Shown piece by piece: positions 1-64,000 of a DNA stretch of 64,000 bases. Position numbers and translations under genes: made by a program. The notes below the pieces were generated by a model, which worked only from the letters and a program-made list of their open reading frames with translations, was not told the origin of the DNA and did no database searches. Each line of letters starts with the position of its first letter. Within the stretch, counting starts at the first letter, position 1. Location: NCBI RefSeq assembly GCF_011751745.2, contig NZ_CP061170.1, forward strand, positions 2,170,001 to 2,234,000, read 5' to 3'. The DNA is from Paramicrobacterium fandaimingii (lineage in GTDB: Bacteria; Actinomycetota; Actinomycetes; Actinomycetales; Microbacteriaceae).

Positions 1-890
1 TCGGTTGTGCGCACCCAGATCGCGTCGTCCTTGTCGTAGACGTGCCCCTGCTCGCGCAGTCGGTCGACGGCCAAATCGATGTCGCTCTTGCCGTCGCCCG
101 ACGAGGCGTGCAGCGTTCTCTCTGAGAACCAGATGTCGAAGTGCACGTTGAATCGGGCAAGGGACTGCTTGATCTCGTCGAGCTGCAGCCCATAGGCAAT
201 CTCGCGTGCTGTGCGCACGGCCTCGTCTTCGGGCATCTGCGTCAGCGCGGGGGCCTGCGTGAGCACAGCGTCGGCGAGTTCTGCGATGTACGCTCCCGGA
301 TAGCCGCCCTCTGGGGTCGGCTCGCCCTTTGCCGCGGCAAGCACCGAGAGACCGAAGGTGTCCATCTGGCTGCCCGCGTCGTTGATGTAGTACTCGCTTG
401 CAACGTCGGCACCGGATGCTGCGAGCACTCTCCTGATGGAGTCACCGAGGGCCGCCCAGCGCGTGTGGCCGATGTGCAGCGGCCCGACCGGGTTCGCCGA
501 GACGAACTCGAGGTTGATCGTCTCCCCCACGAGACTGTCGTTGCGCCCATAGGAGATGCCCGCGTCGACGATCACTTGAGCGAGCTGTCCGGCGGCCGCG
601 GCTTCGAGCCGCACGTTGATAAACCCGGGGCCGGCCACCTCGGCCGACGCAACACCGTCTGCCTTGTGCAGTTCACCGGCGATCTCGATGGCGAGCTCCC
701 GCGGGTTCGCGCCGAGTGTCTTTGCCAGTTTCATTGCGATGTTTGAGGCCCAATCCCCGTGATCGCGATTCTTCGGGCGCTCGATCGTGACCATCGACTC
801 CGTCAGCTCAGCCGATGCGCCCTCACGACGACGCTCGGCAATGGGTGCGAGAATGCCGAACAAGACGCGCGAAAGATCAGATGGAGTCAT
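1..890 (-). CDS. argS: Arginyl-tRNA synthetase, N-terminal part (cut by window edge)
   Basis: Class I aminoacyl-tRNA synthetase that charges tRNA-Arg in the cytoplasm. Only the N-terminal ~296 residues are inside the window; the frame is still open at base 1. The translation contains the class I signature in the form NPVGPLHIGHTRWAALGDS and the following SEYYINDAGSQMDTFG stretch typical of ArgRS, after an N-terminal tRNA-recognition domain (IERPKNRDHGDWASNIAMKL). ATG codons lie at 896 and 890 in the same frame. I prefer 890 because a TAGACT hexamer (899-904) lies 8 nt upstream, which suits a leaderless transcript; no Shine-Dalgarno sequence is visible. The gene is divergent from the lipoprotein gene at 998. 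Confidence 0.95.
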   Translation of the reverse strand, partial: MTPSDLSRVLFGILAPIAERRREGASAELTESMVTIERPKNRDHGDWASNIAMKLAKTLGANPRELAIEIAGELHKADGVASAEVAGPGFINVRLEAAAAGQLAQVIVDAGISYGRNDSLVGETINLEFVSANPVGPLHIGHTRWAALGDSIRRVLAASGADVASEYYINDAGSQMDTFGLSVLAAAKGEPTPEGGYPGAYIAELADAVLTQAPALTQMPEDEAVRTAREIAYGLQLDEIKQSLARFNVHFDIWFSERTLHASSGDGKSDIDLAVDRLREQGHVYDKDDAIWVRTT

Positions 891-997
891 GGTCATCGAG
901 TCTAATGCCCGCTGTCTGGGTGCCCTGCGCGTTGACGCCGTTCTTTCGCGCCGCGTTGGTACTCTCGAATCGTCCCCGCCGCCTTCGAAAGGAACCC

Positions 998-1645
998 ATG
1001 TCCGTCAGCAGCGCCGTCCTCCGTCGTAGCGCCGTGATCGCTCTCGCCCTCGGGAGTCTCACGTTGACGGCGTGCGCCCCTCCCGTGGGTCCCGACAGCA
1101 CGCCGACCGCATCGGAGTCGTCATCCCCCACGCCGACGTCGTCGGATGGTCCCCCCGCAGACGAGCACCGTGAGAGCCCTGACGACACAGCAACCGCTCC
1201 CCCGAAGTCCACGCAGCATCCGGATGCCGGTGAGGACGTCGGGCTTGGCTGCGACGACGTGATCACGCTGCAGCAGATGTACGACTTCAACCCCAACGTG
1301 AGCGCGCTCGGCGAGTTCTCGCCCGCCGCCGACACTCCCGCGGCAAAGGTCGCGTCGTACAACGGCATCACCTGCCGATGGAGCAACAACACGAGCGGCC
1401 GAACGATCGACGTGGCGATTGCCAAGCTCGCACCGAAGACTCTCGATGATCTCGCGGCCGAGGCCGACGCGTCGGGGGAATCGGTGAAGACATACGGGGA
1501 GAAGGGCTTCTTCTCCCATTCGTCGGGAGTGGGCACGGCCCAGATCTTCACGGGAACGTACTGGGTTGTCATCTCTTCGAAGGACTTCTCTGACGCCCGC
1601 GGGGCCGAGCAGCTCGCGCAGTTCGTTCTCGGCAATCTGCCGTAG
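998..1645 (+). CDS. Putative lipoprotein of unknown function
   Basis: A 215-residue exported protein. The N-terminus is a lipoprotein signal peptide: a basic n-region, a hydrophobic stretch and the lipobox LTLTAC, so it should be lipid-anchored on the outer face of the membrane. A Ser/Thr/Pro-rich linker follows, then a globular domain with two further cysteines (LGCDDVI and ITCRWSN) that could form a disulfide. The ATG at 998 is chosen because GAAAGGAA lies just upstream and the signal peptide begins there; the longer upstream frame lacks both. I do not recognise a catalytic motif. The fold may be DUF3558-like, but that is a guess. Confidence 0.8.
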   Translation: MSVSSAVLRRSAVIALALGSLTLTACAPPVGPDSTPTASESSSPTPTSSDGPPADEHRESPDDTATAPPKSTQHPDAGEDVGLGCDDVITLQQMYDFNPNVSALGEFSPAADTPAAKVASYNGITCRWSNNTSGRTIDVAIAKLAPKTLDDLAAEADASGESVKTYGEKGFFSHSSGVGTAQIFTGTYWVVISSKDFSDARGAEQLAQFVLGNLP

Positions 1646-1646
1646 C

Positions 1647-2441
1647 TCAGGCGAGAACGGCCGCCGAGAGATGGTCATCGGCGACGAGTGTGTCGCTCAC
1701 CGCGTTCACCGCGACGGTGGAGAGCCGCAGATTTCCGATGTGGTTCGTGAGAAAGGCGATGTCTGACGCGTCGCGTCCCGTCGAAATGCGAACGAGCGAC
1801 GGGCGGGGAGCCAGACGAGTGGCGTCGACGACGTTCCACCGGCCGCCGACCCAGGCCTCAGCGACGGCGTGGAAGTCCATGGGAGAAAGCCCCGGGGCAT
1901 AGACAGCGGCAACGCGAGCGGGCACGTCGCAGGCCCTCAGCATCGTCACCACGACGTGCGCGAAGTCGCGACACACTCCGCGCCCGACGTTCAGCGTCGT
2001 TCGCGCGCTGTCCGTTCCCGTGCTCGACCCCGGTACGTACTCGAGAGTCTCGTGTGTCCACGTCGCAACGGCGTTGACGAGCACAAGCCCGGTGAGACCG
2101 GCGAACATCGAGCGGGCCTGTACATAGAGGGCGTCTGATTCCGCGTACCTGCTGGGCCGCAGATACCCCAGCAGATCGATTTCGCGCACGGGCTCGATCG
2201 GCCGTGACCCGGCGACGTTCGCCGAGTAGAACACCTCGTAGGTTCCCTCGTCACCCGTGAAGCGCAGGATGCGGGTTCCGTGGCTGTCGACGATCTCTCG
2301 CGGCAGATAGACCCGGCCATTGTTCGTGAACGTAAACGATTCCGACAGAATCGGAGTTCCCGCGGCCACGGCAATTTGGAACAGCATGTCGCTCTGCCCG
2401 CCCAGGGTGAACTGGAGATGGGCATTCACGGTGCGCTGCAT
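1647..2441 (-). CDS. Transglutaminase-like cysteine protease family protein
   Basis: A 264-residue protein with the transglutaminase-like (papain-fold) core in its C-terminal half. The catalytic triad is readable: Cys157 in GVCRDFAH, His191 in DFHAVAEAW and Asp206 in NVVDATR. The N-terminal ~85 residues look like the beta-rich N-domain common in bacterial transglutaminase-like proteins. No signal peptide is seen, so it is probably cytoplasmic. Family members act as proteases, amidases or cross-linking enzymes; the substrate cannot be told from sequence. Its stop lies 1 nt from the convergent lipoprotein gene stop. The start at 2441 has AAGG very close to the ATG and a GATGAT hexamer 6 nt upstream, so the mode of initiation is unclear. 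Confidence 0.85.
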   Translation of the reverse strand: MQRTVNAHLQFTLGGQSDMLFQIAVAAGTPILSESFTFTNNGRVYLPREIVDSHGTRILRFTGDEGTYEVFYSANVAGSRPIEPVREIDLLGYLRPSRYAESDALYVQARSMFAGLTGLVLVNAVATWTHETLEYVPGSSTGTDSARTTLNVGRGVCRDFAHVVVTMLRACDVPARVAAVYAPGLSPMDFHAVAEAWVGGRWNVVDATRLAPRPSLVRISTGRDASDIAFLTNHIGNLRLSTVAVNAVSDTLVADDHLSAAVLA

Positions 2442-2560
2442 GCCTTCATCATCACACCCGGGGGCGCAACGCGGCAGGTGGAGTTCTCCCCACCACTCAC
2501 TTCACGGCTGATGCACAGGCACCTCGCCGCGCCGCTTTTCGGGCGACGCCTCGCGGGTGC

Positions 2561-2566
2561 TAGCCT
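2561..2566 (+). promoter_or_regulatory. Candidate -10 element of tRNA-Arg
   Basis: TAGCCT preceded by TGC (extended -10 style) lies 33 nt upstream of the tRNA 5' end. No convincing -35 is seen 16-18 nt upstream. The same hexamer serves as the likely -10 of two protein genes in this window (amidase and GNAT). Confidence 0.45.
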
Positions 2567-2599
2567 AGGTTCGCGCCGATGCGAGACATCGGGCGATTT

Positions 2600-2672
2600 G
2601 CCTCCGTAGCTCAGGGGATAGAGCGCCGGTTTCCGGTACCGAAGGTCGCAGGTTCGATTCCTGTCGGGGGCA
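2600..2672 (+). tRNA. tRNA-Arg (anticodon CCG)
   Basis: A 73-nt cloverleaf can be folded by eye. Acceptor stem GCCTCCG pairs with CGGGGGC with one G-T pair, the D stem GCTC with GAGC, and the T stem GCAGG with CCTGT around the TTCGATT loop. The anticodon loop TTCCGGT places CCG at positions 34-36, reading CGG (Arg). The anticodon stem has four good pairs and one C-A mismatch at 27-43. Base 73 is A; the CCA end is not encoded. Confidence 0.95.
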
Positions 2673-2789
2673 CAAATCAGACGCGGTCAGCGACTGCGAC
2701 AGACGAAAGTGTGTCGCCGTTTCGCCGTCGTCGAGAAGCATCCGCCTGAGTCGACGTCGGTGACGCGCTGTGCTCCCTCACCGGCAGCG

Positions 2790-2811
2790 GCCAGGCGACG
2801 CGCTGCCTGGC
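2790..2811 (-). terminator. Weak hairpin after the M23 peptidase gene
   Basis: GCCAGGC and GCCTGGC (7 bp) flank an 8-nt loop just past the stop codon of the leftward M23 gene. There is no T tract and alternative pairings exist, so this is only a possible terminator. Confidence 0.25.
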
Positions 2812-2818
2812 AAGTGGT

Positions 2819-3763
2819 TCAGTATGCGCCGTTAGCGCGCAGCCAGCCCAGTGGGTTGACGAGACCGCCGTTGATCGTGATCTCGAGATGCAGGTGGTTC
2901 GCCGTCGAGCGCCCGGTGCTGCCCACGAGTCCGAGAACCTGCCCGGCCGTCACGTGCTGACCGACAGATACCTGGCGAGAGCCGTACGTCATGTGCCCGT
3001 ACGTTGAACGCACGGTCTGGCCGTCGATCGTGTGCTCGACGACAACGCCGACACCGTATCCGCCGTAGCTCTCCTGTGAAACGACGACGACGCCATCAGC
3101 GACCGAACCGATCGGGGTGCCCCCCGCGATCAGAATGTCGACGCCGTGGTGCGATCCACCGCGGCTCATAAAGCCGTCGCCAATCGTTCCTCCGCTGGGA
3201 AGCGGCCAGCGCACGGAACCGTCACCGGCGATCGCGGAGTAAGGTCCTCCGCCTCCGGTATTGCTGTCCGCAGAGTTTTGCTTCTGCTCAGCGGCTCGCT
3301 TTGCGGCAGCCTCGGCCTCCGCCTTCTTGCGTGCGGCTTCGAGTTCTTCAGTCGTCGTCGCACCGTAGCTGTCTCGAATGAGATGAGTCGCCGGCGCGAC
3401 GGCAACCTCGCTGGCGTCGAGAGTCTGAGCGGATGCCGTGGCGATGTCGTAGCTTGAGGGGCCGTGTGTTCCGGCGTCTTCCGGTGATGCGTAGGACGGC
3501 AGAGCCATTGTCGCGAAGAGACCGGGAACAACGAGGCCGACGAGTGCCGTCGATGCCCACGACCGCGCGATGCTTCTGCCCGAACGGGGCTGCTTCGCCT
3601 TCGCGGCGGGTCGAGTCGAGCGCGCTGCGGTTGGTGCCGATGGGTGCGAGGCTCCGCGGCTCGCAAGGCGACGGGCTTCCATCTCTCGTCGTGCGCGACG
3701 AGTAGCGGGTGCGTTCGGGGTGCCTTCTGAGGCGTCATGCCTCGTCTCGAACGAATCAGTCAC
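2819..3763 (-). CDS. M23 family peptidoglycan endopeptidase
   Basis: A LytM/M23 zinc metallopeptidase expected to cut peptidoglycan cross-bridges outside the membrane. The ~314 residues read as a basic, disordered cytoplasmic N-terminus, one membrane or uncleaved signal segment (about residues 66-90), a short charged Ala/Lys/Glu coiled-coil stretch (about 138-162), a Gly-rich linker and the C-terminal M23 domain. Zinc ligands are visible as H206-x2-D209 (SHHGVDI) and the HLHLE motif (His290/His292). The GTG at 3763 is chosen because GGAGGA (3771-3776) sits 7 nt upstream; the frame is open further upstream to another GTG at 3787 that has no such site. The ~120-nt leader is discussed under findings. 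Confidence 0.9.
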   Translation of the reverse strand: MTDSFETRHDASEGTPNAPATRRARREMEARRLASRGASHPSAPTAARSTRPAAKAKQPRSGRSIARSWASTALVGLVVPGLFATMALPSYASPEDAGTHGPSSYDIATASAQTLDASEVAVAPATHLIRDSYGATTTEELEAARKKAEAEAAAKRAAEQKQNSADSNTGGGGPYSAIAGDGSVRWPLPSGGTIGDGFMSRGGSHHGVDILIAGGTPIGSVADGVVVVSQESYGGYGVGVVVEHTIDGQTVRSTYGHMTYGSRQVSVGQHVTAGQVLGLVGSTGRSTANHLHLEITINGGLVNPLGWLRANGAY

Positions 3764-3882
3764 CAGTACATCCTCCACACATGACACCGTGAATCGCTGG
3801 GTGCGAAAATCAGGGAATTCACCCCGCGTGTGCGACTCGACCGAGTGGGGGTCACCGGCCGGTAGTCATGCGAACTCATCCG

Positions 3883-3910
3883 AGGATACGGGAACATAAC
3901 GATTTGTGCA
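3883..3910 (-). promoter_or_regulatory. Candidate promoter of the M23 peptidase gene
   Basis: On the minus strand, TGCACA (3910-3905) and TATCCT (3888-3883) are separated by 16 nt. Transcription from here would give a 5' leader of roughly 110 nt that contains the ACTCG-GT-CGAGT hairpin and a GGGGTGAATT stretch before the GGAGGA ribosome binding site. Confidence 0.35.
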
Positions 3911-3938
3911 CGTCCCGTGGCGCGTTTGGTGAAAATTT

Positions 3939-4778
3939 TCAGGATGGCTCGGTGACGAAGTCGATCAGCTGCTCGACGCGGCCGAGCAGCTGCGGTTCCA
4001 GATCCGTGTAGCTCGACACCCGCCCAAGTATGCGCTTCCACGCCCGCGCGATGTCGGCCTGATCGGCGTGAGGCCAGCCGAACGCCTCGCAGATTCCGTG
4101 TTTCCATTCCATGCTGCGAGGAATCGTCGGCCAGGCCGAGATGCCCAGCTTCTCCGGCAGCACAGACTGCCAGATATCGATGTAGGGATGCCCGACGATC
4201 AGCACGTGGGCGCCGTGCGCCGACCGGGCGACCGTGTCGGCAATGCGGCTCTCTTTCGAGCCGGGAACAAGATGGTCGACGAGCACGCCGATGCGAGCGG
4301 TCCGCGTCGGGGCGGCCTCTCGAATAATCGCGTCGAGGTCGTCGATTCCCCCGAGATACTCCACGACAACGCCCTCCGATCTGAGATCATCGCCCCAGAC
4401 TTTTTCGACGAGCTCCGCGTCGTGGCGCCCCTCGACGAAAATTCGGCTCTGCCGCGCCACCCGGGCCCTCTGGTCTGCAGCAGCGAACGAACCGGAGGCC
4501 GTGCGCGTCGGGCCTTTCGCCTGTGCCTTCGCCTTGACGAGCTCGACCGGCCTGCCGTCGATCATGAATCCTCTCCCGAGAGGAAAGGCTCTCACCGCGC
4601 CCGAAAAGTCCTCGAGCTCGACGGTCTGCCCCTCGACGCCGACGACCGCTCCGCACCAGCCGCTCCCCGCATCTTCGACGACGAGGCCCTTCTCAGCTTC
4701 GACCGCCGTGTGTATCGGCTTGCCGCGGTTCTTCCAATCGCCGGCGAGTACATCTGTTCCATACCGATCATGCGTCAC
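3939..4778 (-). CDS. DUF3097 family protein (TOPRIM-like)
   Basis: A 279-residue cytoplasmic protein matching by eye the actinobacterial DUF3097 family. It opens with YGTDVLAGDW and an N-terminal beta-rich half containing ELEDFSGAVRAFPLG. The second half has IFVEGRHDAELVEKVW followed later by GVLVDHLVPGSKESR, which looks like the acidic motifs of a TOPRIM-like nucleic-acid fold, although the usual DxD appears as DHL. The function is unknown. The GTG start at 4778 is supported by a TAGGGT hexamer (4786-4791) 7 nt upstream, and it removes a long overlap with the next gene that the more distal start would cause. Confidence 0.8.
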   Translation of the reverse strand: MTHDRYGTDVLAGDWKNRGKPIHTAVEAEKGLVVEDAGSGWCGAVVGVEGQTVELEDFSGAVRAFPLGRGFMIDGRPVELVKAKAQAKGPTRTASGSFAAADQRARVARQSRIFVEGRHDAELVEKVWGDDLRSEGVVVEYLGGIDDLDAIIREAAPTRTARIGVLVDHLVPGSKESRIADTVARSAHGAHVLIVGHPYIDIWQSVLPEKLGISAWPTIPRSMEWKHGICEAFGWPHADQADIARAWKRILGRVSSYTDLEPQLLGRVEQLIDFVTEPS

Positions 4779-4827
4779 CTGAGGAACCCTAACCGCAATA
4801 CCTCGGCAGAGCTCGGTGCCACCCCGA

Positions 4828-5574
4828 TCAGGCAGCCAGTTGCCTGAGAGCCTCGCGTTCGAGCCCGTCCAGCAGACGCTCGAGCTGGTCGGTTGGGGCC
4901 ATGGGAGCCTCCGGATGCCACTGGACGCCTGTGATCGGCAGAATGTCGTGCTCGACAGCCTCAATGTGACCGTCGTGCGACCACCCAACGGCACGCAGTC
5001 CGGGGCCGGGGCGATCGATCACCTGATGATGCCCTGATTGAACGGTGATGTGCTCGCCCAACCGCAGTGCGAGAGTGCTCGAACGTTCGAGCGAGACAGG
5101 ATGCTCCACGAGGGTGTACTCGACCGGAAGATCGGTCAGTCTGTGACCGGACTCCTCCATGTGCTGAACGAGGGTTCCCCCGAACGCCACATTGATCACC
5201 TGGTGACCACGGCAAATGCCGAGAAGCGGGGTAGCGCGCAACGCCGCCCTGCGCACGAGTGCGAGCTCGGCGGCATCCGCTGTTCGGTAATGGTGACCTT
5301 CGCCCTCGTACCCCGGCTGACCGCCATAGAACTCGGGAGCGAGGTCTTCCCCGCCCATGATCACGATCGCGTCGGCCGACTCGGTGGCATCGAGCAGGCC
5401 GTCTGTGCCGAGGCGTTCGGCGGTGAGCAGTCGCGCATCCCATCCGAGAATCGACGCGTCGGAGACGGTGCGCCGCGTCATGCCCCGCGTATACGCGTCG
5501 TATTCGGGAGCGTGCGGACGGGCGTCAGTCACCTCGACGATGGCGAGCTGCAGCATCCGATCACTGTGAGTCAC
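4828..5574 (-). CDS. Class I glutamine amidotransferase, gamma-glutamyl-GABA hydrolase-like (peptidase C26)
   Basis: A 248-residue cytoplasmic hydrolase of the PuuD-like C26 family, whose members cleave gamma-glutamyl amide bonds. The triad is visible: nucleophile Cys121 in LLGICRGHQ, His220 and Glu222 in GVQWHPEAP. The oxyanion-side motif IMGGEDLAPEFYGG is also typical. The GTG start at 5574 is preferred because GAGGGGAAG lies 4-9 nt upstream; longer readings lack a binding site. The gene is divergent from pspA. No polyamine-catabolism genes flank it, so the substrate is not supported by context. Confidence 0.85.
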   Translation of the reverse strand: MTHSDRMLQLAIVEVTDARPHAPEYDAYTRGMTRRTVSDASILGWDARLLTAERLGTDGLLDATESADAIVIMGGEDLAPEFYGGQPGYEGEGHHYRTADAAELALVRRAALRATPLLGICRGHQVINVAFGGTLVQHMEESGHRLTDLPVEYTLVEHPVSLERSSTLALRLGEHITVQSGHHQVIDRPGPGLRAVGWSHDGHIEAVEHDILPITGVQWHPEAPMAPTDQLERLLDGLEREALRQLAA

Positions 5575-5753
5575 CGACTTCCCCTCTCTTGTGTTTCGCT
5601 CAATTCTCTCGCGGGTGCACACGCGCTGCCACCGTGGCCGTCACAGACAGACACATGGTGCGGCAGATTTGCAGGAAAAAGAAACTTTACGGCCCGTAGA
5701 CTCAGACGCACCGAACCGGCGGCCGCTCGGCCGACTGCGACGAGAGGGAGTAC

Positions 5754-6485
5754 ATGAGCAAGCAGACCATCTTCGGGCGCATCGCACAGTTGGCCCGCGC
5801 GAACATCAACTCGATTATCGATTCGGCGGAAGACCCGCAGAAGATGCTCGACCAGATGGTTCGCGACTACACGAACAACATCGCCGAGGCGGAGAGCGCT
5901 ATTGCCGAGACGATCGGCAACCTGCGGATGCTTGAGCAAGACCATAAGGAAGACGTCGATGCCGCGCGCGACTGGGGAACAAAGGCGCTTGCCGCGAGCA
6001 AGCGTGCCGACCAGATGCGTGGGTCGGGTGACACAGCGGGCGCTGACAAGTTCGACAACCTCGCAAAGGTGGCAATTCAGCGTCAGATCGGCTCGGAGGG
6101 CGAAGCCAAGGCGGCCGAGCCGCAGATCGCGTCGCAGTCGGATGTCGTCAGCAAGCTCAAAGATGGTCTGAACGGCATGAAGGAGCGCCTCGAGCAGCTC
6201 AAGACGAAGCGCAATGAGCTGGTGGCGCGTCAGAAGACGGCGCAGGCGCAGCTCAAGGTGCATGACGCGCTGAAGAGCATCGACATCATGGACCCCACGA
6301 GCGAGGTCAGCCGATTCGACGAGAAGATTCGCCGCGAAGAGGCGAAGGTGCTCGGCCACCAAGAGCTCGCGGCCTCGAGCCTCGACGCGCAGTTCGAAGA
6401 GCTCGACGACCTCGGCGAACTGACCGAGGTCGAGGCTCGTCTTGCCGCACTGAAGAGCAGTGGAAGCGGTTCGATCGAGTCGTAA
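5754..6485 (+). CDS. pspA: PspA/IM30 (Vipp1) family membrane-stress protein
   Basis: A 243-residue, highly charged and almost wholly helical protein beginning MSKQTIFGRIAQLARANINS, the amphipathic N-terminal helix typical of PspA/IM30. It is followed by long coiled-coil helices (about residues 25-215) rich in Lys, Glu and Ala. PspA-family proteins (ESCRT-III superfamily) bind and stabilise the inner face of stressed membranes. The ATG has a strong GAGAGGGAG Shine-Dalgarno upstream. The bacterial partners PspB/PspC are not next to it. A GC-rich hairpin terminator follows, so it is probably a single-gene unit. Confidence 0.93.
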   Translation: MSKQTIFGRIAQLARANINSIIDSAEDPQKMLDQMVRDYTNNIAEAESAIAETIGNLRMLEQDHKEDVDAARDWGTKALAASKRADQMRGSGDTAGADKFDNLAKVAIQRQIGSEGEAKAAEPQIASQSDVVSKLKDGLNGMKERLEQLKTKRNELVARQKTAQAQLKVHDALKSIDIMDPTSEVSRFDEKIRREEAKVLGHQELAASSLDAQFEELDDLGELTEVEARLAALKSSGSGSIES

Positions 6486-6499
6486 TCTGGTGCTCAGCA

Positions 6500-6531
6500 A
6501 ACGGGCGTCGGGGAATTCCCCGGCGCCCGTT
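6500..6531 (+). terminator. Hairpin terminator after pspA
   Basis: AACGGGCGTCGGGGAA pairs with TTCCCCGGCGCCCGTT (one T-G wobble) centred on GAATTC. It starts 14 nt after the pspA stop. The stem is very GC-rich and there is no U tract. Confidence 0.7.
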
Positions 6532-6585
6532 CGCGCTTCGCTGAAAGATGATGGCGCCCGGGCATCCTCGTCGCATAATTGAACA

Positions 6586-7404
6586 ATGACGGCATACATG
6601 GTGGTTCCGCAGTGGCAGGGCTCGTCATCGTCGCGTGCAATGCAGCTCATAGACGGTGCCGAGGCGATCAGAGGTGATCTGCCCTCGAGTGCAACCCACG
6701 ACGTTGCTGTGCCCCAGGGAGCGGGCGACGCCCTCGACACCGGAATCCGCAGGTTCACTTCCCTTGTCACCGTGCGTGAGCGGCTGCGCGAGCAGCTCAG
6801 CACCATGCACGACACGGCCGTCTGCATCGGAGGCGGGTGCGGAATCGAAATTGCCGCCATCGATCATGCGATGGAGCGCACGAACGGTGATCTCGCGGTG
6901 CTGTGGCTTGACGCACACCCCGATCTGCACACGGCGGAGACTTCCCCGTCTGGCGCTTTCGACGGCATGGCACTCAGATCTGTGCTCGGAGAGGGACACG
7001 ACGTTCTCGCCGCATCCAATCCCCTCGCGCACAGCAAGGTCGTGCTGGGCGGCATCCGTTCTGTCGACGACGACGAAGCCGCCTATCTCGACGCTTCCGA
7101 GCTGCGTGCGCTGAGCACGGACGAAGTTGCCGGTCTCGTCGACGCTCTTGTCGAGACAGGCGCGTCAGAGGTGTACGTGCACATCGACCTCGACGTTCTC
7201 GACCCGGCAGACATTGACGGAACGCACTGGGCGGAGCCATTCGGCATTCCGCTCACGCAGCTCATCGATGTGCTGGGTGACGTACGCGGCAGGTTCTCGC
7301 TTGCCGGGGCAGGGATCACGGGCTTCGCACCCGCGTCTGCCGCGGCTGCGACGGACGATCTCGCGGCGATCCTGCGCATTCTCGGTGCACTGACAAGACG
7401 CTGA
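6586..7404 (+). CDS. Arginase/ureohydrolase-fold family protein
   Basis: A 272-residue member of the ureohydrolase superfamily (arginase, agmatinase, formiminoglutamase), which use two Mn2+ to hydrolyse guanidino compounds. The second and third metal motifs are clear: DAHPDLH (109-115) and DLDVLDP (201-207). The first motif, normally GGDHS, is GGGCG here (82-86), so one Mn ligand is altered and true arginase activity is uncertain. The ATG has no ribosome binding site, but CATAAT (6574-6579) lies exactly 6 nt upstream, indicating a leaderless mRNA. The following oxidoreductase gene starts 35 nt downstream with its own -10. Confidence 0.85.
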   Translation: MTAYMVVPQWQGSSSSRAMQLIDGAEAIRGDLPSSATHDVAVPQGAGDALDTGIRRFTSLVTVRERLREQLSTMHDTAVCIGGGCGIEIAAIDHAMERTNGDLAVLWLDAHPDLHTAETSPSGAFDGMALRSVLGEGHDVLAASNPLAHSKVVLGGIRSVDDDEAAYLDASELRALSTDEVAGLVDALVETGASEVYVHIDLDVLDPADIDGTHWAEPFGIPLTQLIDVLGDVRGRFSLAGAGITGFAPASAAAATDDLAAILRILGALTRR

Positions 7405-7439
7405 CTGCGCTCCGGCGACAGCGCGAGTATTCTCGGAGC

Positions 7440-8861
7440 ATGAGCGAGTACGACGTTGTAGTTGTTGGTGCGGGCGCTGTCGGAGAGAATGTCGCCGATT
7501 ACGCGACGCAGGCGGGCCTCTCGTGTGTGATCGTCGAGAGCGACAAGGTGGGCGGCGAATGTTCGTATCGCGCCTGCATCCCCTCGAAGGCGCTTCTGAG
7601 GTCGGGTGACGCGCGCCGTGCTGCTCTCGCTGTCGACGGAGCGGCGCAGGCGGTCACGCGGGGCCTCGATGTCGCGCGAGTTCTGGCTCGTCGCGATGCA
7701 TTCACGGGCAAGGGCGACGACGCGGGCCAGGTGTCATGGCTCGAAGGCGCGGGCGTCGACCTCGTGCGCGGACAAGCGCGGCTTGTGGCCGAGCGCACCG
7801 TCGAGGTGGAGCGCCCCGAGGGTACGCAGACGCTGACGGCACGCGTTGCTGTCGCGGTGTGCACGGGTTCGGAGCCCACGGTGCCGCCGATTCCCGGAAT
7901 TGACGAGATCGACGTCTGGACAAGTCGCGAAGCGACGATCGCCGAAGACATACCGGCATCCCTCGTGGTTGTCGGCGGTGGAGTCGTCGCTGCCGAGCTG
8001 GCGACAGCGTTTGCGTCGCTCGGCTCGACCGTCACCGTCGTCGCGCGAAGTGGTCTGCTGAGCGGGCATGAGCCGATCGCGGGCGAAGCCGTTACGAAGA
8101 GATTCCGTGCCGACGGAATCGACGTGCTCGTCGCCGACGTTGATTCTGTTTCTGCCGCGGGCGACGGCGCGCAGGTGCGGCTCTCGACAGGGCAGACGGT
8201 GAACGCTGATCGGGTGCTGGTCGCAACGGGCCGCACTCCGCGAACCAGCGATGTCGGCATCGACACTGTCGGCCTCACACCCGGAGAGTGGGTCGACGTC
8301 GATGAGACGATGCTCGTGCGCGGGGTGCCTGGCGAATGGCTGTATGCGGTCGGTGACCTCAATCACCGCTCTCTGCTGACGCACCAGGGAAAATACCAAG
8401 CACGCGCAGCGGCTGCGGCCATCGCCGCGCGGGCGGCGGGTGATGTTCCCGACACGCACCCCTGGGCCGACGCCACGGCAACGGCCGATCACGACGCGGT
8501 TCCGTCCGTTGTCTTCAGCAGCCCGCAGGTGGCTATGGTCGGTATGACTGAGACGGCCGCGATGGATGCCGGGCGACCCGTGAGAACGATTGACATCGCG
8601 CTCGGGTCCGTCGCCGGCGGTGCTCTGCACGCGGATGGTTATGAGGGAACGTTCCGTGCCGTCGTCGACACGGAGCGAAACGTCGTCATCGGCGTGACTC
8701 TCGTGGGTGACGACGTCGCTGAGCTGCTGCACGCGGCGACAATCGCTGTCGTCGGCGAGGTTCCTCTGCACCGGCTCTGGCACGCCGTTCCCGCCTTCCC
8801 GACCATGAGCGAAGCATGGCTGCGAATGCTCGAGGCACTGCGAAAGCCAGAGGCACAGTGA
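7440..8861 (+). CDS. NAD(P)/FAD-dependent pyridine nucleotide-disulfide oxidoreductase
   Basis: A 473-residue flavoprotein of the dihydrolipoamide dehydrogenase/mercuric reductase superfamily. It has an N-terminal FAD-binding GAGAVG motif (10-15), a redox-active CxxxxC pair (Cys41/Cys46 in GGECSYRACIPSK), a central NAD(P)-binding domain (VVVGGGVVAAELA) and a C-terminal dimerisation domain with VGDLNHRSLLTHQGKYQARA before it. The C-terminus reads HAVPAFPTMSEAW instead of the usual HAHPTLSE, so the His-Glu acid/base dyad is changed. The physiological acceptor is unknown. TATTCT (7428-7433) lies 6 nt before the ATG, suggesting leaderless expression. It overlaps the next gene by 4 nt. Confidence 0.9.
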   Translation: MSEYDVVVVGAGAVGENVADYATQAGLSCVIVESDKVGGECSYRACIPSKALLRSGDARRAALAVDGAAQAVTRGLDVARVLARRDAFTGKGDDAGQVSWLEGAGVDLVRGQARLVAERTVEVERPEGTQTLTARVAVAVCTGSEPTVPPIPGIDEIDVWTSREATIAEDIPASLVVVGGGVVAAELATAFASLGSTVTVVARSGLLSGHEPIAGEAVTKRFRADGIDVLVADVDSVSAAGDGAQVRLSTGQTVNADRVLVATGRTPRTSDVGIDTVGLTPGEWVDVDETMLVRGVPGEWLYAVGDLNHRSLLTHQGKYQARAAAAAIAARAAGDVPDTHPWADATATADHDAVPSVVFSSPQVAMVGMTETAAMDAGRPVRTIDIALGSVAGGALHADGYEGTFRAVVDTERNVVIGVTLVGDDVAELLHAATIAVVGEVPLHRLWHAVPAFPTMSEAWLRMLEALRKPEAQ

Positions 8862-9247
8862 TTCGCAGCATCCTCACGAATTCTCCCCTCAGTCTTCTCG
8901 GCTACGCCTACGGCACGCTCGTGGGGATGGTGTGGGGGTTCATCTGGTCAACGGGCAAGGTAGAACGCCGCGGCGGGCTCTTCATCTTTCGGGGGATGCC
9001 GCGCTGGACGTTCGGTCGGGGCGGCGCCTGCGTCGGGGCCTGCTATCTCACCCGCACGAACGTGAGCTCTGACGTACTCGAGCACGAAGCCGTGCATCAG
9101 CAGCAGTGGCGAACCTACGGGCTTCTCTTCCCCGTGCTGTACGCGTTGGAAGGCTTCAATCCACTCACCAACCGATTCGAGATCGAAGCTGGCCTCGAAA
9201 AGGGCGGCTACCTCCGCAAACGTCGCAGCACGCGTCGCCGCGGCTGA
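8858..9247 (+). CDS. Small HExxH-containing hypothetical protein
   Basis: A 129-residue protein. The GTG at 8858 overlaps the stop of the oxidoreductase gene (GTGA), so translation is probably coupled. One hydrophobic segment near the N-terminus (about residues 10-30, LLGYAYGTLVGMVWGFIW) could be a membrane anchor. It contains HEAVHQQQW (76-84), matching the HExxH zinc-protease signature, and FEIEAG downstream could supply a third ligand. No standard peptidase family is recognisable. The product is conserved-looking but its function is unknown; a link to the upstream oxidoreductase is only suggested by the coupling. Confidence 0.7.
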   Translation: MIRSILTNSPLSLLGYAYGTLVGMVWGFIWSTGKVERRGGLFIFRGMPRWTFGRGGACVGACYLTRTNVSSDVLEHEAVHQQQWRTYGLLFPVLYALEGFNPLTNRFEIEAGLEKGGYLRKRRSTRRRG

Positions 9248-9341
9248 TGTGATTCTGGGTGGTGCCTACGCTGCCTCTCCTCGGCATCGTCCTCGCTCCC
9301 CTCTATGCGCTTCTTCGTCCACAGGCAGAAACTTTGGTGAG

Positions 9342-9350
9342 TTATCCACA
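9342..9350 (+). promoter_or_regulatory. Perfect DnaA-box match (TTATCCACA)
   Basis: Exact match to the DnaA-box consensus in the intergenic region upstream of the HNH gene. Two other exact matches occur at 56894-56902 and 57887-57895, also in gene-upstream regions and in the same orientation. Confidence 0.4.
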
Positions 9351-9372
9351 ATGGGTGGTTGACCGGGTGTTC

Positions 9373-9394
9373 TGTCGGTGGGAGTGTCGGTGGG
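9373..9394 (+). repeat. Tandem direct repeat upstream of the HNH gene
   Basis: TGTCGGTGGG occurs twice (9373-9382 and 9385-9394) with a 2-nt spacer, just upstream of the predicted -10 element (9401-9406) of the HNH gene. It could be a tandem operator or simply drift. Confidence 0.5.
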
Positions 9395-9412
9395 TCCTGC
9401 GATACTTTGGTC

Positions 9413-10858
9413 ATGCACGAAGCAGTCGCAGCACCCGGTTTCGAACCCAATGAGGGTCCGGATGCTGTCGCTGTGCGTGCCGCGGAGAAGACTCTGGCCG
9501 ATGCTGCAGAACTGGCCTCGATCGACCCGACATCACTTTCCGCCGATACCCTGTTGACCTATACGGGCCTTCTCAGCAACATCTCCCGCATCATCGAGGG
9601 CCAGCAAGTCGGCAACGTGGGCGACATTGCTCGGCGCTCTGACACGGATGCCGGGTTTGATGGTCTCGCTGCCCGGCACGGGGCGAAGAGCCCGACAGCG
9701 CTGTTTGAGGTGATCACGGGGGCGAAGAACTCCACAGCGTATCGGTTCGCGACAGTCGCGAAACACACAACACCGAGAGTGTCGGACACCGGGCTGCCTC
9801 TCGATCCGGTGTTCGCTCAGACCGCGGACGCGCTCGCCCAAGGCACGATTGGTCTGGATGTTGCCGAGTCGATCACGTCGACGTTGGCACCTGTCCTGCC
9901 CCGGGTTTCCCCCGAGCAGATCGACTGGGCCGAGAAAACGCTGATCGGTAATGCGACGGGTGCGTTCGGTGAAGTGCCGTTCACGGCGGATGCTGTGCGG
10001 CAGCAGGCCCGCGTGTTTCGTGTTGCCCTTGACCCTGACGGTGTCGAACCCACCACGGAAGAACTTCACGAGGCACGCAAGCTGGTCTTCAAACACCAAG
10101 ACGACGGAACGATGAAGATCACAGGGGTGCTCTCTCCCGAGCAGGCGGCGCAGGTGACACCAGTGTTTGATGCGTGCATGTCGAAGAGAACCTCGCCGAC
10201 GTTTATGCATGCTGAAGAGCTCGCCGCGACCAAGCAAGCACCCGAGGAGCGGACAAAGCAGCAGGAGCGTGCCGACGTGTTCACGTCGATCATCGGTGGT
10301 GTCGGGAAACAAGACACCACACCGAAACTCCACGGGCGTGGCCCAACAGTGATGATCACGGTGAAGAACGAGGACCTCGACGCCGGTACCGGTGCTGCCT
10401 GGTCACCGGGAACACCGGCACCGTTGCCGATGAGCTTTGTGACACAGATGCAATGCGACGGCGACACGAGGAACGTCACCATTGACGAGCATGGTGACGT
10501 GCTCAACCTCGGGACCGCGCAACGGTTCTTCACAGCGAAGCAGCGTTTGGCGTTGATCGCCCGCGACGGGAACACCTGTGTTGTCGATGACTGTGACATT
10601 CCGGCGTGGCTGTGTGAAGCGCATCACGTGCAACGATGGGAAAACGGCGGCCGAACAGATGTTGCAAATGGCCTGATCGTCTGCTGGTTTCACCACAGAT
10701 TGCTGGATCGCGGCGAATGGTCCCTCACCCGCGACGAAAACGGCCACCCCAGACTGATCCCACCAGACTGGTACGTGAACCGACGGTATCTAGGACGCCG
10801 AGAAGCACCGGGCACCGACCCGCCAGACGATCATCGAGATACCGGGCCGCGCACCTGA
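9413..10858 (+). CDS. DUF222 domain HNH endonuclease-signature protein
   Basis: A 481-residue protein of the actinobacterial DUF222-HNH family, related to the 13E12-type repeat proteins of mycobacteria. An N-terminal helical DUF222 region is followed by a C-terminal HNH core: CVVDDCDIPAWLCEAHH, then ENGGRTDVANGLIVCWFHHRLLD, giving the paired cysteines, HH, N and H of a Zn-bound HNH nuclease. Such genes are usually multicopy and are suspected selfish or recombination-associated elements; the biological role is unknown. ATG 9413 is preferred over an in-frame ATG at 9359 because GATACT (9401-9406) lies 6 nt upstream and no ribosome binding site exists for either. The gene stands alone. Confidence 0.85.
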   Translation: MHEAVAAPGFEPNEGPDAVAVRAAEKTLADAAELASIDPTSLSADTLLTYTGLLSNISRIIEGQQVGNVGDIARRSDTDAGFDGLAARHGAKSPTALFEVITGAKNSTAYRFATVAKHTTPRVSDTGLPLDPVFAQTADALAQGTIGLDVAESITSTLAPVLPRVSPEQIDWAEKTLIGNATGAFGEVPFTADAVRQQARVFRVALDPDGVEPTTEELHEARKLVFKHQDDGTMKITGVLSPEQAAQVTPVFDACMSKRTSPTFMHAEELAATKQAPEERTKQQERADVFTSIIGGVGKQDTTPKLHGRGPTVMITVKNEDLDAGTGAAWSPGTPAPLPMSFVTQMQCDGDTRNVTIDEHGDVLNLGTAQRFFTAKQRLALIARDGNTCVVDDCDIPAWLCEAHHVQRWENGGRTDVANGLIVCWFHHRLLDRGEWSLTRDENGHPRLIPPDWYVNRRYLGRREAPGTDPPDDHRDTGPRT

Positions 10859-10986
10859 CGTACGCGGCGGCCCCGACACACCCAACGCACGAGTCAAATC
10901 ACTCGCAGCGCTACGACGTGTGCGCAAATGGCCGCCTCGTGCTGAGTTTCACGCAATTGGAGACGCCCCGGTGCAAATGAATCCGG

Positions 10987-12015
10987 CTACAGGGCACCTT
11001 TGCGCCACTGGGACATGAGGAGCCCTCCGAGGAAGATACCGCCGATCAGGGCGGTGACGACGCCGACGGGGAGTTGCTGCGGAGCAGGAACGAACTGCAC
11101 GATCACGTCGGCGAACAGGAGCATCATCGCGCCCATGAGCCCCGCGACGACCGGCGAACTGGACCGGGCGACAACACGCGCGACGTGCGGTGCCATGAGG
11201 GCGATGAAGGCAACAGGACCGCAGACGGCAACGCCTCCCGCAGCGAGAACGATCGCTGTCAACACGGCAAACGTGCGGGTTCGCGAAGCCGACGCACCAA
11301 CCCCGTCAGCAATGTCGTCACCCATCTCGACGAGGGCGAGACGTCTCGACAGTACGAGCGCCACCGTTCCGAACACGCCGAGAACCACGAGGATGATCCC
11401 GACATCGTCTAGAGATCGAGCCTCGAGGCTTCCGTTCAGCCACGTCGCGAGCACGGTTGCCTGTTCACGTTTGATGCGCGTAAGCATGAATTGCACGAAC
11501 GACAGCGCAATCGCCTGCACGCCGATGCCCGCGATGATCAACTTGCCCGGTGAGGCGAATCCCGTTCCCGTCGAGACGTAGACGAGCGCTATGGCCGCGA
11601 TGGCACCGATGACGGCGCCGACGGGCAACGGCACGACACCGGGCCAGAGGATGCCGAACGCGACGGCACCGGCCGAAGCGCCGGCCATAAGCCCGATGAC
11701 ATCGGGGCTGCCAAGCGGGTTGCGAGTGACGCGCTGAAAGAGCGAACCGCTCACTCCGAAGGCGGCTCCCGCCCCGATCGCGACGAGCAGCCTCGGCCCG
11801 CGAAGGGTCTGCACGACGAAGCTGCTCGCTCCGGTGTCGCCGAAGAGCGCCGCCGGAAGCTGCAATGGCGAGACGCCGAGATCGCCGAGCGCGAGAGTGA
11901 CAACGGCAAGACCGATGATCGCGACAACGAGACAGGTGATCACGACGAGCGTGCGCACGTGCACCCGCAGTGACACTCGCGTGCCTACGCGCAGTATGCG
12001 GTGATGAGCGGTCAT
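10987..12015 (-). CDS. FecCD-type iron-siderophore ABC transporter permease
   Basis: A 342-residue polytopic membrane protein with about nine to ten hydrophobic segments and the FecCD-family hallmarks: LRGPRLLVAIGAGAAFGVSG near the N-terminus, TRNPLGSPDVIGLMAGASAG, and GPVAFIALMAPHVAR near the C-terminus where the ATPase docks. It overlaps the upstream permease gene by 4 nt (12012-12015), so the two permeases are probably made together and form a heterodimer. It is the last gene of the unit SIP - SBP - SBP - permease - permease. No ATP-binding subunit gene follows; the next gene downstream is the convergent HNH gene. Confidence 0.92.
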   Translation of the reverse strand: MTAHHRILRVGTRVSLRVHVRTLVVITCLVVAIIGLAVVTLALGDLGVSPLQLPAALFGDTGASSFVVQTLRGPRLLVAIGAGAAFGVSGSLFQRVTRNPLGSPDVIGLMAGASAGAVAFGILWPGVVPLPVGAVIGAIAAIALVYVSTGTGFASPGKLIIAGIGVQAIALSFVQFMLTRIKREQATVLATWLNGSLEARSLDDVGIILVVLGVFGTVALVLSRRLALVEMGDDIADGVGASASRTRTFAVLTAIVLAAGGVAVCGPVAFIALMAPHVARVVARSSSPVVAGLMGAMMLLFADVIVQFVPAPQQLPVGVVTALIGGIFLGGLLMSQWRKGAL

Positions 12016-13019
12016 CTCCGTTCACCTCGCAGACGGCGCAGGGCGATGAAAAGCGCTGGCGCGCCGACGAACGCCGTCATGACACCGACCATCAGCTCAT
12101 CGGGGCGCGCGATGACGCGCCCGAGCACATCGGACAGCAGCAGGAGAACGGGACCGAGCGCGATGCACAGTGGAAGAAGCCGGCGATGATCGGGCCCCGA
12201 GAACATGCGGGCGATATGAGGAACGGCGAGCCCAACGAACAGCACGGGGCCGACACCAGCCGTCGCCGCGCCGGCGAGAATCGCAACCGACGCACCGCTC
12301 AGTAACCGAACGACGACGGGGCGCTGACCAAGGGCCGTTGCAACGTCGTCGCCGAGCGCGAGCATATTGAGCCCAGGCGCGAGCCCGAGCGCGAGAACAA
12401 GGCCGACGATGATGAACGGCAGAATCAGCCAGGCCTGCTCGATGCTGCGTCCGGCAAGTGAGCCCACGACCCAGAACCGATAGGCGTCGAAAACGTCGGG
12501 AAAACTCAGGGAGATTGCCTGCACGTACGCAGAGAAGACAGCGGTCACGACGGCTCCGGCAAGCACGATTCGCGTCGTGCCCGCTTGTCCGCGCGATGAC
12601 CCGAGTGCGTACACGATGATGACGGCGACGACAGCGCCGATGAGCGCGAGCCACACAGAACTCGATGCCACCGTCCCGAAGAAGGCAGCACCGGTGACGA
12701 TCGCCGCAGCGGCGCCGACGTTGATGCCGAAGAGGCCGGGATCAGCGAGCGGGTTTCGCGTGACCCCCTGCATCACCCCGCCGGCGACGGCAAGCGCTGC
12801 ACCCACGATGACTCCGAGTATCGTTCGTGGCACTCGACTGGCGAGCACGGCATCAACGTAGTCGTCGCCCGACCCCGTGATTGAGTCGATGATCTGCCCT
12901 GGCTCGAGCGCCTTCGAGCCGACGCCGAGGCTCGCGATGATGGAGATGCCGAGCAGCACGACAGCGGCCGCCACGCCAAGTGCGTAGCGGCCACTGCCGT
13001 GTGCGCGGCGCTCAGCCAT
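12012..13019 (-). CDS. FecCD-type iron-siderophore ABC transporter permease
   Basis: A 335-residue permease paralogue of the following gene, with RVPRTILGVIVGAALAVAGGVMQGVTRNPLADPGLFG, the signature stretch of FecCD/BtuC permeases (given in parts: RVPRTILG, GGVMQG, TRNPLADPG), and GPVLFVGLAVPHIAR at the ATPase interface. Nine or ten hydrophobic segments are apparent. I take ATG 13019 as start because it overlaps the stop of the upstream binding-protein gene (13012-13014); an in-frame GTG at 13034 is possible. Imports ferric siderophore across the membrane, powered by an ATPase that must be encoded elsewhere. Confidence 0.92.
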   Translation of the reverse strand: MAERRAHGSGRYALGVAAAVVLLGISIIASLGVGSKALEPGQIIDSITGSGDDYVDAVLASRVPRTILGVIVGAALAVAGGVMQGVTRNPLADPGLFGINVGAAAAIVTGAAFFGTVASSSVWLALIGAVVAVIIVYALGSSRGQAGTTRIVLAGAVVTAVFSAYVQAISLSFPDVFDAYRFWVVGSLAGRSIEQAWLILPFIIVGLVLALGLAPGLNMLALGDDVATALGQRPVVVRLLSGASVAILAGAATAGVGPVLFVGLAVPHIARMFSGPDHRRLLPLCIALGPVLLLLSDVLGRVIARPDELMVGVMTAFVGAPALFIALRRLRGERR

Positions 13020-14031
13020 CGACGTGCGCGACACCCTCAGAGATAATCGGCAGATATTCGTTGAGAGCCCAGGGGACGCTCAATGGCGTCAGCACGCTCG
13101 TCGCCATTCCCAACTCGCGGTTCGAGATGAACTCGACGACGGCGCCGCTCTCGACAGCGGGAATCTGCTTCCAGAGCTCCTGGCTGGCAACGCTCGCCTT
13201 CTCGTCGTCTGAGTTGTACCACGTGAACAGCACGTCGACGTCATTCAGCATGTCGGCATTCTCGATGCCGATCGTCGCGGTGAAGACGCCCTCCGCCGGC
13301 TCGAGGTCGCTGACGGCGGGATCAAGTTTGAACCCCAGCGCCGTAAGCAGGTCGACGCGCGGGTCGCCCGGGAGATAGACAGACAGCTCCCCCGGCTTTC
13401 CCGTGTAGACGTACGCGAACGTCAGGCCGTCAAATTCAGGATGCTCGTCAGCGGCGGCCGACAGCTGATCGTCAATGCCACCGATGAGTTCCTTTGCGGC
13501 ATCCGGCTGCCCCAGCGCTTGCGCCACGATTTTGATCTGCGTCTTCCAATCGGTCTGCCACGCGGCATCTGGATAGGCGACGGTCGGCGCAAGTTCGCTG
13601 AGCAGATCGTACTGATCCTGGGTCAGACCCGACTGCGGAGCGAGAATCACATCGGGGTCGGCCTCGACAACAGCATCGATGTCGATTTCGGGATAGACGC
13701 CGAACGTCGACGGCACGGCATCGCCTTTCGACTCGATCGCCTCGCGCAGCCACGGCAGAACGCCCTCGTCGTCACCGGCCCACGTGTCTTCTTCGATTGC
13801 CACGGGCGTCTCTCCGAGCGCCACGACGATATCTGGCGTGCCCCAGCCGATCGACACGATGCGTTCTGGCTTCTCGGGGATCCTTGCCGTTCCCAGAGCG
13901 CTTTCGATCGACACGGGGAACGCTCCGTCACCCGCCGATTCGGTCTCCGGGGAACTGGTATCGCTTGAGCAGCCGCTCAGAGCAAGAGCGACGATGGCGG
14001 CTGCGGCTGCACCCCGGGCAAATCGTGACAT
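13012..14031 (-). CDS. Iron-siderophore ABC transporter substrate-binding lipoprotein
   Basis: A 339-residue periplasmic-binding-protein-fold lipoprotein (FepB/FhuD type). Lipobox ALSGC near residue 20 follows a basic n-region and a hydrophobic stretch. Family landmarks are ALGTARIPEKPERIVSIGWG at the start of lobe 1, then VILAPQSGLTQDQYD and a C-terminal PLSVPWALNEYLP. It captures ferric siderophore outside the membrane and delivers it to the FecCD permeases downstream. It is a tandem paralogue of the upstream gene and starts within that gene's stop codon (TAATG, sharing base 14031). Confidence 0.92.
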   Translation of the reverse strand: MSRFARGAAAAAIVALALSGCSSDTSSPETESAGDGAFPVSIESALGTARIPEKPERIVSIGWGTPDIVVALGETPVAIEEDTWAGDDEGVLPWLREAIESKGDAVPSTFGVYPEIDIDAVVEADPDVILAPQSGLTQDQYDLLSELAPTVAYPDAAWQTDWKTQIKIVAQALGQPDAAKELIGGIDDQLSAAADEHPEFDGLTFAYVYTGKPGELSVYLPGDPRVDLLTALGFKLDPAVSDLEPAEGVFTATIGIENADMLNDVDVLFTWYNSDDEKASVASQELWKQIPAVESGAVVEFISNRELGMATSVLTPLSVPWALNEYLPIISEGVAHVDG

Positions 14032-15047
14032 TAGAGGTTCTCCATTGCGTTCTCGATGAGTTCTGTGTAATCGTCGAGCACCCAGGGGACGCTCAGCGGC
14101 GTGATGAGGCTCGCTGCCGTCACAAACTGGTGGTCGTAGATCGTGACGTCTGATCCGCGCTCGATGGCGGGAATCTGCGCGTACAACGGTTGCTCCTCGG
14201 TCTGGGCCTGCGATGCTTCGTCACTGAACCAGGTGAAGAGAATGTCGGTGTCGTCGAGTTTGTCGGCGTTCTCGAGTCCGAGCGTGCTCGAGGCCGTTCC
14301 CTGATCAACCGGCAGCTTCGTGACGAACTCCGCTGTCTGCAGGCCCATGAGCTCGAGTATGGCGACGCGCGGTTCTGAAGGCTGGAAGACGCCGAGGGTT
14401 CCCGGAGCCGACGTGTAGGTGTAGGCGACGCTCGTGCTCGCCCACTCCGGATGCGTGTCTGCGACGGCATCGAGTTCGTCGATGATCTCGGTCGTGATCT
14501 TCGATGCCTCGTCTTCGAGTCCGAGGGCGGTGCCGATGATGCTGATCTGCTCGTCCCATGGCGTGCTCCAGGCCTCACCCGGGTACGCGACGGTCGGCGC
14601 GAGACCGCTGAGCACATCGTATTGCTCCTGTGTCACGCCCGATTGCGGTGCAAGGATCACATCGGGATCAGCGGCGACGATGGCGTCGATATCGAGTTCG
14701 GTGCCGCCGTCAATGAGGGCGGGCAGCTCGTCGCCGCGCTGTTCGATCGCCTCGCGGACCCACGGCTGATACCCCTCATCGTCGCCTCCCCAGGGGTCGG
14801 CCTCAACAGCCACAGGTGTAAGCCCGAGGGCGACAACCGTGTCTGCCGTTCCCTGGCCGAGGGTGACGATTCGCTCCGGCCGTTCCGAGATCTCCGCCGT
14901 TCCGAGAGCATTCTCAATCGAGACGGGAAAGGCGGATGCGTGGGAGCCCGACGTCTCACTGTTTGCCGCAGCCGAACCGCAGCCTGTCACGGCAAGTGCA
15001 GTGGCGACGATGGCAAGACCGACGCCGAGAACGCGCAGTTGAGACAC
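14031..15047 (-). CDS. Iron-siderophore ABC transporter substrate-binding lipoprotein
   Basis: A 338-residue lipoprotein paralogous to the next gene; the two share the same order of motifs (ALGTAEISERPERIVTLGQG, VILAPQSGVTQEQYD, PLSVPWVLDDYTE). The signal peptide ends in the lipobox AVTGC. The GTG start at 15047 is preceded by GAAAGGA. Two binding proteins with one permease pair suggest that one transporter accepts two siderophores, or a recent duplication that is diverging. It lies 32 nt after the siderophore-interacting protein gene in the same iron-regulated unit. Confidence 0.92.
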   Translation of the reverse strand: MSQLRVLGVGLAIVATALAVTGCGSAAANSETSGSHASAFPVSIENALGTAEISERPERIVTLGQGTADTVVALGLTPVAVEADPWGGDDEGYQPWVREAIEQRGDELPALIDGGTELDIDAIVAADPDVILAPQSGVTQEQYDVLSGLAPTVAYPGEAWSTPWDEQISIIGTALGLEDEASKITTEIIDELDAVADTHPEWASTSVAYTYTSAPGTLGVFQPSEPRVAILELMGLQTAEFVTKLPVDQGTASSTLGLENADKLDDTDILFTWFSDEASQAQTEEQPLYAQIPAIERGSDVTIYDHQFVTAASLITPLSVPWVLDDYTELIENAMENL

Positions 15048-15079
15048 AGGTGTCCTTTCGAGAGAGGTGTCGCGGTGGC

Positions 15080-16015
15080 TCAGGCCTCGGCTTTGCCGAG
15101 ACGCCAGTAGCCCATGAATGCGACGGATTTTCGGTCGAGTCCTGACTCAGAGACGAGGAATCGACGGATTGTCTTGATCGCCGATGCTTCGCCCGCGATC
15201 CACGCGTACATGTCGTCTGGCCCGGGCATCACGGCGGGATCGGGAACATCCCAGAGAATCTCGCTGTCGATGTCTACCTCATCGAGAGTGACCGGTGTTG
15301 ACGACACCGTGCGAACATGATCGCGCACCCAATCGCGCACGGCGGCAACCAGCCCAAGACCGTAATCGCGGTGCGGGGAGACACGCGGAACCCACGTGAT
15401 GCTCACGCCAGCGGGGGCCGTGAGCTGCAGTACGTCGTCTGCGCTGGGAACCTCGAGGAACACCCGACCCACCGCTGTCTCGGGGAGGCTCTCGAGAATG
15501 GCGCTGATGGCCGGCACTGCAGTCTCATCACCCGCGATCAGCAGGTGCCGGGCCGCGCCGGGCTTCCACGTGAGTCCGACCCCCCGCGAACTGCTGCGGG
15601 AATCGGGCCCGACGACGATGACGCGTTCGCCCACCGCCGCGCTCATTGCCCATTGGGACGCCGGCCCGCCGTCGCCGTGCGCGACGAAGTCGACGTCGAG
15701 CTCGCGATCGGCAACCCGGATGCTGCGAATCGTGTAGGTGCGGAAGGGGTTCTTCTTCGCCTCGGGCAGTTCTCGCCACTCGCCGTACCAGTCGGCCCCC
15801 GTCGGAAACGTGTCGAACCCGGTGCTTGGCAGCGGCAGCACAACCTTGATGCGCTGGTCGAGACCCTCTGTTCCGAAGTTCACGAGGTCGTCCCCCGTGA
15901 ACGTCACCCGGGTGAAGTGCGGGCTCAGCTGGCGAACGCGAGAGACTCGAAGGTCGAAGTTGCTGAACGACGGGCGCTCACGTGTCAGCTGCGTAGCGTT
16001 CGAAGTCTCGGTCAC
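15080..16015 (-). CDS. Siderophore-interacting protein (FAD/NAD(P)H ferric-siderophore reductase)
   Basis: A 311-residue cytoplasmic flavoprotein of the SIP/ViuB family that reduces imported ferric siderophore to release iron. The N-terminal FAD domain shows FSNFDLRVSRVRQLSPHFTR and the flavin-binding NPFRTYTIRSI; the C-terminal NAD(P)H domain shows HLLIAGDETAVPAI, GRVFLEVPSADD and ends with the family-typical FMGYWRLGKAEA. The GTG at 16015 is chosen because family homology begins just after it and because -10 CATACT (16022-16027) ends 6 nt upstream, so the mRNA should be leaderless. It heads the unit that continues with two binding proteins and two permeases. Confidence 0.92.
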   Translation of the reverse strand: MTETSNATQLTRERPSFSNFDLRVSRVRQLSPHFTRVTFTGDDLVNFGTEGLDQRIKVVLPLPSTGFDTFPTGADWYGEWRELPEAKKNPFRTYTIRSIRVADRELDVDFVAHGDGGPASQWAMSAAVGERVIVVGPDSRSSSRGVGLTWKPGAARHLLIAGDETAVPAISAILESLPETAVGRVFLEVPSADDVLQLTAPAGVSITWVPRVSPHRDYGLGLVAAVRDWVRDHVRTVSSTPVTLDEVDIDSEILWDVPDPAVMPGPDDMYAWIAGEASAIKTIRRFLVSESGLDRKSVAFMGYWRLGKAEA

Positions 16016-16021
16016 CCTTCT

Positions 16022-16051
16022 AGTATGGGTTGCCTTACCTAAACATTGCAA
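16022..16051 (-). promoter_or_regulatory. Promoter of the siderophore reductase/transport operon with IdeR/DtxR-like box
   Basis: On the minus strand, -35 TTGCAA (16051-16046), an 18-nt spacer and -10 CATACT (16027-16022). A 19-nt box at 16042-16024, TTAGGTAAGGCAACCCATA, matches 14 of 19 positions of the IdeR/DtxR consensus TTAGGTTAGGCTAACCTAA by my alignment and covers the spacer and part of the -10. Iron-loaded IdeR bound here would block the promoter. The start codon is 6 nt beyond the -10. Confidence 0.75.
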
Positions 16052-16062
16052 GCGGATGCTCG

Positions 16063-16893
16063 TCAGGCTCCGTGCTCGTCTGGGTCTTGCCCCGTGCGCA
16101 CTCCCGACTCGAGCCGGCTCACTGCCTCTAGATCCTCCAGATCGAGCTCGAAGTCGAAGACGTCGATGTTCGACCGAATCCGCTGGGGTGTCACTGATTT
16201 GGGAATCACCACGTTTCCCAGCTGCAGGTGCCAACGCACAAGGAACTGCGCGGGGGTCACACCGTACTTTGCTGCGCGTTCAGCGAGAACCGGGTCGCTG
16301 AGAACCTTCCCCCGCGCGAACGGCGACCAGGCCTCGGTGACGATGCCGTGCGTTCGCGCGTAGGCGCGGGACGCCTCCTGCGGCAACCACGGATGAAGCT
16401 CGATCTGATTTACCGCGGGCACCGTGTCACTCTCGCTGGCGAGACGCTGCAAGTGGTGCGGATGAAAGTTCGAGACCCCGATCGACCGCGCCCGTCCGTC
16501 GGCGTGAAGCCGTTCCAGCGCCCGCCACGTCTCAACGTAGAGGTCACGGCTCGGCACGGGCCAGTGAATGAGATAGAGATCCACGTCGTCGACGCCAAGC
16601 AGGCGGGCACTCTCGTCGAATGCACGCAGTGTCGCGTCGTAGCCGTGATCGTCGTCCCAGACCTTCGTGGTCAGGAAGATGTCGTCCCGGGGAATGCCAC
16701 TGCGCCGAATCGCTTCGCCGACGCCAGCCTCGTTGCGGTAGAGCGCCGCCGTGTCGATGTGACGGTATCCGGCTTCAAGTGCGGTGAGAACAACATCAAC
16801 GACCTCGTCCTCCGGCACCTTGTACACGCCGAGTCCGATTTGGGGAATCGCGTTCCCTGTTCTCAGCGTGAGGGCGGGGATCGGTTCAGTCAC
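16063..16893 (-). CDS. Aldo/keto reductase
   Basis: A 276-residue NADPH-dependent oxidoreductase of the AKR5-like group. The family signature GYRHIDTAALYRNEAGVGEAI contains the catalytic Asp and Tyr; the catalytic Lys is in LTTKVW and the His in YLIHWP. Cofactor-binding IPKSVTPQRIRSNIDVFDF is near the C-terminus. The natural substrate is not known; these enzymes commonly reduce 2,5-diketo-gluconate, methylglyoxal or other small carbonyls. It starts 7 nt after the truncated SIP-like gene and so is probably co-transcribed with it under iron control, which is unusual for this family. Confidence 0.92.
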   Translation of the reverse strand: MTEPIPALTLRTGNAIPQIGLGVYKVPEDEVVDVVLTALEAGYRHIDTAALYRNEAGVGEAIRRSGIPRDDIFLTTKVWDDDHGYDATLRAFDESARLLGVDDVDLYLIHWPVPSRDLYVETWRALERLHADGRARSIGVSNFHPHHLQRLASESDTVPAVNQIELHPWLPQEASRAYARTHGIVTEAWSPFARGKVLSDPVLAERAAKYGVTPAQFLVRWHLQLGNVVIPKSVTPQRIRSNIDVFDFELDLEDLEAVSRLESGVRTGQDPDEHGA

Positions 16894-16900
16894 GACGCGC

Positions 16901-17368
16901 TCAGCTGCTCAATCGGTATGGTTCGAGTGTCACGATCCGCTCGGGATTCACGCCAAGGTCGGCAACGAGGTGCTCGTGAACCGCAGAGACTCCGCGATAG
17001 TGACCGCCGAGCCAGATGTGCGGGGTGTCTGTCGAGGCGTAGAGCATTTCGTCTGACCACGCATTCACAGCTCGGCTCATCGCTTCGCCCGTCGCGCAGG
17101 CGGCGCCGCTTCCAGGCGCACCCGACCGGGTCTGACGCGTCAGCCAGGTCACCGTCATGCGCGTCGGCGCGTCGATCACGGAGATATCGGCACCGGTGTC
17201 CACTTCGATGAAGACTCTGCCGCGAGCGCAGTAGGGAACGGCCTGCATTGCGGCCTCAAGCTCCGTCAGCGTCGACTCGTCTGCGGTGAGCAGGTAGATG
17301 TGACCGAGGCCCCGTGCGTCTCGTCGCGCGTGCGCACCGACGTTGCGGGTCCGAGTCTCGTTCATCAT
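16901..17368 (-). CDS. Half-size siderophore-interacting protein (NAD(P)H domain only)
   Basis: A 155-residue protein resembling only the C-terminal domain of SIP-family reductases: IYLLTADESTLTELEAAM, RGRVFIEVDTGADI, then IWLGGHYRGVSAVHEHLV and a C-terminal ERIVTLEPYRL. The FAD-binding N-terminal domain present in the full-length paralogue at 15080-16015 is absent and there is no sign of it upstream, because an IdeR-like box and promoter directly precede the start. Its action is unknown; it may help another reductase or bind siderophore. ATGs at 17368 and 17365 are both possible; 17368 lies 6 nt after the -10 TATACT. Confidence 0.8.
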   Translation of the reverse strand: MMNETRTRNVGAHARRDARGLGHIYLLTADESTLTELEAAMQAVPYCARGRVFIEVDTGADISVIDAPTRMTVTWLTRQTRSGAPGSGAACATGEAMSRAVNAWSDEMLYASTDTPHIWLGGHYRGVSAVHEHLVADLGVNPERIVTLEPYRLSS

Positions 17369-17372
17369 TTAC

Positions 17373-17391
17373 TTAGTATAGCCACACCTAA
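17373..17391 (-). promoter_or_regulatory. IdeR/DtxR-like box overlapping the -10 of the half-SIP/aldo-keto reductase unit
   Basis: TTAGTATAGCCACACCTAA (plus-strand reading) matches 14 of 19 positions of the IdeR consensus by my alignment. It covers the -10 TATACT (minus strand, 17380-17375), which sits 6 nt before the ATG at 17368. It also overlaps the stop codon of the upstream gene (17388-17390). Iron-dependent repression of a leaderless transcript is the natural reading. Confidence 0.7.
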
Positions 17392-17855
17392 CTTGGCTGC
17401 GGCTCGATCGAGTACCGACCGGCGATCGCTACGCGGTTGAACGCGTTGATCGCGACGATCACCCAGAGCAGAGCCGCATACTGCTCGTCGGTGAAGACCT
17501 CTGTCGCCTGTCGATACACGGCATCAGAAAGCTGCCCATCGTGAATGAGCGTCACTGCCTCGGTCAGATGCAGAGCAGCGCACTCCCTCGGGGAATACAG
17601 TCCCGCCTCAGACCACGCCGAGAGCACCGCGATGCGCTGCGGCGACTCACCGAGCTTCGCAAGCGAGCGCGAGTGGATGTCGAGGCAGTAAGCGCAGCCG
17701 TTGATCTGCGACGCGCGCAGCTGCACGAGCTCTAAGAGAATCGGGTCAAGATCGTTGTCTGCCGCGATATCGGCAACGGTGCTCGACAGCTTTTTCAGCG
17801 ACGTATACGCGTCACGATGTGTTCGAGACGGGTGAATGCGAGATGATGGGGCCAT
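17388..17855 (-). CDS. Carboxymuconolactone decarboxylase/AhpD-like family protein
   Basis: A 155-residue all-helical protein of the AhpD/CMD fold. The redox motif is NGCAYCLDIHS, a CxxC followed by the conserved His, as in alkylhydroperoxidase AhpD. These proteins act as thiol-dependent peroxidase components or remain uncharacterised. ATG 17855 is chosen over an upstream in-frame TTG because TACAGT (17864-17869) lies 8 nt upstream and no ribosome binding site exists. It is divergent from the alpha/beta hydrolase gene and lies upstream of the iron-regulated half-SIP unit, whose operator overlaps its stop codon. Confidence 0.85.
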   Translation of the reverse strand: MAPSSRIHPSRTHRDAYTSLKKLSSTVADIAADNDLDPILLELVQLRASQINGCAYCLDIHSRSLAKLGESPQRIAVLSAWSEAGLYSPRECAALHLTEAVTLIHDGQLSDAVYRQATEVFTDEQYAALLWVIVAINAFNRVAIAGRYSIEPQPS

Positions 17856-17946
17856 GCGTCTCAACTGTAGTCAGGAGGCAGCGGTGAGCACCAGCATCTC
17901 CGGTGAACGCCGCCAACCGCCGCCGCGATCGATGTGAGGAATCATC

Positions 17947-18876
17947 ATGGCAGTGACAGATCACAGCTCGGACGAATTTCGCTTTCGCGTTGAGGAGGCC
18001 GCCGAATTCGGCATCCCCCTTCCCCTTCTGCCAGCGATGCGCACGAACGATGTCGACGATGACGGCAGGCGACTGGGCATTATCCGCTATGGAACCGGCG
18101 ATCCCGAGGTGATCTTCCTTCACGGTGCCGGGCTGAACGCCCACACCTGGGATGCAACGGCCGCCTCGCTCAACGCCCCTGCCGCTGCTGTCGATCTGCC
18201 CGGTCATGGCGCCTCCGAATGGCGCGACGATGCAGACTACCGCCCCGAGACCATTGCCGCAGCACTTGCTCCGGTCATCGATCGGATCGACGGTCGTCAT
18301 ATTTTCGTCGGACAGTCACTTGGAGGTCTTGCCGCGGCGCTCGTCTCCGCGCAGGATTCCGCGACGAAGGGGCTTCTCCTTGTCGACATCACTCCTGATG
18401 TCTCGACGGGGGATGCCGCTCAGATCGCTGCGTTTCTTGCCCAATCTCGCGACTTCGCGAGTCGCGACGAGATCGTTGACGGCGCCCGTGCCGCGGGAAT
18501 CGGAGTCTCCCGGGACTCTGTCGCGCGCGGCGTCGCCCTGAACACACGAGAACAGGATGACGGGCGCGTGGTGTTCGCGCATCATCTGGCTCACCTCGGC
18601 GGACTTCAGCCCTCGCTCACCTCAGACAGAGAACGGCTGTGGAACGCACTGGAGAATCTCACTGTTCCGACGTGGCTCGTGCGCGCACGTCGCGGCATTG
18701 TGACAGAGGAGCTTGCGCGGGGATTTGCCGCGCGCCTTCCCCGCTCGCGCGTCATCGAGATCGACACAGGGCACAATGTTCAAGAAGATGATCCTGTGGC
18801 ACTCGCTCGCATCGTCGCCGAGCTCCTTCGATCGAGCGACACTCGTTCGCCCGCGCCACATCACTCCGACGCGTGA
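17947..18876 (+). CDS. Alpha/beta hydrolase
   Basis: A 309-residue alpha/beta-hydrolase-fold enzyme. Visible are the oxyanion-hole HGAG (59-62), the nucleophile elbow GQSLGG with Ser124, and a C-terminal DTGHNVQED carrying the likely catalytic His. The acidic residue is probably in the VDITPD region. There is no signal peptide, so it acts in the cytoplasm. GAGG lies 7 nt before the ATG. It is the first gene of a run of six in which each start overlaps or closely follows the previous stop, continuing into a peptide-type ABC importer; a role in hydrolysing the imported substrate is the simplest inference. Confidence 0.9.
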   Translation: MAVTDHSSDEFRFRVEEAAEFGIPLPLLPAMRTNDVDDDGRRLGIIRYGTGDPEVIFLHGAGLNAHTWDATAASLNAPAAAVDLPGHGASEWRDDADYRPETIAAALAPVIDRIDGRHIFVGQSLGGLAAALVSAQDSATKGLLLVDITPDVSTGDAAQIAAFLAQSRDFASRDEIVDGARAAGIGVSRDSVARGVALNTREQDDGRVVFAHHLAHLGGLQPSLTSDRERLWNALENLTVPTWLVRARRGIVTEELARGFAARLPRSRVIEIDTGHNVQEDDPVALARIVAELLRSSDTRSPAPHHSDA

Positions 18877-18902
18877 GCACCATCGAAAGGACCCACCCTC
18901 GC

Positions 18903-20393
18903 ATGAGAACCCGTTATGCCGTCATTGGCATCGTCGCCGCATCGGCCCTGCTGCTGAGCGGCTGCAGCGGCCAGGGCGATGGGAACAAGGGGCACGACGG
19001 CGATGCGACTGTCGCCGTCGGGCTCGTGCTTGAACCCACAGACCTCGACATCCGACGCACGTCGGGAGCCGCACTCGATCAAGTGCTGATCGACAACGTC
19101 TACGAGGGACTTGTGTCGCGCACGCCGAAGGGCGAGATCGTCGACACCATCGCGTCGTCGCACACGGTCAGCGACGATGGCCTCACCTACACGTTCGAGA
19201 TCAATGACGGCATCACGTTCCACAATGGCGACAAACTCACGGTCGACGACGTTGTCTGGTCGCTCACGCAGGTGAAAGACGACCCGGAACTGCGCGACCA
19301 CGAGCTGCTGGAGCCTGTCACGAAGATTGAGGCGCCAGACGACACCACGGTCACGCTGACGCTCTCCGAACCCGATTCGAACCTGCTGTGGAACCTTTCC
19401 GGCCGGGCGGGGCTCGTGCTCGATCAGGATGCGGACAACGACCTCTCGACATCCGCGAACGGCACGGGACCGTTCACTCTCGAGAAATGGAAGCAGGGCG
19501 ACTCGATCACTCTCGCGCGCAACGACGACTACTGGGGCGACGCCGCCGTGGTGAGCGAGGTCGTGCTCGTCTACATCGGCGACACAACCGCGGGAGTGAA
19601 CGCGGCGCTTGCGGGCGACCTCGATGTGCTGACCGCTGTGGATCCGAACCTCAGAGCCCAGTTCGACGACACCGACTTCACCGTGCATGAGGGAAAGACG
19701 ACAGACAAGTACACCCTCGCCTTCAACAATGCGCGCGAGCCCCTCGATGATGTGCGCGTGCGAAAGGCCCTGCAGCTCGCCGTCGACCACGCCGCGGTGA
19801 TCGATGCCATCGGAGGCGCCGGCGTCGAGATGGGCGGGCCGATCCCTCCGCTCGACCCGGGTTACGAAGACCTCACATCGCTGCGGCCGTACGACCCGAA
19901 GAAGGCGAAGAGCCTGCTCGACGAAGCGGGCGTCGACGACCTGTCGCTCACGCTCACTGTTCCCAACATCTACGGCACGACCGTCGCCAATCTCCTGGTA
20001 TCTGCGTATAAGGAGATCGGAGTCACACTCACCGTCGATTCTGTCGAGTTCTCCACCTGGCTGAACGACGCATACACGAACCACGACTATGACCTCAGCT
20101 TCGTCGATCACCTTGAGCCGCGCGACTTCGGCAATTGGGCGAACCCCGACTACTACTTCGGCTATGACAACGCCGATGTTCGGAAGCTGTACGCAGAATC
20201 GGTGCGGGCCACCGACCCCGAGGTCGCCGAGCAGAAGCTGAGCGAAGCAGCCCGCATCGTCGCTGAAGACCACGCGGCAGATTGGCTCTACAACGCCCTT
20301 ACTCTCACGGCGATCGGCGACGGCATCTCGGGATTCCCGACCGACTCCCCCAATGCCCGACTCGATCTCAGTTCGCTCTCTGTTTCCGCGTGA
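18903..20393 (+). CDS. ABC transporter substrate-binding lipoprotein, SBP family 5 (peptide/nickel type)
   Basis: A 496-residue extracellular binding lipoprotein. The signal peptide ends at the lipobox LLSGC. Family-5 landmarks include VYEGLVSRTPKGEIVDTIAS, YTFEINDGITFHNGDKLTVDDVVWSL and LQLAVDHAAVIDAIGG. These proteins bind oligopeptides, opines, nickel chelates or glycosides; the ligand cannot be deduced. ATG 18903 is chosen because the signal peptide starts there and AAAGGA is upstream; an in-frame GTG at 18873 that overlaps the hydrolase stop is an alternative. It feeds the permeases encoded by the next two genes. Confidence 0.93.
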   Translation: MRTRYAVIGIVAASALLLSGCSGQGDGNKGHDGDATVAVGLVLEPTDLDIRRTSGAALDQVLIDNVYEGLVSRTPKGEIVDTIASSHTVSDDGLTYTFEINDGITFHNGDKLTVDDVVWSLTQVKDDPELRDHELLEPVTKIEAPDDTTVTLTLSEPDSNLLWNLSGRAGLVLDQDADNDLSTSANGTGPFTLEKWKQGDSITLARNDDYWGDAAVVSEVVLVYIGDTTAGVNAALAGDLDVLTAVDPNLRAQFDDTDFTVHEGKTTDKYTLAFNNAREPLDDVRVRKALQLAVDHAAVIDAIGGAGVEMGGPIPPLDPGYEDLTSLRPYDPKKAKSLLDEAGVDDLSLTLTVPNIYGTTVANLLVSAYKEIGVTLTVDSVEFSTWLNDAYTNHDYDLSFVDHLEPRDFGNWANPDYYFGYDNADVRKLYAESVRATDPEVAEQKLSEAARIVAEDHAADWLYNALTLTAIGDGISGFPTDSPNARLDLSSLSVSA

Positions 20394-21343
20394 TTCGATT
20401 CGTCTTCACTCGCATTGCCCTTCTCGCGGTGGGGCTGCTCGTTGCGAGCGCACTGATCTTCGTGACGCTTCGTGTGCTGCCAGGGGACGTCGCGCAGGTC
20501 ATCGCGGGAACCGACGGAACTCCGGATCAGGTGCGGGCGATTCGAGAGTCGCTCGGGCTCGATCAGCCGCTGCCTGCGCAGTACGTCGACTGGCTTGCGG
20601 GCATCCTGACCGGAGACCTTGGCCGGTCAATGCTGACGGGAGCCACTGTGTCGTCCGAGCTTCTCGAGAAATCGCAGGTGACGATTCCGCTTGCTCTGCT
20701 CGCGTTGGCGATCGCGCTTATCATTGCAATTCCGCTCGGAATCCTCTCTGCACTCAAGCACCGCAGCGTCACCGGCTCTGCTCTGAGCATGGTGTCGCAG
20801 GCGATCGCCGCGGTTCCCGTGGTGTGGGCAGGAATGCTGCTCGTCGTGGTGTTCGCCGTCGGGCTCGGCTGGTTTCCCCCACAGGGGTTTCCTCGTGCGG
20901 GATGGGACGAGCCGGCGCGAGCGCTGTATTCGCTTCTGCTTCCCGCTCTCACGATCGGCGTTGTCGAAGGCGCGGTGCTTCTTCGTTTCATCCGATCTGC
21001 GGCGCTCGAGGCACTTGGGCAGGACTACGTGCGAACGGCGGCGGCCAAAGGGCTCACCCGCACGCGAGCGCTGATCACGCACGGCATGCCCAACGTCGCG
21101 CTCACCGTGGTCTCGGTGCTCGCCCTACAGATTGCCGGGCTGCTCGTCGGCGCGGTGATCATCGAACAGCTCTTCAATCTGCCCGGCATCGGGCGGATGC
21201 TGGTGACCGACGTCGGCAATCGCGACCTCGAGAAGGTGCAGGGAGATGTGCTCGTGATGACCGGTCTCGTGCTCGTGATCGGCACGGCCGTCGACATCGT
21301 CGCGCGTGTCATCGACCCGCGGCAGAGGGAGTCGGCGGCATGA
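20390..21343 (+). CDS. ABC transporter permease (DppB/OppB type)
   Basis: A 317-residue inner-membrane permease with six predicted hydrophobic segments. The N-terminal GDVAQVIAGTDGTPDQVRAIRESLGLDQPL region is typical of DppB (readable as PGDVAQ and RESLGLDQPL). The cytoplasmic EAA loop is DYVRTAAAKGLTRTRALITHGMPN. The GTG start at 20390 overlaps the stop of the binding-protein gene, giving translational coupling. It pairs with the DppC-type permease encoded next. Confidence 0.93.
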   Translation: MIRFVFTRIALLAVGLLVASALIFVTLRVLPGDVAQVIAGTDGTPDQVRAIRESLGLDQPLPAQYVDWLAGILTGDLGRSMLTGATVSSELLEKSQVTIPLALLALAIALIIAIPLGILSALKHRSVTGSALSMVSQAIAAVPVVWAGMLLVVVFAVGLGWFPPQGFPRAGWDEPARALYSLLLPALTIGVVEGAVLLRFIRSAALEALGQDYVRTAAAKGLTRTRALITHGMPNVALTVVSVLALQIAGLLVGAVIIEQLFNLPGIGRMLVTDVGNRDLEKVQGDVLVMTGLVLVIGTAVDIVARVIDPRQRESAA

Positions 21344-22215
21344 CGGCGATGACGTCCGTGACCAGGCGCCCCGGCTGGGTGCGCTCGCTTTTGCGCAGCC
21401 CCACCGGAATTTTCGGGCTCACGTCGACGACGATTCTCGTGCTCTGCGCGATCCTCTCTCTTCTCTGGACGCCGTATGACCCCGTGCACACGGATGTGCT
21501 TGCCAAGTGGCAGCCGCCGTCTCCGCAGCATCTGCTCGGCACAGACAACATCGGGCGCGACATCTTCAGCGTGCTGCTCGCGGGCTCGCGCGTCACCCTG
21601 CAGGTGGCAATCGGCTCGTCAATCGTCGCCGCCATCGTCGGCGTCGTGTTCGCGACGCTCGGCGCTCTCACCGCGCGCTGGTTGCGAGAGATCGTCGCCG
21701 TGTTCATTGACATTCTGATCGCGTTCCCCACCCTCCTCATCGCGATGATGCTCGCCTCGGCATTCGGCGGATCGATCATGGTGGTGATCCTCGCCGTCGG
21801 CATCAGCTTCGGCGTCAACATCGGCCGAGTCTCGCGTCCGGAGATTCGCCGTGTCTCGCGATCTGAATACGTCACGGCCGGTGTCGCCGCCGGCCTCGGC
21901 CCCGTGCGAAACCTCACACGGCACGTGCTTCCGAACGTCGCACCCGTGTTCATCGTTCAGCTCTCCTGGTGCATGGCTGTCGCCGTCCTCGCCGAGGCCG
22001 GGCTGTCGTATCTCGGTTACGGCGCACCCGTCTCAACGCCGTCGTGGGGCCGTGTGCTTGCCGAGCTGCAGAGCTACATCGGCATCCACCCGCTGTCTGT
22101 CGTGTGGCCCGGCATCGCCATCACCGTGACGGTGCTCGGCTTCAACCTGCTGGGCGATGGCCTGCGCGACGCCACCGACCCGCGCCTCGGGCGCCCGGAG
22201 GTGATCACCGCATGA
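21340..22215 (+). CDS. ABC transporter permease (DppC/OppC type)
   Basis: A 291-residue permease with an N-terminal membrane segment followed by the external HLLGTDNIGRDIFSVLLAGSR motif characteristic of DppC, and the EAA loop SEYVTAGVAAGLGPVRNLTRHVLPN. The C-terminus reads GDGLRDATDPRL as in other DppC proteins. The ATG at 21340 overlaps the previous stop (ATGA). The frame extends far upstream without a stop, but that extension is antiparallel-like GC-rich reading of dppB and is not coding. Confidence 0.92.
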   Translation: MTAMTSVTRRPGWVRSLLRSPTGIFGLTSTTILVLCAILSLLWTPYDPVHTDVLAKWQPPSPQHLLGTDNIGRDIFSVLLAGSRVTLQVAIGSSIVAAIVGVVFATLGALTARWLREIVAVFIDILIAFPTLLIAMMLASAFGGSIMVVILAVGISFGVNIGRVSRPEIRRVSRSEYVTAGVAAGLGPVRNLTRHVLPNVAPVFIVQLSWCMAVAVLAEAGLSYLGYGAPVSTPSWGRVLAELQSYIGIHPLSVVWPGIAITVTVLGFNLLGDGLRDATDPRLGRPEVITA

Positions 22216-23000
22216 GCCTCAGCATCCACGATCTCACGATCACGATCGCCGGCCGCATCGTTGTCGATCGCGTGTCGTTCGACGTCGAAGATGGGGGGCG
22301 ACTCGGAATCATCGGCGAGTCGGGTTCGGGAAAGTCGATGACGGCACTCGCCGTGCTCGGGCTGCTGCCCGAGGGTGCGACAGCGACAGGAAGCATCCGT
22401 CTCGACGGCCGTGAGCTTCTCGGCCTGCCAGACAAGGATCTTGCTCGCGTGCGAGGATCCCGCTTGGGAATGGTCTTTCAAGAGCCGCGCACCGCTCTCA
22501 ATCCGATTCGCACAATCGGGCGCCAGATCGTCGAGCCCGTGCGCATCCACGAGCGGCTCGGTCGTGCGCAGTGCCGAGAACGTGCGCTCGAGCTCGCGCG
22601 GCTCGTCGCGTTGAGCGACCCGGAGACCATGCTTGCGCGCTACCCGCACCAGCTCTCGGGAGGCCAGCGTCAGCGAGTGGGAATCGCGATTGCGCTTGCC
22701 GCCCGGCCGCAGCTGCTCATCGCTGACGAACCGACGACAGCGCTTGACGTCACCATCCAGGCTGAGATTCTCGCTCTCTTCGAGCGTGTCGTCAGCACGT
22801 TGGGAACCTCCCTCGTCTTCATCACCCACGATCTCGCTGTGCTGCAGTCGATCGTCGACACGGCGATCGTTCTTGATCGCGGCAGCGTTGCCGAGTCGGG
22901 AACCGTCAATGGGCTGCTCACCGCGCCGCAGTCCGCCACAACAAGAAAAATCGTGGATGCCGCTCGGGCGACGAGCTGGACGAAACCGGAGGCACAGTGA
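22212..23000 (+). CDS. ABC transporter ATP-binding protein (DppD/OppD type)
   Basis: A 262-residue ABC ATPase. Walker A is GESGSGKS, the Q-loop is VFQEP, the signature is LSGGQRQR, Walker B is LLIADEPTTALD and the switch His is in ITHDL. It ends soon after the switch region and lacks the C-terminal Fe-S/oligopeptide extension found in full OppD/OppF proteins. ATG 22212 overlaps the dppC-like stop. It forms the motor with the next gene's product. Confidence 0.93.
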   Translation: MSLSIHDLTITIAGRIVVDRVSFDVEDGGRLGIIGESGSGKSMTALAVLGLLPEGATATGSIRLDGRELLGLPDKDLARVRGSRLGMVFQEPRTALNPIRTIGRQIVEPVRIHERLGRAQCRERALELARLVALSDPETMLARYPHQLSGGQRQRVGIAIALAARPQLLIADEPTTALDVTIQAEILALFERVVSTLGTSLVFITHDLAVLQSIVDTAIVLDRGSVAESGTVNGLLTAPQSATTRKIVDAARATSWTKPEAQ

Positions 23001-23800
23001 CCACTCCGCTGATCCGGCTCTCTGGCGTCACCCGCGACTTCGCGAATCGGCGCGATTCTGCGTTTGCTCCGCGAACCGTGTCGCATGCTCTGCAGAGCAC
23101 AAACCTTGAGATCGAGGAAGGCCGATCGATCGGCATCATCGGCGAGTCGGGTTCAGGAAAGTCGACGCTGGTTCGCCTGATGCTCGCCCTCGATGTGCCG
23201 ACTGCGGGCACCGTGGAATTTCGCGGCCGCACCGTCACCCGAGGCAGACGGGCAACCTGGTTTCGGCGGCAGACGGGAATCGTCTTCCAAGACCCCTATG
23301 CGTCGCTCGATCCCCGCATGAGCGTTGGGCGAATCGTCGCTGAGCCCCTGTGGGGACTGCACATTCGCGGTGATCATCAGGCGCGCGTGCGCGAGGTGAT
23401 GCAGCAGGTGGGTCTGGATGCTGAGATGGCCGGACGATACCCTCACGAGTTCTCGGGCGGCCAACGCCAGCGCATTGCCCTGGCACGGGCAATCGTGCAC
23501 AATCCATGCATGCTCGTCGGCGACGAGCCGGTCAGCGCCCTCGACGTCACCGTGCGCGCCCAGATCCTCGAGCTGCTCGCCGGGCTCAAGAAGCAGCTCG
23601 GGCTCACTCTCGTTCTCGTCTCGCACGACATCGGCGTCGTTCGCGATCTCTGCGAGGAGGTGGCCGTCATGACCGATGGGCGCATCGTCGAGAAGGGAGA
23701 GACTCCGCAGGTGCTCAGCCGCCCGCAGCATCCGTACACGCAGCGGCTTCTCGACGCCGTTCCCGTGCTCGATATTCCGGATCGGCCAGCAGAAAGCTGA
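22997..23800 (+). CDS. ABC transporter ATP-binding protein (DppF/OppF type)
   Basis: A 267-residue ABC ATPase with Walker A GESGSGKST, Q-loop VFQDPYASLDPRM (typical of DppF/OppF), signature FSGGQRQR, Walker B MLVGDEPVSALD and switch VSHDIG. The C-terminal LSRPQHPYTQRLLDAVP motif is the OppF/DppF tail. The start codon overlaps the stop of the previous ATPase gene. Last gene of the six-gene hydrolase-importer operon; it meets the convergent amidase gene with no gap (stop at 23800, amidase stop at 23801). Confidence 0.93.
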   Translation: MTTPLIRLSGVTRDFANRRDSAFAPRTVSHALQSTNLEIEEGRSIGIIGESGSGKSTLVRLMLALDVPTAGTVEFRGRTVTRGRRATWFRRQTGIVFQDPYASLDPRMSVGRIVAEPLWGLHIRGDHQARVREVMQQVGLDAEMAGRYPHEFSGGQRQRIALARAIVHNPCMLVGDEPVSALDVTVRAQILELLAGLKKQLGLTLVLVSHDIGVVRDLCEEVAVMTDGRIVEKGETPQVLSRPQHPYTQRLLDAVPVLDIPDRPAES

Positions 23801-25222
23801 TCACCCGGGCGCGCGGCTTTGCCACCGGATGCGGCGCTCCAGCTGAGCGCCCAGAGCGAACAGCGTCGCCTCTTCGCCCGGCCTGCCGATCAGCTGCACA
23901 CCCATTGGGAGCCCGTCTGGCGTCTGGCCGACGGGAAGCGTGATCGCCGGAAGCCCCGCAACGTTCACAAACGAGGTGAACGGCTCATACTCACACTGCT
24001 GTCGAAAATTACGCTCGGGGTCGTCGGCGTCAAACCACCCGAGCGGGCGCGGGGAAAGCGCGAGCGTTGGCGTCAGCACGGCATCGAAGCGGGAGAACTG
24101 CCTGATGACGCTGCGTTCGAACTCGCTCAGGGCGCCGAGCACCGCCGTGAGCTCGCGCGCGCTCATCGCCCGCCCCCGCTCGACCAGGTGCCGCGTGAGC
24201 GGCTCAAGCTGCGTGAGCTGCACGCCGTCGACGGGCAGCGAGGCGGCAGAGGCATGCCAGAGAGCGCGGAAGCGCTCCCCGTAACGGCCGTCGTGCTCGA
24301 GAGCGAACTCCTCGATGCCGTGCCCCATATCCGTATACCGGCTGGCTGCCTCGCTGACAGCCGCCGTCGCCGCCGGGTCGATGACGATGTCAAGCTCGTC
24401 GTCAAATGGCGTATTCGTCAGGATGCCGAGCTGAAAACGCCCCTCGCCACGCACGGCAGCGCCAAGCAGATCCCCGTCGTCGTCATCGGGCGCCCGCAAC
24501 GCGTAGTGATGCGGAATGCGGCCGTTCTCCCGGCCAATCATGGCGTCGAGAAGCAGAGCCGAATCGGCAACGGTGCGCGCGAGAGCGCCCCCGACAGAGA
24601 GCCCGCCGAGCGACGTCACGCCACTGGCAGACGGAATCAGACCCCGCGAAGGCTTGATGCCGACGAGACCGCATGCCGCTGCGGGAATACGTATTGAGCC
24701 ACCGCCGTCGCTGCCGGGCGCGAACGGAAGAATCCGCGCCGCCACCGCAGCTGCGGCGCCCCCGCTTGACCCGCCGACGCCTCGAGTCGCGTCCCACGGG
24801 TTGCGAACCGGTCCCGTCGCGAGCGGCTCCGTGTACCCGGCAAGGCCGAATTCTGGGGTTGCCGTCTTGCCGATGCTGATGGCACCCGCCGCGTCCAGAA
24901 CATCGACAAGTTCGTCGGATGCCGCAGCCACGACGCCGTGGAACGCCCGCGACCCGAAGCCCGTCGCAACTCCTGCCCGGTTGACAAGGTCTTTGTCGGC
25001 GAGGGGCAGCCCCCACAACCGGCCAGTGCGTGCCCGCCCGGACTCCACATCTGCCGCTCGCTGCCGTGCGGCATCCGCAGTCACGGTCACAAACGCGCCA
25101 AGGTGCGCATTCAGCCGCTCCGCTCTGTCGAGTGCGTGCACTGTCACCTCGGTCGGCGACGTATCGCCTGCCTGCAGGGCCCGCCAGAGGTCGAGTGCGC
25201 TCAGATCGTGGAGTTCGGCCAT
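23801..25222 (-). CDS. Amidase (amidase signature family)
   Basis: A 473-residue member of the amidase-signature superfamily. The Ser-cisSer-Lys triad is readable: Lys in LPLADKDL, the cis-Ser in GVGGSSGGAAAAVAA and the nucleophile Ser in SDGGGSIRIPAA. It hydrolyses an amide bond of an unknown substrate; a GatA role is unlikely because gatB/gatC are not adjacent and the C-terminal region differs. TAGCCT (25229-25234) lies exactly 6 nt before the ATG and there is no ribosome binding site, so a leaderless mRNA is expected. It is convergent with the peptide-importer operon, which may be coincidental. Confidence 0.9.
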   Translation of the reverse strand: MAELHDLSALDLWRALQAGDTSPTEVTVHALDRAERLNAHLGAFVTVTADAARQRAADVESGRARTGRLWGLPLADKDLVNRAGVATGFGSRAFHGVVAAASDELVDVLDAAGAISIGKTATPEFGLAGYTEPLATGPVRNPWDATRGVGGSSGGAAAAVAARILPFAPGSDGGGSIRIPAAACGLVGIKPSRGLIPSASGVTSLGGLSVGGALARTVADSALLLDAMIGRENGRIPHHYALRAPDDDDGDLLGAAVRGEGRFQLGILTNTPFDDELDIVIDPAATAAVSEAASRYTDMGHGIEEFALEHDGRYGERFRALWHASAASLPVDGVQLTQLEPLTRHLVERGRAMSARELTAVLGALSEFERSVIRQFSRFDAVLTPTLALSPRPLGWFDADDPERNFRQQCEYEPFTSFVNVAGLPAITLPVGQTPDGLPMGVQLIGRPGEEATLFALGAQLERRIRWQSRAPG

Positions 25223-25250
25223 GCATCGAGGCTACAGTTCGACCCGTGCC

Positions 25251-25802
25251 TCACCGCAACGACAGCTGCAGCAGATGCACGCCGATCCAGGTGCCGAACT
25301 TGCAGCCGACGTTCTCCAGCCGCCCCACACGCCGAAACCCTGCGCGCTCGTGCAGTGCGAGCGACGCCTCGCTGCCGCTATCGCTGATGACCGCAATCAT
25401 CTCGGAGTGGCCAGCCCCGCGGCACGCCACGATGAGTGCGACGAGAAGGCGCCTCCCCAGCCCTCTTCCCGTCGCCAGCGGGTCGATGTAGATCGAGTTC
25501 TCGACGGTCGGACGATAGGCATGCTTGAGCTTCCACGGCGCAGCGTACGCATAGCCGACGACGGTTCCGGATGCGGCTACCGCGACGAGCACCGGGTACC
25601 CCGCCTGCTCGAGCGTCGCGAGCCGCGTGCTCCACTCGTGAGCGTTCATCGGCTGCTCGTCGAACGTGGCATACGAGTGCGCGACGTAGTGCGCGTAGAT
25701 CTCGGCCATGCGCTCCGCATCCGCAGCTGTGGCCCGCCGGATCGTGTGGCCTTCGGTCTGCTGCCCGGTTTCGGGGGCCGCCGTCTCTGCGGGTGCTGTC
25801 AC
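25251..25802 (-). CDS. GNAT family N-acetyltransferase (phosphinothricin acetyltransferase-like)
   Basis: A 183-residue GNAT acyltransferase with the acetyl-CoA pyrophosphate-binding motif A as DPLATGRGLGRRLL, preceded by the VENSIYID strand, and IRRATAADAERMAEIYAHYV at the N-terminus. The arrangement, with YATFDEQP after the first helix and HERAGFRRVGRLENVGCKFGTW near the C-terminus, matches the Pat/MnaT group that acetylates methionine sulfone/sulfoximine or phosphinothricin-like amines. The GTG start at 25802 lies 6 nt after TAGCCT (25809-25814), a leaderless arrangement. It lies 25 nt after the ung gene but has its own promoter. Confidence 0.88.
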   Translation of the reverse strand: MTAPAETAAPETGQQTEGHTIRRATAADAERMAEIYAHYVAHSYATFDEQPMNAHEWSTRLATLEQAGYPVLVAVAASGTVVGYAYAAPWKLKHAYRPTVENSIYIDPLATGRGLGRRLLVALIVACRGAGHSEMIAVISDSGSEASLALHERAGFRRVGRLENVGCKFGTWIGVHLLQLSLR

Positions 25803-25827
25803 ATCGACAGGCTACGCGCGCCACGTT

Positions 25828-26532
25828 TCATGCATGTATCGCGTCGACCCGCCAGTCCACCGGCGCAGCACCCTGCTGTTCAAGAAGCTGGTTCACCCGG
25901 GAGAACGGCCGCGACCCGAAGAATCCGCGCGATGCCGACAGCGGGCTCGGGTGTGCGCTCTCAACGACCGGCGTGTCGCCGAGCATGGGCCGAAGGCTCT
26001 GCGCGTCTCGGCCCCACAGCAGGGCGACGAGCGGGGCGTCGCGTTCGACGAGAATGCGGATGGCGTGCTCGGTCACTCCCTCCCAGCCCTTTCCGCGATG
26101 CGAGGCCGGGGCGCCCGGGGCGACGGTCAGCACACGGTTGAGCAGCATCACGCCGCTGCGTGACCATGCTGTGAGGTCGCCCGTGGCAGCGGGCGGGATG
26201 CCGAGATCGTCGTTCAGCTCGCGGTAGATATTCTGCAGGCTTCGCGGCAATGGCCGCACGTGCGGATCAACAGCGAATGACAGCCCGATCGGGTGCCCGG
26301 GGGTCGGGTACGGGTCTTGGCCGACGATCAGCACGCGCACGTTCGCGAGTGGCTGCTCGAACGCGCGCAGCACCTGGTCGCCGTGCGGGAGGTAGCCGCG
26401 ACCGGCGGCCGTCTCAGCACGCAGAAAATCGCCCATCTGCACAATCGGCCCGGCGACGGGCTCTAGTGCCTTGGCCCAGCCAGCATCCATGGAGCCGGAC
26501 GCCGCAAGCTGCTGCAGGGTCTTCGGGGTCAC
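25828..26532 (-). CDS. ung: Uracil-DNA glycosylase (family 1)
   Basis: A 234-residue base-excision-repair enzyme that removes uracil from DNA. The catalytic water-activating motif is [19 protein letters not shown] with Asp73; the second motif is [19 protein letters not shown] with His194 and the minor-groove Leu loop. The usual GQDPYHGPGQAHGL is replaced by the PTPGHPIGL variant common in actinobacterial Ung. The start overlaps the stop of the S51 peptidase gene by 4 nt, making it the last gene of the SDR - phosphoribosyltransferase - peptidase - ung run. Confidence 0.95.
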
Positions 26533-27233
26533 GACGCTGCCGCCGTGGCGACGGTGACGCCGTGCTCGCCCGGAATCACCTGCCAGATGCTGCCACCGCC
26601 GACGACGTTCAAGCCGCCATCGGTGACAACGAGCGCGGTGTCTTCGTCAATAGCGACTCCGCCGGTCACTAGGCTCGCTTCGGTGGCGGCGATGAGCCGG
26701 GACACGGTGCCCCATTGTGCAGCGTGCACCTCGATCGTGATGTCGACGAGTCCGATTCCCTCGGCGATCTCGAGTTCGCTCTCGGCATCGCTGATCGTCG
26801 GGGGCGCGACGGCGATTCCGCCGATGCTGTACCCGGCGACAAGCGCCTTTTCCGCGGCGATGAGCGCACCGGCCGAGGTTCCAAAGTACGGCGTTCCCTC
26901 GGCGACGCGCCGTCGGATCTCACCGAGCACGGGCTGCAGCGCCCGCAGGTACTCGCGGGGGTCGCCGCCGGAGACGTAGAGCGCATCGATGTCGATGAGG
27001 TCGGCAAGCGCGGCCTCCTGCGACACCCCGTACTCGAGAACGACAGGTTCGCATTCCCCTGCCGCCGTCAACGCGTCGACGATCTCATCTGGCCGGGTCT
27101 TTCGATAGTGCCTGCCCGTGTAGATCACGGCGATGCGGGGAACCGTCGCGTCTCGGCGAGCGCTGCTTCGCGCAGCATCCGCCACGAAATCGGCAAGCGG
27201 CGGTTCGCCTCCCCCGCTCAGATAGATGCTCAC
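26529..27233 (-). CDS. Peptidase S51/cyanophycinase-like Type 1 glutamine amidotransferase fold protein
   Basis: A 234-residue protein related to peptidase E (alpha-aspartyl dipeptidase) and cyanophycinase. The nucleophile elbow is [11 protein letters not shown] with Ser120; [15 protein letters not shown] supplies the oxyanion region. The N-terminus [16 protein letters not shown] is written here with GTG as [10 protein letters not shown]. The GTG start at 27233 overlaps the upstream stop (GTGA). The substrate is unknown. The chain is about the length of peptidase E (229 residues in Salmonella) and shorter than cyanophycinase. Confidence 0.82.
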
Positions 27234-27727
27234 GCTGTGGCCTCCACGCTCGGTTCGGCATCGACGGGAGGAAGAGCCGACCAGGGAAAGGTGATCCATT
27301 TGTCTGTGCGGCGCCACACGAAGTCCGGCTCGAGCACGGTGCGCGGCTTCGAGTACAGCGTCACCGAGCGCACATCGGCGCCGTGCCTGCCGAGCAGCTC
27401 GACGACGAGGGCGAGCGTCTTTCCCGAGTCAGAGACGTCGTCGACGAGAAGCACGCGCTTGCCCGCGAGGCTCGGGGCATCGAGGGCTGGCGGCAGAACG
27501 ACGGGCTCGGGAAGCGTCTCATGGATGTCTGTGTAGAACTCAACGTTGATGCTGCCGCAGTTCTTTGTGCCAAGCGCATAGGCGATCGATCCGGCGAGCA
27601 GCAGCCCTCCGCGCGCGACGGCGACGACAATGTCTGGGCGAGGGCCGTCGTCAAGCACCTGGCGAGCCAGGGCGCGCGATGCCTCGCCGAAGTCGGTCCA
27701 CGTCAGTACTTCGCGTTCTTGGCTCAT
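27230..27727 (-). CDS. Phosphoribosyltransferase family protein
   Basis: A 165-residue type I phosphoribosyltransferase. The PRPP-binding motif is VLLVDDVSDSGKTL (about residues 91-104) and the pyrophosphate loop VAVARGGLLLAG precedes it. Size and the C-terminal KWITFPW, typical of xanthine/hypoxanthine-guanine phosphoribosyltransferases such as Gpt, suggest a purine-salvage role, but base specificity cannot be assigned. It overlaps the SDR gene upstream and the S51 gene downstream by 4 nt each. Confidence 0.88.
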   Translation of the reverse strand: MSQEREVLTWTDFGEASRALARQVLDDGPRPDIVVAVARGGLLLAGSIAYALGTKNCGSINVEFYTDIHETLPEPVVLPPALDAPSLAGKRVLLVDDVSDSGKTLALVVELLGRHGADVRSVTLYSKPRTVLEPDFVWRRTDKWITFPWSALPPVDAEPSVEATA

Positions 27728-28500
27728 GTCGTTACCTTCAGCTCTCCTCTGACGAGTTTGTGGGGCGCCGCCTGCGCGACGGGCTTCACCGTGATCTGGT
27801 CGATGTTGACGTGCGCGGGCAGCTCAAGCGAATGCGCGATCGTCTCGGCGATGTCGTCTGCGGTGAGCGGATGCGGCACGTCGGCGTAGACGGCATCCGC
27901 CGCTTTCTTGTCGCCTCCGAGCCGAACAAGCGAGAATTCCTCGGTGTGCACGAGCCCGGGCGCCACGTCGATGACCCGAATCGGCTCGCCAGCGAGCTCG
28001 AGGCGAAGCACCTGCAGCAGGGCACGCTGCGCGAACTTCGCGGCGTTGTACCCGCCGCCCTTCTCGTACGCGACCTGCCCGGCGATGGAGGTGACACCAA
28101 GAATGGATGCCGCGCCTCCCTGCTCGATCGAGGCGCGAAGCACCGGCAGCAGCGCAGAGACCACGCGCTTCGTGCCCAGAACGTTCACATCGAACATGCG
28201 CGCCCAATCGTCGACATCGGACTCTTCGACAGTGTCGAGCCCCAGCGCACCGCCCGCGTTGCTCACCAGCACATCGGCGCCGCCCGACTCGGCGACGTAT
28301 GCGGCGAGCGCGTCGACATCTGCCTGGTCTGTGACGTCGCACACACGTACGTCGGCTCCCGTTGCGCGCTTCAGCTCCTCGAGGCGATCGGCCCGTCTGG
28401 CGACGCCGACGACGTCCCATCCCCGATGTGCCAACTGAGCGACTGTCGCCCATCCGATTCCTGAACTTGCTCCTGTGACGACGGCGCGGCGAAAGGTCAT
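27724..28500 (-). CDS. Short-chain dehydrogenase/reductase (SDR)
   Basis: A 258-residue classical SDR oxidoreductase of the YdfG/serine 3-dehydrogenase-like type. The NAD(P)-binding motif is VVTGASSGIGWAT, the NAG motif is LVSNAGGALG, the catalytic Ser is in LGVTSIAGQ and the YxxxK motif is GYNAAKFAQRAL. ATG 28500 is taken as start because TAGTCT (28508-28513) sits 7 nt upstream, giving a leaderless mRNA; the open frame continues upstream into the phosphotransferase gene but lacks start signals. First gene of the four-gene run ending with ung. Confidence 0.9.
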   Translation of the reverse strand: MTFRRAVVTGASSGIGWATVAQLAHRGWDVVGVARRADRLEELKRATGADVRVCDVTDQADVDALAAYVAESGGADVLVSNAGGALGLDTVEESDVDDWARMFDVNVLGTKRVVSALLPVLRASIEQGGAASILGVTSIAGQVAYEKGGGYNAAKFAQRALLQVLRLELAGEPIRVIDVAPGLVHTEEFSLVRLGGDKKAADAVYADVPHPLTADDIAETIAHSLELPAHVNIDQITVKPVAQAAPHKLVRGELKVTT

Positions 28501-28510
28501 GTTCTTAAGA

Positions 28511-29449
28511 CTATGTGGTTGTGTGGCCCTGCTCCACTCGCTCGCGCACCCATGCGAGCGCCGCCTCACCCTCGGCTCGCTGAAACGCCCGCAGCGTCGG
28601 CATGAAAGGCGGTGCCGGTCTCCGAGCCTTGTCGAGAAAGTGCCCAGCCAGGCCCGCGAGCACAGCGGTGATCGCGTCGTCTGCGGCCCCGGCGAAGATC
28701 GGATGCGCCGTCACGAGTCGGTTGGCATCGATCGGCTCCGCGCGCAGGCGAGCGTCAATCAAGTAGGCGAGTGCGTCGAACCATCGGCAGCCGATCGTCG
28801 CCCAGGGCCAGTCGACGATGCGAACAGTGCCATCCGCTTCAACAAGAAGGTTATCTGCGCGCGTATCGCAGTGCAGCAGCCAGTCGCCGCGCAGCGCCTC
28901 CGTTGCGCCGGAGGCAAGCTCGGCGAGCGCGTCACAATGAGCAGAGGCCCACGGGGGAAGATCAGCATCCGACGCGTCGATCAGACTCGTCCACGCCGTC
29001 ATGTTCTCCGCCTCGTCATCGGCCACGATGGGAAGCCCGTGACCGTCGGCAAGGCGCGGCAGAGACGCGAGCGCATCGAGAACTCGCTCGGTATCCCCGG
29101 GCCGACCATCGGGGTGCCTGCCCTCGACATCATCGATGACAAGTGCGAACCAATTCTCATCTTCGGCCGTGCCGATCAGTCCCGGCGCCACAGGGCCAAG
29201 CGGAATCGTGTCGAGAATGCTCGCCTCACGCCGATGCAGCGCGACGGTTTCTTCGTTGCGCCGCCGATCGGCGGCCTTCACGAAGGCGCAGCCCCCGTCT
29301 GCCGTCGACACGCGGGCCGCGATACCTGTCGAAAATCCTCGCGGCTGGCTGTCTGCCGAAACGACGTCGCCGATCACTCTCGAGATTTCGGCGATCAGGT
29401 TCTCGGGCAGGTCCGACCAGATCTGACGTGTGTGAGTCGCAGCATCCAT
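28511..29449 (-). CDS. Phosphotransferase enzyme family protein (APH-like)
   Basis: A 312-residue aminoglycoside-phosphotransferase/choline-kinase fold protein. The catalytic loop reads LLHCDTRADNLLVE (Brenner-like HxDxxxxN with Asp and Asn) and the metal-binding DFG equivalent is IVDWPWATIG. The N-lobe lysine is probably in GGCAFVKAADRR. The substrate is unknown; resistance should not be assumed. TAAAAT (29456-29461) lies 6 nt before the ATG with no Shine-Dalgarno, the clearest leaderless promoter on this strand. It is divergent from metY. Confidence 0.87.
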   Translation of the reverse strand: MDAATHTRQIWSDLPENLIAEISRVIGDVVSADSQPRGFSTGIAARVSTADGGCAFVKAADRRRNEETVALHRREASILDTIPLGPVAPGLIGTAEDENWFALVIDDVEGRHPDGRPGDTERVLDALASLPRLADGHGLPIVADDEAENMTAWTSLIDASDADLPPWASAHCDALAELASGATEALRGDWLLHCDTRADNLLVEADGTVRIVDWPWATIGCRWFDALAYLIDARLRAEPIDANRLVTAHPIFAGAADDAITAVLAGLAGHFLDKARRPAPPFMPTLRAFQRAEGEAALAWVRERVEQGHTTT

Positions 29450-29481
29450 CTGCAGATTTTAGCGGCAGCCGCCACACGAAG

Positions 29482-29491
29482 ATGACGTCAT
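29482..29491. promoter_or_regulatory. Palindrome in the metY upstream region
   Basis: ATGACGTCAT is a perfect 10-bp palindrome in the 138-nt region between the divergent phosphotransferase and metY genes. It ends 13 nt upstream of the proposed metY -35. It could be an operator; it does not match the TAGAC-N6-GTCTA type of McbR sites known from Corynebacterium. Confidence 0.35.
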
Positions 29492-29504
29492 GTTTCGCCG
29501 CCCC

Positions 29505-29533
29505 TTGGCCTTCCGCGTGCGCGAACGTACTCT
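29505..29533 (+). promoter_or_regulatory. Candidate promoter of metY
   Basis: -35 TTGGCC (29505-29510), 17-nt spacer, -10 TACTCT (29528-29533). A transcript beginning near 29540 would have a ~48-nt leader with AGAGGA before the ATG at 29588. I see no S-adenosylmethionine riboswitch in it. Confidence 0.5.
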
Positions 29534-29587
29534 CGGATGTACAAGCCACACGTCTCAGCGACCCCCAACCCACGACAGAGGACAATC

Positions 29588-30910
29588 ATGACCGACGCAC
29601 ATTCGGACTGGAAGTTCGAGACCCTTCAGATTCACGCAGGCGCGGCACCCGACCCCGTCACCAAGGCCAGGGCAACGCCGATCTACCAGACGACGAGCTA
29701 TGTGTTCGACAACACCGAGCACGCCAAGAACCTCTTCGCGCTTGCCGAGTTCGGCAACATCTACACCCGCATTCAGAACCCGACGCAAGACGTCGTCGAG
29801 CAGCGCATGGCAGCCCTTGAGGGCGGAACGGGAGCACTGCTGCTCGCGTCAGGCCAGGCAGCATCGACCTTCTCGATTCTCAACATCGCCCAGGCAGGCG
29901 ACCACATCGTCTCGTCGTCGTCGATCTACGGTGGAACGTACAACCTGTTCAAGTACACGCTGGCAAAGCTGGGCATCGAGGTGACCTTCGTCGAAGACCA
30001 GGACGACCTCGAGGAATGGCGCCGCGCCATCCGTCCCAATACAAAGGCGCTCTTCGCCGAGACGATCGGGAACCCGCGCATCAACGTGCTTGACATCTCC
30101 GGCGTCGCCGAGGTCGGCCACTCGCACGACGTTCCGCTGATCGTCGACAACACGATCGCGACGCCATACCTCATCCGTCCGCTCGATTACGGCGCAGACA
30201 TCGTCGTGCACTCGGCAACGAAATTTCTCGGAGGACACGGCACCGTCATCGGCGGCGTCATCGTCGACGGTGGAAAGTTCGAGTGGTCAAAGCACGTCGA
30301 CAAGTTCCCGGGCCTCACCGAACCCGACCCGTCGTACCACGGCGCCAGCTACACGACGGTGCTCGGCGATTCGATCGCCTACATCATCAAGGCGCGCGTG
30401 CAACTGCTGCGCGACCTCGGCTCGGCAATCGCACCGGCAAGCGCATGGCAGCTCATTCAGGGCATCGAGACGCTGTCACTGCGCATTGAACGCCACGTTC
30501 AGAATGCGCAGGAGATCGCCGAGTGGCTCGAGGCGCACCCGGACATCGCCAGCGTGAGCTACTCCGGCCTCCCGTCGAGCCCCTGGTACGAGAAGGCAAA
30601 CCACTACGCACCCAAGGGCGTTGGGGCTGTTCTTTCGTTCGAGCTCAAGGGCGGCGCCGACGCAGGTCGCGCCTTCGTGAACAGCCTTCAGCTGTTCTCG
30701 CATCTGGCGAACATCGGCGACGTGCGCTCGCTCGTGATTCACCCGGCATCGACGACGCACTCGCAGCTCTCCCCCGAGCAGCAGCTCACCGCTGGCGTCA
30801 CGCCGGGGCTGGTACGGCTGTCCGTCGGACTCGAGAACCTTGACGACCTCAAGGCCGACCTCGAGCAGGCATTCACCACGGCCCGCGAGGTGTCGCAGGC
30901 TTCGCGCTGA
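29588..30910 (+). CDS. metY: O-acetylhomoserine aminocarboxypropyltransferase (sulfhydrylase)
   Basis: A 440-residue PLP enzyme of the Cys/Met metabolism family that makes homocysteine from O-acetylhomoserine and sulfide. Landmarks are FETLQIHAGAAPDPVTKARATPIYQTTSY (in parts: LQIHAG, RATPIYQTTSYVF), YTRIQNPTQDVVEQR, and the PLP lysine Lys212 in VHSATKFLGGHG. The length and the extra segment near KFEWSKHVDKFPGL are typical of MetY rather than MetB. ATG 29588 has AGAGGA 5 nt upstream; an in-frame ATG at 29537 lacks one. metX follows after a strong terminator, placing the two steps of direct sulfhydrylation side by side. Confidence 0.95.
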   Translation: MTDAHSDWKFETLQIHAGAAPDPVTKARATPIYQTTSYVFDNTEHAKNLFALAEFGNIYTRIQNPTQDVVEQRMAALEGGTGALLLASGQAASTFSILNIAQAGDHIVSSSSIYGGTYNLFKYTLAKLGIEVTFVEDQDDLEEWRRAIRPNTKALFAETIGNPRINVLDISGVAEVGHSHDVPLIVDNTIATPYLIRPLDYGADIVVHSATKFLGGHGTVIGGVIVDGGKFEWSKHVDKFPGLTEPDPSYHGASYTTVLGDSIAYIIKARVQLLRDLGSAIAPASAWQLIQGIETLSLRIERHVQNAQEIAEWLEAHPDIASVSYSGLPSSPWYEKANHYAPKGVGAVLSFELKGGADAGRAFVNSLQLFSHLANIGDVRSLVIHPASTTHSQLSPEQQLTAGVTPGLVRLSVGLENLDDLKADLEQAFTTAREVSQASR

Positions 30911-30922
30911 GTCGACAGTCAC

Positions 30923-30957
30923 CAGAGGGGCGGATGCTGACGGCATCCGCCCCTCTG
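30923..30957 (+). terminator. Strong hairpin terminator after metY
   Basis: A 15-bp perfect stem (CAGAGGGGCGGATGC with GCATCCGCCCCTCTG) around a TGACG loop begins 13 nt after the metY stop. It separates metY from metX, so the two are not simply one transcript. Confidence 0.85.
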
Positions 30958-31033
30958 TCGTTCTCACGGCGGATGCGGTGGCCGCGACCGTAACAATGCC
31001 CTGGCGCTCAGACAGGGACGACAGAATGAGTCC

Positions 31034-32239
31034 ATGGACTCGCAGCGCCTCGATGACACCGTGCCATGGAGCTTCATCACCGAAGCTGACAGCCGCACCG
31101 TCATCGGACGCCCTCCGGCAACGGGGGCCTGGCGAGACGGCGACCCCTCAGGACGTCGCCAGTTCGCCCCGCTCGGCGCGTTCTCGTGTGAAGCGGGCGC
31201 AGCCCTTCCATTTGTGCGCATCGCGTACGAAACCTGGGGCACCCTCAACGAGAATCGCGACAATGCAATTCTCATTCTGCACGCGCTGACGGGCGACTCG
31301 CACGTTCGCGGGCCCGCTGGAGACGGCCACCCCACGGCCGGTTGGTGGGAAGAGATCGTCGGGCCGCAGAAGGTGATCGACACCGATCGCTACTTCGTCG
31401 TGGCGCCGAATATGCTGGGCGGCTGCCAGGGTTCGACAGGGCCAGCGAGCTTTGCGCCAGACGGCGCCGAATGGGGCGCTCGTTTTCCCTACACGACAAT
31501 CCGCGACCAGGTTGACGCACAGGCTCGGCTCGCCGACCTGCTCGAGATTGACGTCTGGGCGGCCGTCGTCGGCGGGTCGATGGGCGGCATGCACGCTCTC
31601 GAGTGGGGAGCAATGTTTCCCGATCGCGTACAGCGTCTGGCGATCCTCGCGGCGCCACCTGAGACAACGGCAGATCAGATCGCCCAGAACACCGTGCAGA
31701 TCGAAGCGATTCGCACCGACCCGCACTTTCACGGCGGCGCGTACTACGACGCGACAGACGGCAACGGGCCCTACCGCGGTCTCGCGCTCGCGCGTCGGCT
31801 CGCCATGATCAACTATCGAAGTCCCCATGAGCTCAATTCGCGCTTCGCCCGTTCATGGCAATCCGAGATCAGCCCCCTCGGCAACGGCGGCCGCTTCGCC
31901 GTCGAGTCCTACATCGATTTTCACGGCAACAAGTTCACTCGCCGCTTCGATGCGAACAGCTACTCGGTGCTCGTCGAGGCAATGAACTCACACGACGTCG
32001 GTCGTGGCCGCGGCGGCATCGACGAGGCATGCTCCCGCGTGACGATGCCAACGCTCGTCCTCGGAATCGACAGCGACAGGCTCTTCCCTGTCTCTGGACA
32101 AGACGTCATCGCCGCAGCCGTTCCCGGAAACATCGACGGAGACAAACCGATGGTCATCAGTTCCGATTTCGGCCACGACGCGTTTCTCATTGAAAATGCG
32201 CTTGTCTCTCGGCAATTGGCACGTCTTCTCAGCGTCTGA
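31034..32239 (+). CDS. metX: Homoserine O-acetyltransferase
   Basis: A 401-residue alpha/beta-hydrolase-fold transferase that acetylates homoserine with acetyl-CoA for methionine synthesis. The nucleophile elbow is VVGGSMGGMHALEW with Ser182; the acid and His are in VLGIDSDRLFP and SSDFGHDAFL. Other signatures are RIAYETWGTLNENRDNAILI and PNMLGGCQGSTGPAS. The ATG has no ribosome binding site, but CAGAAT (31022-31027) is 6 nt upstream, indicating a leaderless mRNA distinct from metY. Confidence 0.95.
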   Translation: MDSQRLDDTVPWSFITEADSRTVIGRPPATGAWRDGDPSGRRQFAPLGAFSCEAGAALPFVRIAYETWGTLNENRDNAILILHALTGDSHVRGPAGDGHPTAGWWEEIVGPQKVIDTDRYFVVAPNMLGGCQGSTGPASFAPDGAEWGARFPYTTIRDQVDAQARLADLLEIDVWAAVVGGSMGGMHALEWGAMFPDRVQRLAILAAPPETTADQIAQNTVQIEAIRTDPHFHGGAYYDATDGNGPYRGLALARRLAMINYRSPHELNSRFARSWQSEISPLGNGGRFAVESYIDFHGNKFTRRFDANSYSVLVEAMNSHDVGRGRGGIDEACSRVTMPTLVLGIDSDRLFPVSGQDVIAAAVPGNIDGDKPMVISSDFGHDAFLIENALVSRQLARLLSV

Positions 32240-32242
32240 CCA

Positions 32243-32266
32243 GCAACCCCATAAACTGAGGGTTGC
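32243..32266 (+). terminator. Small hairpin after metX
   Basis: GCAACCC and GGGTTGC pair around a 10-nt A/T-rich loop 4 nt after the metX stop. A weak terminator, also close to the start of the histidine kinase gene, so it may sit in that gene's leader instead. Confidence 0.4.
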
Positions 32267-32297
32267 AGGCGCGAGACGTTCGTGAGGGGTGAGGCGC

Positions 32298-33533
32298 ATG
32301 GCCGTATGGCGCGAGATCGCTCCGTCCGCCCCCGGAAGTCAGCAGCGTGAGTCCCTCGAGTACTTCGATACGCAGCATGCACAGCTCGTGTCGGCGACTG
32401 CGCTCTCCTTCTGCCTTGTCGCCACGGCAATGTCACTCGTCGCGATGCTCATGCCCGACGCAATCGCGAGTGGCTGGATTCCCACAGCGATTTTCGCGCA
32501 CCTCCTCCTCGCCGCGGCGACGCTCTGGACATGGCGACGCCGAACCCTGCTCGGTCAGGCGTGCGTTGTCGGAGCGGGCCTGACGACGCTCGTCGTCATC
32601 ACCGCAGCGGTGCCTCCCTCCGGCATCAACTTCACGCTCGGAGCAGCGATGTGCGTCATTGCGGGCTGGGGAATCGGTTCGCTTGCGGTCTCCCTCACCG
32701 CAACTCGCGGCGGCATTCTCGCGATCGGCGCCGTCTTCGTCGCCACCGAGCTCTCGTGTCTGCTTCTCGCGCACTCCATCGACGTTCCGACGGCAAACGT
32801 TTGGGGCATCGTCGGCCTTGTCACTGTGCTCTGGCTCCTGTGCCTGGTGTTCGGCGTGTGGCTCGTCAGTAGCAGGGCCCGTGTCATGCGACGCATCGTC
32901 AGCATCGGCCGCGCTCACAACCTCGAACGACGGGCAAGCGAAACCGAGGCTGCGCGGCTGCGCGATGCCCGGCTCCTCCACGACACGGCGCTCGCGACGC
33001 TGTCGATCCTCGCCCACTCGGGTGTCGGCGTCGACGCCGAGACCCTTCGCGCCCAGGCGGCAAGCGACCGCGAGCTGCTCGCACGGCTGCGTCGTGGTGA
33101 GAGTCCCTCGCCCCGAGCATCCGGGCAATACACGCTCACCAACACGGCAGAGCTGCAACTCGGCGAGACGCTCGAATCGGTGAAGAAGCGCTTCAACGGA
33201 ACAGAGCTCGACGTCACGTGGCACGGCTCCGGCCAGCTCGGACTCGCCCATGCCAAGCTCGATGCGTTCATCCACGCGCTCACCGAGTGCGTCGAAAACG
33301 TGCGACGACACGCGAAGGTGACCGAAGCGCACGTCACCCTCAGCGACGACGGCACAATCGTGCGCGGTGTCGTCACCGACGCCGGTGTCGGGTTCGATCC
33401 GTCGCAGATTCCCGACCGGCACATGGGATTCCGCCAGTCTGTCGTCGCTCGCATCGAGGAGATCGGCGGCACTGTGCGTGTCTTCTCTTCCCCCGGTGCC
33501 GGTGCGACCGTGGTGCTGGAGGTGCCCAAGTGA
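32298..33533 (+). CDS. Membrane sensor histidine kinase (HisKA_3/NarL-partner type)
   Basis: A 411-residue kinase. Five or six hydrophobic segments fill residues 30-190. The dimerisation/phosphoacceptor helix contains RLRDARLLHDTALATLS with probable phospho-His228, as in the HisKA_3 (LiaS/DesK/NarX) class. The ATPase domain has the N-box ALTECVENVRRHAK and the G1 box VTDAGVGFD, ending VRVFSSPGAGATVVLEVPK. There is no extracytoplasmic domain of any size, so sensing is probably in the membrane. GAGGGG lies 8 nt before the ATG. The next gene overlaps by 4 nt, and a NarL-type regulator follows, giving a three-gene system. Confidence 0.88.
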   Translation: MAVWREIAPSAPGSQQRESLEYFDTQHAQLVSATALSFCLVATAMSLVAMLMPDAIASGWIPTAIFAHLLLAAATLWTWRRRTLLGQACVVGAGLTTLVVITAAVPPSGINFTLGAAMCVIAGWGIGSLAVSLTATRGGILAIGAVFVATELSCLLLAHSIDVPTANVWGIVGLVTVLWLLCLVFGVWLVSSRARVMRRIVSIGRAHNLERRASETEAARLRDARLLHDTALATLSILAHSGVGVDAETLRAQAASDRELLARLRRGESPSPRASGQYTLTNTAELQLGETLESVKKRFNGTELDVTWHGSGQLGLAHAKLDAFIHALTECVENVRRHAKVTEAHVTLSDDGTIVRGVVTDAGVGFDPSQIPDRHMGFRQSVVARIEEIGGTVRVFSSPGAGATVVLEVPK

Positions 33534-34720
33534 GCCTCCCTGAACCGAGCGGATCAACGCGCGCGCGCACAGCCGGGCTTCGCGCAACGTCTCAGGCCGC
33601 GCTCGGCACCGCGCGGCTCGGGGTCGGCCCCGGCTTCGCCGGAGCCGTCATCGTCGTCTATTCCTTCGTTCGGTTTGTCTCAAACATTGCCGCCTACCCT
33701 CAGCTGCCCGGAAACATCGGCGCATGGCTTCTCTTCATCGCCACTCTCATCGCCGTCACCTGGCATGTGCGACGCACGGGTTACCACCTGAGCGGACGTG
33801 CATTCTGGATCGCATCGATCCCTCTCGCCGGCGTCGCCTCGCTCGACGTCACGGCGGTCTGGGGGTACGTCGACTCCGGCACTTTTCCCACAGCGGCATG
33901 CGCCATCGGCGGCGTTCTCATCGGTGCCCTTTCGCTCAGACCGATCAGAGAGATCGTGACGTGCACGGGAGTGCTCGCGCTCGTTCTGATCACCGCCATC
34001 CTGTCGAGCGAACACGACAGGGCGATCTCCCTCGGCGCGGAGCTCGTGATGCTCGCGGTCTCCATCGTTCCTCCCCTCATCGGCAGTCTCACCATGAACG
34101 CCTATCGGTCGCTCAGTCGAAAGGCTCTCGACCGGGTGATGGTGCAGAGCACGGTCACGGCTCCCGCCTTCGGGCCCGAGCTGATGGCCTCCGAGCGGCT
34201 CGCATCGGTCGACCGTGAAGTGGAGGTCATCTTTGAGAAGGTGGCATCGGGCGAACTCGAGCTCCCTCTTTCCCCCGACGTCGCCGACCACGCCGCCGCG
34301 CTGGCGACGGAGCTGCGCAGCTACCTTGTTTCAGGCAGGCAGAACACCTGGCTGCAACACGCCGTCATCGAATCGGGGGTGCTGCGAGGAAGCCTCGACC
34401 TTGACGATGTAAATGCCACGGCCGCCTTGCTTCAGCCCGCCCAGCGCGAGGGACTTCTCTCAGCGCTGTGGCTTCTCGCTCTCTCGGCTGAGGGAACGGC
34501 GCTTCGAACGCACGTGCGCATCGGCGAGGTGTACTCGGTGCAGCGCGTGTCCGGGCCCGAGCGACGCTGCCATATTGAGATTCTCGTCGCCGATATCAAA
34601 CGCAACCGCGTCGAGCCCGCTGCATGGGCCGCCCTGCGCAGTGTCGGTGACCTGGTGGATACTCAGACCCCGCAGGGAATGCGGTTTGCCGTCGAATGCG
34701 CGATAAGCATCGGCCAATGA
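33530..34720 (+). CDS. Membrane protein with degenerate histidine-kinase-like C-terminus
   Basis: A 396-residue protein whose GTG start overlaps the kinase stop. Residues ~20-205 hold five to six hydrophobic segments in the same layout as the upstream kinase. The soluble C-terminal half (SERLASVDREVEVIFEKVAS to the end) is helical then alpha/beta, with LLQPAQREGLLSALWLLA where an N-box helix would be, but no phospho-acceptor His in an H-box and no G1/G2 glycine boxes. I infer a catalytically dead kinase-like partner. This is inference from pattern and context, not a recognised family. It may hetero-dimerise with the kinase at 32298-33533. Confidence 0.7.
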   Translation: MSLPEPSGSTRARTAGLRATSQAALGTARLGVGPGFAGAVIVVYSFVRFVSNIAAYPQLPGNIGAWLLFIATLIAVTWHVRRTGYHLSGRAFWIASIPLAGVASLDVTAVWGYVDSGTFPTAACAIGGVLIGALSLRPIREIVTCTGVLALVLITAILSSEHDRAISLGAELVMLAVSIVPPLIGSLTMNAYRSLSRKALDRVMVQSTVTAPAFGPELMASERLASVDREVEVIFEKVASGELELPLSPDVADHAAALATELRSYLVSGRQNTWLQHAVIESGVLRGSLDLDDVNATAALLQPAQREGLLSALWLLALSAEGTALRTHVRIGEVYSVQRVSGPERRCHIEILVADIKRNRVEPAAWAALRSVGDLVDTQTPQGMRFAVECAISIGQ

Positions 34721-34731
34721 CCCCCGACCAG

Positions 34732-34737
34732 TAGACT
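34732..34737 (+). promoter_or_regulatory. Candidate -10 for the response regulator gene
   Basis: TAGACT lies 23 nt upstream of the ATG at 34761 in the short gap after the membrane partner gene. This could give the regulator a separate short-leader transcript in addition to read-through. Confidence 0.35.
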
Positions 34738-34760
34738 GCCAAGACAGAGAGGACATCGTG

Positions 34761-35402
34761 ATGACTCCAAGCAAGATCCGTGTGGCGATCGTCGACGACC
34801 ACCGCATGATCCTGAGCGCGTTCACCCAGTGGATCACCGACAGCGCGGACGACGTGGATGTGATCACAGCTGTGCCGACCTGGCCCGAGCTGCTCACGCA
34901 TCCCAGCTTCCCTGTCGATGTGGTTCTTCTCGATCTCGATCTCAAAGACAACATCCCCGTGTCGCTCAAGCTCGCGACGCTGAAGACAACCGGGGCGCAG
35001 ACCGTGGTCATGAGCGCATACTCCGACCCCGGAGTCGTGCGAGAGGCGCTCGCTGCGGGCGCCGTGGGCTATCTCGTGAAAAGCGAGCCGGCCTCGGCCA
35101 TGGTTGAGGCGATTCGCTCGGCTCAGCGCGGAGAGTCGTACATCTCGGCCGAACTCGATGCCGCACTCGGGCGGGCGTCATCGGCATCACCTCGGCTGAG
35201 TGCGCAAGAACGCCGTGTCATGGCGCTCTATGCCGCGGGCGACCCGGTGAAGTCTGTTGCCTATGAGCTCAGCATCTCCGAGGAGACGGCGAAGTCCTAC
35301 CTCAAGCGCATTCGCGAGAAGTATCGAAGCAAGGGCATCGATGTCGGAACGAAGGTCGCCCTGCGCAAACAGGCGATTGTCGACGGCATCATCGTCAACT
35401 AG
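34761..35402 (+). CDS. NarL/LuxR-family response regulator
   Basis: A 213-residue two-component regulator. The receiver has the acidic pair Asp12-Asp13 (VDDHRM), phospho-acceptor Asp58 (LLDLDL) and the conserved Lys107 (YLVKSE). The C-terminal LuxR-type helix-turn-helix reads LSAQERRVMALYAAGDPVKSVAYELSISEETAKSYLKRI (in parts: LSAQERRVM, ISEETAKSYLKRIREKY). It is the expected target of the kinase encoded upstream. A GTG at 34758 is an equally plausible start one codon upstream; GAGAGGAC is the ribosome binding site for both. Confidence 0.93.
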   Translation: MTPSKIRVAIVDDHRMILSAFTQWITDSADDVDVITAVPTWPELLTHPSFPVDVVLLDLDLKDNIPVSLKLATLKTTGAQTVVMSAYSDPGVVREALAAGAVGYLVKSEPASAMVEAIRSAQRGESYISAELDAALGRASSASPRLSAQERRVMALYAAGDPVKSVAYELSISEETAKSYLKRIREKYRSKGIDVGTKVALRKQAIVDGIIVN

Positions 35403-35563
35403 CCGAAACAATCAGCCGGCAGCAGTGAGCGCAGCTGTCAGAGTGGCGGCGCTCAACGCGGGTACAGGACGCTCCGGTCGCTCGACGGCACGAATCGGAA
35501 TCAGCACTCCCCTTACGGGGGCTGTACTCCTGCAGCCCGGCAGGTTGTCAGCGCGACGACCGG

Positions 35564-35884
35564 TTAAGATCCCCGGACATCTTCGTCGTCGATCGCTGAC
35601 TCCATACGCTGAATCTTCGCGTCGATCTCGCCCTCGTACCCGGGTCGGATGTCTGCCTTGATCACAAGCGATATCCGAGATCCAAAAGGCTCCACGGCTT
35701 TCGTTGCGCGCTTCACGACGTCGAACACCTCGTCCCAGGAGCCTTCAAGCTCCGTAAACATGCTGGACGTTCTGTTCGGCAGACCCGACTCCCGCACAAT
35801 TCTCACGGCGGCCGCCACCGCATCGTGCACGGATGCATCCTCCCGACCTGTTCCGCTCGGGGCAACTGAAAAAGCGACAAGCAT
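35564..35884 (-). CDS. MTH1187 family thiamine-binding protein
   Basis: A 106-residue protein of the DUF77/MTH1187 (YqgV, YkoF-like half) family. The beta-alpha-beta-beta-alpha-beta ferredoxin-like pattern and the signatures VAFSVAPSGTG, SSMFTELEGSWDEVFDVVKRA and RISLVIKADIRPG fit. Family members bind thiamine or hydroxymethylpyrimidine; the pathway role is unclear and no thiamine genes are adjacent. GGAGG lies 7 nt before ATG 35884; an ATG two codons upstream (35890) is too close to that site. Confidence 0.85.
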   Translation of the reverse strand: MLVAFSVAPSGTGREDASVHDAVAAAVRIVRESGLPNRTSSMFTELEGSWDEVFDVVKRATKAVEPFGSRISLVIKADIRPGYEGEIDAKIQRMESAIDDEDVRGS

Positions 35885-35920
35885 ACTCATACCTCCAGCT
35901 CCCAGTGTTGCACTGATGTC

Positions 35921-37135
35921 TCAGACGAGCGTCGACAGCGCAGCATCCGCTCGCCAATGGGCGGCGCTGCCGGCCCGCCACAGCTTTGCGACGGCCCAGC
36001 CCAGCAGGACGATGGTGCCGATGTTCCGAACGGTGAGCACGACGAGCATCGGAATCCACGTATTCAGCAGCAGACTGTAGAGATACGGGTACACCACCTG
36101 CGTCAGCGCGCACATGGCGAGCACGATCGCGGCGGGAACAACGAAATCACGTCCCTTGATGACGAGCCCGACGATCACGGGAACGAAGAGCCACACCATG
36201 AACTGCGGCGACCCCACCTTGTTGAAGACGATGAGCGCCGCCACGAGCGCCAGCATGAGGGCGGGAAGAATTGATGCCCTCGCCGCGCCCATGCGATCGG
36301 CTCGGATGCCGATCAGCGCAACGGAGAGCACAGCGGCGATGAGCAACGGAGTTGCCAGTGCGATCGCCACGTCCACGTCGGTTCCGGTCACCTGAAACGT
36401 GAGAATCTCACGGTCGTAGTAGACGAAGAATCCCGGGACTCCGAGCGCTGCCTGCCACAGGTAGACCATCGACAGCGGAGCCTCGATCTGCAGCCCCCTG
36501 CCCGTCTGCTCCGTGAGGAAGCTGAAAACGTTCCAGCCCGAGCCGAGGGCGAGCGCACCGCCAACCACCGCAATGGTGACGGCTACTCCCGCGAGCACAA
36601 TGCGCACCCGTGCCCTCAGAACAATGACCAGGCTCGCAATCAGCGCTGCGGGCCAGACTTTCATCCATGTCGCAACAGCGAGCGCGGCTCCGGCGAGCGC
36701 GGGATAGCGCAGTGCAAGCAGCGCGCCGACGATGGCGAGGGGAACCGTCACGGCATCAACCCGCGCGAGCGCGATCGGCCCGAGGCAGGCGAGCCCGGCG
36801 ATCCACCACCACGCGGCCATGCGGCGCCTGCGGCCGCCCCGAACGAGCACGGAGAATGCCAGCAGATCGAGAACGGTCACCAGCACGAGCCAGGTGAGCC
36901 CGAAGTTCCCGAAGCCGGCGACCGAGGCGGCGAGCATCGGCACGATCGCGAGAAGGGGATATACCCACGGAGTATCGATCCCGACGACGAACTGCTCATT
37001 CATCGCTTGGCCGACCCAGGGCTTGTACACGAGCGTCACATCGCCGAGAGGGAGCCCCGGTGCATTAAGACACAGCCACGCCAGGGCGCCGTGAACAACG
37101 AGAAACGACACCCACAGGACCGCCCGATTTCTCAC
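35921..37135 (-). CDS. Polytopic membrane protein, GT87/DUF2029-like glycosyltransferase
   Basis: A 404-residue protein with about ten to eleven hydrophobic segments. It resembles the GT-C superfamily polyprenyl-phosphate-mannose transferases (DUF2029/GT87): an early loop with VTLVYKPWVGQAMNEQ could carry the acidic catalytic residue, and ALAVATWMKVWPAALI and FNKVGSPQFMVWLFVPV are the stretches I associate with the family. The donor and acceptor are unknown. It overlaps nnrD by 4 nt (37132-37135) and so is translated after it. Confidence 0.7.
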   Translation of the reverse strand: MRNRAVLWVSFLVVHGALAWLCLNAPGLPLGDVTLVYKPWVGQAMNEQFVVGIDTPWVYPLLAIVPMLAASVAGFGNFGLTWLVLVTVLDLLAFSVLVRGGRRRRMAAWWWIAGLACLGPIALARVDAVTVPLAIVGALLALRYPALAGAALAVATWMKVWPAALIASLVIVLRARVRIVLAGVAVTIAVVGGALALGSGWNVFSFLTEQTGRGLQIEAPLSMVYLWQAALGVPGFFVYYDREILTFQVTGTDVDVAIALATPLLIAAVLSVALIGIRADRMGAARASILPALMLALVAALIVFNKVGSPQFMVWLFVPVIVGLVIKGRDFVVPAAIVLAMCALTQVVYPYLYSLLLNTWIPMLVVLTVRNIGTIVLLGWAVAKLWRAGSAAHWRADAALSTLV

Positions 37136-37977
37136 CCGTTCATCATATGAGTCGATCCGAGAAGGGAACGCACGGCATCGGGCAGCGCTTCGGCGATATC
37201 GAGAGCGGCGATGGGGCCGCCTCTCGAAGCGTGGCGCGCCGCGCGGTCGTGCAGCAGCGCGGCCGTCGCCGCCGCCTGCGCGACAATCTGGGCGTCACCG
37301 TCGATGCTCGTTGCCAGCATCGCCCCCAAGATGCCGGCGAGGACATCCCCCGAACCAGCGGTCGCCAGCCAGGGCGTCGCCCCGGATACCGTGACACGGC
37401 TTCCCTCGGGCGACACGATGCGGGTGGTGCTTCCCTTGAGCAGAACGGTCACCTGCAGGTCCTCGGCGGCCCGCAGCGCCCACGTCTCGGGAGCGCTCTT
37501 CACCGCATCTGGGGTCACGTCGTGCCCGCGCGAGCTGAGCAGCCGCGCGAGTTCGCCCGCGTGCGGCGTCACGACAACGCTGCTGCGATCACGCACCGCC
37601 GCCACATCGGCCAGAGCACCCGCATCGAGAACCACGGGGAGGCCCGATTGCAGCGCCTCGTCGACATCGTCAGCTCCGTCTGCCCTGGCGTCGTCATCGA
37701 AACCCGAGCCGATCAGCCACGCCTGAACACGCCCCGACACCGTCACAACCTCGGGACGACGACGCAGCACGGCCTCAGCGACCTGTTCTTGCCCCAGGTA
37801 CCGCACCATCCCGACGCCCGCGCGGACGGCAGCCTCCACGCCGAGAACGGCCGCTCCGGGGAACGCGCTCGACCCCGTCAGCACTCCGAGCACGCCGCGT
37901 GAGTATTTGTCATCGCTCTCGGTCGGCACTCGAATGCGCGCCGCCGCATCGGCATCCGTCCATTCAACCCAACTCAT
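37132..37977 (-). CDS. nnrD: ADP-dependent NAD(P)H-hydrate dehydratase
   Basis: A 281-residue ribokinase-like enzyme that repairs hydrated NAD(P)H using ADP. Family motifs are KYSRGVLGVLTGSSAFPGAAVLG near the N-terminus (in parts: YSRGVLG, FPGAAVL), VVTPHAGELARLL, KGSTTRI and the anion-hole GSGDVLAGILGAM. Only the dehydratase domain is present; the NnrE epimerase domain is not fused. ATG 37977 has no ribosome binding site, but TATCGT (37985-37990) lies 7 nt upstream. The frame is open a little further upstream to 38007, but that overlaps the divergent gene. Confidence 0.92.
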   Translation of the reverse strand: MSWVEWTDADAAARIRVPTESDDKYSRGVLGVLTGSSAFPGAAVLGVEAAVRAGVGMVRYLGQEQVAEAVLRRRPEVVTVSGRVQAWLIGSGFDDDARADGADDVDEALQSGLPVVLDAGALADVAAVRDRSSVVVTPHAGELARLLSSRGHDVTPDAVKSAPETWALRAAEDLQVTVLLKGSTTRIVSPEGSRVTVSGATPWLATAGSGDVLAGILGAMLATSIDGDAQIVAQAAATAALLHDRAARHASRGGPIAALDIAEALPDAVRSLLGSTHMMNG

Positions 37978-37984
37978 ACTCACC

Positions 37985-37994
37985 ACGATAGATT
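37985..37994. promoter_or_regulatory. Overlapping divergent -10 elements of nnrD and the OYE gene
   Basis: The two divergent start codons are separated by only 23 nt. TATCGT on the minus strand (37990-37985) is 7 nt from the nnrD ATG and TAGATT on the plus strand (37989-37994) is 6 nt from the OYE GTG. They share two bases, so each promoter's upstream part would lie inside the other gene. Confidence 0.5.
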
Positions 37995-38000
37995 GGATGC

Positions 38001-39098
38001 GTGTCAATGTCCCCCGAAACTTCTCCCTTGTTCACTCCCCTGCGTGTCGGACGTACGACAACCCGCAATCGTGTCTGGCTGTCGCCGATGTGCCAGTATT
38101 CCTGTCTCGAACGCGATGGAATGCCGAATAACTGGCATTTCTCACATTTGACGGGCTTTGCCGCAGGCGGCTTCGGTCTCGTGATGACCGAGGCGACGGC
38201 CGTCGTCCCTGAGGGACGCATTTCGGATCGCGATACCGGAATCTGGTCACGCGCTCAGGGCGAAGCGTGGGCGCAGATCGTCAGTGCGATCAACGAACGC
38301 GGCGCCACAGCGGGAATCCAGCTTGCGCACGCGGGGCGTAAGGCGTCGACGTACGCACCGTGGGGCGAAACGGCTCAGGGCACCATTCCCGTGGCAGACG
38401 GCGGGTGGCAGACCGTCGCGCCGTCGCCCATCGAATTCGGCAGACTGGATGCGCCGAGACAACTTGAGAGCGCCGAGATCGACGACATCGTCACAGCGTT
38501 CGCCGATGCGGCGGCGCGCGCGGTCGACGCCGGCTTCGATGTCGTCGAGCTCCACGCAGCACACGGATACCTGCTGCATCAGTTTCTCTCTCCCGCCTCA
38601 AACACCCGAACGGATGAGTACGGCGGAAACGCCGAGAACAGGGCACGACTGCTGATTCGCGTCGTGGAGGCCGTGCGTTCAGCGATCGGCGATACCGCAC
38701 TGATGGTGCGGCTCTCGGGAACCGACTGGTCGGATGCTGAAACAGAACGCTGGGATGCCGATGCGTGCGCCGCTGTGGCGTCGCGTGCCGAGGCAGCGGG
38801 CGCCGACGGCTTTGACATCTCGAGCGGCGGAATCCTCACAAACGCGCAGATTCCCCTCGAAGCCGGCTACCAGGTGCAGTTCGCCACGCGCGTTCGCGAC
38901 GCTGTCTCTGTTCCTGTGAGCGCGGTCGGCCTCATCGAGGACGCCTCATTCGCCGAGCAGCTCGTCGCGTCACAGCGTGCCGATGCCGTGATGCTGGGCC
39001 GTGCGGCACTGCGCAACCCGCAGTGCGCAAATGCCTGGGCGTCACAGCTTCACGCGCCGACGTCGTTCGTTCCCGGACAGTACGAGCGCGCCTACTGA
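38001..39098 (+). CDS. NADH:flavin oxidoreductase/old yellow enzyme family (YqjM-like)
   Basis: A 365-residue FMN-binding TIM-barrel oxidoreductase. YqjM-class features are LSPMCQYSC with the flavin-tuning Cys, HFSHLTGFAAGGFGLVMTEATAV, the substrate-binding HAGRKAS and ELHAAHGYLLHQFLSPASN, and the phosphate-binding SAVGLIEDA / AVMLGRAALRNP. It reduces activated alkenes such as enones; the natural substrate is unknown. GTG 38001 lies 6 nt after TAGATT; an in-frame ATG at 38007 is an alternative. Confidence 0.93.
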   Translation: MSMSPETSPLFTPLRVGRTTTRNRVWLSPMCQYSCLERDGMPNNWHFSHLTGFAAGGFGLVMTEATAVVPEGRISDRDTGIWSRAQGEAWAQIVSAINERGATAGIQLAHAGRKASTYAPWGETAQGTIPVADGGWQTVAPSPIEFGRLDAPRQLESAEIDDIVTAFADAAARAVDAGFDVVELHAAHGYLLHQFLSPASNTRTDEYGGNAENRARLLIRVVEAVRSAIGDTALMVRLSGTDWSDAETERWDADACAAVASRAEAAGADGFDISSGGILTNAQIPLEAGYQVQFATRVRDAVSVPVSAVGLIEDASFAEQLVASQRADAVMLGRAALRNPQCANAWASQLHAPTSFVPGQYERAY

Positions 39099-40139
39099 TT
39101 AACGCTGGGTGGCATCTTCGACCGTGCCGACGAGCTCCTCGATGATGTCTTCGAGAAACAGAACGCCGGTGGGATTTCCGTCGCGGTCGAACGCCTGCGC
39201 AAGGTGCGCTCCCGAGAGGCGCATGCTCGTCAGCGCGTCTTCGAGGTCTGTGCCGTCGTACAGCGATACGAGCTGGCGGATGCGCTTGCCCGGAATCGGC
39301 TCATCGTCGTCTTCCTGCTCCATCGAGCCCCTCAGAACATCCTTCAGATGAATGTACCCCGAGGGGAGCCCGTTATCGTCGACGATCACGTATCGGGAGA
39401 ACCCGCGCTTTGCGATTGCACGCTGGATCTGCGATGGCGTCGCCTCAGACGTCAGCGTCACGAGGTTCTCGAGCGGAATGGCGACGTCGCGCACCTTCTT
39501 GTTCGTGAACTCGAACGCGGCACCGAGTGTGCCGGTCGCGTCCGTCAGCATTCCCTCGCGCTGAGACTGCGACACGATCGTCGCAACCTCCTCAAGCGTG
39601 AACGTCGAGTTCGCCTCGGTCTTCGGCTCGACACCGAACATCTTCAAGACGAGGTTCGCCATTTCGTTCAAGAACCAGATCACCGGCTTGAACACGCGGC
39701 CGATCCACACGAGCGGCCGCGCAAGCAGAAGCACTGCAGTGTCCGGCTTCGAGAACGAGATGTTCTTCGGAACCATTTCGCCGAACACGACGTGCAAATA
39801 TGACACGAGCAGGAGCGTGACGACGAACGAGACGGTGTCGACAACGTCAACGCTCAGCCCCGTGAGACCGAGCGGGCCCGCGAGCAAGTGGTGGATCGCC
39901 GGTTCCGACACGTTAAGAATGAGCAGCGAGCACACGGTGATGCCGAGCTGACTCGTCGCCAGCATAAGCGTTGCGTGCTCCATTGCCCACAGCGCCACCT
40001 TCGCGCTGCGTTTTCCCTTTTCGGCGAGCGGCTCGATCTGCGAGCGGCGCGCCGAAATGACGGCGAACTCCGCGCCGACGAAGAAGGCGTTGCCGAGCAG
40101 CAGCACGACAAGCCAGACGATTCCCAGCCAGTCACTCAT
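39099..40139 (-). CDS. CNNM/CorC-type transporter (DUF21 + CBS pair), short form
   Basis: A 346-residue membrane protein of the HlyC/CorC/CNNM family, now linked to Mg2+ (and Co2+) export. The N-terminal DUF21 domain has about four hydrophobic segments with LLLGNAFFVGAEFAVISARRSQIEPLAE (in parts: GAEFAVISARRSQIE) and TSQLGITVCSL. Two CBS repeats follow (VRDVAIPLENLVTL and GVLFLEDIIEELVGTVEDATQR). It stops after the CBS pair and lacks the C-terminal CorC_HlyC domain present in its upstream paralogue. Its start overlaps that gene's end by 8 nt. The same guaB1-CNNM-CNNM order is known from Mycobacterium tuberculosis (Rv1843c-Rv1841c). Confidence 0.9.
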   Translation of the reverse strand: MSDWLGIVWLVVLLLGNAFFVGAEFAVISARRSQIEPLAEKGKRSAKVALWAMEHATLMLATSQLGITVCSLLILNVSEPAIHHLLAGPLGLTGLSVDVVDTVSFVVTLLLVSYLHVVFGEMVPKNISFSKPDTAVLLLARPLVWIGRVFKPVIWFLNEMANLVLKMFGVEPKTEANSTFTLEEVATIVSQSQREGMLTDATGTLGAAFEFTNKKVRDVAIPLENLVTLTSEATPSQIQRAIAKRGFSRYVIVDDNGLPSGYIHLKDVLRGSMEQEDDDEPIPGKRIRQLVSLYDGTDLEDALTSMRLSGAHLAQAFDRDGNPTGVLFLEDIIEELVGTVEDATQR

Positions 40140-41439
40140 CGGGCTGCTCCTCCCCTCTGGTGAATCGCACTCTGTCGATGCGCCGCCCGTCCATCCTCGT
40201 CACCCGGAGCGTTCCCTCGCTGATCGTTACCTCGTCGCCCACATCGGGCAGTCGACCGAGTTCACTCACGATGTACCCGGCGACGGTCTCGTATGGTCCG
40301 TCTTCCGAGATCTGCACCCCCGTGCGCTCGCGGAGCTCGTCTGGGCGGAGGCTTCCCGAGAAGACGACACCGGATGCTGTCCGCACCACGCCGGCGCGCG
40401 TACGGTCATGCTCGTCCGTCACTTCACCGACGATCTCCTCCACGAGATCTTCCAGCGTTGCAACGCCTGCTGTTCCGCCGTACTCATCGACGACAACGGC
40501 CATCTGGTAGCCGTGCCTCCGCAGCCGCGGGATGAGCGAGTCCAGTCGCATCGTCTCGGGAACGCGCACGATCTCCGATTGCAGCGCCGATACGGGAACG
40601 TCGCTGCGCCGGGACTTCGGCACGGCCACAGCCTGCTTCACGTGGACGAGCCCGACGATGTCATCGATGTCCTCATCGGTCACGGGAAACCGCGAATAGC
40701 CTGTCGCCCGGGTCAGATCGATGACCGACTGGGCAGAGTCGGTGCGGTTCACCGCGTCAACCTGAGGGCGGGGAGTCATGACGTCAGATGCCGTTCGTCC
40801 CGAGAACTGCAGCGTGCGATCAAGAAGCGTCGCCGTGTCGCGTTCGAGCGTGCCCGCCCCCGCGCTGCGGCGCACGAGGCTCGAGAGCTCTTCAGCCGAG
40901 CGTGCTCCGGAAAGCTCTTCCTTCGGCTCAATGCCCATCGCGTGCAGTATCGAGTTGGCGCTGCCGTTCAGCAGCAGCACCGCCGGCTTGAACACGGCAG
41001 TGAAGGCGACTTGGAACGGAACAGCGATCTTCGCCGTCGCTCGCGGAACAGCGAGCGCGAAGTTCTTAGGAACGAGCTCGCCGACGATCATTGACACGAG
41101 CGTTGCAATGCCAACGGCGACGACCGTCGCAATGGGGCGAACGATGGCCTCGGGTGCTCCCCACGCGAGGGCGGGTCCGAGCAGCAGCGAGGTGAAGGCC
41201 GGCTCGAGCGTGTACCCGGTGAGCAGCGTCGTCAGCGTGATTCCGAGCTGCGCACTCGACAGATGCGTCGACGTGACCTTCAACGCGGCGATCGTCATTC
41301 CGAGGCGCGTCTCGCCTCGATCACGGCGAGCCTCAAGGTCAGCGCGGTCCAGATTGACGAGCGCGAATTCGCTTGCGACGAAAAGACCAGTTCCAGCAGT
41401 CAGCACCAGGCCAATGGCGAGCAGGACAAGGTCAGGCAC
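40132..41439 (-). CDS. CNNM/CorC-type transporter (DUF21 + CBS pair + CorC_HlyC domain)
   Basis: A 435-residue membrane protein of the same family as the next gene, probably a Mg2+/Co2+ transporter. The DUF21 domain carries GLFVASEFALVNLDRADLEA and LSSAQLGITLTTLLTGYTLEP (in parts: SAQLGITLTTLL). The CBS pair includes VMTPRPQVDAVN and VVDEYGGTAGVATLEDLVEEIVGE (in parts: YGGTAGVATLEDLVE). The C-terminal CorC_HlyC domain ends with VRFTRGEE. The GTG start at 41439 has a good GGAGG 6 nt upstream, but that site is buried in a perfect hairpin and covered by a leader ORF (see 41432-41506). Confidence 0.92.
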   Translation of the reverse strand: MPDLVLLAIGLVLTAGTGLFVASEFALVNLDRADLEARRDRGETRLGMTIAALKVTSTHLSSAQLGITLTTLLTGYTLEPAFTSLLLGPALAWGAPEAIVRPIATVVAVGIATLVSMIVGELVPKNFALAVPRATAKIAVPFQVAFTAVFKPAVLLLNGSANSILHAMGIEPKEELSGARSAEELSSLVRRSAGAGTLERDTATLLDRTLQFSGRTASDVMTPRPQVDAVNRTDSAQSVIDLTRATGYSRFPVTDEDIDDIVGLVHVKQAVAVPKSRRSDVPVSALQSEIVRVPETMRLDSLIPRLRRHGYQMAVVVDEYGGTAGVATLEDLVEEIVGEVTDEHDRTRAGVVRTASGVVFSGSLRPDELRERTGVQISEDGPYETVAGYIVSELGRLPDVGDEVTISEGTLRVTRMDGRRIDRVRFTRGEEQPDE

Positions 41440-41506
41440 GGGGAGCCTCCTTCAGGAGGCTGGGTCTATGAGAGTCCGATGCGACGGCAGGGGGAGGGTC
41501 GTCCAT
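41432..41506 (-). CDS. Putative Mg2+-responsive leader peptide (24 codons) of the CNNM operon
   Basis: A short ORF, M-D-D-P-P-P-A-V-A-S-D-S-H-R-P-S followed by eight residues, starting 9 nt after the -10 TATACT, so the transcript begins almost at its ATG. It reads through the whole ribosome-binding-site hairpin (41444-41461) and stops with TGA at 41434-41432, inside the second and third codons of the transporter gene. The acidic-proline N-terminus resembles in character the E. coli/Salmonella MgtL leader (M-E-P-D-P-T-P), in which low Mg2+ lets the ribosome fall apart. Translation of this ORF would open the hairpin and could hand ribosomes on to the transporter start. Protein existence is inferred. 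Confidence 0.5.
   Translation of the reverse strand: MDDPPPAVASDSHRPSLLKEAPRA
41444..41461 (-). promoter_or_regulatory. Hairpin sequestering the CNNM ribosome binding site
   Basis: AGCCTCC and GGAGGCT form a perfect 7-bp stem with a TGAA tetraloop. The right arm is the GGAGG Shine-Dalgarno (41450-41446) of the GTG start at 41439. While folded, the site is unavailable; ribosomes translating the leader ORF would melt it. Confidence 0.75.
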
Positions 41507-41515
41507 GATGCGATA

Positions 41516-41521
41516 AGTATA
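41516..41521 (-). promoter_or_regulatory. -10 element of the CNNM operon leader
   Basis: TATACT on the minus strand, 9 nt before the leader-ORF ATG at 41506. No good -35 is seen at 16-18 nt. A transcript from here would have a ~70-nt leader before the transporter GTG. Confidence 0.55.
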
Positions 41522-41566
41522 CGACGCGACGCACGTGCTTTTCCTGTCAGGTCGCCGCGCGCGAAA

Positions 41567-43003
41567 TCACCAGGACACCGGCAAGGCTTTCCCCTCTTCG
41601 TAGCCCGCTGCCGATTGAACGCCGACAATGGCGCGGTCATGAAAGTCAGACACGCTCCGGGCCCCAGCATAGGTGAATGACGACCGCACGCCAGACGTGA
41701 TCATGTCGAGAAGGTCTTCAATCGACGGGCGTTCCGGGTCGAGATAGATCTTCGACGATGAGATTCCTTCGGCGAATAACATCTTGCGGGCGAACTCGTA
41801 TGCGTCGAGCCTGCCGAAACGCTCCTGAACTGCCTTGGTCGACGCCATTCCCCAGCTCTCCTTGTACAGACGCCCGTCTGCGTCTGTACGCAGGTTTCCG
41901 GGGCCCTCGATGGTTCCCGCGAACCACGACCCCACCATGACGCTCGCCGCGCCTGCGGACAGCGCGAGTGCGACGTCGCGCGGGTAGCGAATGCCACCAT
42001 CCGCCCACACATGGGCACCTTGGTCTGCGGCTTCCGCTGCGGTCTCGAGCACGGCGGAGAACTGAGGGCGCCCAACGGCCGTCATCATGCGCGTCGTGCA
42101 CATCGCGCCGGGGCCGACGCCGACCTTGATGATCGAGGCGCCCGCGTCCACGAGGTCGGCAACGCCGACGGCGGTGACGATGTTGCCTGCGACAAGCGGG
42201 ATTCCCAAGCGCAGCTCAGAGACGCTGCGCAGGGCGGAGACCATGCCTTCCTGGTGGCCGTGAGCGGTGTCGACGACGAGAACATCGACGCCGGCCGCGG
42301 CGAGTGCGCGCGCCTTCGACTGAACGTCGCCGTTGATGCCGATGGCTGCGGCGACCGCAAGCCGGCCGTCTGCGTCGACGGCCGGGGAGTACAAGGTCGA
42401 GCGCAGGGCGCTCCTCTGGCTCACTGCGCCCACGAGTTTTCCACGACGCAGAACAGCGGAAAAGCTCAAGTCGGCATCCGCCATGAGGTCGAAAGCCTGT
42501 CTGCCCGTCTCGATGTCGTCGGCGTCAAGGGCTGCCTGCGACCCTCGAAGCAGATCGCCGAGACGAGCATCCGGAAGCGCTGTCCCCAGCCGTTTCGTCG
42601 GGATGCTGCCGGCGTAGTCGTCGCCGTTCATGATCACGATTCCGTGCCCGTCGACGGCCGGAACCTCCGCCAGAACGTCGGCAACCGTGGAGTCGGGGCT
42701 GAACACCGTCGGCGTGTCCCACAGAACAGGCTGGTCTTTTACCCAGCGGATGGCGGAGTCGAGCTCTTGCAGCGGCATGTCCTGCGGCAGCACACCCAAT
42801 CCGCCCCTCCGGGCAAGCGAGACCGCGAGTCGCGGGCCCGTCACCGAGTTCATATTCGACGAGACCAGGGGAATCGTCGCCGGCGTTCCGTCATCGGGAG
42901 CAAGGGAGACGTCGAGACGGCTGACAACATCTGAACGCGAAGGAACGAGGAACACATCCGAGTACGTCAGGTCATGTGCCGGGACTTCACCGATGAATCG
43001 CAT
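41567..43003 (-). CDS. guaB1: GuaB1-type IMP dehydrogenase-related protein (GMP reductase)
   Basis: A 478-residue TIM-barrel enzyme with an inserted CBS pair (about residues 95-205). The catalytic loop is [22 protein letters not shown] with the nucleophilic Cys; upstream are [21 protein letters not shown] and [12 protein letters not shown], and downstream [19 protein letters not shown] (in parts: [10 protein letters not shown]). The sequence after the catalytic loop, [15 protein letters not shown], is that of the actinobacterial GuaB1 group, which in mycobacteria has been shown to reduce GMP to IMP rather than oxidise IMP. TAGCTT (43010-43015) lies 6 nt before the ATG, a leaderless start. Divergent from kgd. 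Confidence 0.9.
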
Positions 43004-43140
43004 ATCTCAAAGCTACTTGTCCTTCGCCCGCAATGCACGCTCGAGGACGTAGGCTTGGGCAAGAACAATGTGAGGTGCTGCACGTCCCTGGTGCGGTGCC
43101 GCGGGTGGCGATTTTTGACAGAGAAGGTAGGCGATCAACG

Positions 43141-46100
43141 GTGTCAGGCCAGTTGACCGGAGTCGGGGCCGATGGTGGCGCCGCAGCAGATTTTGGGGCA
43201 AACGAGTGGCTTGTCGATGAGATGTACGCAAAGTACCTCGCAGACAAGAATTCCGTTGACAAGTCCTGGTGGCCGATTCTGGAGAACTATCGGCCCGTGA
43301 GCGGCGAGGCGCCAGCGCCTGCCGAGCGCAGCAGCCAGGCAGGCGCCCCGGCCCCCGCATCGTCCGGCGGTCGCCCTGTCGCCCGCACCACAAGCATCCA
43401 GCCGAAGTCGCAGCCGATTCCCGCCGATGCGCCCCAGAGTTCGCCAGACAAGAAGAGCTCAGACGCCGATTCTGGCGACCAGGGCCCTCAAGATGCCGTC
43501 ACTCCGCTGCGGGGAATGACGAAGGCGCTCGCGGCGAACATGGACCTCAGCCTCACCGTGCCGACGGCGACAAGCGTTCGCACGATCCCCGCGAAGCTGA
43601 TGATCGACAACCGCATCGTCATCAACAACCACCTCAAGCGGGCTCGAGGCGGAAAGGTGAGCTTCACCCATCTCATCGGATGGGCACTCATTCAGGCGCT
43701 CAAGGACTTCCCCAGCCAAAACGTCTACTACGACATCGTGGGAGACAAGCCCAGTGTCGTCGCACCGGCGCACATCGGCCTGGGAATAGCGATCGATCTC
43801 CCCAAGCCAGACGGAACGCGCGCCTTGATGGTCCCCGCGATCAAGAACGCAGAAAGCCTCACCTTCGGCGAATACCTTGCCGAATATGAAGATCTCGTAA
43901 CCCGTGCACGCGCCAGCAAGCTCACAGCAGCTGACTTCGCCGGCGCAAGCGTTTCTCTCACAAATCCGGGTGGAATCGGAACCGTGCATTCGGTGCCGCG
44001 CCTGATGAAGGGCCAAGGCTGCATCATCGGCGCTGGCGCGCTCGAATACCCCGCCGAGTTCCAGGGAGCCTCAGAAAAGACGATCGTCGAGCTGGGCATC
44101 GGCAAGACGATCACGCTGACGTCAACCTACGACCACCGCGTCATTCAGGGCGCCGGCTCCGGTGAGTTCCTCAAGAAGGTGCACGAGCTCCTGATCGGGC
44201 AGCGCAGTTTCTACGAGGACATCTTTGCGGCGCTGCGCATTCCGTACGACCCCATCCACTGGGCACCGGACATCTCCGTTGATCTCAGCGACACCGTCAA
44301 CAAGACAGCGCGCGTGCAGGAGCTCATCAACTCGTTCCGCGTTCGCGGACACCTGATGGCAGACGTCGACCCGCTCGAGTACGTGCAGCGTGCGCATCCT
44401 GACCTCGATATCGCCTCGCACGGCCTGACCTTCTGGGATCTTGATCGTGAGTTCGTCACGGGCAACTTCACAGACAAGCGTCAGATGAAGCTCCGCGACA
44501 TTCTCGGAGTTCTTCGTGACTCCTACTGCCGCACAACCGGGCTTGAGTACATGCACATTCAAGACCCAGCTCAGCGGGCTTGGATTCAAGGCAAGGTGGA
44601 GCGCCCCTACGCCAAGCCGACGCACGACGAGCAGATGCGCATTCTCGGCAAGCTCAATGAGGCGGAGGCGTTCGAGACCTTCCTTCAGACGAAGTACGTT
44701 GGCCAGAAGCGGTTCAGCCTCGAGGGCGGCGAGTCTACGATTGCCCTGCTCGACGGAATTCTCCAAGAGGCGACGGAACTCGGACTCGACGGCGCGGCCA
44801 TCGGCATGGCGCACCGCGGTCGACTCAACGTGCTCACGAACATCGCGGGCAAGACATACGGGCAGATCTTCCAGGAGTTCGAGGGTCATCAAGACTCAAA
44901 GAACACCGGTTCTGGCGATGTGAAGTACCACCTCGGAACGGAGGGGACGTTCCGTGCCCTCGACGGAACAGAGCTTCCGGTCTATCTCGCAGCGAACCCG
45001 TCGCACCTCGAAGCGGTAGACGGGGTGCTCGAAGGCATCGTTCGCGCCAAGCAGGACCGCCAGCCGATCGGAACATTCCGCACGCTGCCGATTCTCATCC
45101 ACGGCGACGCCGCGATGGCCGGCCAAGGAGTCATTCTCGAAACCATGCAGTTCTCGCAGCTGCGCGGCTACCGCACGGGCGGCACCATCCACGTTGTCGT
45201 CAACAACCAGGTTGGCTTTACGACGACACCGGGCGAGGGTCGCACATCGATCTACTCGACGGATGTCGCAAAGACCATTCAGGCTCCGGTCTGGCATGTG
45301 AACGGCGATGACCCTGAGGCGGTCACCCGCGTTGCCCAACTCGCCTTCCAGTTCCAGCAGGAATTCCACAAGGACGTCATCATCGACGTCATCTGCTACC
45401 GCCGCCGTGGCCACAACGAGGGCGACGACCCGTCAATGACGCAGCCGCTCATGTACAACCTGATCGAAGCGAAGCGTTCGGTTCGAAAGTTGTACACAGA
45501 GGCTCTCGTCGGGCGCGGCGACATCACGCAAGAAGAGTACGAGTCAGCGCACAACGACTTCCAAGACCGCCTCGAGCGCGCCTTCATGGAGACGCACGCG
45601 GCCCAGACGAGCTCAACTCCCGTCATCTTGCCAGACACGGACGAAGACGGTTACACGGGTGAGCCCGAAACGACCGGAGTCGACATCGATGTCGTTCACG
45701 AAATCGGTGACGCATTCACGAACAAGCCCGCCGGGTTCACAGTGCACAAGAAGCTCCAGCAGCTGCTTGATAAGCGCGTTGACATGAGTCGCAACGGCAC
45801 GATCGACTGGTCGTTCGGCGAGCTTCTCGCATTCGGCTCTCTAGTGCGCGAAGGCACGCCCGTCCGTATGAGCGGCCAGGACTCTCGCCGAGGCACCTTC
45901 GTTCAGCGCCACGCCGTGCTGCACGACCGTGAGAACGGTCAGGAGTGGCTGCCGCTCACCAACGTCTCTGAGAATCAGGCGCGCTTCTGGATCTATGATT
46001 CGCTGCTGTCGGAGTACGCGGTCATGGGCTTCGAATACGGCTACTCCGTTGAGCGTGCAGACGCACTCGTGCTGTGGGAGGCGCAGTTCGGCGACTTCGC

Positions 46101-46824
46101 GAACGGCGGGCAGACGATCATTGACGAGTTCATCTCCTCTGCCGAGCAGAAATGGGGCCAGCGATCCAGCGTCGTGCTCCTGCTCCCCCACGGCTACGAG
46201 GGCGCAGGACCCGACCACTCGTCGGCGCGCATCGAGAGGTTCCTTCAGCTCAGCGCCGAGAACAATATGACTGTCGCGCGCCCCTCGACCCCGGCGTCGT
46301 ACTTCCACCTGCTCCGGAGGCAGGCATACGCCCGCCCGCGCCGTCCCCTTGTCGTATTCACGCCGAAGGCGATGCTGCGCCTGAAGGGTGCAACGAGCGA
46401 ACTTGAGGACTTCACGACCGGAAAATTCCAGCCGATCATCGATGACGATCGCATCACGGATCCGGCAGAGGTGAAGCGAGTGATCCTGCACGCAGGCAAG
46501 GTCCATTGGGATCTTCGCAGCGAGCTCACGAAGAACCCCGACCCACGCATCGCGCTCGTTCGCGTTGAGCAGTACTACCCCGTTCCGGGAACCGAGCTGC
46601 GCTCCGTGCTCTCGCGGTACCCCAACGCAGAGATCGTGTGGGTTCAAGAAGAGCCGGAGAACCAGGGAGCGTGGCCGTTCATCTCGCTCGAGCTGACCAA
46701 GCACCTCTCGAACAATGCCGTCACGGGCATCACACGAGCGGCAGCCGCATCCCCGGCAACGGGCTCGGCCAAGCGTCACGCGGCAGAGCACACGAAGCTC
46801 ATCGAGCGCGCGTTGTCGCTCTGA
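43141..46824 (+). CDS. kgd: Multifunctional 2-oxoglutarate decarboxylase/dehydrogenase E1-E2 (Kgd/OdhA)
   Basis: A 1227-residue actinobacterial hybrid enzyme of the TCA cycle. An N-terminal E1 helix (WLVDEMYAKYLADKNSVDKSWW) is followed by a flexible Ala/Pro linker, an E2-type succinyltransferase domain (TPLRGMTKALAANMDLSLTVP to STYDHRVIQGAGSGEFL, in parts) with the catalytic His in DHRVIQGA, and then the full thiamine-diphosphate E1 part (GMAHRGRLNVL, HGDAAMAGQG, VVNNQVGFTT). It has no lipoyl domain, so it must use lipoyl groups of the pyruvate dehydrogenase E2 as in Corynebacterium and Mycobacterium. GTG 43141 is the likely start, with GAGAAGG 13 nt upstream; the binding site is poorly spaced. 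Confidence 0.95.
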   Translation: MSGQLTGVGADGGAAADFGANEWLVDEMYAKYLADKNSVDKSWWPILENYRPVSGEAPAPAERSSQAGAPAPASSGGRPVARTTSIQPKSQPIPADAPQSSPDKKSSDADSGDQGPQDAVTPLRGMTKALAANMDLSLTVPTATSVRTIPAKLMIDNRIVINNHLKRARGGKVSFTHLIGWALIQALKDFPSQNVYYDIVGDKPSVVAPAHIGLGIAIDLPKPDGTRALMVPAIKNAESLTFGEYLAEYEDLVTRARASKLTAADFAGASVSLTNPGGIGTVHSVPRLMKGQGCIIGAGALEYPAEFQGASEKTIVELGIGKTITLTSTYDHRVIQGAGSGEFLKKVHELLIGQRSFYEDIFAALRIPYDPIHWAPDISVDLSDTVNKTARVQELINSFRVRGHLMADVDPLEYVQRAHPDLDIASHGLTFWDLDREFVTGNFTDKRQMKLRDILGVLRDSYCRTTGLEYMHIQDPAQRAWIQGKVERPYAKPTHDEQMRILGKLNEAEAFETFLQTKYVGQKRFSLEGGESTIALLDGILQEATELGLDGAAIGMAHRGRLNVLTNIAGKTYGQIFQEFEGHQDSKNTGSGDVKYHLGTEGTFRALDGTELPVYLAANPSHLEAVDGVLEGIVRAKQDRQPIGTFRTLPILIHGDAAMAGQGVILETMQFSQLRGYRTGGTIHVVVNNQVGFTTTPGEGRTSIYSTDVAKTIQAPVWHVNGDDPEAVTRVAQLAFQFQQEFHKDVIIDVICYRRRGHNEGDDPSMTQPLMYNLIEAKRSVRKLYTEALVGRGDITQEEYESAHNDFQDRLERAFMETHAAQTSSTPVILPDTDEDGYTGEPETTGVDIDVVHEIGDAFTNKPAGFTVHKKLQQLLDKRVDMSRNGTIDWSFGELLAFGSLVREGTPVRMSGQDSRRGTFVQRHAVLHDRENGQEWLPLTNVSENQARFWIYDSLLSEYAVMGFEYGYSVERADALVLWEAQFGDFANGGQTIIDEFISSAEQKWGQRSSVVLLLPHGYEGAGPDHSSARIERFLQLSAENNMTVARPSTPASYFHLLRRQAYARPRRPLVVFTPKAMLRLKGATSELEDFTTGKFQPIIDDDRITDPAEVKRVILHAGKVHWDLRSELTKNPDPRIALVRVEQYYPVPGTELRSVLSRYPNAEIVWVQEEPENQGAWPFISLELTKHLSNNAVTGITRAAAASPATGSAKRHAAEHTKLIERALSL

Positions 46825-46835
46825 GACACCGACGA

Positions 46836-46872
46836 ACAAAGCGGTCGGGCCCACCGGGCCCGACCGCTTTGT
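46836..46872 (+). terminator. Strong hairpin terminator after kgd
   Basis: A perfect 17-bp stem, ACAAAGCGGTCGGGCCC with its complement, closes on an ACC loop 12 nt after the kgd stop. The right arm ends in CTTTGTCGT rather than a long T run. Confidence 0.88.
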
Positions 46873-46906
46873 CGTGACCGATCCGCCGTGCCCGTAAAAT
46901 AGTCCT

Positions 46907-48637
46907 ATGGAATCTGAGCTCGCCCTCTTAAGCGCGGTGGGCGTGCTTGTCATCGTTGTCGTATCGTTCTTTGCTCCAAAGCTCGGCGTCGCCGCTCCGA
47001 TCGTGCTCGTGCTGCTCGGCGTCGGCGCGAGCTACATCCCGGGAGCTCCCGAGTTTGAGCTGCCGCACGAGCTCATTCTCACCGTCGCTCTTCCGCCGAT
47101 CCTCTATTCGGCGGCCGTCAACGTTCCCATCGTCGATTTCCGGCGAAACTTCAAGGCAATCAGCGGGCTGTCCGTGCTGCTCGTCATCGTGTCGGCGTTC
47201 GTGACGGGGTTCATCTTCTTCCTTCTGCTCCCCGACCTCTCGCTCCCCGCGGCAATCGCGCTCGGCGCGGTCGTCAGCCCTCCGGATGCGGTTGCCGCAA
47301 CGTCCATTGGAAAGCGCCTCGGCCTTCCCCCACGACTCGTCACGGTGATGGAAGGCGAGGGCCTCGTCAACGACGCGACGGCCCTCGTCATGCTGCGCTC
47401 GGCCATTGCTGCCGTCGGCGGCACCGTCACCTTCTTCGGCGTTGTCGGCGACTTTCTCTTCGCCCTCTTCGTGGCCATTGCGTTCGGCGTGGTCATCGGT
47501 CTCGTCTCAGTGTGGGTGCGCTCACGACTCAACGATTCGGTGCTCACGACCGCGATCTCGTTCGCTGTCCCCTTCATCGCGTTCGTGCCGTCAGAGGAGA
47601 TCGGCGCGTCCGGCGTTGTCGCCGTCGTCACCGCTGGGCTCATCACCGGTCATCAGAGCGCACGACACTTTTCTGCCCAAGATCGCATCAGCGAGCGCAT
47701 CAATTGGCGCACCGCCCAGCTGATTCTCGAAAACGGGGTATTCCTCATCATGGGGTACGAGGTTCACGTCATCATCGCTCGGGTGGAAGAGGGCGGCTTC
47801 AGCGTCACAAACAGCATCCTCTATGGTCTGCTTGCGACAGGTATCCTTCTTGTCGTCCGCGTGCTCTTCGTTGTGCCCCTCGTCGGGTCCCTGCGAACCG
47901 AGCAGCGACGTGCGCAAGTACAGGGACCCCGGCTCAATCAGGCAATGGAGCGGCTGGCGGCGGCACGACCGGCGGATATCGCACCGTCAAGACGGTGGGA
48001 CCGCGCGACGCGCATGCTGCAGCGACGACAGGCAGACGCCGACTTTCTCACGTCGGAGGGACTGGGGTGGCGCGGCGCGGCAGTGCTCGGCTGGTCGGGA
48101 ATGCGCGGAGTCATCACGCTCGCTGCCGCACAGTCGCTGCCGGACAAGACGCCATATCAGCCTCAACTTGTGCTTATCGCGTTCACCGTCGCGATCGTCA
48201 CGCTTGTTGTGCAAGGCGGAACGCTGCCTCTGCTCATCAGGCTCCTCGGAATCAAGGGCTCCGATGCCCTTGCCGATCGCTCCGAGCTTGCCGGGTTGAT
48301 TGATGAGATTGGCACGATCGGCGGTGCTCTTCTCGATAACCCTGAATTGCATCAGTCAAATGGGCGACGCTACGACGAGGCGATCATCGCGCAAGTACGA
48401 GTCGACACCACAAGAATCTCAGAAGCGATGTCAGAGTCGCTGGGCAGCGACGAGCCAGGTCCCCACGAGCAGAGGCGTGCACTCAGGCGCATGGTGCTGC
48501 AGGCCGAGCGCGCAGCGCTGCTTGACGCACGTTCTCGCGGCGTCTACAGCTCCCGCGTGCTCGAGCGTGCCCAGGCCATCCTCGACGCGGAAGAGACCCG
48601 TCTCGGTCACATGGACGGCGATTCAGGTGCCCACTGA
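46907..48637 (+). CDS. CPA1-type Na+/H+ antiporter (NhaP/YjcE family)
   Basis: A 576-residue antiporter with about twelve hydrophobic segments (residues ~1-430) and a hydrophilic C-terminal tail of ~140 residues that is probably cytoplasmic and regulatory. The ion-binding region shows GAVVSPPDAVAATSI and the ND motif of electroneutral CPA1 proteins in MEGEGLVNDATALVM; GMRGVITLAAAQSLP is another family stretch. TAAAAT (46895-46900) lies exactly 6 nt before the ATG with no ribosome binding site, indicating a leaderless mRNA right after the kgd terminator. Confidence 0.92.
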   Translation: MESELALLSAVGVLVIVVVSFFAPKLGVAAPIVLVLLGVGASYIPGAPEFELPHELILTVALPPILYSAAVNVPIVDFRRNFKAISGLSVLLVIVSAFVTGFIFFLLLPDLSLPAAIALGAVVSPPDAVAATSIGKRLGLPPRLVTVMEGEGLVNDATALVMLRSAIAAVGGTVTFFGVVGDFLFALFVAIAFGVVIGLVSVWVRSRLNDSVLTTAISFAVPFIAFVPSEEIGASGVVAVVTAGLITGHQSARHFSAQDRISERINWRTAQLILENGVFLIMGYEVHVIIARVEEGGFSVTNSILYGLLATGILLVVRVLFVVPLVGSLRTEQRRAQVQGPRLNQAMERLAAARPADIAPSRRWDRATRMLQRRQADADFLTSEGLGWRGAAVLGWSGMRGVITLAAAQSLPDKTPYQPQLVLIAFTVAIVTLVVQGGTLPLLIRLLGIKGSDALADRSELAGLIDEIGTIGGALLDNPELHQSNGRRYDEAIIAQVRVDTTRISEAMSESLGSDEPGPHEQRRALRRMVLQAERAALLDARSRGVYSSRVLERAQAILDAEETRLGHMDGDSGAH

Positions 48638-48658
48638 CGAAACGGGCGGCGGCTGGAC

Positions 48659-48898
48659 TCAGTGAGCGGTCGCCGTGCGCAGCCGCTCGATCACCTGGGC
48701 GCGAAGCTCCTCCGGAGCTGTCTCCCTGCAGGCACGCTGCACCGTCTCGGTGAGCGTGCGCGAGAGCAGCGCCTCGCGCGTGCAATCGGCGCAGTCGGCC
48801 AGGTGCTCGCGAATATCCGACGCATCCGTATGGCAGATCTCGTTTCTCAGAAACTCTTCGAGATCTCGCCGTGCTTTTGCGCAGCCACAGTCAGTCAT
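48659..48898 (-). CDS. rsrA: Zinc-binding anti-sigma factor, RsrA/RshA type
   Basis: A 79-residue anti-sigma factor. The ZAS motif Hx3Cx2C is visible as EHLADCADC, with further cysteines in MTDCGC near the N-terminus and EICHTD. In Streptomyces RsrA and mycobacterial RshA these thiols form a disulfide on oxidation and release the sigma factor. The start overlaps the sigR stop by 4 nt, giving balanced production of the pair. It is convergent with the antiporter gene. Confidence 0.9.
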
Positions 48899-49563
48899 TT
48901 CGTGCTCCCTGCCGTCGGAGCCGTGATGCCCCGCGCGACGGCGTAATCAGTCAGTCGGTCGCGCAGCATTCGGCGGCCACGGTGCAGCCGGCTCATCACG
49001 GTACCGATGGGACTCTTCATAATCTCGGCGATGTCTTGATAGCTGAAACCCTCGACATCGGCCAGGTAGACGGCAAGACGGAAGTCTTCGGGGATGTCCT
49101 GCAGCGCCTGCTTCACCGCGCTGTCAGGCATGTGGTCGATCGCCTCGCTTTCGGCGGAGCGATGTGTGCTCGCCGTCGTTGACTGCGCTCCCCCGAGCTG
49201 CCAGTCCTCAAGGTCGTCGATCGCGCTCTGATACGGCTCGCGCTGCTTCTTGCGATACAGGTTGATGTACGTGTTCGTCAGAATGCGGTACAGCCACGCC
49301 TTGAGGTTTGTTCCCTGTTTAAACTGCCCGAAGGCCGCGTACGCCTTGACGAACGTCTCTTGGACGAGGTCCTGCGCGTCTGCGGGATTCTTCGTCATGC
49401 GCATAGCAGCTCCGTAGAGCTGATCAAGAAACGGCAGAGCCTGCTCTTCGAAGAGGGCGTGGGACTCGTCCCTCGCCTGTGGTGTTGGTTTTTCGGGCAC
49501 AGTCATCACTGCTAAGTCTACGTCGTGCACGCTAGCGCGTTCGAGAACTGCACTTGTCGTCAT
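48895..49563 (-). CDS. sigR: RNA polymerase sigma factor SigR/SigH (thiol-oxidative stress)
   Basis: A 222-residue group IV (ECF) sigma factor. Region 2 reads [37 protein letters not shown] (in parts: [16 protein letters not shown]) and [16 protein letters not shown]; region 4 reads [34 protein letters not shown] (in parts: [21 protein letters not shown]). These match SigR/SigH, which controls thioredoxin, mycothiol and protein-quality genes. ATG 49563 has GGAGG 7 nt upstream. A SigH-type promoter precedes it, indicating positive autoregulation. Confidence 0.95.
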
Positions 49564-49599
49564 ATGTGTACCTCCGCAGATTTCGCCGATACATTAGAT

Positions 49600-49624
49600 A
49601 ACGATGTTTGAGTCGAAATATTCC
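49600..49624 (-). promoter_or_regulatory. SigR/SigH-type promoter of sigR-rsrA
   Basis: On the minus strand, GGAATA (49624-49619), 16 nt, then cGTT (GTT at 49602-49600). This fits the SigH/SigR consensus GGAAYA-N16/17-cGTT. It overlaps the first codons of the divergent aroA gene (start 49604). Confidence 0.8.
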
Positions 49625-50977
49625 GGTCCAGACGACCAGCTTGCGGGCGACCGCCGTCTCATCGACGGTGAGACGCTCTGGCCTGCGCCAAAGGCGGACG
49701 GCCCGATCACCTCGCGCGTCTCGCTCCCCGGCTCCAAATCGCTTGTCAATCGCGAACTCGTGCTCGCCGCGCTTGCGTCCGAGCCCAGTCTCTTGAGAGC
49801 ACCGCTTCATTCTCGTGACAGCCAGAACATGGTCGAGGCGCTTCGTGCACTCGGAGCGCGCATCGACGAGGTCGAGGCGAGCGGAGAGTACGGTGCGGAC
49901 TTTCTCGTGACGCCGGGCGAACTGACCGGGTCGACGACAATTGAGTGCGGTCTCGCCGGAACGGTCATGCGCTTTGTGCCTCCCGTTGCCGCCTTGGCCC
50001 TCGGTCCGACGACGTTCGACGCCGATGATGCAGCACGGGGCCGGCCCATGGCAGCCGTTCTCGACGCCCTCCGCGCGTCAGGAGTCGATATCGATCCCGG
50101 TGCCCGTTCGTTGCCCTTCACCGTGCACGGCAGCGGTTCTGTCCCCGGAGGCGACGTCAGCGTCGACGCCTCGGCGTCGAGCCAGTTTGTCTCAGCGCTC
50201 CTGCTGTCGGCCGCCCGGTTCGAGAACGGGATCGTTCTTCGTCACACGGGCGAGAAGCTTCCCAGCATCCCTCACATCGATATGACGATCGCTGCGTTGC
50301 GCGAGCGAGGCGTCGATGCATCGTCGCCAGAACTCGGAGTCTGGCGTGTTTCCCCCGGAGAGATCGCGGGGCGCGATGTCACTATCGAACCCGATCTCTC
50401 CAACGCGGCGCCCTTTCTTGCCGCCGCTCTCGTTGCCGGAGGTTCGGTGACGATTCCGAACTGGCCAACCGAGACCACACAGGTGGGTGCAGATCTGGCC
50501 ACTCTGCTTGCGGAATTCGGGGCACACGTCGAGCTCACGGCCGATGGAAACCTGACGGTGACGGCGGGAGAGCGCATCCACGCCGTCGATCTCGACCTGA
50601 GCCACGCCGGCGAGCTGGCACCGACGCTCATCGCGCTTTCCGCCTTCGCCGACGGCCCCTCTCGTTTTCGAGGAATCGCGCATATTCGCCACCACGAGAC
50701 CGACAGGCTTGCCGCTATCGCCACCGAGCTGACGAATCTTGGCGGGAATGTCACAGAGCACGAAGACGGCGTCACGGTGCGGCCGCAGACCCTCCACGGC
50801 GGCGTCTGGAACACCTACAACGATCACCGCACCGCGACGGCCGGTGCACTCGTCGGCATCGCCGTTCCCGGTGTGGAGATCGTCGACATCGCAACGACGG
50901 CGAAAACGCTTCCGCAGTTCACATCGCTCTGGGACGCCCTCGTCGCATCTGGAACGACAGGCAACACACGCTCATGA
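49604..50977 (+). CDS. aroA: 3-phosphoshikimate 1-carboxyvinyltransferase (EPSP synthase)
   Basis: A 457-residue shikimate-pathway enzyme. Signatures are VSLPGSKSLVNRELVLAAL, CGLAGTVMRFVPPVAAL, RGRPMAAVLDAL, SASSQFVSALLL and the C-terminal IRHHETDRLAAIATEL and NTYNDHRTATAGAL (in parts). TACATT (49590-49595) lies 8 nt before the ATG and no Shine-Dalgarno is present, so a leaderless mRNA is likely. The 5' end overlaps the sigR promoter on the other strand. rsgA follows with a 4-nt overlap. Confidence 0.95.
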   Translation: MFESKYSGPDDQLAGDRRLIDGETLWPAPKADGPITSRVSLPGSKSLVNRELVLAALASEPSLLRAPLHSRDSQNMVEALRALGARIDEVEASGEYGADFLVTPGELTGSTTIECGLAGTVMRFVPPVAALALGPTTFDADDAARGRPMAAVLDALRASGVDIDPGARSLPFTVHGSGSVPGGDVSVDASASSQFVSALLLSAARFENGIVLRHTGEKLPSIPHIDMTIAALRERGVDASSPELGVWRVSPGEIAGRDVTIEPDLSNAAPFLAAALVAGGSVTIPNWPTETTQVGADLATLLAEFGAHVELTADGNLTVTAGERIHAVDLDLSHAGELAPTLIALSAFADGPSRFRGIAHIRHHETDRLAAIATELTNLGGNVTEHEDGVTVRPQTLHGGVWNTYNDHRTATAGALVGIAVPGVEIVDIATTAKTLPQFTSLWDALVASGTTGNTRS

Positions 50978-52014
50978 GCTGGTGGGACGTCGACGACGAT
51001 GACGACGAACAACTCCCCGATGAGTCAGACATTCGCGTGCGCCCGAGCCGCCGCGGCTCGCGGCCCCGAACAAAGACGCGGCCCGCTCACAAGGATGCCG
51101 TCATCGGCACAGTGCTCGGCGTCGATCGCGGCCGCTATACGGTGCTGCTCGATGAGAATCGGACGAGCGAACGGGAAATCACCGCAAGCAGGGCCTCCGA
51201 GCTGCGAAGGCAGCCGATCGTCAACGGGGACCGCGTCGATGTGGTGGGCGACGTCTCCGGCGAGCAGGGGACTCTCGCTCGCATCGTGCGCATCAAAGAG
51301 CGCTCGACCCTCTTGCGCCGCAGCGCAGACGACACAGACGAGGTCGAGCGCATCATCGTGGCAAATGCCGACCAGATGCTCATCGTCGTCGCCGCGGCAA
51401 ACCCGGAACCGCGTGCGCGTCTCGTTGACCGGTACCTCGTCGCCGCATTCGACGCCGGAATCACTCCCCTGCTCGTGATCACCAAGACCGATCTTGCCCA
51501 CCCTGCCGACTTTATGACCTTGTTCGCCGGGCTGCCGCTGACGGTGCTGACAAGCCGCACCGATGACATGCCGGTCGCTGAGATCGCCGAGCTGCTCGTC
51601 GGGCACTCAACAGTTTTCGTTGGGCATTCGGGGGTCGGCAAGTCGACACTCGTCAACGCGCTCGTACCCGAAGCGCATCGCTCGACGGGGCATGTGAATC
51701 GGGTAACGGGACGCGGCAGGCACACGTCGTCGTCTGCGGTCTCCTACCGGTTATCGCACGACGGTCGCTCAGGCTGGATCATCGACACGCCCGGGGTTCG
51801 ATCATTCGGCCTCGGTCATGTCGACACAAGCAACATCCTCCGGTCATTCCCCGATCTGAATCGCCGTGCCGATGAGTGTCCACGGGGGTGCACACACCTG
51901 CCAGACGCCCCCGATTGCGCACTCAACGAGGCATCACAGGCCGGCGAGCTTGATTCGGTGACGCTTCAGCGTCTGGATTCTCTGCAGCGACTGCTCACGA
52001 CCTTCGCCAGCTGA
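50974..52014 (+). CDS. rsgA: Small ribosomal subunit biogenesis GTPase RsgA
   Basis: A 346-residue circularly permuted GTPase that helps mature the 30S subunit. An acidic N-terminal tail (DVDDDDDEQLPDE) and basic stretch precede the OB fold (VIGTVLGVDRGRYTVLL). GTPase motifs occur in permuted order: NKxD as VITKTDL, P-loop as GHSGVGKSTL, and G3 as IDTPGVRSFG. The C-terminal zinc motif is CPRGCTHLPDAPDC. The ATG overlaps the aroA stop. aroA-rsgA pairing next to sigR is common in this order of bacteria. Confidence 0.95.
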   Translation: MSWWDVDDDDDEQLPDESDIRVRPSRRGSRPRTKTRPAHKDAVIGTVLGVDRGRYTVLLDENRTSEREITASRASELRRQPIVNGDRVDVVGDVSGEQGTLARIVRIKERSTLLRRSADDTDEVERIIVANADQMLIVVAAANPEPRARLVDRYLVAAFDAGITPLLVITKTDLAHPADFMTLFAGLPLTVLTSRTDDMPVAEIAELLVGHSTVFVGHSGVGKSTLVNALVPEAHRSTGHVNRVTGRGRHTSSSAVSYRLSHDGRSGWIIDTPGVRSFGLGHVDTSNILRSFPDLNRRADECPRGCTHLPDAPDCALNEASQAGELDSVTLQRLDSLQRLLTTFAS

Positions 52015-52041
52015 CAGCCCAACGGAGCATAGGCTGAAAGC

Positions 52042-52521
52042 ATGACTGATTACCCGCGTCTCTCGGCAGGCGACGCCGCACCCCATTTCACTCTCACGGA
52101 TCACAACGGCGGCGACGTATCGCTGTCAGATTTCTCTGGCGAGAACGTCATCGTTTACTTCTACCCCGCGGCAATGACTCCGGGCTGCACAACCCAGGCC
52201 TGCGACTTTCGCGACAGCATGACGAGCCTGCAGGCAGCCGGGTATCACGTGATCGGAATTTCGAAAGACGACCCGGAAAAGCTGTCCCACTTTGCCGAGC
52301 GCGACGCGCTGCCGTTCCCGCTTCTGTCAGACCCCGATCAGGCCGTGCACAAAGCGTATGGAGCCTTTGGACCGAAGAACAGCTACGGGCGACTCCTCAC
52401 CGGCACGCTGCGATCGACAATCGTCATTGACGGCTCGGGTCAGGTAGCGCTCGCGCTTTACAACGTGAGGGCGACGGGACACGTGAAGATGCTGCGACGC
52501 AAGCTCGCCATCGACGCGTAG
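52042..52521 (+). CDS. bcp: Thioredoxin-dependent peroxiredoxin (BCP/PrxQ type)
   Basis: A 159-residue atypical 2-Cys peroxiredoxin that reduces peroxides. The peroxidatic Cys is in MTPGCTTQACDFRDS and the resolving Cys lies five residues later, the arrangement of the alpha-helical BCP subfamily. The catalytic Thr is in the same motif and the Arg in TLRSTIVID. TAGGCT (52030-52035) lies 6 nt before the ATG without a Shine-Dalgarno, so it has its own leaderless promoter in the 27-nt gap after rsgA. Confidence 0.94.
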   Translation: MTDYPRLSAGDAAPHFTLTDHNGGDVSLSDFSGENVIVYFYPAAMTPGCTTQACDFRDSMTSLQAAGYHVIGISKDDPEKLSHFAERDALPFPLLSDPDQAVHKAYGAFGPKNSYGRLLTGTLRSTIVIDGSGQVALALYNVRATGHVKMLRRKLAIDA

Positions 52522-52542
52522 GTCAGTGCTCGTCACCGATCG

Positions 52543-52968
52543 TCACTGCTTCTCCGGGCGCGAGTGTTCGATGACCGAGCGCGTCAGCAGCAGGATGATC
52601 ACTGCGAGCGCGGGCAGCAAGAGTGCCCAGCCGATGGTCGGCTGCGCGAAGATGCCTTGAAAAGCTCCGATCGCAAGGGCGCTCTGAAGCACCTGCCAGG
52701 TGAGCGCTGCGGCTCGTGACCATTGCCGGCCGCGCCAGAAGGCGACCACGATGGCGATCAGCCAGATCGCCGCGACAACGGCGAGAACCGTGAGCGCGAT
52801 TGCCGAGTCGTATCGGTCGGGTCGCAGGGTGAAAAGATCGACGATGAGCATGCCTGAGACGACGACGAGAGCGGCAGCCTCGAGCCCAAGCAATGCTGCC
52901 GTCACAACGACGGCGCGTGATCGCTTACCCGAATCTGATGACGCGGCGGTGTCGAATTGGTTACTCAC
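52543..52968 (-). CDS. Hypothetical four-helix membrane protein
   Basis: A ~141-residue protein with four hydrophobic segments (VVVTAALLGLEAAALVVVSG; IALTVLAVVAAIWLIAIVVAF; WQVLQSALAIGAFQGIF; IGWALLLPALAVIILLL), short loops and a charged C-terminus RSVIEHSRPEKQ. No functional motif is recognised. The start is uncertain: GTG 52968 (V-S-N-Q-F-D) is favoured because it gives a normal cytoplasmic N-terminus, but an in-frame ATG exists at 53019. Neither has a clear ribosome binding site. Divergent from whiB1. Confidence 0.65.
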   Translation of the reverse strand: MSNQFDTAASSDSGKRSRAVVVTAALLGLEAAALVVVSGMLIVDLFTLRPDRYDSAIALTVLAVVAAIWLIAIVVAFWRGRQWSRAAALTWQVLQSALAIGAFQGIFAQPTIGWALLLPALAVIILLLTRSVIEHSRPEKQ

Positions 52969-53144
52969 AGAAATATCCCATACAAAACTATTGATCGATT
53001 CTGGCGGATATGCGAACATTGTGCAGGCCGAGTTTTTCGTTCACAGGGTTGTGAGCAGGCCCCAATCGGTGGGCCTCCCCCTCGACTCGGCCATTCCCTA
53101 CGGTCCAGTGAGACCAATTCTCGCATGAAATAAGGAGCATACCC

Positions 53145-53393
53145 ATGGACTGGCGCGACAAGGCCGCCTGCCTCACAGCTGACCCGGAGCTATTTTTCCC
53201 GGTAGGTAACACCGGCCCGGCCGTCGACCAGATCGAAAAGGCAAAGGCCGTGTGCGCAACGTGCACCGTCACCGAAGTATGCCTTCAATATGCACTTGAG
53301 ACCAGCCAGGATTCCGGCGTCTGGGGCGGACTCAGCGAAGACGAGCGTCGGGCTCTCAAACGTCGGGCCGCACGCGCCCGCCGTGCCTCCTAG
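53145..53393 (+). CDS. whiB1: WhiB-family iron-sulfur transcription factor, WhiB1 type
   Basis: An 82-residue [4Fe-4S] regulator. The four cluster ligands are Cys9, Cys37, Cys40 and Cys46 (Cx2C spacing in VCATCTV), the same positions as in Mycobacterium WhiB1. The turn motif GVWGGLS and the basic C-terminus KRRAARARRAS for DNA contact follow. WhiB1 is essential in mycobacteria, binds the housekeeping sigma factor and reacts with nitric oxide. AAGGAG lies 7 nt before the ATG. A strong terminator follows, so this is a single-gene unit. Confidence 0.93.
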   Translation: MDWRDKAACLTADPELFFPVGNTGPAVDQIEKAKAVCATCTVTEVCLQYALETSQDSGVWGGLSEDERRALKRRAARARRAS

Positions 53394-53405
53394 CAAATCC
53401 CTGCG

Positions 53406-53444
53406 AAACGGGGCCGGTGCTGACACAGCATCCGGCCCCGTTTT
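53406..53444 (+). terminator. Terminator after whiB1
   Basis: AAACGGGGCCGG pairs with CCGGCCCCGTTT, and the inner TGCTG with CAGCA around ACA, leaving one bulged T. The hairpin is followed by TTTT, as expected of an intrinsic terminator. It may also end transcription of pdtaS from the other side. Confidence 0.9.
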
Positions 53445-53462
53445 CACTGCGCGATCTCGCAC

Positions 53463-54953
53463 TCAGCTCGTGATGAACCGCAGAGGAACCTCGATGGTCA
53501 CCTCGGTGCCCTCTCCGACGACGGTGTGCCAGTCGATCGTGCCGCTCAGCTCGCCCTGAATCAAGGTGCGCACGATCTGGGTGCCGAGGCCTTGGCCCAC
53601 GCGCCCCTCGGGGAGGCCCGTTCCGTTGTCACGCACGGTCACCGAGAGAACCTCCTCGGTGCGCTCCGCCTGAATCTCAACCTCGCCAGAGCGCCCGGCG
53701 AGCCCGTGCTCCACGGCATTCGTCACCAACTCGGTCAGGGCGAGCGCGAGAGGTGTTGCGTACTCGCTCGGCAGAACACCGAAACGACCGGATTTGGTGG
53801 GCCGCACGGTTGTGTTGTGCGCGGAAGCCACCTCCGCGATCAGCATGAGCACCCGCTCGAACACGTCGTCGAAGTCAACATCCTGAGACAGACCTTCTGA
53901 CAGCGTGTCGTGCACGACGGCGATGGCCGTCACCCGCCGCATCGCCTGCGTCAGCGCGTTGCTTGCCTCGTCGGAATGTGCCCGGCGAGCCTGGATGCGC
54001 AGAAGCGAGGCGACAGTCTGAAGATTGTTCTTCACCCGGTGATGGATCTCGCGGATCGTGGCATCCTTTGTAATCAGTTCCCGTTCACGGTGGCGCAGCT
54101 CCGTGACGTCTCGGCAGAGCACGATGGCGCCCACGCGCCCGCCGCGTACACGCAGTGGGATCGAGCGAAGCGAGATTGTGACGCCCTTCGATTCGACATC
54201 GGTGCGCCAAGGTGCTCTGCCGGTGACGACGAGAGGCAGTGACTCGTCGATCTCTTGCTGGTCACCCAAAATCTCCGTCGTCACATCGGCGAGTGATTCG
54301 CCCTCGAGCTCATCTTCAAACCCCATCCGGTTGAACGCCGACAGCGCGTTCGGGCTCGCGAAGGTCGTCGTGCCCTCCACGTCGATGCGCAGCAGGCCGT
54401 CTGAGGCTCGCGGCGCGCCCCGTCTGGGGCCCGTTGGAGCGGAGAGATCCGGAAAGTCGCCACCGGCGATCATGCCGAACAAGTCGGCGGCGCAGTTGTT
54501 GAACGTCAGCTCTTGACGGCTGGGGGAACGGGTCTCGCTGAGGTTTGTGTGGCGTGTGAGCACGGCGATCGGGCCGGGCGTCGTCACCGTGCTCTCTGAG
54601 GTGAGACGCCGGACGACGGGAACCGCGACGACCCGGGTCGGAGTTTCTTCGTACCAGTCTGGTGCCGAGGAGTCGATGATCTCGCCACGTGAAAAGGCCT
54701 CGGTCACCTGAGCCCGCCACTGCTGCTTGACCTTCTGCCCGACGAAGTCTCGGTAGAAGAGCGTTGCTGCGCTCGACGGGCGGTAGTGAGAAACGGCGAT
54801 GAAACTGTCGTCGTGAGTCGGAACCCACAGCACAATGTCGGCGAAGGCGAGATCAGCGAGCAGCTGCGCATCTTCCACCAGCATGTGCAGCCATTCAACA
54901 TCCGCTTCATCAGAGCGGCCCTGAGCGAGAATCAGTTCACTGAGCGTCGACAT
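53463..54953 (-). CDS. pdtaS: Soluble sensor histidine kinase PdtaS (HisKA_2 type)
   Basis: A 496-residue cytoplasmic kinase. An N-terminal GAF-like domain (about 1-165), a PAS-like domain (about 185-290) and a HisKA_2/HWE kinase core. The H-box is REIHHRVKNNLQTVASLL with the phospho-His; the N-box is LALTELVTNAVEHG and the G1 box VRDNGTGLPEG. This is the architecture of PdtaS, which in mycobacteria phosphorylates the ANTAR RNA-binding antiterminator PdtaR. No ANTAR-type regulator gene is in this window. TAAACT (54960-54965) lies 6 nt before the ATG, indicating a leaderless mRNA. Confidence 0.93.
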   Translation of the reverse strand: MSTLSELILAQGRSDEADVEWLHMLVEDAQLLADLAFADIVLWVPTHDDSFIAVSHYRPSSAATLFYRDFVGQKVKQQWRAQVTEAFSRGEIIDSSAPDWYEETPTRVVAVPVVRRLTSESTVTTPGPIAVLTRHTNLSETRSPSRQELTFNNCAADLFGMIAGGDFPDLSAPTGPRRGAPRASDGLLRIDVEGTTTFASPNALSAFNRMGFEDELEGESLADVTTEILGDQQEIDESLPLVVTGRAPWRTDVESKGVTISLRSIPLRVRGGRVGAIVLCRDVTELRHRERELITKDATIREIHHRVKNNLQTVASLLRIQARRAHSDEASNALTQAMRRVTAIAVVHDTLSEGLSQDVDFDDVFERVLMLIAEVASAHNTTVRPTKSGRFGVLPSEYATPLALALTELVTNAVEHGLAGRSGEVEIQAERTEEVLSVTVRDNGTGLPEGRVGQGLGTQIVRTLIQGELSGTIDWHTVVGEGTEVTIEVPLRFITS

Positions 54954-54962
54954 TGCACCAGT

Positions 54963-56222
54963 TTATGGTGAGGACGCCGCTCGCCCGGACACGTGCCACG
55001 CCCGGGTGTGCCGCGTGCGAGAGGCCCGGGTCTTTCTCTCGCGGCGCGTCGTCGGCACAGCCGCTTCAGGCATCATGCCTCGGGCGAGCCCTCTGACGGA
55101 GGCGACGACAGGCGAACGAGGAGAAACCTCGCGCAGCGACCTGCCCTCAAGCAAAGCCGCGTCTGCCGCTCGCTCGTCGTTCCCGATGAGAGTTGGCTTG
55201 TCAATGACGCCAAAGCGCTGCAGCGTCGACGTGATCTGGCTGGCGGCCGCAAGCCCGACGGGCCCCGAACGAACGCGGTTCATCACGGTGTGCACCGGAA
55301 TTCCGGCGGCGACCTCGAGCAGCTCCGCGTGCGACCGAAGGTACCGGCTGATTCCGATGGGGTCTGCACGCCCGATGGCGAGCACGCGATCTGAGGCGCG
55401 CAGCGCGGCAAGCGTCGCCGCATTGCGCCGCGGCGCGAACAGGTCGCTGGAGATCTCTTCATCGCTCTCAAGGCTGAAGCCCGTGTCTATGACGACATGG
55501 TCGGCCCAGAGACGGCACATCTCGATGGAATCCGTGACGCGAGACTGCGTGAGCTCGGGCCAGCGCGATGAGCGCGTGAGGCCCGTGAGCACCGAGAGCG
55601 ACCCGTGTGAGACGGGATAGCGCTCGCTGATGCGATCCAGCTCGTCGTGCGTCAACGCGCCCTGTCCAGCAAGACGACAGGCCGCAGCGAACCCCGGCGA
55701 CTCATCGAGCATTCCCAGCATCTGGGCGATCGATGCACTCCAGGTGTCTGCGTCGATGAGACACACCCGCCCACCGAGTTCGGCAAGCTCGACGGCGAGC
55801 GAGATTGCGATCGTCGTTCGTCCGGGAGCGCCCGCGGGCCCCCACACGGCGGTGACGACCCCGCGGGCCGCCTCGTCGCGCCCGACATCGAGATCGGGGC
55901 CCGCGAGAGACGCCTCGAACTGCGCAATGCTCGCCCCGACGTCGACATGCTCGCGGAGCCCGAGCCGGGCAATGTGGCGGCGCTGCGTCTCGTCTGAGCA
56001 CACCGCGACAACGCGGCATCCGGAATCATCACAGTGTGACAGCAGTTCTGCGGTCATCACATCGCCGTCAGCGATCAGGGCATCTGGCTGTGTGCGGGCG
56101 ATGACCTCCGCGACATCGTCGAGCGGCCCAAGCCGAGCCAGCACGTCATGGCCGCGCTCGAGCAGAGGCTCGAGAATGCGCTCCTCGGTTTTGCGAGCCA
56201 CGGCGAGCACAAGACGAGTCAT
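54963..56222 (-). CDS. CpaE/TadZ-like P-loop ATPase of the MinD/ParA superfamily
   Basis: A 419-residue protein: an N-terminal receiver-like domain without a phospho-acceptor (1-110), a ParA/MinD-type ATPase domain (~120-370) and a basic C-terminal tail (TRRERKTRASRTRHTR). The deviant Walker A, normally KGGxGKT(T), reads GAPGRTT (131-137): the signature Lys and the P-loop Lys are both replaced, the latter by Arg135. The switch-II region is HVVIDTGFSLES and the Walker A' Asp is in VCLIDADTW. CpaE/TadZ proteins position Flp pilus machinery. Its start overlaps the CpaB-like gene's stop by 4 nt. Confidence 0.82.
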   Translation of the reverse strand: MTRLVLAVARKTEERILEPLLERGHDVLARLGPLDDVAEVIARTQPDALIADGDVMTAELLSHCDDSGCRVVAVCSDETQRRHIARLGLREHVDVGASIAQFEASLAGPDLDVGRDEAARGVVTAVWGPAGAPGRTTIAISLAVELAELGGRVCLIDADTWSASIAQMLGMLDESPGFAAACRLAGQGALTHDELDRISERYPVSHGSLSVLTGLTRSSRWPELTQSRVTDSIEMCRLWADHVVIDTGFSLESDEEISSDLFAPRRNAATLAALRASDRVLAIGRADPIGISRYLRSHAELLEVAAGIPVHTVMNRVRSGPVGLAAASQITSTLQRFGVIDKPTLIGNDERAADAALLEGRSLREVSPRSPVVASVRGLARGMMPEAAVPTTRRERKTRASRTRHTRAWHVSGRAASSP

Positions 56223-56854
56223 GCGATGCCCGCCCCCGGAACAATCGACAGGGCATGACCGTTCGCCTGCGCGCTCAGCACCGTCGCCACGTCCCCTTTG
56301 GGAATGAGAATTTCGACGCTCGTGCTCTGCTGCCCGACCATCGCGTCATCGGTCACGACTCGGGCCACGACGGCCCCATCGACGATCACCGTCGGCTGGC
56401 CGAACCCGTTCTGCTCGTTTGGCGCGGCGGCCCAGATGTCGACACGTGCGCCCACAGCGACAGATTCAGGGAGCTCCCCCGTTATGTCGATCACAACAGG
56501 AGCGACGGCGCTCGCGGCTGCGTCGGCGATCGCCGACGCGGGAATGAGCTCACCGTCACCGACCGTTCGAACGGTGACGAGGTCGCCTTCTGGCAGCTCC
56601 CCTTCGCGAATGTACCGGCCGTCGAGCGATCCGAGGCTGACGCGGGACAGAGTCAGATCGTCGGTCATCACGTGTGCCCCGGCAGGCAGCGTCGCCGCCG
56701 CGGCGTACACGGGCACCGTCTGGTCTTGGGAATCGACGACGAGCCAGACGCCGGTTACCGAGATGATCACGAGCACAAGCCCGATGATGAAACGCGGGTC
56801 AAACCAGAATCGCCGTCGTGTTGTCCGCGCGGCGGACCTCGGTTGGTTCGGCAT
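56219..56854 (-). CDS. SAF-domain protein, CpaB/RcpC-like
   Basis: A 211-residue membrane-anchored protein. A basic N-terminus, one transmembrane helix (FIIGLVLVIISVTGVWLVV, about 21-39), a SAF domain (AAATLPAGAHVMTDDLTLSRV to IREGELPEGDLVTVRTVGDGELI, in parts) and an RcpC-like C-terminal domain (VGARVDIWAAAPNE to VEILIPKGDVATVLSAQANGHAL, in parts). CpaB/RcpC proteins belong to Flp pilus assembly. ATG 56854 or an ATG at 56863 could be the start; I chose the shorter. It precedes the CpaE-like gene with a 4-nt overlap. No pilin, CpaF or TadB/C gene is in the window. Confidence 0.8.
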   Translation of the reverse strand: MPNQPRSAARTTRRRFWFDPRFIIGLVLVIISVTGVWLVVDSQDQTVPVYAAAATLPAGAHVMTDDLTLSRVSLGSLDGRYIREGELPEGDLVTVRTVGDGELIPASAIADAAASAVAPVVIDITGELPESVAVGARVDIWAAAPNEQNGFGQPTVIVDGAVVARVVTDDAMVGQQSTSVEILIPKGDVATVLSAQANGHALSIVPGAGIA

Positions 56855-56893
56855 GCAGACCATGGTGCCAATTTCCCAGGCTTTCCAGGAAAG

Positions 56894-56902
56894 TTATCCA
56901 CA
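56894..56902 (+). promoter_or_regulatory. Perfect DnaA-box match (TTATCCACA)
   Basis: Exact DnaA-box consensus in the 89-nt region between the divergent CpaB-like and helix-turn-helix genes, 42 nt before the latter's ATG. A CTTTCC-A-GGAAAG inverted repeat (56881-56893) directly adjoins it. Confidence 0.4.
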
Positions 56903-56943
56903 GGACACGATTCACACAGGAGAAGTGACCATAATCAATAGTC

Positions 56944-57222
56944 ATGGATCACATTTCACCAGAGTCGATCGGCCGCTTCCTAACAGTGGCCGATGCTTCG
57001 GAGATCCTTAACGTCTCCGCCGACGAGGTACGGGAGCTGATCCGGTCAGCTGAGTTGCCCGCGATCAGCGTGGGCTCCCCCGGCCGCTGGCGCATAGAAC
57101 GCCGCGTTCTCGAGGAATACATCGAGCAGAAGTATGAAGAGACACGCCGTATGAGCCTCTGGCGCGAGGCGAATGCCGCAAGCATCCAAGACATCAGCGA
57201 CGGGCCGAAGCACCGCCGTTGA
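56944..57222 (+). CDS. Helix-turn-helix DNA-binding protein (excisionase/BldC-like)
   Basis: A 92-residue protein with a MerR/excisionase-type winged HTH: FLTVADASEILNVSADEVRELIRSAELPAISVGSPGRWRIERRVLEEYIEQKYEETRR (readable in parts as FLTVADASEILNVS, ELPAISVG, GRWRIERRVLEEYI). Proteins of this type in actinobacteria include BldC-like regulators. The C-terminal tail (SLWREANAASIQDISDGPK) is outside the fold. CATAAT (56930-56935) lies 8 nt before the ATG. It sits opposite the CpaB/CpaE pair and could regulate it. Confidence 0.88.
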   Translation: MDHISPESIGRFLTVADASEILNVSADEVRELIRSAELPAISVGSPGRWRIERRVLEEYIEQKYEETRRMSLWREANAASIQDISDGPKHRR

Positions 57223-57231
57223 CCGCGGCTC

Positions 57232-57846
57232 TCAGAGTTCAACCAGATCGATCGCAGACAGGGCGACAAGCTGCACCTGCGCAACATCGCGGGCGCGTCG
57301 AGGGGTTCCGCGCGCGTGACGAGCGATGTCGACATGGTCCCGAGCCACACGGTCGAGGGTTCCGCCGATCGCATCTGACGACATCACTGTCGACATCGTC
57401 ACGTACGTTCGACGGCGACAGAGGTCTCTCAAGACAAACGGAAATCCGATGCGGTCGGTGATCTGAGGGCCCCGACGTGCGTCATCGCCCTCCGCGATGC
57501 TCCGCTCGACATCGTCAGGGTGCAACAGGATGCTGCTGATGCCGGCGAGCGCGATCACACATGCCCCGTCGCTCCCGTGTTGCCTGATGAGATCGGCGGC
57601 AATCCAGTCGCGGCCGAAAGTTCGAGGCTGCACAGTGATGTCGCGGCCGCTGCGGAGGATGACTTTCATCGGCCTCGTCATGCTCGGGTCGTCGACCGAG
57701 CTTTGCCCATACGCGATCATGCGGTCGCGGAGGCTCAGGCGGCCGATGCGAAGCCGCTCGTCTTCAGCGCGTCTCTCGATGTCTTCGGCGCTCCATGCCG
57801 AATCCAGCTGGCCTTCGAGATCGTCGAACAGGCTGTCCCATCTCAT
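57232..57846 (-). CDS. Conserved hypothetical protein
   Basis: A 204-residue soluble protein with no recognised domain. Landmarks are MRWDSLFDDLEGQLDSAWSAE (acidic N-terminus, in parts), a basic helix ERLRIGRLSLRDRMIAYG-like stretch, a predicted beta-strand region VILRSGRDITVQPRTFGRDWIAADL (in parts: VILRSGRDITVQ, TFGRDWIAADL) and a Cys/Arg-rich RDLCRRRTYVTMST. It is the sort of gene seen near secA in Microbacteriaceae. ATG 57846 is preferred because TAGTCT (57855-57860) lies 8 nt upstream; the frame continues upstream to 57903. Convergent with the HTH gene, 9 nt apart. Confidence 0.75.
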   Translation of the reverse strand: MRWDSLFDDLEGQLDSAWSAEDIERRAEDERLRIGRLSLRDRMIAYGQSSVDDPSMTRPMKVILRSGRDITVQPRTFGRDWIAADLIRQHGSDGACVIALAGISSILLHPDDVERSIAEGDDARRGPQITDRIGFPFVLRDLCRRRTYVTMSTVMSSDAIGGTLDRVARDHVDIARHARGTPRRARDVAQVQLVALSAIDLVEL

Positions 57847-57886
57847 GGTGCCCGAGACTAGCGGTTCCCCGGAGAGGTTCACCGAG

Positions 57887-57895
57887 TTATCCACA
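57887..57895 (+). promoter_or_regulatory. Perfect DnaA-box match (TTATCCACA)
   Basis: Exact DnaA-box consensus in the 209-nt region between the divergent conserved hypothetical gene and the Rv3235-like gene, about 1 kb from the copy at 56894. Confidence 0.4.
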
Positions 57896-57956
57896 GATTG
57901 CAAAAATTGCTTTACAAGATCACGCGCTACCTGGTTGAGTGTCTAACCATGAGTCC

Positions 57957-57976
57957 TGACCCCCACGAGGGGGTCA
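57957..57976 (+). other. Perfect hairpin in the intergenic leader of the Rv3235-like gene
   Basis: TGACCCCC and GGGGGTCA form an 8-bp perfect stem around the loop ACGA. It lies 80 nt before the ATG at 58056 and 110 nt from the divergent gene's start. No T tract follows, so an RNA structure or a protein-binding palindrome are both possible. Confidence 0.5.
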
Positions 57977-58055
57977 CTCAGCAGTGGGTTCATCATGGAC
58001 CCGCGATGGCAAAGCGGCCCAGCCAGGGCCGTTCCACGGCCTGGGCGGAGCAAAG

Positions 58056-58520
58056 ATGAGTGAAGGCAATGTCGCACGATCCGACGAGCATTCCCCCGCG
58101 CCGCCCGCCCGTCCTGCCCGTTGCGGCACCGCCGATCCCGACAGCGAGTTCACATTTCTCCGAACGAACGCGACAGATCTGCCCGACCCAGAACCGCTTC
58201 TCGTCAATCTCACACGCAGCGTGATCGAGGTGATTGCGGGAGCACGCAACCTTGAGCAGCTTTCCCGCTGGATCAGCGAAGATGTGTACAAGACGCTCGT
58301 CAAGCAGACCGTCATCACCGCGCGGGCCCGAACGTTGAAGGGTCAGAACGCCGTGCGGCCGGTCGTGCACGTCGGAAAGGTGCATGTCCAAGCCCCCGTC
58401 GACGACGTGTGTGAAGCCGTGATCATGGTGCAGGTCGGGCGCACACGTGCCCGAGCCGTTGCGATTCGGCTCGAGGGCATCGACCATCGCTGGCGTGCGA
58501 CGTCGATCGGCGTCCTTTAG
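58056..58520 (+). CDS. Rv3235-like family protein
   Basis: A 154-residue protein resembling the Rv3235 family found beside secA in many actinobacteria. A disordered Pro/Ala-rich N-terminus is followed by a helical stretch (LLVNLTRSVIEVIAGARNLEQLSRWISEDVY, in parts: EVIAGARNLEQLSRWIS) and a beta-rich SnoaL-like/cystatin-like C-terminus with VGKVHVQAPVDDVCEAVIMVQVG (in parts: VHVQAPVDDVCEAV) and RAVAIRLEGIDHRWRAT. The function is unknown. ATG 58056 has GGAG 6 nt upstream; a GTG at 57984 lacks a binding site. It is convergent with secA, 6 nt apart. Confidence 0.8.
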   Translation: MSEGNVARSDEHSPAPPARPARCGTADPDSEFTFLRTNATDLPDPEPLLVNLTRSVIEVIAGARNLEQLSRWISEDVYKTLVKQTVITARARTLKGQNAVRPVVHVGKVHVQAPVDDVCEAVIMVQVGRTRARAVAIRLEGIDHRWRATSIGVL

Positions 58521-58526
58521 CTGAGG

Positions 58527-61379
58527 CTACTTCTTCTTCTGCTGTGAACGTCGCTGCGCACGGTTGGCCGGCGCCGGCTTCGCATCATCGGATGCTGTCT
58601 GACCGAATGCACCGCGCTGAGCAGGCTTCTTCTTCTGAGGTGCGGCCGCCGGTCGCGCCTGGCGGGCAGGGCTTCCCTTCGCTGCACCGTTTGTCGATCC
58701 TTGAGCCACGCGTTGGGCCTTGCCTGTTGCGCCCTTTTCGATCTGCCCGCGCTGATTGCGAACCTCGACGTCGCCTTCTTCGTTTGCTGCCGAATAGCTG
58801 AGCTTCTCCGTCTCGCCATCGGGGCGCGCAAGCCCCTTTGCAACGATTACGGGGCTGACCTCGCCCTCCGCATCGTCTGGTCGCGTCACCTCGACCTCGA
58901 GGTTGAACAGGTACCCGACGGACTCCTCTCGAATCTGTCCCATCATCTGCTGGAACAGGGAGAAGCCTTCACGCTGGTACTCGACAAGGGGATCACGCTG
59001 GGCCATCGCCCGCAGACCGATGCCGTCCTTCAGGTAGTCCATCTCGTAGAGATGGTCTCTCCACCGGCGATCGATGACCTGCAGCACAACGCGACGCTCA
59101 AGTTCACGCATGGCATCGGAGCCGAGCAGCTCCTCACGATGCTCGTAGGCGAGCTTGGCGTCTGACAAGATCTCGCGCTGCACGAATGCTCGATTGACGC
59201 GTCCCTTCGAACCCGCTTCCTGAACAACCTCATCGACAGTGAGAGCGATCGGATACAGAGTCTTGAGCTCAACCCACAAAGCGTCAAAGTCCCAATCGTC
59301 TCCATTGCCTTCGCCGACGTGCTCATCGAGCACCTCGGTGACAACGTCCTCGAGGAACACCCGGACGCGCTCTTGGAGGTCGTCGCCTTCGAGAATCTGT
59401 CGTCGGTCGGTGTACACCGTCTCGCGCTGGCGGTTGAGCACGTCGTCGTACTTCAGAACGTTCTTGCGGATCTCCGCGTTGCGTGACTCCACCTGGGACT
59501 GCGCCGATCGAATTGCCCTGCTGACGACCTTCGACTCGATGGCGACGTCGTCAGGCACGCCTCGTGACATCAGACTCTCTGCGGCGCCGGAGTTGAACAG
59601 GCGCATCAGATCGTCTTGCAACGAGAGGTAGAAGCGGCTCTCGCCCGGGTCGCCCTGACGGCCGGACCGGCCGCGAAGCTGGTTGTCGATGCGGCGAGAT
59701 TCGTGACGTTCGGTGCCCAGAACGTAGAGCCCTCCGGCCTCGATAACTTTGTCGGCTTCTGTCTGCACCCCGGCTTTCACCTCGTCGTAGACTTCGTCCC
59801 ACTTCTCTTCATACTCGTCGGGAGTCTCGGTCGTCGAGAGCCCCAACTCGCTCATCTTCTGAACGGCGAGGAACTCGGCGTTGCCGCCGAGCATGACGTC
59901 GGTGCCGCGTCCGGCCATATTCGTTGCGACGGTAACCGCGCCGAGGCGGCCCGCCTGAGCGACGATGGATGCCTCACGGGCGTGGTTCTTCGCATTGAGC
60001 ACCTCGTGTCTGATGCCCTTCTTCGCGAGGAGACGCGAGAGGTACTCGCTCTTCTCCACGCTCGTCGTACCGATGAGCACCGGCTGACCTGCGTCGTTTC
60101 GCTCAGAGATATCGTCGACGACGTGGGCGAACTTCGCCTCTTCTGTCTTGTATACAAGGTCGGATCGATCCATGCGCTGCATCGGTTTGTTCGTTGGGAT
60201 CGTCACGACACCGAGTTTGTACGTCGACATAAACTCGGCGGCCTCTGTTTCGGCCGTACCGGTCATTCCCGCCATCTTGTCGTACATGCGGAAGTAGTTC
60301 TGCAGTGTGACCGTCGCAAGCGTCTGGTTCTCGGCCTTGACTGTGACGCCTTCCTTCGCCTCGATCGCCTGGTGAACACCTTCGTTATAGCGCCGTCCGA
60401 CGAGGATGCGCCCGGTGTGCTCATCGACGATCATGACCTCGCCGTTCATGACGACGTAGTCCTTGTCTTTCTTGAACAGCGCCGACGCCTTGATGGCGTT
60501 GTTGAGAAAGGAAATGAGCGGGGTATTCGCCGATTCGTAAAGATTGTCGATCCCGAGGTGGTCTTCCACCTTCTCGATTCCGGGCTCGAGCACGCCGACT
60601 GTGCGCTTCTTCTCATCGACCTCGTAGTCTTCGCCAGCCACAAGGCCCTGCGCGATTCGCGCAAACTCGGTGAACCATCTGTTCGCCTCGCCTGACGACG
60701 GGCCAGAGATGATCAGAGGGGTCCGCGCCTCGTCAATGAGGATGGAGTCGACCTCGTCGATGATGACGAAATAGTGGTCACGCTGAACCATTCCGTCCTT
60801 CTGCCACGCCATGTTGTCGCGCAGGTAATCGAACCCGAACTCATTGTTCGTTCCGTAGGTGATGTCTGCTTGATATTGCTTGCGCCGCACGTCCGGTGTC
60901 TGGCCGGAGACGACAACACCCGTTGTCATTCCGAGCGCACGGAACACACGCCCCATCAGCTCGGACTGATAGCTCGCAAGATAGTCGTTGACGGTGATGA
61001 CGTGCACGCCTTTGCCAGTGATGGCGTTGAGGTACGCGGGGAGCGTCGCGACGAGGGTCTTACCTTCCCCGGTCTTCATCTCGGCGATGTTGCCGAGATG
61101 AAGCGCCGCCCCACCCATGAGCTGAACGTCGAAGGGCCGCATGCCCAGCGTGCGCTTTGCCGCTTCTCTGACCGCGGCAAAAGCCTCGGGCAGCAGATGG
61201 TCGAGCTTCTCACCCTTCTCATAGCGCTCGCGAAGCTCCGCTGTCTCGTTCTTGAGATCCTCATCGCTGAGTTCGGCGAAGTCGTCTTCAAGTGCGTTGA
61301 CGGCCTTCGCGTAGTTCTTCAGGCGTTTGAGGGTTCGTCCTTCGCCGACGCGAAGGGCTTTTTCCAATACTGAGGCCAC
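58527..61379 (-). CDS. secA: Protein translocase ATPase SecA
   Basis: A 950-residue motor of the Sec secretion pathway. Walker A is [15 protein letters not shown]; the DEAD-motor II region is [35 protein letters not shown] and the helical scaffold [26 protein letters not shown] (in parts: [10 protein letters not shown]) follow. The C-terminal tail is Ala/Lys/Gln-rich, ends in KKK and lacks the Cys-rich zinc domain, as in other actinobacterial SecA1. The GTG start has GGAG 7 nt upstream. Confidence 0.97.
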
Positions 61380-61457
61380 GAATGCACTCCACTTAGTTCA
61401 CGGCGCTCGAGGCGCCAGGTCCCGTCTCGTTCGATCGGGCCGGGGTCGATCGTACCT

Positions 61458-61463
61458 ATATTA
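61458..61463 (-). promoter_or_regulatory. Candidate -10 of secA
   Basis: TAATAT on the minus strand, about 80 nt before the secA GTG at 61379. No clear -35. It lies just past the hpf terminator, where a secA promoter would be expected. Confidence 0.4.
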
Positions 61464-61491
61464 GCGACCCACCGCTTGGCGCGGGCTGAAG

Positions 61492-61538
61492 AAAGGCGGC
61501 CGGGCGCGCCCGGATACGGGCATCGCCAGGCCGCCTTT
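61492..61538 (-). terminator. Terminator after hpf
   Basis: A 10-bp perfect outer stem, AAAGGCGGCC with GGCCGCCTTT, encloses a 27-nt loop that itself contains a GGGCGCGCCC palindrome. On the minus strand it begins 7 nt after the hpf stop and ends in TTTCTTC. Confidence 0.75.
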
Positions 61539-61544
61539 GGGCTC

Positions 61545-62201
61545 TTAGGCCCTGCTTGCTTCAGCCTCGGCTTCCTCCGAGAGCTCGATCACACCGTAAT
61601 CCCAGCCCTTGCGCCGGTACACGACGCTCGGGCGATCAGTGCGCGCGTCAATGAAAAGGAAGAAGTCGTGCCCGACCAGCTCCATGCGATCCACCGCGTC
61701 GTCGACGGTCATCCATTCTGCGGGGAATGTCTTCTGCCTGATGACGACAGGTGAGTACTGCTCCTCGCTTTCAACATCGTCAACCGGCGACTCACCGGCG
61801 CTGACGCGCTCGATGACATCTGCGGGCGCCGGTTGCAGCCCGACAACGGCGAACTCGCTCGTGGCCGCGGCGTGAAGTGATGTGCGCTTCTTGCCTCGAC
61901 GTGCCTGCCTGCGCTCCTTTGCCCGGCGTATGCGCTCGAGCATCTTGTCGATCGCAATGTCGAACGCGCTGTATTTGTCACCGCCCGTCGCCTCTGCCCT
62001 CACAAGGGGCCCCGGCCCGATGAGCGTCAACTCGACGCGATCATCGCCGTTCTTTCCACTTTTGTCGTTGTGGCGGCTCACTTTGACCTCGAACGCGATC
62101 ATGCGATCCGTGATGTGGGTGATTTTCTCTGATTTCTCTTCCACATAATCACGAAAGCGATCGGTGACTCCCAGGCCAATTCCGACGATGTTAATTTCCA
62201 C
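61545..62201 (-). CDS. hpf: Ribosome hibernation-promoting factor, long form
   Basis: A 218-residue long HPF that dimerises 70S ribosomes during stasis. The N-terminal S30AE domain reads EINIVGIGLGVTDRFRDYVEEKSEKIT (in parts: NIVGIGLGVTDRFRDYV) through AFDIAIDKMLERIRRAKERR; an acidic/disordered linker follows, then the C-terminal dimerisation domain YSPVVIRQKTFPAEWMTVDDAVDRMELVGHDFFLF (in parts: VIRQKTF, AVDRMELVGHDFFLFID). GTG 62201 is clearly the start, with GGAGGT 4-9 nt upstream; the frame is open far upstream toward comF. Confidence 0.95.
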   Translation of the reverse strand: MEINIVGIGLGVTDRFRDYVEEKSEKITHITDRMIAFEVKVSRHNDKSGKNGDDRVELTLIGPGPLVRAEATGGDKYSAFDIAIDKMLERIRRAKERRQARRGKKRTSLHAAATSEFAVVGLQPAPADVIERVSAGESPVDDVESEEQYSPVVIRQKTFPAEWMTVDDAVDRMELVGHDFFLFIDARTDRPSVVYRRKGWDYGVIELSEEAEAEASRA

Positions 62202-62263
62202 GGCGACCTCCGGATCCGGCGCGAGGTCGCCTGGTTTTCCGGGCGATCCTTTCACGCCTTTTC

Positions 62264-63004
62264 CTACACCGTAGCCCCAGTCCCCGACCTTGTCACGCTC
62301 TGATCTCGACCGGGCGTGGCGAGACGCAGCGGCGTCGACGCAACAGTCGCACACGCAACGATCTCGCCGCCGCTCAGCCTCAGCGCGCGGACGCACTCCG
62401 AGAGCGTCGCCCCGCTCGTCACAACATCATCGACGACGATAAATCGTCGGCCCCTCACGTTCTTCGACCTGATGGCGCCCGCAAGATTCTCGGTTCGCTG
62501 TGCACGTCCGAGCCCGATCTGGTCGCGCGGTCGTCGTCGCCACGCGAGCACCCGTGAGCGCCCGAAACCGGCTCTCCGCACCATCAGATCGACGGGTACG
62601 AACCCACGACGTTGCCGAGACCGCAGCGACGCAGGCACCGTCGCGAGCTCAATTCCCCGGCCCTCAGCATCGGCAAGCGCCGCCGTGATGGCAGCGTGCA
62701 ATGCGATTCCCAGCGCCGACGCTGCATCGACACGACCGTCGCGTTTGACAGCGAGCAGCATGCGCTTCACGCGGCCCGAATAGTGAGCAGCGCTGTAGAC
62801 GGGAACGCCGTCGAGCGTGCGCGTCAGGATGCTGTTGCACAGAGCGTCCCGGCACGTTGCGCACACGCTGGCGTCATTTTCGCCGCATCCGGCACAGACG
62901 ACAGGGACGAGAAATGCAACGATCTCACGAATGACGCGCCGTCCGAGTGCGAGACAGTGGTGCGCGAGCGAAGGCCCCCACGCTCGGCCACGGTGACGTG
63001 TCAT
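62264..63004 (-). CDS. comF: ComF family phosphoribosyltransferase-like protein
   Basis: A 246-residue ComF protein, associated with DNA uptake in competent bacteria but widespread in actinobacteria that are not naturally competent. N-terminal zinc cysteines CAGCGEND and CATCRDALC are followed by YSGRVKRMLLAVKRDGR, PASLRSRQRRGFVPVDLMVRR (in parts) and the PRPP-binding motif FIVVDDVVTSGATLSE. The start at 63004 is not well marked (no ribosome binding site and no -10), so translation may begin slightly further in. It follows lpqB by 88 nt and is probably in the lpqB-comF unit. Confidence 0.88.
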   Translation of the reverse strand: MTRHRGRAWGPSLAHHCLALGRRVIREIVAFLVPVVCAGCGENDASVCATCRDALCNSILTRTLDGVPVYSAAHYSGRVKRMLLAVKRDGRVDAASALGIALHAAITAALADAEGRGIELATVPASLRSRQRRGFVPVDLMVRRAGFGRSRVLAWRRRPRDQIGLGRAQRTENLAGAIRSKNVRGRRFIVVDDVVTSGATLSECVRALRLSGGEIVACATVASTPLRLATPGRDQSVTRSGTGATV

Positions 63005-63092
63005 CGCTCAAGCCTTGCCGTGGCGCTGCTCATCAGCAACCGTCCAGAGCAAAATGGGGAGAGCCGCCGCACGCGCACCGCCTGTGGACGCG

Positions 63093-64000
63093 TCAGTTCG
63101 CTGGCGTGCCGATCTGCGTTGCAATGAAGGCAACTCCCTCGCGAGACACCTGCCATCCGGTTCCGCGGCGGGCGAAAAGCTCATGGTTGCTTGTGACAGC
63201 CCTGAGCGCCTCCTCGCCGTTGCTGCCGACGAGTTCCACGGCATCCTCAACCGGTCCGATGTTCGTCGATGGCCCGCCCAACTCAATCAGCTGAACCACG
63301 TCGGTTGCGTCGCTCGTGAGCACCGCGACTGTCTGGTCGTCGACCCATGTTGCCGACATCGGAGTGCCCGATGCAACGGGGAAGCGCACGGTCTCGCTGA
63401 TTGATGTCGGCACGCCTGCCGTTCCTCTGCGCACTCCGGCGAGAAGAAGCTGCGGCGAATCGCCGGAGTCGATGAGTGCGACGATTCGCGTGCCATCACG
63501 GGACAGCTCGAGCGAGGCGATGGTCGACGCCTCCGGCCAGGGTGTCTGCACATCGTATGCCGCGCCCGACTGATCGTGCACCTGCATCTTTCCGGGCTGA
63601 CCAGCGGGAACGCTCCAGACGAACCCGGAATCGTCGAGTGTCGGTGCGATCAGGTCGTCACGACTGTCGACGAGCACGGGGTCCTTCTCCGATGTCACGG
63701 AGTACACGCCGTCTTCTGTGCGAACAGCGATCTGCGTGTTCTCACTGTTGATGATCGCCGCCGTTGCGTTCATCGCTTCGACGGTGGTCGAGATTCCGGA
63801 AATCGTCTCGATGCCCTTGCCCGACGCATACCCGAACCCGTCATCGGTCATGATGAGAGGCCGTGAGTCGACGCGAGGTTCACGCACGGTCAGCGATGGA
63901 ATGTCCATCGGCTGCCCGTCGAAGAGAACCGTGACGATGCCGGCGCCGGCAACGTTCTCCAGGCTCGCCACGAGCTGCGCTTTCATTCGCTTTCGGGCGG
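63093..64000 (-). CDS. lpqB: Lipoprotein LpqB family, C-terminal part (cut by window edge)
   Basis: The last ~300 residues of a protein whose frame is open at base 64000. It shows repeated beta-propeller-like stretches (GFGYASGKGIETISG, IAVRTEDGVYSV, TIASLELSRDGTRIVALID, MSATWVDDQTVAVLTS) and SREGVAFIATQIGTPAN at the end, as in the C-terminal domain of LpqB. LpqB is an extracytoplasmic lipoprotein that modulates the MtrAB two-component system. The N-terminal lipobox and GerMN domain must lie beyond the edge, and mtrAB is expected upstream of them. The order lpqB-comF-hpf-secA supports the call. Confidence 0.88.
   Translation of the reverse strand, partial: ARKRMKAQLVASLENVAGAGIVTVLFDGQPMDIPSLTVREPRVDSRPLIMTDDGFGYASGKGIETISGISTTVEAMNATAAIINSENTQIAVRTEDGVYSVTSEKDPVLVDSRDDLIAPTLDDSGFVWSVPAGQPGKMQVHDQSGAAYDVQTPWPEASTIASLELSRDGTRIVALIDSGDSPQLLLAGVRRGTAGVPTSISETVRFPVASGTPMSATWVDDQTVAVLTSDATDVVQLIELGGPSTNIGPVEDAVELVGSNGEEALRAVTSNHELFARRGTGWQVSREGVAFIATQIGTPAN

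Follow-up and report, generated by a model that had tools for sequence, protein, structure and literature searches.

The locus and its target gene

The stretch of DNA analysed here (the window, 64 kb) carries on its minus strand the gene for a transporter of the CNNM/CorC type (40132..41439; GTG start, 435 aa), together with a short open reading frame that runs into the start of this gene. The leader (MDDPPPAVASDSHRPSLLKEAPRA; 41432..41506, minus strand) comprises 24 codons and a stop codon: its ATG (41506-41504) lies 9 nt behind a -10 element, TATACT (41521-41516, minus strand), and its TGA (41434-41432) falls inside codons 2-3 of the CNNM gene. The stop/start overlap (GTGCCTGA, 41432..41439, minus strand) has the geometry of translational coupling, as judged from the sequence and from comparison within the family. 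Codons 2-6 encode Asp-Asp-Pro-Pro-Pro (41489..41503), identified as a conserved core through third-base variation and family comparison, with MDDPP[S/P] being the commonest form of this core in Microbacteriaceae; a second recurring element, His-Arg-Pro, is encoded as CAT AGA CCC (41462..41470) and was recognised through the count of H-x-P and through its codon use. The ribosome site of the transporter is covered by a perfect 7-bp hairpin (41444..41461), in which AGCCTCC (41461-41455) pairs across a TGAA loop with GGAGGCT (41450-41444), the right arm holding the GGAGG Shine-Dalgarno sequence of the CNNM gene (41446..41450); core, second element, hairpin and Shine-Dalgarno sequence all lie on the minus strand. 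Upstream of the leader is guaB1 (43003..41567, minus strand; NCBIfam GMPRedGuaB1). A previous sequence-only reading of the window had described the -10 element, the 9-nt spacing, the 24-codon frame, the hairpin and the stop/start overlap, and these match the sequence letter for letter.

The upstream ORF (uORF) in the window is probably effectively leaderless, with the transcript starting only a few nt from the ATG: a -10 element is placed 6-7 nt ahead of the transcription start, and in 106 of the 125 family uORFs scored in our main set (D1, see below; spacings of 6-11 nt allowed) the distance between it and the start codon is 9 or 10 nt. In the fellow actinobacterium C. glutamicum leaderless mRNAs are abundant (707 of 2,147; PMC3890552, cited, like all papers here, from part of its text), whilst a literature search found no paper with start-site maps for Microbacteriaceae.

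The assignment of the target gene to the CNNM/CorC type, likewise made from the sequence alone, was borne out by the Pfam domains of the 435-aa protein (CNNM, CBS and CorC_HlyC). PaeA, a polyamine exporter, is among the best NCBIfam scores for this protein, all of which are below the cut-off; Mg2+ is a putative substrate, assigned by family membership only. The CNNM relative MpfA is essential at high Mg2+ and acts as an exporter or a regulator of export (PMC6711546). Amongst 80 named loci, a set from which records nearer to the window may be absent, the closest relative is that of Microbacterium sp. MPKO10, with a CNNM protein that is 92% identical. A second CNNM-CBS gene (39099..40139, minus strand; 346 aa, from ORF and Pfam analysis), without a CorC_HlyC match, shares an 8-base overlap with the first (40132-40139): both genes are probably in the same operon, and given this overlap their production may involve a second translational-coupling step.

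Conservation of the leader across Microbacteriaceae

CNNM relatives were found in 5/5 genomes of the genus and 149/150 of the family, as well as in 119/119 and 98/98 genomes of the order and class samples. From a family total of 155 genomes, 152 were scored for leaders, using the upstream DNA of CNNM from 138 genomes (set D1) and from 14 further genomes that are mostly small (the extra set); left out were G018, for lack of a CNNM match, and two genomes with CNNM near contig ends, G025 and G057, both of which have an MDDPP leader. Two additional sets consisted of 15 CNNM genes that are second copies in family genomes, picked among the matches listed (D2), and of the 80 named loci, with species partly repeated from D1 (D3). 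All genome counts are plain tallies that ignore kinship.

Leaders were scored with a test blind to the peptide motif: TANNNT had to lie 6-11 nt before an ATG or GTG, the ORF had to be out of the CNNM frame and, counted from the CNNM start, its stop had to lie between -12 and +24. By this test a leaderless-type uORF that terminates at the CNNM start is present in 134 of 152 family genomes, comprising 125/138 in D1 (98 MDDPP, 12 MD[DEH] and 15 other starts) and 9/14 in the extra set (MDDPP in 0); the second-copy genes examined were positive in 15/15 cases (11 MDDPP) and the named loci in 78/80 (72 MDDPP). When the motif alone was used, [A/G]TG-Asp-Asp-Pro-Pro was present at most 330 nt upstream of CNNM in 104/138 D1 genomes. 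Asp or Glu occupies codon 2 or 3 in 132 of the 134 blind leaders and both codons in 111, compared to ~0.65 expected from body composition, and H-x-P is found in 59.

Inspection by eye revealed an acidic or Asp-Pro-Pro leader start in 8 of the 13 D1 misses (L024, L041, L087, L094, L141, L142, L145 and L164), of which L141 starts with TTG and L142 is fused to CNNM; no leader start was seen by eye in the other five (L125, L154, L157, L167 and L169), nor was such a leader seen in the 5 genomes of the extra set that failed the test. CNNM is hence kept without a visible leader in 10/152 family genomes, 7 of these being 2.4 Mb or less, which indicates that the device is dispensable. In G014 the closest CNNM relative (L125) is without a leader, and the second copy (L173) has MDDPPHHRPVPL.

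The sequence-only reading had suggested aligning this region across relatives, and the ORF frame, the acidic-proline start and the stop/start overlap are indeed kept family-wide (134/152, 132/134 and, as described below, 173/175). An unconserved ORF and start next to a freely varying hairpin, which it had named as evidence against itself, is not what we found: ORF and start have both been retained, the variable element being the hairpin.

Coding character and coupled layout

Among the D1 leaders found by the blind test, the entropy of codons 2-5 is 0.24-0.62 bits at bases 1 and 2, compared to 0.90-1.77 bits at base 3, which points to selection acting on the leader peptide at these codons. Leader length is far from uniform, with 40 different values from 11 to 63 codons among 211 distinct uORFs, a set partly selected by stop position, in which the commonest stop positions are +7 (132), +3 (40) and 0 (18). 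Because of this selection, the frame test was repeated on 175 distinct leaders from D1-D3 chosen by their MDDPP start alone, ignoring the stop: in frame 0 the stop of 173/175 falls between -8 and +12 relative to the CNNM start, compared to 16 and 18 in the shifted frames, and the two exceptions are L024 (longer overlap, +27) and L142 (fusion). Without coupling, it would be difficult to account for bodies that are rich in indels and yet retain a constant end, and comparison of the sequences makes it almost certain that a conserved coding leader is present in a coupled layout with CNNM. Only the short length of the ORF would suggest a chance frame across a mis-annotated gene start; we attach next to no probability to such an artefact and rejected it in view of the family-wide conservation, the specificity for CNNM, the frame test and the acidic codons 2/3.

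The overlap and the frame are the most constant features of the leader, which would also suit an ORF that senses nothing, i.e. a leaderless, constitutive ribosome entry feeding CNNM, with an N-terminus serving initiation or a peptide function such as CNNM binding. In that case, the T-ending codons near the 5' end (see below) could merely keep the start unstructured. However, the needs of initiation would not preserve amino acids whilst leaving third bases free, and beyond the N-terminus the peptide differs in both sequence and length from leader to leader, which would not suit a protein partner: we regard the absence of any sensing as improbable.

Masking of the ribosome site, composition and codon use

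The 7-bp hairpin of the window is present in the minimum-energy and centroid folds, and the overall folding of the region is no better than that of shuffled sequences (z -0.31; 69/200 shuffles at least as stable). Within the genus a stem of 6-7 pairs is kept, with the outer pair lost in L004 and L006; L017 and L019, from one other genus, display a compensating A-T/G-C outer pair, and outside the genus the hairpin varies. Across 209 leaders, pairing of the ribosome site with upstream sequence amounts to 0.67 observed versus 0.65 with the upstream sequence shuffled (68 strong sites: 0.82 versus 0.73; 36 weakest sites: 0.40 versus 0.50). The specific hairpin was rejected as the main conserved element, since it varies and since shuffled upstream sequence masks the site nearly as well in these 209 leaders. 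Thus, the role of conserved switch that the sequence-only reading had given to the hairpin was not supported, with masking arising mostly from the C-rich composition of the uORF.

This composition is distinctive: uORF bodies contain 0.41 C and 0.27 G, compared to 0.34 and 0.32 in CNNM and 0.31 and 0.37 farther upstream (n=209), and such a C-rich, G-poor body is compatible with Rho loading. Codon use differs as well, with CCT making up 30% of Pro codons in uORFs versus 3% in CNNM genes, AGA 14% versus 1% of Arg codons and CAT 57% versus 13% of His codons; codon 4 is CCT in 128/175 leaders. H-x-P is found in 102/211 distinct leaders, with AGA or AAA encoding x in 62/102, and CAT AGA CCC / CAT AAA CCC recurs as a nucleotide sequence built from codons that CNNM genes seldom use. 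We interpret the composition and codons of the leader as selection on the RNA in addition to the peptide, with a 5' start kept free of pairing, generic masking, slow decoding and Rho loading as candidate reasons. An M-box or other Rfam riboswitch was considered and rejected, as no covariance model matched at E up to 1 in the region 41200-41800.

Specificity of the promoter and leader pattern

A combined pattern with a spacing of 10 nt, TANNNT-N10-ATGGAYGAYCCNCC, which misses the leader in the window owing to its 9-nt spacing, afforded 61 matches in 58/150 family genomes. By comparison of coordinates by eye, 59 of these lie just upstream of CNNM on the same strand and the other 2 are contig-end copies of the same CNNM arrangement; the reversed control pattern gave 0 matches in the 150 family genomes. 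In the phylum sample the pattern occurs in 4/396 genomes, three times before CNNM (two Microbacteriaceae and one member of another family of the order); the remaining match, the only one in this sample away from any known CNNM leader, is at G507:C234:14231-14260 (L345). In the window's genome, the looser start pattern ATGGAYGANCCNNCN has 10 matches: inspection by eye of the 45 nt upstream of the 9 non-CNNM matches identified none with a well-placed -10 element and a short ORF, and the open frames at these sites span 52-371 codons, several looking like ABC-ATPase motifs. A whole-genome regulon with MDDPP-like starts was discarded, with no second target seen in this genome.

This specificity bears on the nature of the signal. 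Asp-Pro-Pro is also an EF-P-dependent stall motif, and hence Mg2+ is not the sole possible signal: with the same coupled leader and the same polarity, general translation capacity rather than Mg2+ as such could be sensed at Asp-Pro-Pro, with EF-P or ABC-F activity, prolyl-tRNA supply or ribosome quality as candidate inputs. [DE]PP is found inside the first 14 residues of 112/134 blind leaders and the core persists when moved inward (e.g. MRRSSNSDDPPSS, MDSDPRRPSDPPST and, beyond the family, MSSDARSDQDPPST), the preference for CCT among leader Pro codons is in line with such a sensor, and the ABC-F protein EttA acts on a similar sequence in E. coli (PMC11282234). The restriction of the spacing-10 pattern to CNNM across 150 family genomes would, however, be odd for a sensor of general capacity and natural for a metal sensor, and we judge the former to be rather unlikely.

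Proposed mechanism and its polarity

In the Mg2+-reading mechanism that we favour, the leader peptide would be translated from the extreme 5' end of the CNNM mRNA, with its stop overlapping the CNNM start, and ribosomes completing the leader would melt the masked C-rich region and then re-initiate on CNNM or keep its ribosome site open. The early Asp-Asp-Pro-Pro (followed by Ser/Pro and often by a later His-x-Pro) would be intrinsically ribosome-destabilising or stalling, such that weak ribosomes, most likely at low Mg2+, would detach in the opening codons: the remaining leader would then be naked and the ribosome site masked, Rho might act on the C-rich RNA, and CNNM would be off. At ample Mg2+ the leader would be finished and the exporter made. 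It is likely that leader translation promotes CNNM, and conditional ribosome abortion or stalling is a fairly probable mode of action for D-D-P-P, whilst Mg2+ has about an even chance of being the signal; abortion, polarity and Mg2+ are argued here by analogy to the MgtL, mgtQ and CorC precedents. For the mechanism as a whole, i.e. a coupled leader with abortion at D-D-P-P when translation is weak, read out from Mg2+ and with the exporter on when it is ample, we see the chances as balanced.

A natural fusion bears on the polarity. In G044 (L349) an MDDPPSA start, with TANNNT 10 nt upstream, runs in frame into CNNM (475 codons open), whilst G115 (L190) from the same genus exhibits a separate leader, MDDPPSDRPWTA. 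A destabilising start that is fused to CNNM can only lower CNNM synthesis, which favours the on-when-translated polarity; the fusion was seen in a single genome, where it could stem from an assembly error. The opposite polarity, in which abortion at D-D-P-P leads to an alternative fold that frees the ribosome site and CNNM is ON with weak ribosomes, has a precedent in Salmonella mgtQ, where Asp2/Glu5 promote mgtB translation in this manner (PMC8092293), and since mgtQ runs on this opposite logic polarity cannot be read from sequence alone. Nonetheless, the free variation of leader length and sequence offers little room for a conserved alternative stem-loop, and the fused start in G044 can only switch off: we hold this polarity to be very improbable.

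Related leader peptides and range beyond the family

MgtL, the leader of mgtA in E. coli and Salmonella, is not known to overlap its transporter gene. It resembles the leader described here in being a short ORF before a Mg2+ transport gene with acidic/proline codons 2-5, and its EPDP sequence causes ribosome drop-off at low Mg2+ (PMC11282234); in the window, a short ORF likewise lies directly upstream of a gene connected to Mg2+ transport by family only, with an acidic/proline N-terminus under apparent selection. In contrast, the target of MgtL is an importer, the output goes through Rho-dependent termination and the ON state belongs to low Mg2+ (PMC11282234), whereas the leader in the window is of the leaderless type and overlaps an exporter-type gene. 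mgtQ (Salmonella mgtC-mgtB) is also a tiny acidic ORF upstream of a Mg2+ transporter with a masked ribosome site, but differs in being intergenic, with its own Shine-Dalgarno sequence and 8 codons, in serving an importer and in that abortion promotes downstream translation via alternative stem-loops (PMC8092293).

YoaL-MgpA (YoaE) from Salmonella and E. coli is similar in that the leader overlaps the upstream region of a CorC-family gene, and replacement of the YoaL start codon lowers MgpA translation; in MgpA, however, the membrane part is TerC-like and not CNNM (PMC12421838). The comparable arrangement in our set, a leader stop that lies in or right next to the start of its target gene, is that seen in the 173/175 leaders. 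In Salmonella, high Mg2+ raises corC and, when the pH is neutral or alkaline, also mgpA, and the mechanisms regulating both were still called unclear in 2025 (PMC12421838). CorC (YbeX) itself contains an N-terminal ribosome-destabilising region (PMC12421838, citing Chadani 2021): the G044 fusion has the same layout, while most Microbacteriaceae carry the sequence in a separate leader. The mycobacterial M-box with the uORF Rv1805A is a further case of actinobacterial Mg2+ control involving a uORF (PMC12810186), but comprises a riboswitch aptamer, for which the leader in the window has no Rfam match.

From titles and abstracts of the open-licence PMC literature, no paper on this MDDPP/CNNM leader was recognised; it would belong to the known ribosome-reading leader peptides, its CNNM variant being new. 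The sensing of excess Mg2+ and the control of CNNM/CorC exporters in bacteria are largely open questions, and the presence of the leader in the genomes of more than 100 species, specific to one gene, makes the question directly testable by mutation. If the proposed mechanism is true, Actinobacteria would use ribosome destabilisation to sense a metal, and would do so with the polarity of an exporter. We tentatively extend this to a broader view, whose probability we place a little short of even: leaderless Mg2+-reading leaders (core MDDPP[S/P], often with a later H-x-P) would gate CNNM exporters positively across Microbacteriaceae and their kin, as an exporter-side mirror of MgtL outside enterobacteria in which the ribosome is the metal sensor and the module is portable, either as a coupled uORF or as the transporter N-terminus, and the overlapping CNNM leaders of other actinobacterial families would be variants.

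In many other actinobacterial families, uORFs with other starts were seen by eye to overlap CNNM, with several loci lacking one. Variants of the core beyond Microbacteriaceae are MDDPPSHMPWP in L048 and L050, the aforementioned inward-shifted form in L067, MSSSARVDPDPPSR in L068, MHHDPPSR in L293 and MSTPPDDPPSRR in L299. Leaders of the MKDSDDAGCSSGRPTR type precede CNNM at class-level loci of another actinobacterial family (L291, L292, L298 and L303); these four are alike in reading M-x-x-[ST]-[DE]-[DE]-AGCSSGRPTR..., in having their own Shine-Dalgarno sequence and in a stop that overlaps the CNNM start. In further families, MDG-type leaders are found before CNNM (L294, MDGSQS; L297, MDGYQS; L300, MDGPQS; L312, MDGSSC).
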